The position numbers and the translations under genes were made by a program. Shown in pieces: positions 1-38,988 of a stretch of 38,988 nt of DNA (positions are counted from its first letter, which is position 1; each line of letters opens with the position of its first letter). The notes under the pieces are model-generated. The model was not told the origin of the DNA. It worked only from the letters and a program-made list of their open reading frames with translations, and ran no database searches. Origin of the DNA: Candidatus Symbiothrix sp. (GTDB lineage: Bacteria > Bacteroidota > Bacteroidia > Bacteroidales > Azobacteroidaceae); assembly GCA_031261285.1 (NCBI GenBank), contig JAISKM010000096.1, positions 1 to 38,988 of the forward strand, in the 5' to 3' direction.

Positions 1-450
1 TTGAAAAACCTTCGCTGGACTATCAGTAATTTGATGGAAGCCGGTGAGAGTGCTACCACTTATGAAGGCTTGGATGTGAATCCTGCTCCTTCGGCCGGTC
101 AACGAGGCTATTACTACACTTGGCTTCAAGCCAAGCCAACAGGCGATGATGATATCTGTAAGAAACACTTAAATCGCTATTACCGCCTTCCCACTGATGC
201 CGACTGGGCCTTACTGATAGCCGGCTATGCGTCGATGACGGAAGAAGAGAAAGCCGCTTGGAAAGGTATTTCTTCACTGGCAGGCTACCGCCACAGTGGC
301 GGCACGTGGCTCAACTGGAATTACAACGGCAAGTGGTGGAGCAGTACGGCTACCGACAAGAGCAATTCCATTGATACCGCCGGCACGTGGGCTGCACCAA
401 CAACCACAGCAGGCTTTTGGCTTTCAGTACGCTGTGTGCGAAACATCTAA
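1..450 (+). CDS. FISUMP-type (Fibrobacter succinogenes major paralogous domain) protein, C-terminal part; 5' end probably outside window
   Basis: Translation contains YRLPTDADW...AGYRHSGGTW...WWSSTA...GFWLSVRCVRNI, typical of the FISUMP C-terminal domain; ORF is open to the window edge. Confidence 0.75.
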   Translation: MKNLRWTISNLMEAGESATTYEGLDVNPAPSAGQRGYYYTWLQAKPTGDDDICKKHLNRYYRLPTDADWALLIAGYASMTEEEKAAWKGISSLAGYRHSGGTWLNWNYNGKWWSSTATDKSNSIDTAGTWAAPTTTAGFWLSVRCVRNI

Positions 451-483
451 GCACACAACTAAACGAACATCCGTTTATATGCT

Positions 484-598
484 GGGCTTTCAGCCCGCAA
501 ACTGGATGGATGTTCACCACCACCACCCCAGGCGATGCCTGGGGCTAGGATATATTACCCTTTCAGGGTAAAAAAAATACCAAGTAGGCTGCAAGCCT
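484..598. repeat. Cluster of four short palindromes (GGGCTttcAGCCC; CCCCAGGcgatgCCTGGGG; TTACCCtttcaGGGTAA; AGGCTgcaAGCCT)
   Basis: Perfect inverted repeats read directly at 484-496, 526-544, 555-571 and 586-598 in noncoding DNA. Confidence 0.8.
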
Positions 599-612
599 TA
601 TATAACCTAGCC

Positions 613-735
613 CAATGGCAACGCCTTGGGTAATGTAATGATCAACGGCAACGTCTTGGGCAATGTGACGGTAATGGCAACGCCTTGGGTAAATGTAATG
701 ATCAACGGCAACGCCTTGGATAATAATTGGTTTAG
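613..735. repeat. Tandem repeat, ~30 bp period, 4 units (core GGCAACGCCTTGGGTAATGTAATGATCAAC)
   Basis: Units begin near 613, 643, 673 and 703 with cores ggcaacgccttggg / ggcaacgtcttggg / ggcaacgccttggg / ggcaacgccttgg. Confidence 0.85.
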
Positions 736-803
736 AAAGAGCACCCGCACGGGTTTTTGTACATAGTTTCGTTTCGTTTTTTTTCCGGTGCGGGTCTCTT
801 TCT
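735..803 (+). repeat. ~70 bp imperfect stem-loop element; inverted copy near 37860-37928
   Basis: agaaagagcacccgcacggg...ccggtgcgggtctctttct arms around a loop containing tttttgtacatagtttcgtttcgttttt; near-identical reverse-complement copy at the other end of the window. Confidence 0.85.
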
Positions 804-1012
804 TTTTTATACCTCATTTTCACTATCTTCGCAGTTACAAATAATAAAAATAGCATAAAAAATTATAAATCCGCAACAGCACAGCCGAGTTTTTGATTTT
901 CGCTAATCAAACACACAGAAAGCATCGAAGTACACTTGCAATATTTCAAATATGAGTTTGCAAGAGAACTATTTGTTTATAAAGTTCAGCATTTGTACAC
1001 CTTATCAATAGA

Positions 1013-2539
1013 TCAAAGTTCCAACACAACAATCGAATGAGCCGGTAGTTGAAGCGTCAGTTCGTCTTTTTTCAGTTTGGCGCCTTTGAAATCTGCCGGT
1101 TTGAGCACGTTCGGATTGTCGAACGTGTTGTGATCGGTGACTGTTTTGGCCGTCAAAATTTGTCCGCTCACTTGGCTTGCTTTCATGCCGGAAAGCTGGA
1201 TGGTTACGTCTTGAGCCGATTTCAAATCCAAATTCGTCAAAGAAATATGAATTTTGCCGTCTTTTTGGGAAGCCGATGCCGAAACAACCGGAACATCTTT
1301 TTCTCTGATCTTTTTTGTTTCACAAACCAAATTTAGCGGTATGGCGGTGGCATCTTGATGAACTGCGTACATTTTGAACACAAAATAAGTTGGCGTCAAC
1401 AGCATTTTGTCGTCTTTCGTCAATATCATGGATTGCAGCACGTTGACAACTTGAGCGATGTTGGTCATTTGAATGCGGCCGGTGTATTTGTTGAAAATAT
1501 TCAGCGTCAATGCCGCAACCATCGCATCGCGCAAGGTGTTTTGTTGGAACAGGAATCCCGGATTGGTGCCCGGCTCCACATCAAACCATGTTCCCCATTC
1601 GTCCACCATCAACCCGATGTTTTTCTTCGGATCGTATGTATCCATGATGGCTGTGTGCTTTTGAATAACTTCTTCTATTTCAAGACTTTTTCCTAACGTC
1701 CAATAGTAGTCATCGCCGGAAAAATCAGTCGCTGAGCCTTTTTGATGCCAATCTTTGATGGTATAATAGTGGAGCGAAAGTCCGTTCATTTTGTTGCCTA
1801 TTTTGTTCATCAAAACATCCGTCCAGTGGTAATCGTAATCACTGGCTCCGCTGGCAATTTTGAACAGTTTATTGTTGTCGAAATTCCGGCAATAGACACT
1901 GTAACGGCGATATTGGTCGGCATAAAATTCGGGAAGCATGTCGCCGCCACAGCCCCAACTCTCGTTTCCTATGCCTAAATATTTGACTTTCCATGGCTTT
2001 TCCCGTCCGTTTTGACGACGCAAATTGGCCATGGGACTGTCGCCGTCGGAGGTCATATATTCCACCCATTTGGCTAATTCTTCTACGGTGCCGCTGCCGA
2101 CGTTTCCGCTAACATAAGGCTCACAACCCAACAATTCGCAGAGATTTAAAAACTCGTGTGTGCCAAAACTGTTGTCTTCTACCACGCCTCCCCAGTTGTT
2201 ATTGACCATTTTAGGTCGTTTTTCGCGCGGGCCAATACCGTCCATCCAATGGTATTCATCGGCGAAACAACCGCCCGGCCAACGCAAATTCGGAATGTGT
2301 AATTCTTTCAACGCGTTGATCACATCCGTGCGATAACCGTTGGTGTTCGGGACAGGCGAATCTTCACCGACCCACAAGCCGCCATAAATACACGAGCCGA
2401 GATGTTCGGCAAAATGACCGTACACATGTTTACTGATTTGCGTGTTTGCATCTTCCGGATGCAAAGTAATCACTGCATTCTGCTGTGCAAACCCATTGGC
2501 ACACACTAAAATTCCGAGTAATACGATTAGTTTTTTCAT
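1013..2539 (-). CDS. GH51-like alpha-L-arabinofuranosidase, secreted
   Basis: [65 protein letters not shown]; signal peptide from the internal Met at 2539 ([19 protein letters not shown]). Confidence 0.9.
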
Positions 2540-2654
2540 GCGACTATTTTTATTGTTGTAATAACGCACAAAGAAAAACAAAAATGGGCAAAGAGTAGAT
2601 AGTATATTGTTCAAATAAATAGAATTTTGTACAATTCGTTATAGAACTTTTTAG

Positions 2655-2891
2655 TTAAATTTTTACGCTTTCCAAATAAACGGTATCGGGGCAAAAGGCG
2701 GCTTCATTGTCCCACTCAATGCTTAATCCGTCGGGGTGTACGGAATTAAACAGCGACAAATCTTTTAACTCGCTGAAAATGCCTTTGTCCAAATAGGGCT
2801 TAACATCAAACAGCTTTACCTCCCCATTTGCAAATGTGAGAAGTAAAGTATAATTTTCTTGTGGCTTTACGTCCTTAACTGTTGGATTCAT
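2655..2891 (-). CDS. DUF2442 domain protein (pairs with DUF4160)
   Basis: FANGEVKLFDVKPYL...GLSIEWDNEAAFCPDTVYLESVKI; small gene adjacent to a DUF4160 gene on the same strand. Confidence 0.8.
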   Translation of the reverse strand: MNPTVKDVKPQENYTLLLTFANGEVKLFDVKPYLDKGIFSELKDLSLFNSVHPDGLSIEWDNEAAFCPDTVYLESVKI

Positions 2892-2897
2892 AACGCT

Positions 2898-3167
2898 TTA
2901 TTTTAATGGTTCAATTTTAAAAATCGGTTGCCCTGTTTTTGCCAATTCCCAATTGGCAAGCAAATCTTCGTTGTGTATCAACATCCACGCTTGCACGAGT
3001 TTTACCTTATCTGATTTCAATTCACCTTCAATAATAGTGCCGTCAAGTATAGAAAACACAGCCCATTCGCCCTGATATTTAACGTGAATATGGGGAATAT
3101 GGTGTCGTATATTGTCGTACTGATAAAGATAAATAATCAATCCATAAAACATTGAAATTGCTGCCAT
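2898..3167 (-). CDS. DUF4160 domain protein
   Basis: HHIPHIHVKYQGEWAVFSILDGTIIEGEL...AWMLIHNEDLLANWELA is characteristic of DUF4160. Confidence 0.85.
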   Translation of the reverse strand: MAAISMFYGLIIYLYQYDNIRHHIPHIHVKYQGEWAVFSILDGTIIEGELKSDKVKLVQAWMLIHNEDLLANWELAKTGQPIFKIEPLK

Positions 3168-3288
3168 AATTTTTTCTATTTAAATTCAGTCTGCAAAGTT
3201 ACGAAAAATAATTCAATATGCCAAGATACATTAAAGTTTTGCCCGGTGATGTTCGCCATTTGGATGCAGTCGGTATTTTTAATTTATT

Positions 3289-6192
3289 TTACTTTTTAAC
3301 TTTCAATTCATCAGGCGCATCACTCGTGAAATAACTACGGACTTCGCTGCTTTTCGTAAACAAATCGGCAACGCGCGCAATCTCAACAGTCGCCTCCGGT
3401 TGGAATTTCGGCGAGTTCATATAGTGTAAAACAGATGACAATAATTGACGGGCAACAAACCGTTTGTCCAAATCGGTTTGCAAATCCAGACTTGTCATTA
3501 TCAGTTTGCCCTTGCCAATTTTCGCTTCAAACAAAGAGCCTGTCTTTCGGCTAAGAAACCACGTGTGAATATGCTGCACTAAGGGTTGAAAACCTTTCGG
3601 AAACTCTGTGAACTGCATGACCTGCGCGCCGTTCACTAATTCCGCCCATTGCAAATTGCTGTGATATTGCGTAGGAAAATCTGTGAAAACAGGATGCTGT
3701 GGATTGAGTAGCATGCCGGTGGTGTGCGGCGGACGCATCTTAAACCACGACGTGTTCCAAAATACCGGCGTGAGTTGCTGTTTCACATCGCGTCCGTATT
3801 CTATTTTTCCGGCAGCCAATAACAGTACATTTCCGCCCTGTTCCAAAGTTTTAACGGCTTTATCATCCAAAGTGTCCGTAATCAACACATTGCCTTTGTC
3901 GAGCGATACCGTTTCGGGATAGACCCAAAAATCCCAATCATTGACAAAAGAAGTACCGGCAATGCTCACTTCCAAATTCAACTGACAAGCTTTGTTGTCA
4001 TTGCGTTGCAGGCTCTGACCCGCAATTTCACCTGCAATCCCCTGAATAGTTCCAACCTCAAAACAATTGCCAACTGGAATATTGACCGGAGCGAAAACAC
4101 CCTTATCAACAATTGCACCTTGCATATCCGTAATTTTCCATTCCACTTGCGCTTGATACATCGGATTGGCTCCAAAGTGTGCGATTTCTACCTGCGCTTT
4201 GAACGGTTCATTGTTTTTAAACACGAATTTCTCCATACGCGTCAATGGGACTGTTGCATTACAAAACCGGCGAAACTGTTTGGCATTGATATAAGGTTTT
4301 TCTTCCCAAAATACGTCCAAAATACCAACTAAGGCGGTTCCCTGTCCGGAATAATCGTTCAAAGCTAAGAGTTGAAAACCGGCATAACCGGGTGTTCGCA
4401 ATGTTTTTTCTATTTCGTGTTTGTAGCAGAGGGCTTGCAACTTGCCGGATGCCATCACAAAATCGTTAGCCAAGTCACTCATATCATTCTCCGCCAGCAC
4501 ATCACGAAAAATTTCAAAGTTTTTTGCTTTATAAACACCGGTGTATTTGCTTATTTCGTTGAAATTAGGGAAGACACACCACTGTCCTGTTTCGTGCGAA
4601 ACATAAGGTTGCGGTACAGTGTCTATCCGGCTACGATAATCCGAAAGGGTTTCGGGCAAATTACCCCAACTCAATCCACGTGCACCCGCTTTCACGTGGT
4701 ATTGATTGTGCGGTTGCCAAGCCCAACCGTTGCCGACCGATGCGCCGGTATACACTTTCCGGGCATCCGTTGCTTTCCAATAATCGACAAATTTGCTCAC
4801 CCAAGGCACCCAATCGCCGGCCGGTTCGTTGCCGCACGCCAACATGCAGAAAGAAGGATAATTGCCGTAAATTTTATTCATCGCTTGCGTTTCCTGCAAA
4901 AGAAACGTATCAATCGCCATGCCACGCCCCAATGCCACACCGTGATTAGGCCAACTCGGCCCTTCGGGTTGCAGATAGATTCCGGCAAGGTCGGCCGCAA
5001 TAAAAGCGGCTTCGGGCGGACAAAACGAATGGAAGCGCATATGATTCAATCCATGGTCACGGCAGGCTTTGAAAACTTTCTTCCACGACTCCACATCCAT
5101 CGGCGCATAGCCGGTCAAAGGAAAATCGCAATTTTCAACGGTTCCCCGCAGCATCGTTTTCCGCCCATTAACATAAAACCATTTGCCTTCAATCTTAAAT
5201 TCCCGCATCCCAAATTGTATGTCCTTTTGGATGGTTTGGTTATCAAAATGGATTGAAGTTTGCAATTTATACAAAGCCGGATCAAACTCATCCCACGTGA
5301 GCATTCCTTCGCCGATATTAAGCAGCAATTCTACAGTGTTTGCCCCCTTGTTTACCACCACATCGGAAGACAGTTCCGGCACACGGTGCTGCTGATCCGA
5401 ATTGAAACTTTTGGCAGACAAAGTAATTTTTACCGGAATGGATTTAGCCGTCTTATTGTCAAGCGAAATAACCACACGAGCCGTTTTTGAATGAATATCG
5501 GGATATACCTGAATCGTTTCCAACCGCACCGAAGCCGCCGAAGCCGTCAGATTGATTTTTCCCACAATGCCATTCCAATTTCCCTGCGTCTGATCGGTAA
5601 TGCTGTGCGAATCAATTCCCGGATTATATTCAGGTTTAATCGTATTATCCACCCGAATCGAAATCGTATGCCGGTTGCCCGCCTGCAGAAAAGCCGTCAA
5701 ATCATAGATGTGAGGCACGCACAAACTGTATTGCGCCTCGTCCACTTGCTTGGAATCAACCCATACGGTCGTTTCAATATGCGCACGCTCCAAAAACAAC
5801 TGTATAGCGCGCCCTTTCCAGTTTTTAGGAACAGTGACCGTAGTCTGATACCACGCCGCCCCGGTATAATGAAAATCAGGCGTCAAAAAGAACGGAAACT
5901 TAACATGGCCCGGCTGCCGATAGCTCGCCATCGCCGGACTGTAATAATAAGTGCTGTCATACATGCTCCCCGTCCATTTCGTCTGCGCCGTCACAACATC
6001 GCCTTTCCGGTTTTCGAGCATGGAACCGGGCAGCGTTAGTTGATCCGTCAACGTTTGGTCATACCACTTTTGAGTAATGCCGGCATCGTCCCGGTCAATC
6101 GCAAAACGCCAAGTTCCGGACAAATCAATCGTTTCCTGAGCAAAAGAAAGCACAGGAAATAGCAACAACATGGACAAGATACAGTTCTTCAT
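3289..6192 (-). CDS. GH2-family beta-galactosidase/beta-glucuronidase-like glycoside hydrolase, secreted
   Basis: Signal peptide MKNCILSMLLLFPVLSFAQ; LSGTWRFAIDRDDAG, AWYQTTVTVPKNWKGRAIQLFLERAHIETTVWVDSKQV, HGLNHMRFHSFCPPEAAFIAADLAGIYLQPEGP, CGNEP. Confidence 0.85.
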   Translation of the reverse strand: MKNCILSMLLLFPVLSFAQETIDLSGTWRFAIDRDDAGITQKWYDQTLTDQLTLPGSMLENRKGDVVTAQTKWTGSMYDSTYYYSPAMASYRQPGHVKFPFFLTPDFHYTGAAWYQTTVTVPKNWKGRAIQLFLERAHIETTVWVDSKQVDEAQYSLCVPHIYDLTAFLQAGNRHTISIRVDNTIKPEYNPGIDSHSITDQTQGNWNGIVGKINLTASAASVRLETIQVYPDIHSKTARVVISLDNKTAKSIPVKITLSAKSFNSDQQHRVPELSSDVVVNKGANTVELLLNIGEGMLTWDEFDPALYKLQTSIHFDNQTIQKDIQFGMREFKIEGKWFYVNGRKTMLRGTVENCDFPLTGYAPMDVESWKKVFKACRDHGLNHMRFHSFCPPEAAFIAADLAGIYLQPEGPSWPNHGVALGRGMAIDTFLLQETQAMNKIYGNYPSFCMLACGNEPAGDWVPWVSKFVDYWKATDARKVYTGASVGNGWAWQPHNQYHVKAGARGLSWGNLPETLSDYRSRIDTVPQPYVSHETGQWCVFPNFNEISKYTGVYKAKNFEIFRDVLAENDMSDLANDFVMASGKLQALCYKHEIEKTLRTPGYAGFQLLALNDYSGQGTALVGILDVFWEEKPYINAKQFRRFCNATVPLTRMEKFVFKNNEPFKAQVEIAHFGANPMYQAQVEWKITDMQGAIVDKGVFAPVNIPVGNCFEVGTIQGIAGEIAGQSLQRNDNKACQLNLEVSIAGTSFVNDWDFWVYPETVSLDKGNVLITDTLDDKAVKTLEQGGNVLLLAAGKIEYGRDVKQQLTPVFWNTSWFKMRPPHTTGMLLNPQHPVFTDFPTQYHSNLQWAELVNGAQVMQFTEFPKGFQPLVQHIHTWFLSRKTGSLFEAKIGKGKLIMTSLDLQTDLDKRFVARQLLSSVLHYMNSPKFQPEATVEIARVADLFTKSSEVRSYFTSDAPDELKVKK

Positions 6193-6310
6193 TTTTGAGC
6201 GAGTGTTATAGTTATGCAAAGGAACAACAAAAAACGATAACTACAAATAAACGATCGTTCACAATCTATGGAAATCTGTACAAATTCAGTTATTTGGAAA
6301 TTCCAAACAG

Positions 6311-6341
6311 TTGCTATTAATAGAATTTTTTCGTACCTTTG
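6311..6341 (+). promoter_or_regulatory. Candidate Bacteroidetes promoter (-33 TTG, -7 TACCTTTG)
   Basis: TTG at 6311-6313 and TACCTTTG at 6334-6341 with a 20 nt spacer, upstream of the efflux genes. Confidence 0.5.
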
Positions 6342-6568
6342 CACCCGAATGAGGTATATAGCCTCACACAAATGAAAAAGCAAACTAAAAATCAGTATCG
6401 TCTTTTTAGTATAGTAACGAGCAAAATCGTTCCTCCACACCATTGGGCAGGAGAATGGGAGATTCCCGAATAACGTCCGGAGACGTCATTGCGGTTCCCG
6501 CCTGCGCGGGAATGACAGTCTGCAATCCCTTCATTATCAATTTACTTTTTAAAATTCATAAATAATAA

Positions 6569-7903
6569 ATGAACAAATTTTCTTTGCTCATAATGTCGCT
6601 GTGTGTGGCATTATGTCCCGCGGGCGCGTATGCCCAAGAATCGGTAGAGACACGGCATACATCGTCTGTACTCACGATAGACGACGTATTTGCGCTTGCC
6701 GACCAAAACAGTAAGTCGTTGCGACCAAGCGCCACCGGCATCCGTGAAGCACACGAAGCCGTGAATGTGGCTAAAAATGCCCGTTTGCCGGAGATTGACG
6801 CCTCTTTGTCGTTCAGTTATTTGGGCGACGGTTATTTGCTCGACCGCGATTTTTCTAATGGAATGACGGCGCCGATACCTCATTTCGGCAATAATTTTTC
6901 GATGGAGGTGTCGCAGGTCATTTATTCGGGTGGCGCGATTTCCAACGGTATTGCCATCGCCAAGTTGCAGGAAGAGAACGCCAAGTTGAGTTTGGAAACG
7001 AACCGTAACACCGTCCGTTTCCGCTTGGTGGGCTATTATCTGGATTTGTTTAAGCAACAAAACCTGCTCCGGGTGTATGAAAAGAATATCGAACAAACCA
7101 AGCAAGTGTTGAAAGATATTCAGGCAAAAGGCAGTGAGGGCATCGTTTTGAAAAATGACATCACCAGATATGAATTGCTGTTGTCCAATCTTGAACTTGC
7201 ACGTACACAAATTCAAAATACGCTGACAATCCTGAATAATAATCTGACAACCACGTTGGGCTTATCTAATACTATAACAATTGAGCCGGATACCGGTTTG
7301 TTGTCACAAGTTTTACCGACAAATAATGAGGGGTATTGGAGAAGCGCAGCCGGTGAACATTCGCCGGAATTAAAACAGTTGGCGTTGGCAGTCAAAATCA
7401 ATGAGCATCAGGATAAAATCATCAAATCGGAGCGATTGCCGAAATTGGCATTGTTTGCCGGCAATCATTTCGATGGTCCGATTACGGTGGAAGTGCCGCC
7501 TCTCGACAAGAATTTGAATTATTGGTATGTGGGCGTAGGCGTCAATTATAAATTATCGTCTTTATATACGACCAAAAAAGCCGTCAATCGCAGCAAATTC
7601 ACAATCAACCGCACCAGAGAGCAATACGACGATGCGAAAGAGCAAACGGAATTGGCAGTGAAAGCGGACTACATCAAGTATTTGGAAACCTACGAGCAAC
7701 TGAATACGCAACAAAAAAGCGTGGAACTCGCCAATCAAAATTATTCTGTGGTCAGCAACCGTTACAAAAACGACATGGCGCTGATTACCGATATGTTGGA
7801 TGCCAGCACGTCCAAATTGTCGGCAGAAGTGCAATTGGCGAATGCACAAATCAATATCATCTTCAATTATTATAAATTGCTTTATATTTCAGGAACACTA
7901 TAA
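6569..7903 (+). CDS. TolC-family outer membrane efflux protein
   Basis: Two coiled-coil OEP repeats; SLSFSYLGDGYLLDRDFSNG...SMEVSQVIYSGGAISNGIAIAKLQ; followed by HlyD and MFS genes. Confidence 0.9.
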   Translation: MNKFSLLIMSLCVALCPAGAYAQESVETRHTSSVLTIDDVFALADQNSKSLRPSATGIREAHEAVNVAKNARLPEIDASLSFSYLGDGYLLDRDFSNGMTAPIPHFGNNFSMEVSQVIYSGGAISNGIAIAKLQEENAKLSLETNRNTVRFRLVGYYLDLFKQQNLLRVYEKNIEQTKQVLKDIQAKGSEGIVLKNDITRYELLLSNLELARTQIQNTLTILNNNLTTTLGLSNTITIEPDTGLLSQVLPTNNEGYWRSAAGEHSPELKQLALAVKINEHQDKIIKSERLPKLALFAGNHFDGPITVEVPPLDKNLNYWYVGVGVNYKLSSLYTTKKAVNRSKFTINRTREQYDDAKEQTELAVKADYIKYLETYEQLNTQQKSVELANQNYSVVSNRYKNDMALITDMLDASTSKLSAEVQLANAQINIIFNYYKLLYISGTL

Positions 7904-7905
7904 GG

Positions 7906-7980
7906 TTCGACCCCTTTGGGGTCGTATGTTTATAACAAAATATGTCATTCTATAAATATCTGACCCCATAGGGGTCAAAT
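7906..7980. repeat. MITE-like intergenic element with two perfect hairpins
   Basis: CGACCCCtttGGGGTCG (7908-7924) and TGACCCCataGGGGTCA (7961-7977) around an AT-rich core. Confidence 0.8.
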
Positions 7981-8001
7981 ATCATTAAAAAATTACAAAT
8001 T

Positions 8002-9033
8002 ATGAATAAGAGAAATAAAAAAATAATCATCAATATTGTTGTTATCGCGCTGATTGTGTGCGGGATAGCATGGATTGCCTCGCTGTTTATACATGTGGGT
8101 GGCGAATACACTAATAATGCTTATGTCAACCGCGACAGGGTGGTGCTGTCGAGCCGTGTGCAAGGTTTTGTGAAAAAGATTTATTTTGATGAATTTCAGC
8201 CTGTGCACAAGGGCGATACGCTGGCGGTGATTGAAGATGCCGAGTTTCGTCTGCGTGTGGCGCAAGCGGAAGCCGATTATCAAAACGCTTTGTCGGGAAA
8301 ATCGGCGATGGCAACGACCATTCACACCACGCAAAACAATATTTCCGTGTCGGATGCCGGACTTGAAGAAATGCGGATTTTGCTGCAAAACGCGGAAAAA
8401 GATTACCTGCGTTATCAAAAACTGTTGGCGGAAGCGGCGGTTACTCAGCAACAATACGATGGCGTGAAAACGAATTACGATGCGATGCGCGCTAAATACG
8501 AGATGTTGGTGCGTCAAAAACAAACGACCTCTCTCGTTAAAACCGAACAGACGCAACGTTTAGACCAAACGGTGTCCGGCATCAAATTGGCGGAAGCAGC
8601 GTTGGAAATCGCCAAACTGAATTTGTCTTATACGATTATTTTGGCACCTTGCGATGGAACGACCGGGCGCAAAACCATTCAGGAGGGCGAATTAGTGATG
8701 CCGGGTCAACACTTACTTACAGTGGTAAGCGACGAGAACAAATGGGTGGAGGCAAATTTTAGGGAAACACAAATGCAGCACATTCATTCAGGCAGTCAGG
8801 TGGCGATAGAAATTGACGCCTTCCCCGGTCGTAAGTTTGAAGGCGTTGTCGCCTCTATTTCCAACGCTTCCGGTGCGCAATATTCGCCGGTTTCGCCCGA
8901 CCATTCCGTCGGCAACTTCGTGAAAGTGGAACAGCGCATTCCGGTGAAAATCCGTTTTACGGAGGGCAATGATGCGGCTGTGCTTGCACAGTTGACTTCG
9001 GGGATGAATGTGGAGTGTAAAGTCAAATATTAG
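8002..9033 (+). CDS. HlyD/EmrA-family membrane fusion (periplasmic adaptor) protein
   Basis: GGEYTNNAYVNRDRVVLSSRVQGFVKKIYFDEFQPVHKGDTLAVIEDAEFRLRVAQAEADYQNA; LSYTIILAPCDGTTGRKTIQEGELVMPGQ. Confidence 0.93.
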   Translation: MNKRNKKIIINIVVIALIVCGIAWIASLFIHVGGEYTNNAYVNRDRVVLSSRVQGFVKKIYFDEFQPVHKGDTLAVIEDAEFRLRVAQAEADYQNALSGKSAMATTIHTTQNNISVSDAGLEEMRILLQNAEKDYLRYQKLLAEAAVTQQQYDGVKTNYDAMRAKYEMLVRQKQTTSLVKTEQTQRLDQTVSGIKLAEAALEIAKLNLSYTIILAPCDGTTGRKTIQEGELVMPGQHLLTVVSDENKWVEANFRETQMQHIHSGSQVAIEIDAFPGRKFEGVVASISNASGAQYSPVSPDHSVGNFVKVEQRIPVKIRFTEGNDAAVLAQLTSGMNVECKVKY

Positions 9034-9079
9034 GGTTAGTTATAAAAAAATTGTATCTTTGCGAATTATTTTACTCATT

Positions 9080-9805
9080 ATGAAAACAAAAATTTTAGCA
9101 TTTGTATTGCTTTTCAGTCCATTTTTGGCAGTTGCACAAATGGACAGCACCACGCACATAAGAATACAACTCAGGGGTGGATATGCCGACCAAACAGCCA
9201 CAACAGGCGCGGCATCCATTAGTGCTGCGGTTTCGCAGGGCTCAAGTTGGAATGTTGGATTGACACTTGGTGCCGCTCTCAATAGGAATTGGGAAGTGGG
9301 CGTGGGAGTTGAATATCAACGCCAGAAAATGGAAACAACGTCAAGCCTGTTTTTGCCATTTGGTGACGAGACATGGATGGCGCAAGGGCTTACCGAAACA
9401 AAAGTTTCTGCGCCGGTATTTAGCTTATACTCTGCCTATTATTTGCACTTGTGTAACAGACTTTACCTCACGCCACGTTTAATGGTCGGATATGGAAATG
9501 CCAAAAGAGAGAACAGGGACATAATAGCTACTATGACCTCATTTCCCACTGAACATTATATTACCCTCAGCTCAGGCTCTATTATGAAAAGTGGTGTTAG
9601 AGAGACCTCTTCCGAATACGAATACGAATACTTTGGCGTGCAACTATCACCGGAATTACAATATTTTTTTAACGACAATATTGGTGTTTCGCTTGGATTA
9701 GGCGGCATACAACTTGCTTTTGTTGATTGGGCGTGGGATAGCAAACAATGGATTGCCGATTTCAGCCCTGCATATTGGAAATTAGGGCTGGTTTTAGCCT
9801 TTTAG
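9080..9805 (+). CDS. Outer-membrane beta-barrel protein
   Basis: Signal peptide MKTKILAFVLLFSPFLAVAQ; alternating strands; ends YWKLGLVLAF; internal start preferred over 9008 because that extension overlaps the upstream gene. Confidence 0.75.
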   Translation: MKTKILAFVLLFSPFLAVAQMDSTTHIRIQLRGGYADQTATTGAASISAAVSQGSSWNVGLTLGAALNRNWEVGVGVEYQRQKMETTSSLFLPFGDETWMAQGLTETKVSAPVFSLYSAYYLHLCNRLYLTPRLMVGYGNAKRENRDIIATMTSFPTEHYITLSSGSIMKSGVRETSSEYEYEYFGVQLSPELQYFFNDNIGVSLGLGGIQLAFVDWAWDSKQWIADFSPAYWKLGLVLAF

Positions 9806-9880
9806 ATGATTCATATACAAAACAGCATGCAAACTAAACAACTCATTCATAGTCATTTCTGATTGAATATTTCCCAATAT

Positions 9881-9930
9881 CGTCCCGCAGGGACGGCACT
9901 TTATTAACCGTATGCTTTAGCGTACGGTTA
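9881..9930. repeat. Pair of intergenic palindromes
   Basis: CGTCCCgcaGGGACG (9881-9895) and TAACCGTAtgctttagcgTACGGTTA (9905-9930). Confidence 0.75.
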
Positions 9931-9952
9931 AACAAATATACAAATTTATTAT

Positions 9953-11470
9953 ATGCAACAACAAAATACCCCTTTTAGATTTATGTCCTTCAAGGACTTT
10001 GTGCCTGATGGCATCCGTTTTTGGATTTACATGCTGTTTTTGGCGTGCTTCCAATTCTCCAACGGCATGTATTTTACCGCCATGAGCCAGATGGAGGGCA
10101 GTCTCGCGATGACACCTAACGACGTGAAAATGATGAGCCACGCGGTGCTGATTGGCTTGACGATGTATTTTCCGGTGGCGTTTCGCCTGAAATTCCGGTT
10201 CACCAACCGCACTTGCCTGATCATGGCGGCGCTCATGCTGATTGGGTGCAACCTCATCGTGCCGCACGTTCATTCGGCACCTTTGCTCGTGTTGCTCGGC
10301 TTCATCGCCGGGTTTGCGCGGTTGTTCGGCACGTTCGAGTGCTTTTCATCCGTTTTGCCCAAGGTCGCGCCCACGCACAACTACGCAGTCTTTCTCTCGT
10401 TTGTGTTTTTCGTGGTGCTCGGCGTGATTCACGTTTTTGACATCGCCAGCACTTACATTATTTATTACTATAATTGGCGATATGTGCACCTCGCAGCCAT
10501 CGGCTTGTTGCTAATCGTCATTTTGTGCGCCTGCGTGCTGATGCGCCCTTTCCGTCCGATGCCGAAAATGCCGCTCTACGGTATTGATTGGCTGGGAATG
10601 GTGTTGTGGAGTACGTTTATTCTTTCGTTGATTTTTGTTGTGCAGTACGGCAATCAACTCAATTGGTTGGATTCGGCGTACATCCGGGTGGCACTCGGCG
10701 CGGCATCGCTGGCGTTGGCATTCAATATCTGGAGGTTATTCAACGTGCGGCATCCTTTTTTGGAAGTGAATGCATTTCAATCCGGAAATTTGCTCAATCT
10801 GATGATCGTATTCCTGCTGATGGGCATTTTGTTGACGACGAAAACAGTGTTGCAAAATACGTTTACCGGTGCGATTCTTCATTTCGACACGCTCAATACG
10901 GCTTCGCTTAAATGGTTTGAGTTTTTCGGAATGGCTTTGGGTGCAGTCTTTTCGTGGTTTGCTCTTTCGCGCTTAAATTGGCACAAAAAATTGGTTACAT
11001 TTATTGGTATGTCGTTTATTGTTTTATATACAATACAAATGTATTTTTTGATGTCGCCCGACACCAACATCGAAAAATTGTATTTGCCGCTTGTTTGCTG
11101 TGGTTTCGGACAAGTCGTCATTTTCATCACGCTAACGGTCTATGCACAAGCCACCGCCCCTTTTAGAAACTATTTTCAGGTCATTTGCATCTTGGGATTT
11201 ATTCGCACCGGAATCGCCTCGCCCATTGGGGATGCGATTTATTCGCGTGCTATGAGTGGCGTGTTGTCAAAACATCTGGCGTTTTTGGGCGAATTAGGGC
11301 AACCACAAGGGTTACCCCTACAATATACGCTGCAAGATTTGTATGGTTATAGTGTGATATTTGGCGTGATTATCTTGATTGTCATTGCGGCATCGCGTTT
11401 CAAAAAACATGTGGGGATGCCGATCCCTACGTTTATGCGGATGTATCGGGTATTGAAAATTAAAAATTAA
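9953..11470 (+). CDS. MFS drug-efflux permease (EmrB-like, DHA2-type)
   Basis: ~14 hydrophobic segments; follows TolC and HlyD genes. Confidence 0.85.
   Translation: MQQQNTPFRFMSFKDFVPDGIRFWIYMLFLACFQFSNGMYFTAMSQMEGSLAMTPNDVKMMSHAVLIGLTMYFPVAFRLKFRFTNRTCLIMAALMLIGCNLIVPHVHSAPLLVLLGFIAGFARLFGTFECFSSVLPKVAPTHNYAVFLSFVFFVVLGVIHVFDIASTYIIYYYNWRYVHLAAIGLLLIVILCACVLMRPFRPMPKMPLYGIDWLGMVLWSTFILSLIFVVQYGNQLNWLDSAYIRVALGAASLALAFNIWRLFNVRHPFLEVNAFQSGNLLNLMIVFLLMGILLTTKTVLQNTFTGAILHFDTLNTASLKWFEFFGMALGAVFSWFALSRLNWHKKLVTFIGMSFIVLYTIQMYFLMSPDTNIEKLYLPLVCCGFGQVVIFITLTVYAQATAPFRNYFQVICILGFIRTGIASPIGDAIYSRAMSGVLSKHLAFLGELGQPQGLPLQYTLQDLYGYSVIFGVIILIVIAASRFKKHVGMPIPTFMRMYRVLKIKN
11297..11319. repeat. Palindromic repeat inside the MFS CDS
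   Basis: gggcaaccacaagggttacccct is the reverse complement of intergenic 37813-37835 with one mismatch (22/23). Confidence 0.8.
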
Positions 11471-11503
11471 GGATAAAGAATATTAACAAAAACAAAGAAC
11501 AGG

Positions 11504-11535
11504 TTGGATATTTCAAAATAAGTTGTAACTTTGCA
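11504..11535 (+). repeat. 32 bp direct repeat, copy 1 (contains a promoter-like TAACTTTG)
   Basis: ttggatatttcaaaataagttgtaactttgca, identical to 12468-12499. Confidence 0.95.
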
Positions 11536-11565
11536 CCTTTACGGGTATAAACTAAATTGTTGAAT

Positions 11566-11802
11566 ATGAAGAAAGCCGTTTTAGACAAAGATACACAGGA
11601 CGAAATCAGTTTTATTTCGTTTATCATTCCCGAATTTGCATACGCCTACAAGATGAAAATTCAGGATGCCTACCGCTATTTAAAAAAATATGGCGGGCTG
11701 GATTATTTGTACAAACATTGGTGGGCGTTGCATACCGAAGACTCCTATTGGTCATTAAAATCATTGTACACAGTTTGTTATAAAAATGGAGGATTGCGAT
11801 GA
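11566..11802 (+). CDS. DUF3791-family protein (module 1, antitoxin-like partner)
   Basis: SFIIPEFAYAYKMKIQDAYRYLKKYGGLDYLYKHWWALHTEDSYWSLKSLYTVCYKNGG; 4 nt ATGA overlap with the downstream DUF3990 gene. Confidence 0.75.
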   Translation: MKKAVLDKDTQDEISFISFIIPEFAYAYKMKIQDAYRYLKKYGGLDYLYKHWWALHTEDSYWSLKSLYTVCYKNGGLR

Positions 11803-12485
11803 AAGTTTACCACGGCAGTTATTTAGCAATAGATACCATAGATTTCTCTTGTTGCAAAAAAAGAAGAGATTTTGGAAAAGGATTTTATGTGACCAAATTG
11901 CTGCCTCAAGCGGACTATTGGGCGGCTCGAAAGGGCGAAGACAACGATACAGATGGAGTTGTTACCGCATTTGAATTTGACGAAGATTTTTTTGAAGATG
12001 AGGATTTACAAACCCTTCGTTTCGATGGGTACAGCGAAGAATGGCTTGATTTTGTCGTGTTGAACAGAAAAAACAGAAAAGGGGTTCAGGCTCACAATTA
12101 CGATATTATTGAAGGTCCGGTTGCCGACGACGATATTGCTACACGAGTATTTGATTATGTGAATGGAAAAGTTTCTAAAAATCAATTTTTGAAAGAATTG
12201 ACACACAAAGCACCTTCGCACCAAATTTGTTTTTGTACTCTACAATCCTTACAGGCAATTAAAAAAGTAGAAACATACGATTTTGCTTATAATTTAAAAA
12301 ATATCACACGCGAAATTCTCAAACGCCTCATCACCGACAAAGGTTTAGACAAAGCCGATGCTGCCGACAAACTCTACAATTCCGATGTATTTAGCCAACT
12401 TTCGGATAAAACCACCAAGTTTCACGAGAAAGATTGGGAAGAACTCTATAAATTGCTGTTAGACGAATTGGATATTTCAAAATAA
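11799..12485 (+). CDS. DUF3990-family (ADP-ribosyltransferase-like fold) protein with extra C-terminal domain (module 1)
   Basis: MKVYHGSYLAI...RRDFGKGFYVTKLLPQADYWAARK...WLDFVVLNR...YDIIEGPVADDDIATRVFDY. Confidence 0.8.
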   Translation: MKVYHGSYLAIDTIDFSCCKKRRDFGKGFYVTKLLPQADYWAARKGEDNDTDGVVTAFEFDEDFFEDEDLQTLRFDGYSEEWLDFVVLNRKNRKGVQAHNYDIIEGPVADDDIATRVFDYVNGKVSKNQFLKELTHKAPSHQICFCTLQSLQAIKKVETYDFAYNLKNITREILKRLITDKGLDKADAADKLYNSDVFSQLSDKTTKFHEKDWEELYKLLLDELDISK

Positions 12486-12499
12486 GTTGTAACTTTGCA
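12468..12499 (+). repeat. 32 bp direct repeat, copy 2 (overlaps the 3' end of module-1 DUF3990 gene)
   Basis: Identical to 11504-11535. Confidence 0.95.
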
Positions 12500-12513
12500 A
12501 AAACAAAATTTCT

Positions 12514-12969
12514 ATGGCAGAAATAGAAAAAAACAGTCAGAGGGGCGATACTGCTATTGAAACAGCAATTATGCCGTTCAAAGTGCAGCAATTGATAGAG
12601 ATAATTATGCAGAAAAAGCAACTTAATTATGAAGATGCTTTTGCTTATCTTTATTCTTCCGATTGTTACAAATTACTTTTGCAGGAAGATGCTAAACTTT
12701 GGTATATGAGCGGTTTAAGTATTTTTGAATTGCTGGAAAAAGAGAAAAAAACGAAAGAACTAAACAACCCGAAAATGTTGCTGTTTTTTTCGTTTTGTTT
12801 GGAAAAATACAAGGATTTTGCCAATCTTTCGGCAGAAGAAACGCTATGTGTTTTCCGTAAATACGGTGTTTTTGATTATTTGCGCGAAGGGTTTGACGTT
12901 TTACACACGCAAGGCGAAAGGTATATCTTGAATGAAATTGATTTGTTTATTAAAGCGCGACAACAATGA
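12514..12969 (+). CDS. DUF3791-family protein with N-terminal accessory domain (module 2)
   Basis: C-terminal FFSFCLEKYKDFANLSAEETLCVFRKYGVFDYLREGFDVLHTQGERYILNEIDLFIKARQ is typical DUF3791; N-terminal part resembles the C-terminus of the module-1 DUF3990 protein. Confidence 0.8.
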   Translation: MAEIEKNSQRGDTAIETAIMPFKVQQLIEIIMQKKQLNYEDAFAYLYSSDCYKLLLQEDAKLWYMSGLSIFELLEKEKKTKELNNPKMLLFFSFCLEKYKDFANLSAEETLCVFRKYGVFDYLREGFDVLHTQGERYILNEIDLFIKARQQ

Positions 12970-13451
12970 AACTTTATCACGGTTCAACGATTGGCGTAGA
13001 AACGCCCAATTTGCAGAAATGCCGTCCGGACACGGACTTTGGACAGGCATTTTACACAACCACGAGTTTGGAGCAGTCGGCAAAATGGGCAAAAATAAAA
13101 CAACGCCGTGCAAAGGCAGGAAAAGCTGTCGTATCGGCATTTGAAATAGACGAAAAGGTTTTATATTCAGGTGAATATAAAGTTCGTCTTTTTGAAAAAG
13201 CAACAAAAGATTGGCTTGAGTTTGTGATAAACAACCGCAGGGGCATTGAAAGCGCGGAAAAATATGATTTTGTGATGGGACCCGTTGCTAATGATTCGTT
13301 GTATGCCACAATTTTGCTTTACGAACAAGGTATCCTGACTGCCGATGCTGCCATTGAACAGTTAAAATCCCACACGCTTTTCGACCAACTATCATTTCAT
13401 AGTGAAAAAGCGTTGAAGAATTTGAAATATATAAACACGATAAAAATATAG
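12966..13451 (+). CDS. DUF3990-family (ADP-ribosyltransferase-like fold) protein (module 2)
   Basis: MKLYHGSTIGVETPNLQKCRPDTDFGQAFYTTTSLEQSAKWAK...WLEFVINNRRG...YDFVMGPVANDSLYATI. Confidence 0.85.
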   Translation: MKLYHGSTIGVETPNLQKCRPDTDFGQAFYTTTSLEQSAKWAKIKQRRAKAGKAVVSAFEIDEKVLYSGEYKVRLFEKATKDWLEFVINNRRGIESAEKYDFVMGPVANDSLYATILLYEQGILTADAAIEQLKSHTLFDQLSFHSEKALKNLKYINTIKI

Positions 13452-13475
13452 AAATATATGAGATAAATGAATAAA

Positions 13476-13519
13476 GTGTGCGTAATGCACACAAAATAAG
13501 ACATATTAAAAACAGCGTT
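13476..13519 (+). repeat. Leader element copy A: hairpin GTGTGCgtaatGCACAC plus shared tail
   Basis: acaaaataagacatattaaaaacagcgtt matches 25807ff acaaaataaaagacattttaaaaacagcatt. Confidence 0.75.
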
Positions 13520-13653
13520 TAACGCTATTCTTGCTTCCTAAATTACCACTTTAAGAATACTACAAGAATAAGTAGAAACGCTCGCAGCAATGCGGGCTTG
13601 CTTATTTGTAGTATAGGTTGTGGTAAACCTTGGAAGCGGATAATTAAGTCCGC
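13514..13653 (+). ncRNA. Candidate structured RNA (or folded-DNA element)
   Basis: Nested stems GCTTCC/GGAAGC, TTACCAC/GTGGTAA, ATACTACAA(ga)ATAAG/CTTATTTGTAGTAT and GCTCGCA-GCAA-TGCGGGC, flanked by AGCGTttaACGCT and GCGGAtaattaagTCCGC. Confidence 0.6.
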
Positions 13654-13720
13654 TATTTTTATGTCCAAATTTTTAGAAATAACAGTAAATATTTTAGTAT
13701 TAAATTTTAAAATAAGAGTT

Positions 13721-13828
13721 ATGAGAAAAACAGGTTTATTTATTCTAAGTCTGTTGCTATTTGCAACGGCAATTGGTTTAGTATCGTGTGAGGAAGATGA
13801 TAGAGTTGAATATAAAATAAAATTATAA
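13721..13828 (+). CDS. Very short lipoprotein ORF (35 aa)
   Basis: MRKTGLFILSLLLFATAIGLVSCEEDDRVEYKIKL; lipobox VSC. Confidence 0.4.
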   Translation: MRKTGLFILSLLLFATAIGLVSCEEDDRVEYKIKL

Positions 13829-13832
13829 ACAG

Positions 13833-14909
13833 ATGAAAGTAACAATTAACAGGGCGAAAGCCCACAGTTTGATGAGCAAAGTGTTTTGCTCTATGATGAT
13901 AGCAATAGCTATCGTAAGTTTTGAGTCTTGCGATTCGCCCAAGTCAAAGGGTGAAAAATTAGGACAAGAGTATTGTGAGTGTCAAAAAGAATATGTGGAA
14001 GCGCAGGAGAAAGCGTATCAGGAATTTCTTGCGAAATTTGATTCTTACAGTTTCAAAACTCGTTCAGATGCTCGTCAGAAATGGCAGGATTTACAAGACG
14101 AGACTACCCGGAAGTTTGAGGAACGTAAGGGGCAAATCGAAGACAAAATAAAGAAAGCACAATCGGAGTTCCCGACAGATGTCAGTAATTTGCTTGATCC
14201 TAAAATTCTGCAGAAATACGCAAAAAATCCTCAAAAATATCTGAAAGAATTTGAGAAAAATCAAAAAAAAGCAAGTGAGTTTAACGATGGGTTAAGGAAT
14301 GCTGCCAATCAATGTGTGGAAAGTCCCATAATACCGGATTATTCAGCAATAGACAAGAAAATAGCAACCATTACTCCCGCACAGCCCGATGTACAGTCTT
14401 TGAAAAATGGATTACAAGGACGTCGAATTACCGAACCGGCAAATGGATATTTCGGACAAGGTTGGTCGTGGCAAATCAATTCGCCGGAAGAAATAAAAGA
14501 GGTGAAAATTGAAAAAGCAGAAAAAAGCGGTGATGATTACGCGCTTGATGTTCATTTGATTTTGCAAAGAGGAGAATCTGCAAAATACGAAGCGAATGTT
14601 AAAATTATATGTGTTTTGAAGCCGGAAAATGACGATTGGACAGTAGATTTTATTGAGACAAAAGACATTCAGATTGCCAAAACAGGAAGATACGATAATT
14701 GCATAACCACAGAGCAAACAAAGAATTGGGGCTCTACTTATTTGACATTTACCAATAGTTGTGATGTTAATCTTATTATTGGCGGTGAAATAACGTCTGA
14801 CGGAGTAGAATGGACAAAATTCTCACAATCGGTAAGTGCAAATAACACAGGCAGTCATTCGGTTGGAAATATAAAAGAGTACAGAATTAATTTTATCGAA
14901 CGTTGGTAA
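13833..14909 (+). CDS. Hypothetical secreted/lipoprotein
   Basis: Hydrophobic segment followed by SFESCDSPKSKGEKLGQEYCECQKEY; coiled-coil N-terminal part. Confidence 0.7.
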   Translation: MKVTINRAKAHSLMSKVFCSMMIAIAIVSFESCDSPKSKGEKLGQEYCECQKEYVEAQEKAYQEFLAKFDSYSFKTRSDARQKWQDLQDETTRKFEERKGQIEDKIKKAQSEFPTDVSNLLDPKILQKYAKNPQKYLKEFEKNQKKASEFNDGLRNAANQCVESPIIPDYSAIDKKIATITPAQPDVQSLKNGLQGRRITEPANGYFGQGWSWQINSPEEIKEVKIEKAEKSGDDYALDVHLILQRGESAKYEANVKIICVLKPENDDWTVDFIETKDIQIAKTGRYDNCITTEQTKNWGSTYLTFTNSCDVNLIIGGEITSDGVEWTKFSQSVSANNTGSHSVGNIKEYRINFIERW

Positions 14910-14935
14910 ATTTAACTTTTAAATAATAAATTACA

Positions 14936-16054
14936 ATGGATTCAAATCAAGTAAATTTTTGGCTCAATATAAATGCAGCAAATTTTGCTCCCGAGACTCT
15001 GCCAGTTATCAAGCACAAGTTAGAACAGATGGACGACACACAAATGATGTATCTTCAAAGTGTGTCATTCCAAAAACCTTCGACAATTTTCCTCATTGCT
15101 ATACTTTTGGGTTGGGAAAGGTTTTTCTTGGACGATATTGTTTTGGGAATTATAAAAGTTATTACCGGATATGGCTGTGGTATTTGGTGGTTGATTGATA
15201 TTTTTTCTGCCAAAAAACGTGCACAGAAATACAATTTCGAGCAGTTCCAAAAAGCCACAGTATTTGTTGGCGGCAACACAAATACTCCGATAGTTTCGCT
15301 AACTGATACCACTGTAAACAGCAGTACTGTAGCAGAAAATATTACAGCCAATGCGGAAACACAGAGTTCACAATATGTTGCAGCACCTGCAAACAACGAA
15401 AATTTTGAGACGTTCAAAGCAAAAGCGACTGAAATATCTCAAAATCCTGTTGTTGCCAGAGTGAAAAATATTTTGTTCTCGCCCAAAACTGAGTGGAAAA
15501 CCATTGATAATGAGAACAAACTACAAGGCAAAGTGCTGACAAATTATTTGTTGTTGTTGGCTGCTGTTCCTGCGATTGTGTCGTTGTTGGGTTACTTCTT
15601 TTATGGGGTTTTTGGGGATTTGCCTTTTGGAATGGCGTTTGGAATGGGTTTCAAAGTAGCAATTATGATGTATGCAGTCATAGTAGGCGGCACGTTTCTC
15701 ACAGCGTTAGTAGCAAATTTACTTGCCGACAAGTTTGGCTCGGTTAAGGATTTCAACAAAGCGTTTTCAATGGCAGCATACGCTTGGACGCCCATGTGTG
15801 TAGCAGGCATTTTGCTAATCTATCCTACTCTGTTCTTGTTTTGGGCGTGGGTTATTATCGGTGTTTTATATGGTATATTTCTGATTTATAGCGGTATACA
15901 ACCATTGCTAAAAACACCTCTTGAACAACTTACTCCTTATGTTGCCATTTGTGCGGGAGGGTTTGCAGCAGCATTTTTCCTCCTTCTCATTGTGTTGAGT
16001 TATGTCTTTTTAGGAGAGTTATATTTTAGTATTCTCTCGTATCTTTCATATTGA
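14936..16054 (+). CDS. TM2-like / YIP1-family membrane protein
   Basis: N-terminal TM2-like GYGCGIWWLIDIFSAKKRAQ; C-terminal multi-TM YIP1-like region (NILFSPKTEWKTIDNE...). Confidence 0.75.
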   Translation: MDSNQVNFWLNINAANFAPETLPVIKHKLEQMDDTQMMYLQSVSFQKPSTIFLIAILLGWERFFLDDIVLGIIKVITGYGCGIWWLIDIFSAKKRAQKYNFEQFQKATVFVGGNTNTPIVSLTDTTVNSSTVAENITANAETQSSQYVAAPANNENFETFKAKATEISQNPVVARVKNILFSPKTEWKTIDNENKLQGKVLTNYLLLLAAVPAIVSLLGYFFYGVFGDLPFGMAFGMGFKVAIMMYAVIVGGTFLTALVANLLADKFGSVKDFNKAFSMAAYAWTPMCVAGILLIYPTLFLFWAWVIIGVLYGIFLIYSGIQPLLKTPLEQLTPYVAICAGGFAAAFFLLLIVLSYVFLGELYFSILSYLSY

Positions 16055-16057
16055 CAA

Positions 16058-16366
16058 ATGAACAGGCAATATCTATATCAGCAAATTCGTCTCGGAGGGA
16101 TATTGGTATTGCCTGTTTTGTTGTTTTGTGTGCCTGTCGATTGGCTGAACGAACAACAGACAATTTGTCTGTTCAAGAATATCTTTGGTGTAGAATGTTG
16201 GGGGTGTGGCATTACGAAAGCCGTTTTATGTGCCATCCAATTTGATTTTAAAGCAGCATTCCACTACAATAAATTGGTTGTCATTGTTTTTCCATTGCTT
16301 GTTTATGTGTGGGGAAAAATGGTAATCACGTATCAACACAAAGAAAAGATAAATATTCAAAATTAA
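16058..16366 (+). CDS. DUF2752 membrane protein
   Basis: CLFKNIFGVECWGCGITKAVLCAIQFDFKAAFHYN. Confidence 0.85.
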   Translation: MNRQYLYQQIRLGGILVLPVLLFCVPVDWLNEQQTICLFKNIFGVECWGCGITKAVLCAIQFDFKAAFHYNKLVVIVFPLLVYVWGKMVITYQHKEKINIQN

Positions 16367-16374
16367 TTTTTACG

Positions 16375-17931
16375 ATGAAAAAAGTATCACTATTTTTTAC
16401 GGCATTATGCCTTTGGCTTTCGTTCGGCATAAGTAATATGTCAGCACAAGCGCCTAACGGTACTTATGTGCCATGTAACGAAGTGGCAAGATCTTTGTAT
16501 TATTCAAAGATGGTGTTCAGTGGCAGCAAAGTTAAAATGTACATGGGTATACAAGGAATGGCTTTACCTGTTGCTTACGAATACACTTATAAACTTAGTG
16601 GAAATGCACTTACCGTTATTGCTACGGAAGGAGGACAAACAGGAAGTGTCGATTTTACATACGACAAAGGCAAAGACCAAATTTTACTTTCTACGGGAAG
16701 TCCGGGTTATGAAGCTGTGTGGGGTAGAGAAGGGAAAAGTGATTGTACATTTCTTTCTATTCCTCAGGAAGATTGTGTTCCGAAATCGGCAGCAGCAGGT
16801 AGTAAATACACACTTCGTTGGAAATCTGTTGAGTGTGCAATCAAATATAAAGTGCTGTGGTTTTTTTATGGATATGATGGATTACAAAAAGATAAAGGTA
16901 CCGACTTAACAGATAAATTAGAATGGACTCGTATTCTACCAGATGAACGGGGAACAATGAAGATGAAAATTTATTCTGTAGATGCTTATAAAGAGAGTAA
17001 AGAATCGCTTGACATTACAATTGAGGTTATGAAGGGAGAAGGAAAAGGGAAATTAATTTTCCTGACTCACGGACTTGAAGATAGTCGTACCTGTTTCGAG
17101 AAGACAGTTAAGTTGCTAAATAACTACAATAATTACTTCGATTTAGGATATATAACTATGCGTGTCAACGGCAATATTTCTGCAATAAGTTCCGATATGT
17201 CTTGTATAAATTATACTGATGTGATAAATGAAATGACAGAGAAAGGAATTAATGTTTTGATTAGGACTGAATTCTCTTCCGGGAACTTGTCGTTTAATAA
17301 TCAATTGGTAGAATTAAAAAAAATGGTAGAATTCTATAAAGGACACAATGCGGATGTCGTCTTCATTGGACACAGTATGGGAGGATTAGCAAGCATAAAC
17401 TATGGCATTGATTACGCGGGTACATATACGGCTAAAAAAGTCATAATCATTACTGTTGATACACCCTATCATCCGAATAATTATGCGAAGATAGTATGGG
17501 GAGGGAAAGACGAAAAACCGGAGATGTTTAGTTTTATAAGTCAGGTGGCAAGTGAACAAATTCGCGGTGAAGCACACCGAGACTTGGGTGGATTTGGAAA
17601 TGCCTTATCTGATTTACAGAATAAATGGAATAATTATAAAGGAACAGCAGAACTATATGCAATATCGGTATCAATGTATAAAAAGGATGCAAATTCTTCA
17701 GACATTGGAGACGGCGTTGTAGACATCCCCTCCCAGAGAGGTGAAAAGGATAAGAAAGGTGAATGGTATTGGAATAATGTCTCTCGCGAATCTACAATTT
17801 ATGGAACAAGCCAGTCAAAGTATGGTGTTCCACTTGAAGGTCTTAGTGAAAAGAGTAATCCATACCACCATACAAGAACCCCTGCTTTATCCGAAGTTAT
17901 TAGTCAAATTGGAGATATAATTGAGGAGTAG
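16375..17931 (+). CDS. Secreted alpha/beta-hydrolase (lipase/acylesterase-like)
   Basis: Signal peptide MKKVSLFFTALCLWLSFGISNMSAQ; LIFLTHGLEDS oxyanion-type motif; GXSXG VVFIGHSMGGLASINYG. Confidence 0.8.
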   Translation: MKKVSLFFTALCLWLSFGISNMSAQAPNGTYVPCNEVARSLYYSKMVFSGSKVKMYMGIQGMALPVAYEYTYKLSGNALTVIATEGGQTGSVDFTYDKGKDQILLSTGSPGYEAVWGREGKSDCTFLSIPQEDCVPKSAAAGSKYTLRWKSVECAIKYKVLWFFYGYDGLQKDKGTDLTDKLEWTRILPDERGTMKMKIYSVDAYKESKESLDITIEVMKGEGKGKLIFLTHGLEDSRTCFEKTVKLLNNYNNYFDLGYITMRVNGNISAISSDMSCINYTDVINEMTEKGINVLIRTEFSSGNLSFNNQLVELKKMVEFYKGHNADVVFIGHSMGGLASINYGIDYAGTYTAKKVIIITVDTPYHPNNYAKIVWGGKDEKPEMFSFISQVASEQIRGEAHRDLGGFGNALSDLQNKWNNYKGTAELYAISVSMYKKDANSSDIGDGVVDIPSQRGEKDKKGEWYWNNVSRESTIYGTSQSKYGVPLEGLSEKSNPYHHTRTPALSEVISQIGDIIEE

Positions 17932-18127
17932 TGCAATGACTTGTTACTGTGCATTATTACTGATAAAATAAAAGGAGTTAAGCCGAAAATCCTGTAAAGA
18001 GTAGGCACAATAGTAAGAAGAGAGAAAAGAATAGAGTTTACATTTTAATATATTGATAATCAGCATATTAAAAAAAACTTAATTTATATAATGTCTAATT
18101 ATTAACATATAGTTAAAACATAAAATT

Positions 18128-18265
18128 ATGCAACAGTTTTCAAAAAAACAGCAGCACGCCGATTACGACACGAGAGTAATGGAGTCCGGAGACCATTTCA
18201 AAAACGGGGCAAGTCCGAAAAGCCACAAGATTAGGGTAAACTTTTTAACAACTAAACACTATTAA
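18128..18265 (+). CDS. Possible small ORF (45 aa) upstream of the protease operon; may instead be RNA
   Basis: MQQFSKKQQHADYDTRVMESGDHFKNGASPKSHKIRVNFLTTKHY; ends 4 nt before the Spi-like start codon. Confidence 0.35.
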   Translation: MQQFSKKQQHADYDTRVMESGDHFKNGASPKSHKIRVNFLTTKHY

Positions 18266-18269
18266 AATC

Positions 18270-18779
18270 ATGAAAAGAATATTTATTTTTTTAGCAGCGG
18301 CAACCATTGCATCGCCGCTTTGGAGTAAGTCCATAAATGAGAGTATAGCTCTCGAAGTAGCAAATCAGGTTTTATTGCATTCATCTGCAACGCTTCGTAG
18401 TGGCGATGATACGCAACAGAAATCATTGCAACTGCTGTACACAAGCAGCAGTAGCAATATTGACAACGAAAATGTTGATGCAGCTCTGCGTTCGGCAAGT
18501 GCCAACGAAACCGTTTATTTCTATGTATTCGGTGGTGAAAATAACGAGGGCTTCGTTATTGTTTCAGGTGACGACCGCGTTGTTCCGGTGTTGGGATATT
18601 CTGACACGAACGGTTTCTCTGCCGATGATATGCCCGACAATCTGAAATGGTGGCTTGGCGAGTATGCTCGACAAATTCAATTTGCCATAGATAACGACAT
18701 TGCGCCTACGCAGGAAGTGCAACAGCAATGGACGCAATATCTTGGTAATAACAATGACAGAAAGGAAGAACAAAAATGA
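18270..18779 (+). CDS. Stand-alone Spi-type (inhibitor I69 / C10 propeptide-like) protein
   Basis: Signal peptide; YFYVFGGENNEGFVIVSGDDRVVPVLGYSDTNGFSADDMPDNLKWWLGEYARQIQ matches C10 propeptide/Spi inhibitors. Confidence 0.85.
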   Translation: MKRIFIFLAAATIASPLWSKSINESIALEVANQVLLHSSATLRSGDDTQQKSLQLLYTSSSSNIDNENVDAALRSASANETVYFYVFGGENNEGFVIVSGDDRVVPVLGYSDTNGFSADDMPDNLKWWLGEYARQIQFAIDNDIAPTQEVQQQWTQYLGNNNDRKEEQK

Positions 18780-21439
18780 AAAAGATACTATTTTTTGTAG
18801 CGATGTTCGTAATGATTTCCGCTGCAAATGTGAAGATAATGGCGATTACAATTAACTCGCCAAGTAATATGAGTGCTCAATTCGCAAATGATTTTACAGT
18901 TAGTTGGTCAGGGTCGAGTAATGTTAGCGTAACATATAAACTTCTTTCAGGCTATCCATCACCCGGTAGTGAGAATGAAACCGGATATGGCAGTATTACA
19001 GGAACTTATAGCGTATCTGGCTATAGTACAACCATTCCATTAACAAGCAGTCAATGGGGGTCAGCAGTTGGGCGGTATCTAAAAATATATATTAGCGACA
19101 ATTCTAACGGAACTGCGGCTGCAACTGTTTATATACTGATTAAACCTCGGGTTACAACTGGAACCGCTACACAAATTACAACAACTTCTGCTTATTTAAA
19201 CGGTACTGCTACATACTGTACAAATATAGTTTTCTATCGCAAATCAGGAACAAGCAGTTGGAGTAGTTCTTATTATCCGGACATATCAGGTTTGACCCCG
19301 TGCACACAGTATGAGTATCGTGTTGCAGGGACGGGATTTCCTACTAATTATCTTGATGAGTATATTTATGGAGATATAACTAATTTTACTACTCTATCAA
19401 ATACTCCCTCAACACCGGGTTCAATTTCCGGTTTAACAAGCGTATGTGCAGGTGGTGGCTCAATTACTTACAGCATATCGTCAGTATCGGGTGCTACAAG
19501 TTACACTTGGACTTTGCCGAGTGGCTGGTCGAGCAGTTCGACGAGTACAAGCATTTCTGCGACTCCGGGGTCAAGTGCATCAAGCGGCTATATATATGTA
19601 AAAGCAAATAACAGTTGCGGCAGCAGTTCACAAAATTATACCTATGTAACAGTAAATACGCCTCCGACTGCTCCGACAAGCATAAGTGGAACAACTTCTA
19701 TAACAAATGGGCAAAATACTACATTAACCGCTTCCGGTGGCAGTACGGGCAGTGGCTGTACATATCAATGGGGAACAGGAAGTTGTGGCAGCAATATTAT
19801 TGCGGGACAAACCAGTTCTTCAATATCTGTAAGTCCAGCCTCTACGACTACTTATTGGGTACGCAGAGTTGGCACTTCGCCTTGTGGAAGTACAACAACA
19901 TCTTGTGCAACACAAAGCATAATAGTTTCCGCTAAAACTTACACCGTAGTTTACAATGGGAACGGAAATACAGGAGGTAGCACTGCATCCAGCAGTCATA
20001 CCTACGATGTGGCAAAAAATTTAACAGCAAATGGATTTACCAAAACAGGATATACTTTTGCAGGATGGGCAACAAGTGCAACAGGATCTGTAGTATATTC
20101 CAACAGTCAATCTGTTTTAAATTTAACGGCAACAAATGGTGGCACTGTAAATTTGTATGCAAAATGGGCTGTCAATAGTTGTGGAGTAGAACCACTTTTG
20201 ACAACATATTGGGCACAACGTGCACCATATAATAATTTAGTTGCTAATTTAGGCGGAGATTACCCAACGGGCTGTGTAGCAACAGCAATGGCACAAATTA
20301 TGAACTATTGGGGACATCCTATACAGCGAACACGAAGCATTCCTTCATATACAACAGACGGTTTGCATATATCTGTGCCTGCAATTACAGGCACGACAAC
20401 ATACGATTGGGTAAATATGAAAAACACTACTGCTGAATACATAACCACTGCTCAAAAAAATGCGGTAGCCAAGTTGATGTATGAATGTGGAGTAGCGGTG
20501 CATATGGATTATAAACCCGGTGGAAGTGGTGCTTATGTTCTTGAAGACATTAGGAACAATCATACCTCATTCGCTGTACTTCCAACATATTTTGGATATG
20601 ACAATACTATTCAATCAAAATGGCGTGGTAATCTAAATACCGAATGGGACGATTTGCTTATTTCTGATTTGAATGCAGGTAGACCAATACTTTATATCGG
20701 ATATGACCCTGCCGGTGGACACGCATTTGTATGTGATGGATTTAGTTGTAATACAGATGCTTATGGTAGAAGATATTTTCATTTCAACTGGGGTTGGGGA
20801 GAAGCATATCAAGGTAACAGCAATAATGCTAACAATGGTTATTTTGTATCGTCTGCCTTAAATATCAGCGATTATGCTTTTAACGGCTCGCAAGGAATTG
20901 TCTATAATATCAAACCAAATTCTGCAGCATACATTGACCCGACAAATGCTGATGGCACAAGTACATTTGCTATTTCTGCCAATGCACTTACTGGAGGTTA
21001 CATTATTCCCGAAGGGACTGCAATTAGATATGCTGGCGAAAATCAGCCGGTATCATTTGCTGCCAATTCAGGTTATGAAATTGACCAAGTATTTATTGAC
21101 GGAAATGTTAATGCTACAGCCAAAGATAATGGCTATTACATTTTCTCAAATGTAACTGCAAATCATAGTATTATTGTAACATTCAAAGCAAGTAGTACAG
21201 GAATTAACAACATACAACCGCAGGAAAAAATAAGCATTTATCCCAACCCCGCCAAAGACGAAATCTTCATTCAATCGGAAACGCCGATAGAAAAAGTTGA
21301 AATCTTGGATCTTTCCGGTCACCCGATGATTTCAACAAATTCAACCATCCTAAATGTTTCGCCTTTACCGCAAGGTGTCTATTTTGTGCGGATAGTCATT
21401 GATGGTCAAAGTGTGACGAAGAAGGTAATCAAGGAATAA
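18776..21439 (+). CDS. C10 (streptopain-like) cysteine protease with Ig-like and InlB B-repeat domains and T9SS C-terminal sorting domain
   Basis: DYPTGCVATAMAQIMNYWGHP (Cys), PAGGHAFVCDGF (His), YFHFNWGWGEAYQGNSNNANNGYF; YTVVYNGNGNTGG...GYTFAGWAT...VNLYAKW; C-terminal ISIYPNPAKDEIFIQ...LPQGVYFVRIVIDGQSVTKKVIK. Confidence 0.93.
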   Translation: MKKILFFVAMFVMISAANVKIMAITINSPSNMSAQFANDFTVSWSGSSNVSVTYKLLSGYPSPGSENETGYGSITGTYSVSGYSTTIPLTSSQWGSAVGRYLKIYISDNSNGTAAATVYILIKPRVTTGTATQITTTSAYLNGTATYCTNIVFYRKSGTSSWSSSYYPDISGLTPCTQYEYRVAGTGFPTNYLDEYIYGDITNFTTLSNTPSTPGSISGLTSVCAGGGSITYSISSVSGATSYTWTLPSGWSSSSTSTSISATPGSSASSGYIYVKANNSCGSSSQNYTYVTVNTPPTAPTSISGTTSITNGQNTTLTASGGSTGSGCTYQWGTGSCGSNIIAGQTSSSISVSPASTTTYWVRRVGTSPCGSTTTSCATQSIIVSAKTYTVVYNGNGNTGGSTASSSHTYDVAKNLTANGFTKTGYTFAGWATSATGSVVYSNSQSVLNLTATNGGTVNLYAKWAVNSCGVEPLLTTYWAQRAPYNNLVANLGGDYPTGCVATAMAQIMNYWGHPIQRTRSIPSYTTDGLHISVPAITGTTTYDWVNMKNTTAEYITTAQKNAVAKLMYECGVAVHMDYKPGGSGAYVLEDIRNNHTSFAVLPTYFGYDNTIQSKWRGNLNTEWDDLLISDLNAGRPILYIGYDPAGGHAFVCDGFSCNTDAYGRRYFHFNWGWGEAYQGNSNNANNGYFVSSALNISDYAFNGSQGIVYNIKPNSAAYIDPTNADGTSTFAISANALTGGYIIPEGTAIRYAGENQPVSFAANSGYEIDQVFIDGNVNATAKDNGYYIFSNVTANHSIIVTFKASSTGINNIQPQEKISIYPNPAKDEIFIQSETPIEKVEILDLSGHPMISTNSTILNVSPLPQGVYFVRIVIDGQSVTKKVIKE

Positions 21440-21466
21440 AAGCATATAAATAGTAAACAACTCTCA

Positions 21467-21512
21467 ATCATTCGCTTAAACTCGTATTTTATATGGAGTT
21501 TAAGCGAATGAT
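21467..21512 (+). terminator. Terminator-like hairpin downstream of the C10 operon
   Basis: Perfect 17 bp inverted repeat ATCATTCGCTTAAACTC...GAGTTTAAGCGAATGAT, 12 nt loop; weak T-tract. Confidence 0.55.
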
Positions 21513-21657
21513 GTTATTGTCGGAACAGCCTTGATGTTGCTGATAAACGGTTTTCATAACAGGTATTGAACAATCCACCCCCGCATCTGAATAATAATCT
21601 ATTGCATTAACGCGTTTTTTTTCTTTACTTTGTCGTTTCAAATCTTAAATCAGTTGT

Positions 21658-24372
21658 ATGAAACGCTATTGTATCTTTTTCTTTGTTATCGCTTGCACCT
21701 TGCTATCGGGATGCAAGGCAAACGCGGACACTTCCTGGCCCGAAATCACACAGGAAGCGAAGCCTTGGGCGCGCTGGTGGTGGTTGGGCAGCGATGTGGA
21801 TTCCGTCAACCTCACCTACAATTTGGAGGCGTTGAGCCGAGCCGGAATCGGTGGTGTGGAAATTACGCCTATCTACGGGGTGCAGGGGCGCGATGCCCAT
21901 TATATCGACTATCTTTCTCCCCGCTGGATGAATATGCTGGCTTTCACCGAATCGGAAGCGAAACGGTTGGGTATGAGCGTGGATATGAATAACGGTACAG
22001 GTTGGCCCTTCGGCGGTCCCGAAGTCACTATCGAAGATGCAGCGACCAAAGCTATTTTTCAGGAATATGCGCTTCGAGGCGGACAAAATTTGTCGGAACA
22101 GATAGTCGTAAAGGATGAGAAACAGCAGCCTTTCGCCACGCTTAGCAAATTGATGGCATACTCAACAGATGGAGAAGCGATAGATTTGACAGAAAAAGTT
22201 TCTCTGGCGGGCAAATTAGATTGGACGGCGCCGCAAGGAATTGATTATAAACTATTTGCGCTCTTTATTGGAAAAACATTGCAACAAGTGAAGCGGGCTG
22301 CTCCCGGTGGACAAGGCTATGTGATGGATCACCTCAACAAAGAGGCTGTAAAACGGTATTTGGATAAATTCGATAAGGCGTTTGCTGCCAACAACACCCC
22401 CTACCCTCACAGTTTTTTCAACGATTCGTATGAAGTGTATGGTGGCGATTGGACGCCAAGCTTGTTGGACGAATTTGAACAACGGCGCGGCTATCGCTTG
22501 CAGGATCATTTCCCTGATTTCTTAGCGAAAGGTGCCACCGAAGCCTCTGTTCGCGTGATTGTGGATTATCGGGAAACAGTCGCGGATATGCTGCGGGAGA
22601 ATTTTACGCAGACGTGGACAGACTGGGCACATTCTCACGGGGCAACTACTCGCAATCAGGCGCATGGCTCGCCGGCTAATCTGCTTGACATCTACGCTTT
22701 AGTTGATATTCCTGAATGTGAGTCGTATGGTATCACGGATTTCGACATCCCCGGCTTGCGCAAAGATTCGATCCGCAAACAGAACGACAGCGACCCGACT
22801 ATCCTGAAATATGCCTCTTCTGCGGCTCACATCACCGGAAAGCGCTATACATCGTCCGAAACTTTCACTTGGTTAACGGAACATTTCCGCACCTCGCTGT
22901 CGCAATGCAAGCCGGAACTGGATTTGATGTTTACCTCCGGCGTCAATCACGTCTTCTTCCATGGCACTACTTATTCGCCGAAAGAAGCCGAATGGCCCGG
23001 ATGGAAATTCTATGCTGCCATAGATATGTCGCCGACCAACACTATCTGGCGCGATGCACCGGCGTTTTTTGACTATATCGCTCGCGTACAATCATTCCTG
23101 CAAAGCGGCACGCCCGACAATGATTTTCTGCTCTATTTCCCAATGTATGACATCTGGCAAGAGAAACTGGGCAATTACTTCCTGCCGTTCGCGATTCACG
23201 ATGTATTGCACGAGTTGCCGAATTTCAGCGAAGCGGTAGAGCAAATTACCCAACGCGGCTTCGACCTGGATTATATCTCCGACCGCTTCCTGCAAACAAC
23301 CACCGTGAAAAACGGATACCTGATAACCGAAGGCGGAACAAGCTACAAAGCCCTCATCCTCCCGCCAGCCAAACATATTCCTGCCACAACACAGCAGCAA
23401 ATAGACAACCTGATAAAACAAGGCGCGACCGTCATCTACGGCAAAAATGATTATGCCGAACTCTCCAAATACGAGCACTGTAAGGAATCTTTCGTGCCGG
23501 ATAAAGGTGGCAAACTCATCCGTCGCAAGCACGACACCGGCTATATCTATTTCATGACCATGTTGCAAAACAAGCCGATGGACGGCTGGGTAACACTTGG
23601 CACACCGGCTAAAAGCGTCCTGCTCTTCGACCCGATGACAGGCAAAAAAGGAAAAGCGCAGTTGCGCAACAACAATGGAACAACAGAAGTCTATCTGCAA
23701 CTGCAACCCGGAGAATCCATCATCCTGAAAACATTTACAGATAAAAATGTGCAAACGGAAACTTGGAATTATTACGAACCAACCGGCAAAAAAATAGAAC
23801 TAAAAAATGGCTGGACCATGCGTTTCATCGAAAGTGTCCCACAAATAAAAGCGCAATTTCAATTGCCAGCACTCGTTTCATGGACAACATTAAAACAGGG
23901 CGAACGGTACAAGGTACAAGGTACAAGGTACAAGGTGCAGGAATCGGATCGTGTACCCTGCACCTTGCACCCTGCACCCTGCACCCAAATCAACCGGGGC
24001 ACAGCCTCGTACGAAATCAAATTTGATTTCAAAAAAGAAGAAGGCAAGGAATACCGTCTGTGTCTGGGCGATGTGCGGGAAAGCGCTGTTGTGAAAATAA
24101 ACGGCAAAAAAGCGGGAACACTCTTTGCGGTCCCGTTTGAAATCACTATTGGCGACCTGCTTCAAAGCGGTGAAAACACGGTTGAAATAGAAGTGACCAA
24201 CTTGCCCGCCAACAGCATCGCCGATTACGACCGTCGCGGCGTGCAATGGCGCATCTTCAACGAAATCAATTTTGTGAATATCGCGTACAGCGACACCCGG
24301 TTTGATATTTGGGAGCCGATGCCATCCGGATTGTTGGGACCGGTTACAATTCAAGAATTATCGCTAAAATAG
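21658..24372 (+). CDS. GH106-like alpha-L-rhamnosidase, secreted lipoprotein
   Basis: LSGC lipobox; KPWARWWWLGSDVDSVNLTYNLEALSRAGIGGVEITPIYG; MSVDMNNGTGWPFGGPEV; C-terminal jelly-roll-like domain. Confidence 0.88.
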   Translation: MKRYCIFFFVIACTLLSGCKANADTSWPEITQEAKPWARWWWLGSDVDSVNLTYNLEALSRAGIGGVEITPIYGVQGRDAHYIDYLSPRWMNMLAFTESEAKRLGMSVDMNNGTGWPFGGPEVTIEDAATKAIFQEYALRGGQNLSEQIVVKDEKQQPFATLSKLMAYSTDGEAIDLTEKVSLAGKLDWTAPQGIDYKLFALFIGKTLQQVKRAAPGGQGYVMDHLNKEAVKRYLDKFDKAFAANNTPYPHSFFNDSYEVYGGDWTPSLLDEFEQRRGYRLQDHFPDFLAKGATEASVRVIVDYRETVADMLRENFTQTWTDWAHSHGATTRNQAHGSPANLLDIYALVDIPECESYGITDFDIPGLRKDSIRKQNDSDPTILKYASSAAHITGKRYTSSETFTWLTEHFRTSLSQCKPELDLMFTSGVNHVFFHGTTYSPKEAEWPGWKFYAAIDMSPTNTIWRDAPAFFDYIARVQSFLQSGTPDNDFLLYFPMYDIWQEKLGNYFLPFAIHDVLHELPNFSEAVEQITQRGFDLDYISDRFLQTTTVKNGYLITEGGTSYKALILPPAKHIPATTQQQIDNLIKQGATVIYGKNDYAELSKYEHCKESFVPDKGGKLIRRKHDTGYIYFMTMLQNKPMDGWVTLGTPAKSVLLFDPMTGKKGKAQLRNNNGTTEVYLQLQPGESIILKTFTDKNVQTETWNYYEPTGKKIELKNGWTMRFIESVPQIKAQFQLPALVSWTTLKQGERYKVQGTRYKVQESDRVPCTLHPAPCTQINRGTASYEIKFDFKKEEGKEYRLCLGDVRESAVVKINGKKAGTLFAVPFEITIGDLLQSGENTVEIEVTNLPANSIADYDRRGVQWRIFNEINFVNIAYSDTRFDIWEPMPSGLLGPVTIQELSLK
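23906..23986. repeat. Heptameric fold-back repeat inside the GH106-like CDS
   Basis: (ggtacaa)x4 ggtgcag ... accctgc accttgc accctgc accctgc accc; 81 nt = 27 codons, reading frame kept. Confidence 0.9.
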
Positions 24373-24394
24373 GCCACTATCTATCGTCACCCAT

Positions 24395-25588
24395 TCAATA
24401 CAAAAAACCAAATTGCCAAAGCGGGATTTTTTTGCCAAAACCATACTCAATATTATCGGCGGCTATGTAGGCGTTACTTTCGCCTTGAAGTTGCTTGTCC
24501 GTTTTGCTTTTTCCACCAATCTCAAACAACATTTTTTTATCCACCCAAAAATCGCCGGTGTTTGGATATTCAACCGTATGTTGATACGAAAGTTGATTAA
24601 GGAAAAATGTTTCGCGCATATTTCCAATGTCGGTATTGCGTTCTGCCAAAGTGTAGGCAAGATTAGTGTTTTCGAGATAAATTTTGTCAGGTTTTTGCAG
24701 TTTATTTATACCTGAAATGTCCTTGTGCAAATTATTTGTGAGACGCGTTTCCTGCAAATAATACAGATAAGAAATCAATGTATTTCTATGAATATCAATG
24801 CGTTTAGCGAGATTTTTTATGTTTGGAATAAACGGAACAGACTCGGCAACAATTTGCAGCAGTTGCTTGATTTTGGGAATATATGACGGCTCAACATTTC
24901 GCAGTAAAGGTAGTTCTACTTCCAATATCAGATTAACAATTTCTTCCAAACGGTAGGGATATTTGGCAATTCCTTCGGTAAAAAACGGATAGTAACCGTG
25001 TCTCAGATAGTCGCCAAAAAATTGCAAAGGTTTGACTTTTTCCAAAATTTCATCTGAAATTTCTTTTTGTTTAGTCAAAATATCAGACAGCGGAAACGAT
25101 TGAAAATCAGTTTTTTGCGTAACATTAAGATATTCACGAAACGAAAGTCCCTGAATATCATACACAATGGCGCGACGACTCAAATCGGCACGAGCATTGA
25201 GGATTTCGAGCAATGATGAGCCGGTAAAAATAACTTTCAAATCGGGAAAATCATCATAGATATTTTTGATTTCCTGCGACCAGTTCGGATATTTGTGCAC
25301 TTCGTCAAGAAAAAGAAATTTTCCGCCGCGTTTCACAAACAAATCAACCATATCCAACAATTTATGCTCGGCAAACCAGATATTATCAAGTGAAACATAC
25401 AAACTTTCGGAAGTATTGCCCAAAGACTTCTTTATGCGTTGCAACAAAAGTGTAGTTTTGCCCACACCTCTTGCGCCACGAATGCCTATCAGACGGTTGT
25501 CCCAGTCTATTTGCCCCATTATACTACGAATGAAACGAGTATCTACAGCCTTCACCTTTTGAAAGGATTTTTCTATCAGAGTATCCAT
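24395..25588 (-). CDS. AAA ATPase (AAA_14 / DUF4143 family)
   Basis: GIRGARGVGKTTLLLQRI (Walker A), KFLFLDEVHKYPNWSQEIKNIYDDFPDLKVIFTGSSLLEI, YDIQGLSFREYLN. Confidence 0.92.
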   Translation of the reverse strand: MDTLIEKSFQKVKAVDTRFIRSIMGQIDWDNRLIGIRGARGVGKTTLLLQRIKKSLGNTSESLYVSLDNIWFAEHKLLDMVDLFVKRGGKFLFLDEVHKYPNWSQEIKNIYDDFPDLKVIFTGSSLLEILNARADLSRRAIVYDIQGLSFREYLNVTQKTDFQSFPLSDILTKQKEISDEILEKVKPLQFFGDYLRHGYYPFFTEGIAKYPYRLEEIVNLILEVELPLLRNVEPSYIPKIKQLLQIVAESVPFIPNIKNLAKRIDIHRNTLISYLYYLQETRLTNNLHKDISGINKLQKPDKIYLENTNLAYTLAERNTDIGNMRETFFLNQLSYQHTVEYPNTGDFWVDKKMLFEIGGKSKTDKQLQGESNAYIAADNIEYGFGKKIPLWQFGFLY

Positions 25589-25600
25589 TTTTTATGCAAT

Positions 25601-25622
25601 TTTGTACATTAGAGTGTACAAA
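25601..25622. promoter_or_regulatory. Inverted repeat upstream of the ATPase gene (candidate operator)
   Basis: TTTGTACAttagagTGTACAAA, perfect 8 bp arms; minus-strand TATATTTG -7-like motif overlaps. Confidence 0.45.
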
Positions 25623-25792
25623 TATACGAACTTTTTTCGGAATAAAAAACTTTTTTGAATATAATCAATGTTGTTACCTTTCTCATTTTTGATATAAAAA
25701 TATATGATTCCGCAGATAATGTCCAGAAGGCTTGTTGAATATTGGAAAATAATGTTGTAATTTTGTAGCGGTTAAGAGAATATGAAAAAAAA

Positions 25793-25836
25793 TGTGCGTA
25801 AGACGCACAAAATAAAAGACATTTTAAAAACAGCAT
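25793..25836 (+). repeat. Leader element copy B: hairpin TGTGCGtaagaCGCACA plus shared tail
   Basis: Same layout as 13476-13519; immediately upstream of the transglutaminase start codon. Confidence 0.7.
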
Positions 25837-25839
25837 TAT

Positions 25840-26808
25840 ATGAAGAGAGGAGTTATTTTTTTTGCAGCAATATTGTTTTCATTGACTGCATTTGGACAGA
25901 CAGACTTGTCTAAAATGAAAACTATTCGGGCAAATTCCAATAGGGTTGATATTCGTGATGGGAACGTTTTGCATGAAGGTGCGTGGAGAAATTTTACCTC
26001 CGCATGGACACAAATAAAGTCTATCCCTTCATATTTGGAAACGCTGCAACAAGCAGGCGGCTATGCCAAAACAGAAACAGCTGAATTACCGGCTTTTGAC
26101 TATGAAACGCCGGAAAATGGTCGCATGAAAGATGTAAGAAGGTATTTCAAACTTGATTCCATTGCAGGAAATGGAGACGAAATCTCTAAAATATTGAATA
26201 TGATGTATTGGATTCACAATAATATTCTACATGACGGTTCGAATTGGGCACTTGCAGAATTTAGTTCAATAGACTTGTATCATTATCAAAAAGCAACAGG
26301 GAAGGGTATAAATTGCAGACATTTAGCCATTGCTTTAAATGAAATGTATTTATCTATGGGGTGGAAATCTCGTTATGTAACCTGTCTTCCAAAAGATGAA
26401 AATGACCAAGATTGCCACGTTATTAATTGTGTATGGGTTGATAGTTTGCAAAAATGGATTTGGATTGACCCGACTTTTGCGGCTTATGTGAAAGATGAAA
26501 ATGGTAATTTTTTAAGTATCAGCGAAGTTCGAGAGCGATTAATTGACAGTCGCCCGTTAGTATTGAATGAAGATGCTAATTGGAACAATCAAAACAAACA
26601 AACCAAAGAGTATTATCTGGAGAATTATATGACAAAAAATCTGTATTGGATTCAAGTGCCTGTTAATAGCATGTTTAATCCGGAAAGTCGCTATCGAAAT
26701 AATGTAAATAAGTATGTTTCATTGTTGCCAACTGGTTTTACACGTTCCGATATGGAAACTATGGGAACAATTACACACGACCCTGAATACTTTTGGCAAA
26801 AACCATAA
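25840..26808 (+). CDS. Secreted transglutaminase-like (papain-fold) protein
   Basis: Signal peptide; GKGINCRHLAIALNEMYLSMGWKSRYVTCLP, DQDCHVINCVWVDSLQKWIWIDPTF: Cys/His/Asp spacing of transglutaminase-core domains. Confidence 0.85.
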   Translation: MKRGVIFFAAILFSLTAFGQTDLSKMKTIRANSNRVDIRDGNVLHEGAWRNFTSAWTQIKSIPSYLETLQQAGGYAKTETAELPAFDYETPENGRMKDVRRYFKLDSIAGNGDEISKILNMMYWIHNNILHDGSNWALAEFSSIDLYHYQKATGKGINCRHLAIALNEMYLSMGWKSRYVTCLPKDENDQDCHVINCVWVDSLQKWIWIDPTFAAYVKDENGNFLSISEVRERLIDSRPLVLNEDANWNNQNKQTKEYYLENYMTKNLYWIQVPVNSMFNPESRYRNNVNKYVSLLPTGFTRSDMETMGTITHDPEYFWQKP

Positions 26809-26824
26809 ACAAAACACCTATTGT

Positions 26825-26866
26825 AAACTCCCGTCTGCAATGTCAAAAAGCAGGCGGGAGTTTTTT
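26825..26866 (+). terminator. Rho-independent terminator
   Basis: AAACTCCCGTCTGC ... GCAGGCGGGAGTTT followed by T-run; one G-U in the stem. Confidence 0.85.
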
Positions 26867-26983
26867 AATTACAAAAACGCTATTCTGTACAAAATTACCC
26901 TATATTTGTCTGTTTATCCATTTTCTTACGTTACCAAAATAATTACTTTTGTTCAATTAACTTTAAATTATATTTGGAGCATT

Positions 26984-29062
26984 ATGATAAAAAAAATAAA
27001 TTTTGTTCTGTGGTGCATCGTTTGCAGTTTGAGCCTTTTTGCTCAACCGGCACAGCGTTTTTTCCCAAAAGAAAACCTGATTATCACCGGCACCTATTAC
27101 TATCCCGAACATTGGGACGAATCGCAATGGGAACGCGATTTGAAACAAATTAAGGAATTGGGTTTCGATTTTGTCCATTATGCCGAGTTTGCTTGGGCAC
27201 AATTGGAACCGTCCGAAGGCGTGTATGATTTCGCTTGGCTCGATCGTGCTGTTGAAATTGCGGCTCGCAACGACTTGAAAGTGATTATGTGCACCTCCAC
27301 CGCCACGCCCCCTGTTTGGTTGGTGCGTAACTATCCGGAGGTGCTGATTGAACATGAAAACGGTACGCACACCGACCATGGTGCGCGGCAGCATCCGTCT
27401 GTATCCAGTAATTTTTATCGGGATTATTCCCTGAAAATGATTGAAAAACTCGCACAACATTACGCCCACGACAAGCGTATCATCGGTTGGCAATTGGATA
27501 ATGAGCCACGCCCTAACCGTGATTATGGTGCGGATGCCCAACAACGTTTCCGAACTTGGGTGAAAAACAAGTATCAAACCATTGATGCGTTGAACAAGGC
27601 GTGGGGGACGGTTTTTTGGAGCCAGGTCTATAGCAGTTTCGACGAAATCAATATCCCTCGCTTTGCACAGATGTTTATGAATGCCCACCAGATACTCGAC
27701 TACAACCGTTTCTCTACGGAAGAAATGTCCTCGTTCTTAGACGATCAGGCAAAAACGATTCGTCGACAAGTAGGCAAAGATCAATGGATTACGACCAATT
27801 ACATACCGGATTATGCTGATGGCCATTTGCGCCAAAGCCAAGAATTAGACTTCCATTCCTATACCCGCTACATGGTGTTTGGCGAAAATTACGGCATCGG
27901 ACGCAAAGGCTATCGCTTGGGATCGGTGGAACGAATTGCCAAAGCCAACGACTTTTTCCGAACAATTGACGGCGTATACGGCGTGATGGAACTGCAACCC
28001 GGACAAGTGAACTGGGGCAAAATCAATCCGCAACCGCTTCCGGGAGCTGTGCGGCTGTGGCTGTGGCATGTGTTTGCCGGCGGCAGCCAATTTGTCTGCA
28101 CCTATCGCTACCGCCAACCACTTGTCGGTACGGAGTTGTATCACTACGGAATTGTCGGTACAGATGGCGTGACACCAACCCCCGGCGGTTTGGAATATGC
28201 CCAATTTATGAAAGAAGTGAAACTGGTACGCGAGCAACAACCAAAAGACATCCGGAATCCCGATGCTTACGAAAAACGCCGCACCGCCATTCTCTACAAT
28301 CACGAAAATGCGTGGGAAATCGCCCGCAACAAACAAACGACCGAATGGGACACCGAAAAGCATATTGATACCTATTACGACGCCCTGAAAAACTTCAACG
28401 CGCCGGTCGATTTTATAGATGAACGCAACGATTTTTCAAACTATCCGGTCATGATTGCTCCTGCTTACGAAATGGTGGATGCAGCATTGATCCAACGCTG
28501 GAAAACCTACGTGGAACAAGGTGGAAATCTTATTCTCACGTGCCGTACCGGACATAAAAATCGCAACGGACAACTCTTTGAAGCTCCTTTTGCCGAGCCT
28601 ATTCGTTCGTTAACCGGTGCAAAAATAGACTTTTACGATTCATTGCTTCCGCAAACACCGGATTCAATCAGTTATGACGGACAAAAATATTCGTGGACGA
28701 GTTGGGGTGAAATTCTTATTCCAGATAAGGACACGGAAACTTGGGCAACCTATTTAGGCGATTTCTATGCAGGTAGTTCCGCCATTACTTTCCGCCATTT
28801 AGGACACGGGACAGTTACCTACATTGGCGTGGACACACAAGACGGTCGGATGGAAAAAGCGATCTTGCAAAAACTCTATGCTCGTTTGAATATTCCGGTA
28901 TTGGATTTGCCCGCCGGTCTGCACATCGAATATCGCGATGGCTTTGGCATAGCAGTCAATTATGCGGATAAAACGTATACATTACCTGTGCCTGCCGGAA
29001 CAAAATATATCATTGGCAGCAAAGAAATCCCCACAGCAGGCGTTTCGGTTTGGAAAGAATAA
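26984..29062 (+). CDS. GH42 beta-galactosidase, secreted
   Basis: ITGTYYYPEHWDESQWERDLKQIKELGFDFVHYAEFAWAQLEPSEGVYDFAWLDRAV; GWQLDNEPRPN; start set at MIKKINFVLWCIVCSLSLFAQ. Confidence 0.92.
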   Translation: MIKKINFVLWCIVCSLSLFAQPAQRFFPKENLIITGTYYYPEHWDESQWERDLKQIKELGFDFVHYAEFAWAQLEPSEGVYDFAWLDRAVEIAARNDLKVIMCTSTATPPVWLVRNYPEVLIEHENGTHTDHGARQHPSVSSNFYRDYSLKMIEKLAQHYAHDKRIIGWQLDNEPRPNRDYGADAQQRFRTWVKNKYQTIDALNKAWGTVFWSQVYSSFDEINIPRFAQMFMNAHQILDYNRFSTEEMSSFLDDQAKTIRRQVGKDQWITTNYIPDYADGHLRQSQELDFHSYTRYMVFGENYGIGRKGYRLGSVERIAKANDFFRTIDGVYGVMELQPGQVNWGKINPQPLPGAVRLWLWHVFAGGSQFVCTYRYRQPLVGTELYHYGIVGTDGVTPTPGGLEYAQFMKEVKLVREQQPKDIRNPDAYEKRRTAILYNHENAWEIARNKQTTEWDTEKHIDTYYDALKNFNAPVDFIDERNDFSNYPVMIAPAYEMVDAALIQRWKTYVEQGGNLILTCRTGHKNRNGQLFEAPFAEPIRSLTGAKIDFYDSLLPQTPDSISYDGQKYSWTSWGEILIPDKDTETWATYLGDFYAGSSAITFRHLGHGTVTYIGVDTQDGRMEKAILQKLYARLNIPVLDLPAGLHIEYRDGFGIAVNYADKTYTLPVPAGTKYIIGSKEIPTAGVSVWKE

Positions 29063-29066
29063 ATAG

Positions 29067-31511
29067 ATGAAACAACGGCTTATTATATCGTTTTTGTTTT
29101 GCATGCTGCTCTCCTCCACAGCGATGGCAGCAGAAAATATATTGTTTGACACGCAACGTGCCACACTTATTTATGTGGATGCGACTGAACAGCCGGTAGT
29201 GCAAACCGCTTTAAAACTCTTGCAACAAGACGTTCAAACGGTGTTTGGAACTTCGTTGCAGGCGTCTGACAAGCCGGAAGTTGCGCGAATTGTTGCAGGC
29301 ACGACAGGCGTCAATGCTGAAATTGACCGTTTAGAGAAAAACGGACACATTGACCTGTCGGCATTGAAAGGTAAATGGGAAACATTCCGCCTGACTACGA
29401 TTAAAGACGGTGAGCAAACAGTATTGATCATTGCAGGCAGCGACCCGCGTGGCACTGCCTACGGCATTCTCGAACTGTCGCGCATGATTGGCGTGTCGCC
29501 CTGGTACTATTTTGCGGATGTGAAACCAAACACGATGAGCCAATTCGTTATGCCTGCAACGGATATACAACAATCGCCCTCCGTGCACTATCGAGGCATC
29601 TTCCTCAACGACGAAGATTGGGGATTGTTGCCTTGGAGTAGTAAAACCTTTGAGCCTAATCTTCCGCTTGCAGGTAAAACCAAAGGAACTATTGGACCAA
29701 AAACATACGCCCGAATATTTGAACTCTTGCTTCGCCTGCGCGCCAACACCATTTGGCCGGCCATGCACGAGCGCACCGTACCGTTTTATTTCGTCGAGGG
29801 CAACAAAAAAATGGCAACGCAATACGGCATTGTGGTGGGCACTTCGCATTGCGAGCCGTTGATGCGCAATTCGGCAACCGAATGGGACATTGCAGGAGAA
29901 GGAGATTACAATTATGTGACCAACAAAGAAGAAATGTTGTCCTATTGGACTGACCGCCTGAATGAACTGCAAGGCTCTGAAAATATCTACACCATCGGAT
30001 TGCGCGGAAAGCATGACGGTATGATGCAAGGCGTAACAACGCTTGAAGAACATAAATCGGTGTTGTCACAAGTGCTGAACGACCAACGGGAATTGCTCCG
30101 AGAACACGTCAATCCCGACCCTGCCAAAATTCCGCAGATATTTGTTCCTTACAAGGAAGTATTGGACGTGTATGATGCCGGTTTGGAAGTGCCGGAGGAT
30201 GTGACTTTGGTTTGGTGTGATGATAATTACGGTTATATTCGTCGCCTGTCCAACGAAAAAGAACGCCTGCGCCCGGGTGGTTCGGGCGTGTATTACCACG
30301 TGTCGTATTGGGGGCGTCCGCACGATTATTTGTGGCTGGCGTCCACCTCTCCCGCTTTGGTGCAGACCGAAATGCAACGAGCCTACGAACACGGTGCCGA
30401 TAAACTCTGGATTCTGAATGTAGGCGATATAAAACCTGCCGAATATTTGATGGAATTTTTCTTGGATATGGCTTGGGACGGTTGCAATGGCAGGGGCGTA
30501 GCGCACTACGCCCCTACAGGGGTTTTCAATCATTTGAAAAAATGGGCTACACGGGAATTTGGTGAACAACATGCCGAAGAAATTACCGCTATCCTGAAAG
30601 AATATTACCGCTTGGCAAATTTCCGCAAACCGGAACATACCGGTTGGAGCCGAGTGGAAGAACCGGGTTATCCGAGAAATCTGACACCGGTAATTGATTC
30701 GGAATACAATCCGGATGTTAATGATGAATTGCAAAACCGCTTGCACAACTATCTATTGTTAGCGAACAGAGCAAAGCAGTTGCGGGCATCTATACCTGAA
30801 AACAGACAAAGTGCCTTCTTTCAATTGGTGGAATATCCGGTAAGAGGAGCCTCTTTGCTCAATCAAAAATGGTTGTATGCGCAATTAAACGACACCCTTA
30901 ATAGCAGGCTGGCGTATAATGAAATAGAGCAAATAACAGCCGATTACAATAGCATGGAAAACGGCAAATGGAATCGTATTATGGATTTTCATCCACGCAA
31001 TCTGCCTGTTTTTTCAAAAACAGCCCCCCTTAATCCCCCCTCAAGGGGGAAACCCAAAAGCTCCCCTTGTGGGGGAGTTGAGGGGGCTGGTGCCATTCAA
31101 GCAGTCAATGCAAAAAGCAGGGGCATTGAAGGATTGGGACATAGTTTTGCCGCTGTCCCATTGGCACAAGATGATTCCCTTACATTTGTTTTTGATACAC
31201 AAAATGTGGGCGATGGCTGGATTAAAATTGCCGCCATTCCCAATCACGGCGTGGACGGACAAGGCATGAAAATCAGTGTGTCTGTCAATGGACAAACATT
31301 GCCTATTGCCGATTACAGCGTGGAAGGTCGCAGCGAAACATGGAAACAAAATGTTTTGCGCGGACAATCGTTAATCACAGTTCCATTCAATTTTCAGCAT
31401 AAAGGAACGACGACAATTAGCGTGAAAGCACTGACGCCGTATATTATTATCGACCAGATAATGGTGGGCACCGGCGAAATGAATTTTTATGAATTTCCAA
31501 TAAAAAAATAA
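29067..31511 (+). CDS. GH115-family (alpha-glucuronidase-type) glycoside hydrolase, secreted
   Basis: YRGIFLNDEDWGLLPWSSKTFEP; LRANTIWPAMHE; LVWCDDNYGYIRRLSNEKERLRPGGSGVYYHVSYWGRPHDYLWL. Confidence 0.92.
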   Translation: MKQRLIISFLFCMLLSSTAMAAENILFDTQRATLIYVDATEQPVVQTALKLLQQDVQTVFGTSLQASDKPEVARIVAGTTGVNAEIDRLEKNGHIDLSALKGKWETFRLTTIKDGEQTVLIIAGSDPRGTAYGILELSRMIGVSPWYYFADVKPNTMSQFVMPATDIQQSPSVHYRGIFLNDEDWGLLPWSSKTFEPNLPLAGKTKGTIGPKTYARIFELLLRLRANTIWPAMHERTVPFYFVEGNKKMATQYGIVVGTSHCEPLMRNSATEWDIAGEGDYNYVTNKEEMLSYWTDRLNELQGSENIYTIGLRGKHDGMMQGVTTLEEHKSVLSQVLNDQRELLREHVNPDPAKIPQIFVPYKEVLDVYDAGLEVPEDVTLVWCDDNYGYIRRLSNEKERLRPGGSGVYYHVSYWGRPHDYLWLASTSPALVQTEMQRAYEHGADKLWILNVGDIKPAEYLMEFFLDMAWDGCNGRGVAHYAPTGVFNHLKKWATREFGEQHAEEITAILKEYYRLANFRKPEHTGWSRVEEPGYPRNLTPVIDSEYNPDVNDELQNRLHNYLLLANRAKQLRASIPENRQSAFFQLVEYPVRGASLLNQKWLYAQLNDTLNSRLAYNEIEQITADYNSMENGKWNRIMDFHPRNLPVFSKTAPLNPPSRGKPKSSPCGGVEGAGAIQAVNAKSRGIEGLGHSFAAVPLAQDDSLTFVFDTQNVGDGWIKIAAIPNHGVDGQGMKISVSVNGQTLPIADYSVEGRSETWKQNVLRGQSLITVPFNFQHKGTTTISVKALTPYIIIDQIMVGTGEMNFYEFPIKK
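30492..30515. repeat. Perfect palindrome inside the GH115 CDS
   Basis: AGGGGCGTAGcgcaCTACGCCCCT, 10 bp arms. Confidence 0.85.
31021..31090. repeat. Compound palindromic repeat inside the GH115 CDS
   Basis: cagcccccct...cccccctcaaggggga...ctccccttgtgggggag...agggggctgg; nested inverted repeats, encodes low-complexity PLNPPSRGKPKSSPCGGVEGAG. Confidence 0.88.
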
Positions 31512-31515
31512 CACG

Positions 31516-31830
31516 ATGGAACGAATAGCATTTAAAATGAAATTGAAGCCCGGCTTCAAAGCAGAGTACATCAAACGGCACAACGAAATCTGGCCGGAGA
31601 TAGCAAAACTGATTAAAGATTCGGGCATCAGCGACTATTCTATCTTCTTGGATGAAGAAACGAACAGTCTGTTTGGCATACAAAAAGTGAGTGGTGAGGT
31701 GTCGTCGCAAGGATTAGGCAGCGCGACTATCCAACAAAAATGGTGGGATTATATGAGCGACATCATGGAAGTAAATCCGGATAACTCGCCTGTTTCTATT
31801 CCTTTGGAAGAAGTATTTTATTTAGCGTAA
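31516..31830 (+). CDS. rhaM: L-rhamnose mutarotase
   Basis: RIAFKMKLKPGFKAEYIKRHNEIWPEIAKLIKDSGISDYSIFLDEETNSLFGI; QQKWWDYMSDIME. Confidence 0.93.
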   Translation: MERIAFKMKLKPGFKAEYIKRHNEIWPEIAKLIKDSGISDYSIFLDEETNSLFGIQKVSGEVSSQGLGSATIQQKWWDYMSDIMEVNPDNSPVSIPLEEVFYLA

Positions 31831-31850
31831 AATGACAAAACATTATGTCA

Positions 31851-31879
31851 TGTCGCAAATTATTACTAAATTTGCGACA
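31851..31879. promoter_or_regulatory. Candidate AbiEi operator overlapping the promoter
   Basis: TGTCGCAAATTattactaAATTTGCGACA, perfect 11 bp arms; -7-like TAAATTTG at 31867-31874 lies within it. Confidence 0.65.
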
Positions 31880-31898
31880 AAAATATATTAATTTTCAC

Positions 31899-32510
31899 AT
31901 GCAAACAACAGAGGAACAGATACTTACAAAAATAAAAAAAGCGAAGAGGGGGACGCTTTTTTTTGCAGATAGTTTTGTGAATGCAGGTAATTCAAAAGCC
32001 ATCAATAAAGCGTTGGAACGTTTGGTAAAATCGGGAGAATTAGACCGTGTGGCAACCGGAATGTATGTTCGTCCGCAAATCAGCAGTTTGATTGGCAAAC
32101 TAACGCCAACCTTTGAGGAAATTGCCAAAGCCATTGCCCGAAGGGATAGAGCAAAAATTGTTCCAACAGGCTCTTATGCCCTTAATCGCTTGGGATTATC
32201 AACACAAGTTCCAATGAATTTTGTTTATTTGACAGATGGAGTTGCTCGAAGGGTAAAAGTTGGCAGAACCACCATTTTATTCAAAAAGACAAGTCCCCGA
32301 AATGTAAGTGCAGTTGGCAAAATTAGCAGTTTGGCTATTCAAGCCCTGCGCACAATAGGCAAAGGAAACGCCACAGACGAAGAAATCAAGCATATTCAAG
32401 CATTGTTGGCAAAAGAAAAACCAACACATTTGGAACACGATATTCGGCTTGCTCCTGCTTGGATACGAGAAATTATGAAACCTGCACTAAAACAAGAAAC
32501 ACATGAATAA
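31899..32510 (+). CDS. AbiEi / DUF6088-type antitoxin-like protein
   Basis: KRGTLFFADSFVNAGNSKAINKALERLVKSGELDRVATGMYVRPQ (winged helix); PTGSYALNRLGLSTQVPMNFVYLTDG; adjacent AbiEii. Confidence 0.87.
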   Translation: MQTTEEQILTKIKKAKRGTLFFADSFVNAGNSKAINKALERLVKSGELDRVATGMYVRPQISSLIGKLTPTFEEIAKAIARRDRAKIVPTGSYALNRLGLSTQVPMNFVYLTDGVARRVKVGRTTILFKKTSPRNVSAVGKISSLAIQALRTIGKGNATDEEIKHIQALLAKEKPTHLEHDIRLAPAWIREIMKPALKQETHE

Positions 32511-33519
32511 CGAAGCACTAAAAGAGTGGCTGAAATTGCCTGATACAGACAAACTGAAATTGTTTTTAGAAGTGGAACGGGAAATGGCCTTGCCTGCCAC
32601 TGCTATCGAAAAAGATTGGTGGGTGGTGCATACTTTATCACTTATTTTTTCCATGCCTTATGCCAACGCCTTGATTTTCAAAGGCGGAACTTCACTCAGC
32701 AAAGCATGGAACGTTATTGAGCGATTTAGTGAAGATATTGATTTGGCGTTGGATAGAGAATTTTTAGGTTTTGCAGGTGAATTGAGCAACACAAAAATTC
32801 GCAATCTACGGCGTGCTTCTTACGAATTTCTTACAACCAAATTCACTCCCGAACTCAGCGAAAAATTTAAAGAAACAGGTTTTACGGACGTAATTGTAAA
32901 ATACAGAGAAGTAAATAACCACGACCAAGACCCGTTGATTGTTGAGATTTATTATCCAAAACTAACTGAACAAGATACTTATTTGCGACCGGGCGTTGTG
33001 GTTGAAGTTGGCAGTCGGTCGTTGAAAGAGCCTAATTCGCCAAGAAATTTCAGCACTATGGTGTCAGAAGTATTTAGCGATAAACCCTATTCTGATAAGC
33101 CCATTACCATTCCAACCGTTAACCCCGAACGTACTTTTTTAGAAAAAGTATTTTTGTTGCACGAAGAATTTCAGCGACCTGCGGAAAAAATGCGGGTAGA
33201 AAGGTTAAGTCGTCATTTGTACGACCTAGAACGATTGTCAAGAACAGAATATGCACAAAAAGCGTTGAACGATAAATATTTATACAATACCATTGTTTCA
33301 CACCGCGACAAATTTTCTCATTTGGGAGGCGTGGACTACGAAAAACATAGTCCGGCAAATATAAGGATTGTCCCGCCTGCCGATTTACTGCCACTTTGGG
33401 AAAAGGATTACTACGAAATGGTTGAAAATATGATATATGGAGAAAAATTGCCATTTAGCACTTTGATACAGCGAATTGAAGAATTACAGAAGACGATAAA
33501 TACAACGAAATGGGAGTAA
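32503..33519 (+). CDS. AbiEii-type nucleotidyltransferase toxin-like protein
   Basis: LIFKGGTSLSKAWNVIERFSEDIDLAL nucleotidyltransferase motif; 8 nt overlap with the AbiEi gene. Confidence 0.92.
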   Translation: MNNEALKEWLKLPDTDKLKLFLEVEREMALPATAIEKDWWVVHTLSLIFSMPYANALIFKGGTSLSKAWNVIERFSEDIDLALDREFLGFAGELSNTKIRNLRRASYEFLTTKFTPELSEKFKETGFTDVIVKYREVNNHDQDPLIVEIYYPKLTEQDTYLRPGVVVEVGSRSLKEPNSPRNFSTMVSEVFSDKPYSDKPITIPTVNPERTFLEKVFLLHEEFQRPAEKMRVERLSRHLYDLERLSRTEYAQKALNDKYLYNTIVSHRDKFSHLGGVDYEKHSPANIRIVPPADLLPLWEKDYYEMVENMIYGEKLPFSTLIQRIEELQKTINTTKWE

Positions 33520-33619
33520 ATGAAATTGTTAAATAAATGATATTTATAGATAAAATATGGATAAAATATAGATATTTCGTATCATAAACGTATCTATTCG
33601 TATAAAAAAATAGGATATT

Positions 33620-34210
33620 ATGAAAAATATAAAATTTTGTAAAAGTGGCATTGTAATTTTCTTTGCAATCTGTCTAATTGCTTGTGGACAGAAAAAATCG
33701 AACAGTGTCATTCAAGAGCCGAGTATTGCCGACTTAATTGATACGTCAAAGATTGCAATTTTGCCTTATGATACGATTAATTGCAGATGGTTTTTTGAAA
33801 ATTGTACTCAAGCAGAGTTGACGTATGAAAATTTTGTAACAATTGAATCTATATTGGAAGAATGTATAGATAATTATAATGCGGCAGAAGAAGTACGTTT
33901 TAAGGAAACTTGTGAGAAATATCCTCAATATGCATTAAATCTAAGACACTCTTCAATTGACCTAAAAAAATATTGGCGACAATATATTGTAGTGATAAAT
34001 CAACAAGGGGAAAAAGAAACTTTTATTAATTTTTTCTGTGAACCGCCAGAGGATATTATTTCTGACGGAGATGAGTATCGGTTTGTGCCAAGTAATAGAT
34101 GGAAAACAGGACTTGTGGAAGTTCTGGATGGAGGAAATTGTTTCTTTCAAATAAAAATCAATTTGAGTACAAAGAAATGGTATGATTTTGGGGTAAACGG
34201 TGTGGCATAA
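33620..34210 (+). CDS. Hypothetical lipoprotein
   Basis: MKNIKFCKSGIVIFFAICLIACGQKK lipobox. Confidence 0.65.
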   Translation: MKNIKFCKSGIVIFFAICLIACGQKKSNSVIQEPSIADLIDTSKIAILPYDTINCRWFFENCTQAELTYENFVTIESILEECIDNYNAAEEVRFKETCEKYPQYALNLRHSSIDLKKYWRQYIVVINQQGEKETFINFFCEPPEDIISDGDEYRFVPSNRWKTGLVEVLDGGNCFFQIKINLSTKKWYDFGVNGVA

Positions 34211-34233
34211 CTAAGTGATAAATAATAAAATAA

Positions 34234-37200
34234 ATGAAAAAGAAAATTAGTGTCTTGTTGTTTTTCTTGGCAAGTTGTTGCTGCCTGTCAGCTCAAGTCG
34301 GCAAACTGCAATTAGGAAATCTTCCCGCAATCAACACGCAGGAGTTCAAAGGGAAAGCGAATTATAGCATCGGCAAGGAAAACATCCGCGTGACGGTGCA
34401 ATCGCTACGCGATACGAAAGGCGTGATTATAGAAGTGCTTTCCACTACCGACACCGAATTGACGTGGTCGTTTGGCGGCGGAACGAAAGACGATGTTTTC
34501 AGCATCGAAGGGAATGCTTTTACCTTATATTATGGTGAGAGTATGGCTCTGCGGACGATACAAGGTTGTGTGCCTCCTGAATCCGAATTGAAAATCGTTG
34601 ACTTATCAACATTGACCGGTCGTTTGCCCCTCCGCTCCGGACAGAAATACTATCTCTGTTTCTATGAGCAAAATGCAAAAGCCGATTATAACTATTTTAT
34701 GCTGAGCGATTTGTTTAATAAAGGGACGGCGGTTCAGCAGGGGATTGCGGGTCAAGCCCGCAATGACGGACCGGCTCCCCTCTCCTTGAGGAGAGGGGCT
34801 GGGGGTGAGGCTAATATCCGTGACTTCGGCGCAACAGGCGATGGCAAAACCATCGACTCTCACGCCATCAACGCAGCCATCGAAGCCGCAGCAGCTCAGG
34901 GCGGTGGCACAATCTATTTCCCTCCGGGCAACTATCTATCCTATTCTATTCGCCTGAAAAGCCATATTCGCCTGTTTTTAGATGCGGGCGCAAAGATTAT
35001 CGCGGCCTTTCCTTCCGCTACCGAAGGCTACGATGAGGCAGAGCCGAACGAAGGCAATTATTTTCAGGATTTCGGACACAGCCATTGGAAAAACAGTCTG
35101 CTGTGGGCGATTGGGGAGGAAGATATTACGATTTGTGGGGCGGGAACGATTGATGGCATGGGCTTGACCCGCGAAGAAAGTCGCCTCAAAGGTGTTGGCA
35201 ATAAAGCGATTAGCCTGAAAGAATGTAAAAATATCACGTTACGCGATATTCGGATGCTGCATTGCGGACATTTCGCCTTGCTGGCAACCGGTGTGGACAA
35301 TATGACTGTCGACAACCTGTTGATAGACACCAACCGCGATGGCTTGGACATTGATGCGTGTCGCAATGTGCGCATCTCCAACTGCACGGTCAATTCGCCG
35401 TGGGACGATGCCATTGTTTTGAAAACCAGCTATGGCTTGGGCTATTTCAAAGACACCGAAAACGTCACCATCACCAACTGTTTTGTAAGCGGCTACGACC
35501 AGGGCAGCGTGGCTAACGGTACGTATCTCAGTACTCAACCGCAAGCCCCCGACCACGGCTACAATTGCGGACGAATTAAGTTCGGCACCGAATCCAGCGG
35601 CGGATTCAAGAACACTGCCATTTCCAATTGTGTCTTTGAACACTGTCGTGGCTTGGCGCTCGAAACGGTGGATGGCGGCGACTTGGAAGATATTACCATT
35701 TCTAACATCACGATGCGGGACATTGTCAATGCCCCCCTGTTTTTGCGTTTGGGTGCCCGGATGCGCAGTCCGGAAGGCACGCCTGTTGGCAATATGCGCC
35801 GTATTTTGATTGATAATATCAATGTTTTCAATGCCGATTCGCGCTATGCCTCCATCATCAGCGGCATCCCCGGACACGCTATTGAAGACGTGACGTTCAG
35901 TAATATCCGCATTCATTACAAAGGTGGCTACAGCAAGGAAGATGCGAAAATCGTGCCGCCCGAAAACGAAAAAATCTATCCCGAACCTTGGATGTTCGGC
36001 ACAATACCGGCATCCGCGTTCTATATTCGTCACGCGCGCAACATTCAATTTCATCACGTCTATGCCGATTTCGAGGAAGCCGATGGGCGTCCGGCTTTTG
36101 TCTTGGATGATGCGGCTAATATCGACATCAAAGAAACTAACTTGCCGTTTCCCGCGACAGATGCCTTGCCCGATTGGGTGCAAACGGTGGGTGCACAAAC
36201 ACAGCCTTCCACAAAGTATAGTGTCAAAGCCAACGATTTCGGCGCAGTGGGCGATGGCACCACATTGAATACGTCCGCTATTCAAAAAGCAATTGATGCC
36301 TGTGCCAAAAAAGGCGGAGGACGAGTAGAATTAACTCCGGGTATTTATTTGACCGGCGCACTCTACCTCAAAAGTAATGTTGAACTGCATCTCGGAAAAG
36401 AGGTAACGCTCAAAGCGGTTAACCGGGTAGCAGATTTCCCCGAAATGCCCACACGCGTTGCCGGTATTGAGATGGTGTGGCCGGCTGCGATTATCAATGT
36501 AATCAATCAGCAGAATGTCGCCATTACAGGAGACGGCGTGATCGACGGCGACGGCAAATATCTTTGGGATAACTATTGGGACATGCGCAAGGATTATGAC
36601 ACCAAAGGGCTGCGTTGGATTGTCGATTACGATTGCAAACGCGTGCGCTCGCTGTTGGTGTCGGAATCCAAAGACGTGACTGTCAGCAACTTAACCTTTC
36701 TACGAGCAGGCTTCTGGACTATTCAGTTGCTGTATTCCTCCTATTGCACGGTCGCCGGCGTGACGATTCAAAACAATCTGGGCGGACACGGTCCCAGCAC
36801 CGACGGTATCGACATCGATTCTTCACACCACATCCGAATCGAAGGCTGCGACATTGATTGCAACGACGATAATATCTGCCTCAAAGCGGGTCGCGATGCC
36901 GATGGACTACGGGTGAAACGCCCGACAGAATACGTCTTTATCCGTAACTGCATCACCCGCAAAGGAGCCGGACTGATGACTTGCGGCAGCGAAACATCCG
37001 GTGACATTCGCTATATCTATTGCACCGAAAGTCAAGCAATTGGCACCAGTGCCGCGTTGCGCATCAAATCGGCAATGACCCGTGGTGGTACCGTAGAACA
37101 TATTTATATGAACAACGTGCAAACCGACAGCGTGAAACACGTCCTCAACTGCGATATGAATTGGAATCCGGCGTATAGCTATTCCACCCTGCCGGCTGAC

Positions 37201-37464
37201 TATCAAGGAAAAACACTGCCCAACCATTGGGAAGTGATGCTGCAACAGGTATCGCCGGAACAGGGTTTGCCTCATTTCAGAAATATCTACCTGTCAAATA
37301 TTCAAGCAAAGAATACCAACACTTTTATTAATTGTGTAGGAACAGAACAGTCGCTCATTCAAGATGTGGAAGTAAAAAATTGCGATATAGAGGCTGCACA
37401 CTACGGAACGATTCAATTCACAGACAGTTTTCAATCAATAAACAATACTATAACAGTCAAATGA
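34234..37464 (+). CDS. Double-domain GH28 (polygalacturonase-type) protein, secreted
   Basis: Two pectate-lyase-like beta-helix modules: NIRDFGATGDGKTIDSHAINAAIEAAAAQGGGTIYFPPG and KANDFGAVGDGTTLNTSAIQKAIDACAKKGGGRVELTPGIYLTGALYLKSN; DGLDIDACRNVRISNC and DGIDIDSSHHIRIEGCDIDCNDDNICLKAG. Confidence 0.93.
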   Translation: MKKKISVLLFFLASCCCLSAQVGKLQLGNLPAINTQEFKGKANYSIGKENIRVTVQSLRDTKGVIIEVLSTTDTELTWSFGGGTKDDVFSIEGNAFTLYYGESMALRTIQGCVPPESELKIVDLSTLTGRLPLRSGQKYYLCFYEQNAKADYNYFMLSDLFNKGTAVQQGIAGQARNDGPAPLSLRRGAGGEANIRDFGATGDGKTIDSHAINAAIEAAAAQGGGTIYFPPGNYLSYSIRLKSHIRLFLDAGAKIIAAFPSATEGYDEAEPNEGNYFQDFGHSHWKNSLLWAIGEEDITICGAGTIDGMGLTREESRLKGVGNKAISLKECKNITLRDIRMLHCGHFALLATGVDNMTVDNLLIDTNRDGLDIDACRNVRISNCTVNSPWDDAIVLKTSYGLGYFKDTENVTITNCFVSGYDQGSVANGTYLSTQPQAPDHGYNCGRIKFGTESSGGFKNTAISNCVFEHCRGLALETVDGGDLEDITISNITMRDIVNAPLFLRLGARMRSPEGTPVGNMRRILIDNINVFNADSRYASIISGIPGHAIEDVTFSNIRIHYKGGYSKEDAKIVPPENEKIYPEPWMFGTIPASAFYIRHARNIQFHHVYADFEEADGRPAFVLDDAANIDIKETNLPFPATDALPDWVQTVGAQTQPSTKYSVKANDFGAVGDGTTLNTSAIQKAIDACAKKGGGRVELTPGIYLTGALYLKSNVELHLGKEVTLKAVNRVADFPEMPTRVAGIEMVWPAAIINVINQQNVAITGDGVIDGDGKYLWDNYWDMRKDYDTKGLRWIVDYDCKRVRSLLVSESKDVTVSNLTFLRAGFWTIQLLYSSYCTVAGVTIQNNLGGHGPSTDGIDIDSSHHIRIEGCDIDCNDDNICLKAGRDADGLRVKRPTEYVFIRNCITRKGAGLMTCGSETSGDIRYIYCTESQAIGTSAALRIKSAMTRGGTVEHIYMNNVQTDSVKHVLNCDMNWNPAYSYSTLPADYQGKTLPNHWEVMLQQVSPEQGLPHFRNIYLSNIQAKNTNTFINCVGTEQSLIQDVEVKNCDIEAAHYGTIQFTDSFQSINNTITVK
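34744..34810. repeat. Two adjacent palindromic repeats inside the GH28 CDS
   Basis: ATTGCGGGtcaagCCCGCAAT (34744-34764) and CCCCTCTCCttgaGGAGAGGGG (34777-34798) followed by ctgggggtgagg. Confidence 0.9.
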
Positions 37465-37568
37465 AAACCCCAATCTCCCATAAAGGGGACTTGGTTGACA
37501 CGCCCCCGTAGGGGCAACCCCAATGTCGTCGATTAAGGGGGAAACGCTTGGATTAGGCTTGTTGGAAT

Positions 37569-37760
37569 GGGATGTCTCCACTCCGTAGAGCGAGCTAAAG
37601 CCCGCTCTACTCCGGTCGACATGACGACCCTAAACACAGGTCGAAGGAGGGAGTGAAGCAGGAAGGAGCGATGAAACCGCTCCTTCCTGCTTCACTCCCT
37701 CCTTTTTGTTAAAAAATGCGTCCGTCATGTCGACCGAACGGAGTGAGCGGAGACATCCCC
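37569..37760. repeat. Nested fold-back element
   Basis: Outer arms gggatgtctcc...ctccggtcgacatgacg (37569-37626) vs cgtcatgtcgaccgaacggagtgagcggagacatcccc (37723-37760); inner perfect 27 bp stem 37644-37670 / 37678-37704. Confidence 0.88.
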
Positions 37761-37812
37761 TGCCAGCAAATCTTCATTCGACGTAGGCTTTCAGTCTTAA
37801 ATTGACGACATT

Positions 37813-37835
37813 AGGGGCAACCCTTGTGGTTGCCC
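37813..37835. repeat. Intergenic copy of the 23 bp repeat found in the MFS CDS
   Basis: aggggcaacccttgtggttgccc; 22/23 identical to the reverse complement of 11297-11319. Confidence 0.85.
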
Positions 37836-37859
37836 AAAACAATCACAATGGTTGTAAAA

Positions 37860-37928
37860 AAGAAAGAGACCCGCACCGGAAAAACGAAACGAAACTATGT
37901 ACAAAAACCCATGCGGATTCTCTTTCTT
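37860..37928 (-). repeat. Inverted copy of the 735-803 stem-loop element
   Basis: agaaagagacccgcaccggaaaaacgaaacgaaactatgtacaaaaacccatgcggattctctttctt. Confidence 0.85.
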
Positions 37929-38091
37929 GATAGTATAATCACAATGTAAGCTGTCAGCCGTTAGTTTCTACGTCTTCCGGTATTTTGCCGGTTGACGGAA
38001 CTAACCCTAATCAAGTGCAAGCATGGGCGCATAGTGCCGGTATGCTGAGTATACCGCCAATGTCGTACTAACGGCTCACCACAGACCTATT

Positions 38092-38988
38092 TCAAATATT
38101 TTTCACGCACTTCAAATACTTACCGGTTGTCACTGCAGAAGTCGTGCAGGGAGAAGTACCAATAATATTGCAAATATACGTCGACAAATACAGTTGAGTT
38201 ACAGGGGAACAAGGATTATCTTGACCTCCAGGCTGGCAAGTATAACCATACGTATTATACGTTGTAGCATTGCATGAGGGCACAGTGCAGGATGGAGCCT
38301 TCGACTCGCAAGATGCTGCCACTATATCCCAGCGGTAAGTGGGTGATGAAGGACTCGCAGTGTTAGTATCGAAATTCGATTTCGCCCCAGTTGATCCCTG
38401 CACGATAGTTCGAAATTTTATTTCACATCCACCACTGACAGTGGAAGATACGCCGGTATTAGAGCTCCAATAATCTGTATTACTAAGAGGCACCTTCAAC
38501 GATGCAGCAGCAGCGACGAGTTCATCAGCACTTGGAACGCGCCATCCACCACTGCACGCAACATTTGCATTCGACACATCAGACTGCGACGATGCCCAGC
38601 AGAGCCCACCGTAAATTAAACCCCCATCACAATTGTTAGTGACGGCTATCACGTCATCTGCTCCCTCCCGACTTGGGCTCGCCCCTCCGTGGCTTGCATT
38701 AGCTACAACGCTTATTGTCGATTCCGACAGTTCTTCATCTTCCGATCCCTGAATCAGCGTCAGTAGATACTGATTTGCAGCACTCCCGGTTTCGCCCGAG
38801 AACTTTTCGGTCGGATACGTCCAGGTAAGACTTGTAGCTCCGGCAGGCATATTGGTTGTCACTGCCAACACATCGCCCAGTTCCAATGGTACATGGCCGC
38901 CGGTATCAAAATTGATTGGTGCCGGTTGTACCGGATTTACGTTTATAGCTACTTCGCTTTCGGTGAGTTTGGCTGTTGCCGTGACATC
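38092..38988 (-). CDS. FISUMP-type / Ig-like surface protein, 5' end outside window
   Basis: CSGGWRVPSADELVAAAASL...YWSSN...GKYLKCVKNI; frame open to window end (DVTATAKLTESEVAINVNPVQPAPINFDTGGHVPLELGDV). Confidence 0.75.
   Translation of the reverse strand, partial: DVTATAKLTESEVAINVNPVQPAPINFDTGGHVPLELGDVLAVTTNMPAGATSLTWTYPTEKFSGETGSAANQYLLTLIQGSEDEELSESTISVVANASHGGASPSREGADDVIAVTNNCDGGLIYGGLCWASSQSDVSNANVACSGGWRVPSADELVAAAASLKVPLSNTDYWSSNTGVSSTVSGGCEIKFRTIVQGSTGAKSNFDTNTASPSSPTYRWDIVAASCESKAPSCTVPSCNATTYNTYGYTCQPGGQDNPCSPVTQLYLSTYICNIIGTSPCTTSAVTTGKYLKCVKNI

Follow-up and report, generated by a model that had tools for sequence, protein, structure and literature searches.

The window analysed here, a 38,988-nucleotide stretch of Candidatus Symbiothrix sp. 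(assembly GCA_031261285.1, contig JAISKM010000096.1, positions 1 to 38,988), carries a long hairpin in a gap between two genes, which raises the question of whether it encodes a structured RNA, whether such an RNA is known, and what it might do for its neighbours. The gap is indeed non-coding, as proposed in the first-pass annotation: it is preceded by a DUF3990 gene (PF13151, E=4e-48) and followed by a 35-aa lipoprotein-like ORF (13720..13828). This ORF and the next one, of 358 aa (13833-14909), are the presumed controlled genes. The two ORFs and the parts of the element described below lie on the + strand.

The core rod (13533..13637, referred to as state X) comprises helices P1-P5, delineated by folding, covariance modelling and covariation: P1 (13533-38/13632-37, GCTTCC/GGAAGC), P2 (13543-49/13620-26, TTACCAC/GTGGTAA), P3 (13557-65/13606-14, ATACTACAA/TTGTAGTAT), P4 (13568-75/13598-605), and P5 (13580-86/13591-97, GCTCGCA/TGCGGGC, closed by a GCAA loop). 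The first-pass annotation had read five stems from the letters, and both the sequence and the fold place every one of these pairings where it put them; the GCAA-capped stem is present as read, while the 5-bp stem (13568-72/13601-05, the ATAAG/CTTAT core of P4) is lengthened by the fold to 13568-75/13598-605. The GCAA loop is limited to a few copies of the element, and GTTT, TTCG, and TATA are found elsewhere. The predicted folding energy of the window element is -56.6 kcal/mol, compared with -32.3 +/- 3.7 kcal/mol for shuffled sequences (z = -6.6), and none of the 200 shuffles was as stable. The opposite strand also folds well (z = -5.8), and the fold by itself leaves the choice of strand undecided. 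The sense strand is assigned from the scores of the family model, which reach 122 bits in sense versus about 30 bits or less in antisense, and from a G-U pair in P5 that is conserved in 75 of 86 sequences.

The element is not confined to this locus. Several diverged copies came up in a nucleotide search of this genome; aligned by eye, they differ in the sequences of their stems and keep their complementarity. A covariance model built from five own-genome copies, with the window copy left out, recovers the latter at E=2.3e-12 (E-values of the covariance models rest on a short calibration). The same model finds about 85 sense copies in the 2.8-Mb assembly, a lower limit, as it missed diverged leaders that were found by BLAST (e.g., the element-like L011 and L015 on contigs C134 and C145). 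Several contigs end inside or just past element copies. Among near relatives, at least 19 of 41 genomes contain matches, in very uneven numbers (from 0 to at least 90), and covariance-model searches of Bacteroidales give copies in at least 94 of 295 genomes and at least 66 of 184 genera. A sample of the phylum yields at least 34 matched genomes of 397, mostly from other families of the class Bacteroidia. These genome counts, obtained from metagenome-derived assemblies with 9 to 90 candidates scored per genome, are lower limits. A broader covariance model, with which the window copy scores 65.8 bits, adds genomes outside the class. Besides contigs of Candidatus Symbiothrix, whose members are symbionts of the termite gut, a pattern scan of named genomes matched Alistipes and other Bacteroidales. 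What the first reading missed is that the element is multicopy and phylum-wide, that it is a gene leader, and that it has two alternative folds.

That the hairpin represents no named RNA family agrees with a search of Rfam 15, which gives no above-threshold match at the element; the best weak one is L20_leader, with 21.3 bits versus the 58.7 required. Rfam searches of 19 Bacteroidia loci of the family likewise returned no relevant match, and a known Rfam family is ruled out, the gathering threshold being reached neither at the element nor in these 19 relatives. In the literature search no description of the element was found; it may nevertheless have been listed before, unnamed, among the 3161 candidate RNAs in PMC8040213 or with motifs that were never filed, such as GUCCY-hairpin (PMC2864571). 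Plasmids gave chance short matches alone. The only Rfam matches in the window, DUF805b (17972-18007) and DUF805 (18174-18241), lie 4 kb from the element, ahead of a gene for a protein similar to the pro-part of C10 peptidases. Like the element, these RNAs occupy a leader position close ahead of start codons in the same genome; they differ from it in structure. At locus L003 a DUF805-like string, recognised by eye, follows an element copy, a possible tandem arrangement of two leaders.

Homologues without covariation had been named in the first-pass annotation as grounds for discarding the RNA; instead, the copies covary very strongly, beyond both shuffled and slid controls. In the own-genome alignment, 36 of the 40 pairs of the rod show double-sided changes, and 93% of cells are paired, compared with 69% after shuffling; an alignment of 28 distinct relatives has the same outcome. 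With 86 distinct sequences, drawn almost entirely from the wider order and class, the figures are 37 of 40 pairs and 94.4% versus 65.4% of cells. Here the covariation score of the rod is 0.709, against at most 0.103 for slid pairs, and P2 is paired in 99.7% of cells. As the rod alignments were fitted to the structure, an alignment-free test was added, in which the pairing energy of a strand with its own partner is compared with that obtained with partners from other copies. Among 46 dissimilar copies, the true partner gains 6 to 7 kcal/mol in P1, P2, and P3, with z from -17 to -27, values that overstate the number of independent events because the copies are paralogues or relatives by descent.

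The surroundings of the copies are those of a cis-regulatory leader, that is, a position 5' of same-strand genes and downstream of a promoter. Downstream, the nearest ORF shares the strand of the element in 119 of 126 cases and lies on the opposite one in 7, some of which have a shorter sense ORF, whereas upstream neighbours are nearly random in strand (80 to 63). In Bacteroidales, the next gene is typically 80-110 nt off. The Bacteroidetes promoter motif TAnnTTTG occurs within 150 nt upstream in 114 of 154 copies (74%, versus 13% in shuffled sequences) and in all 19 class copies. In the own genome, the downstream genes encode a large paralogous secreted family, lipoproteins, BspA-type LRR proteins, a C10 peptidase, HTH regulators, and a helicase; in other Bacteroidia, they encode SusC/TonB receptors, ECF sigma factors, and response regulators, and the downstream genes have no single metabolic theme in common. 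The secreted family (AQVAIGGDG...GLLLPQ N-terminus) lies downstream of at least 41 own-genome copies; the element is present in almost every visible case, and one member has a weak match to Lcl_C.

This setting bears on the possibility that the hairpin is a non-autonomous mobile element, a MITE-like palindrome serving transposition that has spread to about 85 copies. Such an origin would fit the high and uneven copy number among relatives and the frequency with which contigs end close to copies. It is hard to reconcile, however, with the strict sense orientation before genes, the promoters upstream, and the retention of the element by similar genes (SusC-like, response-regulator, HTH) in different genomes, while the conserved G-U pairs and the sense-strand model scores indicate an RNA; a P5 pattern searched for in viral contigs is not present there in exact form, a result that extends to this one pattern only. 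A mobile-element end, the other outcome under which the first-pass annotation would have given up its RNA, is disfavoured by position and promoters, and we regard the mobile origin as very improbable. It is practically certain that the element is a real, conserved structured leader RNA absent from Rfam.

Besides the rod, the leader can adopt a second set of pairings, referred to as state Y. The segment S1 (AUUCUUG, 13527..13533; UUAUUCUUG-like), just 5' of P1, has its complement in S2 (CAAGAAU, 13563..13569), where P4 begins. S2 consists of the end of P3a and the start of P4a; it pairs with S1 in state Y (hairpin I) and with P3b/P4b in state X. At the other end, segment T (13645..13653), just ahead of the U-tract (13656..13660), is complementary to P5b and the start of P4b (GCGGGCUUG, 13592..13600), and forms the 3' arm of a terminator-like hairpin II (13592-13653), as indicated by folding and pairing tests. 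Folded alone, the 5' half gives hairpin I, with S1:S2 and an apical cap Ha (UAAA/UUUA around the 5' strand of P2, 13539..13553), and the 3' half gives hairpin II, with P5b/P4b:T and a cap Hb (AGGUU/AACCU around the 3' strand of P2, 13615..13630); in the latter fold, GCGGAUAA (13636..13643) additionally pairs with UUAUUUGU (13602-13609). On average, state X is predicted to be more stable than state Y by 9 kcal/mol, a gap that leaves Y within reach.

The pairs of state Y are conserved in their own right. In the matched-versus-mismatched test, S1:S2 has z=-5.5, and in the 46 dissimilar copies S1:S2 reaches z=-8.8 and P5b/P4b:T z=-12.9, with negative controls near 0; in 34 Bacteroidia copies from outside the order, the values are -8.2 and -8.0. 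On an ordinary MAFFT alignment, the Y pairs show 46 double-changed cells versus 18.1 after shuffling and a score of 0.273 versus at most 0.141 for slid pairs. Individual copies illustrate the compensation: an aberrant P5b GGAUUC in L014 is matched by GAAUCC in its own T, a change of GGCGUG to GGCAUG in L123 is accompanied by a T that becomes CAUGCC, and in L066 the pairing could extend over about 17 nt. Hb covaries as well, with a compensatory change of GGU/ACC to GGC/GCC in 6 of 34 class sequences. Support for Ha is moderate: two of its four pairs are double-sided in the class alignment and a triple change in L181 keeps both partners, and the duplex test gives no signal for it. The two states are mutually exclusive: both draw on the nucleotides of P4a, P4b, P5b, P1, and P3, and S1:S2 and P5b:T, once formed, leave the P1-P3 strands looped out. 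Two mutually exclusive pairings are both under selection, as expected of an attenuator.

The first-pass annotation also described short hairpins on both sides of the rod, of which one holds. The 5' hairpin (A:B, AGCGUUUAACGCU, 13514..13526) has counterparts in other copies (z=-3.9), and its 5' arm alternatively pairs with the U-rich tail (A:C). This closing stem is moderately supported within the order (z=-3.6 overall) and unsupported by the pairing test in the class set. The 3' hairpin (13636-53) is weak (z=-2.9) and lost in most copies, and was rejected as a stand-alone terminator; the better conserved partner of its 3' arm lies within the rod.

The sequence downstream of T suggests how the choice between the two folds could matter. 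In 129 of 148 copies (87%), five or more of the 8 nt that follow T are U; judged by sequence, most copies have a terminator-like stem followed by a U-tract, and one subfamily of the own genome lacks it. In this subfamily, about 17 copies ending CCCUCCUUUU, the U-tract is short and set apart from the hairpin, and termination may therefore not occur in every copy. An alternative partner of the U-tract is the upstream segment A. In the window copy, the U-tract is five residues long, shorter than in most copies, with one A within the U-rich stretch. This copy has no clear TAnnTTTG promoter upstream and may be cotranscribed with the DUF3990 gene. A 32-nt promoter-like repeat (TTGGATATTTCAAAATAAGTTGTAACTTTGCA), identical at 11504-11535 and 12468-12499, precedes two tandem cassettes, each consisting of a small ORF and a DUF3990 gene.

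With its conserved structure, leader position, and covariation of both sets of pairs, the element is probably a cis-acting transcription attenuator, or riboswitch-like leader, of surface-protein and regulator genes. The leader would be transcribed from the upstream promoter and fold either as one long rod or as two hairpins. In state Y, S1:S2 would form hairpin I and P5b/P4b:T hairpin II, which, with the U-tract directly after it, could serve as an intrinsic terminator that silences the downstream gene; in state X, the terminator arm would be locked within the rod and transcription would read through. We infer this direction of control (Y off, X on) from the folds. During transcription, hairpin I could form first; the P2 strands, displayed in the apical loops of Ha and Hb, might then start the change to the rod, with T competing for P5b/P4b. 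The balance might be set by a candidate signal such as a small molecule, a protein, or a ribosome on a mini-ORF.

Such a leader could instead switch translation or mRNA stability, through shielding, an RNase site, or protein binding. Both folds are conserved even in copies with a poor U-tract and start codons lie well downstream of the element, as this would allow, and in Bacteroides mRNAs for surface proteins are targets of RNA-binding proteins such as RbpB (PMC11697453). The start codon lies beyond both folds, however, and the U-rich tract lies directly 3' of T in 87% of copies, which makes a switch of this kind unlikely. Less likely still is a multicopy family of trans-acting sRNAs, in which each copy would have its own promoter and terminator, a terminated transcript of about 200 nt would be the product, and the position before genes would be incidental. 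Promoter, structured body, and terminator-like end do make up a complete transcription unit, and Bacteroides has such a multicopy family, the 14-member FopS (PMC11697453). Yet the next gene is on the same strand by 119 to 7, typically 80-110 nt off in Bacteroidales, and no shared unpaired seed is seen, the conserved stretches falling in the switching helices, whereas FopS, by description, has a single-stranded seed at its 5' end and one terminator hairpin, and acts in trans (PMC11697453). The paralogous FopS/GibS sRNAs of Bacteroides resemble the element in being multicopy structured RNAs of Bacteroidota tied to SusC-type genes (PMC11697453); unlike FopS, the element is a leader in cis, and two folds compete in it. 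Membership in the FopS family was considered and rejected, given the rod and two-hairpin structure as compared with the description of FopS (PMC11697453).

The closest parallels of the proposed attenuator are trp-type leaders and terminator-type riboswitches, which likewise are 5' leaders with a competition between 1:2+3:4 and 2:3 pairing and a U-tract after segment 4. Here segment 1 corresponds to S1, 2 to P4a, 3 to P4b/P5b, and 4 to T. Unlike in these systems, the proposed antiterminator is a rod of about 105 nt, three of whose helices vary freely, no leader peptide overlaps segment 1, and the element fronts tens of unrelated genes. A bolder version, plausible but doubtful, is a phylum-wide Bacteroidota class of riboswitches or riboregulators, absent from Rfam, that would isomerise between rod and two hairpins, possibly starting from a loop-loop kiss of the P2 strands, and govern the surface proteome (SusC/TonB receptors, secreted proteins, and lipoproteins) and its regulators through one global signal. 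If this were true, about 85 copies in one genome would place it among the most heavily used bacterial cis-regulatory RNAs.

Bacteroidota dominate animal guts and many soils, where their surface proteins decide what is eaten and bound, and few RNA switches are known in the phylum. An uncatalogued leader in about a third of the sampled Bacteroidales genomes, numbering tens of copies in some and fronting SusC-type nutrient receptors, among other genes, in other lineages, would give these bacteria a further, common layer of control, and laboratory species would allow an immediate test. The pair of fully specified, covarying folds is in addition a clean natural system for studying the choice of RNA fold during synthesis.

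Some features upstream of the element are conserved more narrowly. A two-codon mini-ORF (AUG-AGA-UAA, 13458..13466) precedes the window copy, with the DUF3990 stop codon 7 nt ahead of it. Mini-ORFs of the form AUG-NNN-stop occur in 51 of 84 own-genome copies, compared with 6 after shuffling. Most Bacteroidales copies have one at this position, and both in the genus and in the order the frequency far exceeds chance. They are most often AUG-AUA-UAA or AUG-ACA-UAA, with AUA, ACA, GUA, GCA, AGA, and AAA as second codons; AUG-AUA-UAA recalls the lambda bar minigene. The mini-ORF is absent in class copies from other Bacteroidia, and so may be an added input rather than a core part. The hairpin H1 (GUGUGCGUAAUGCACAC, 13476..13492) is conserved in the genus and much of the order; its pairing with the tail beyond the U-tract, where the strings look complementary by eye, is unsupported by the pairing test (z=-1.0). 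A truncated copy at 25796-25837, immediately ahead of a transglutaminase-like gene at 25840, lacks the rod and consists of the H1 hairpin and a GACATTTT stretch. An rteR sRNA (a conjugative-transposon regulator) at L187:11-93 lies 1.4 kb from an element copy, ahead of a gene with a RibD_C domain.
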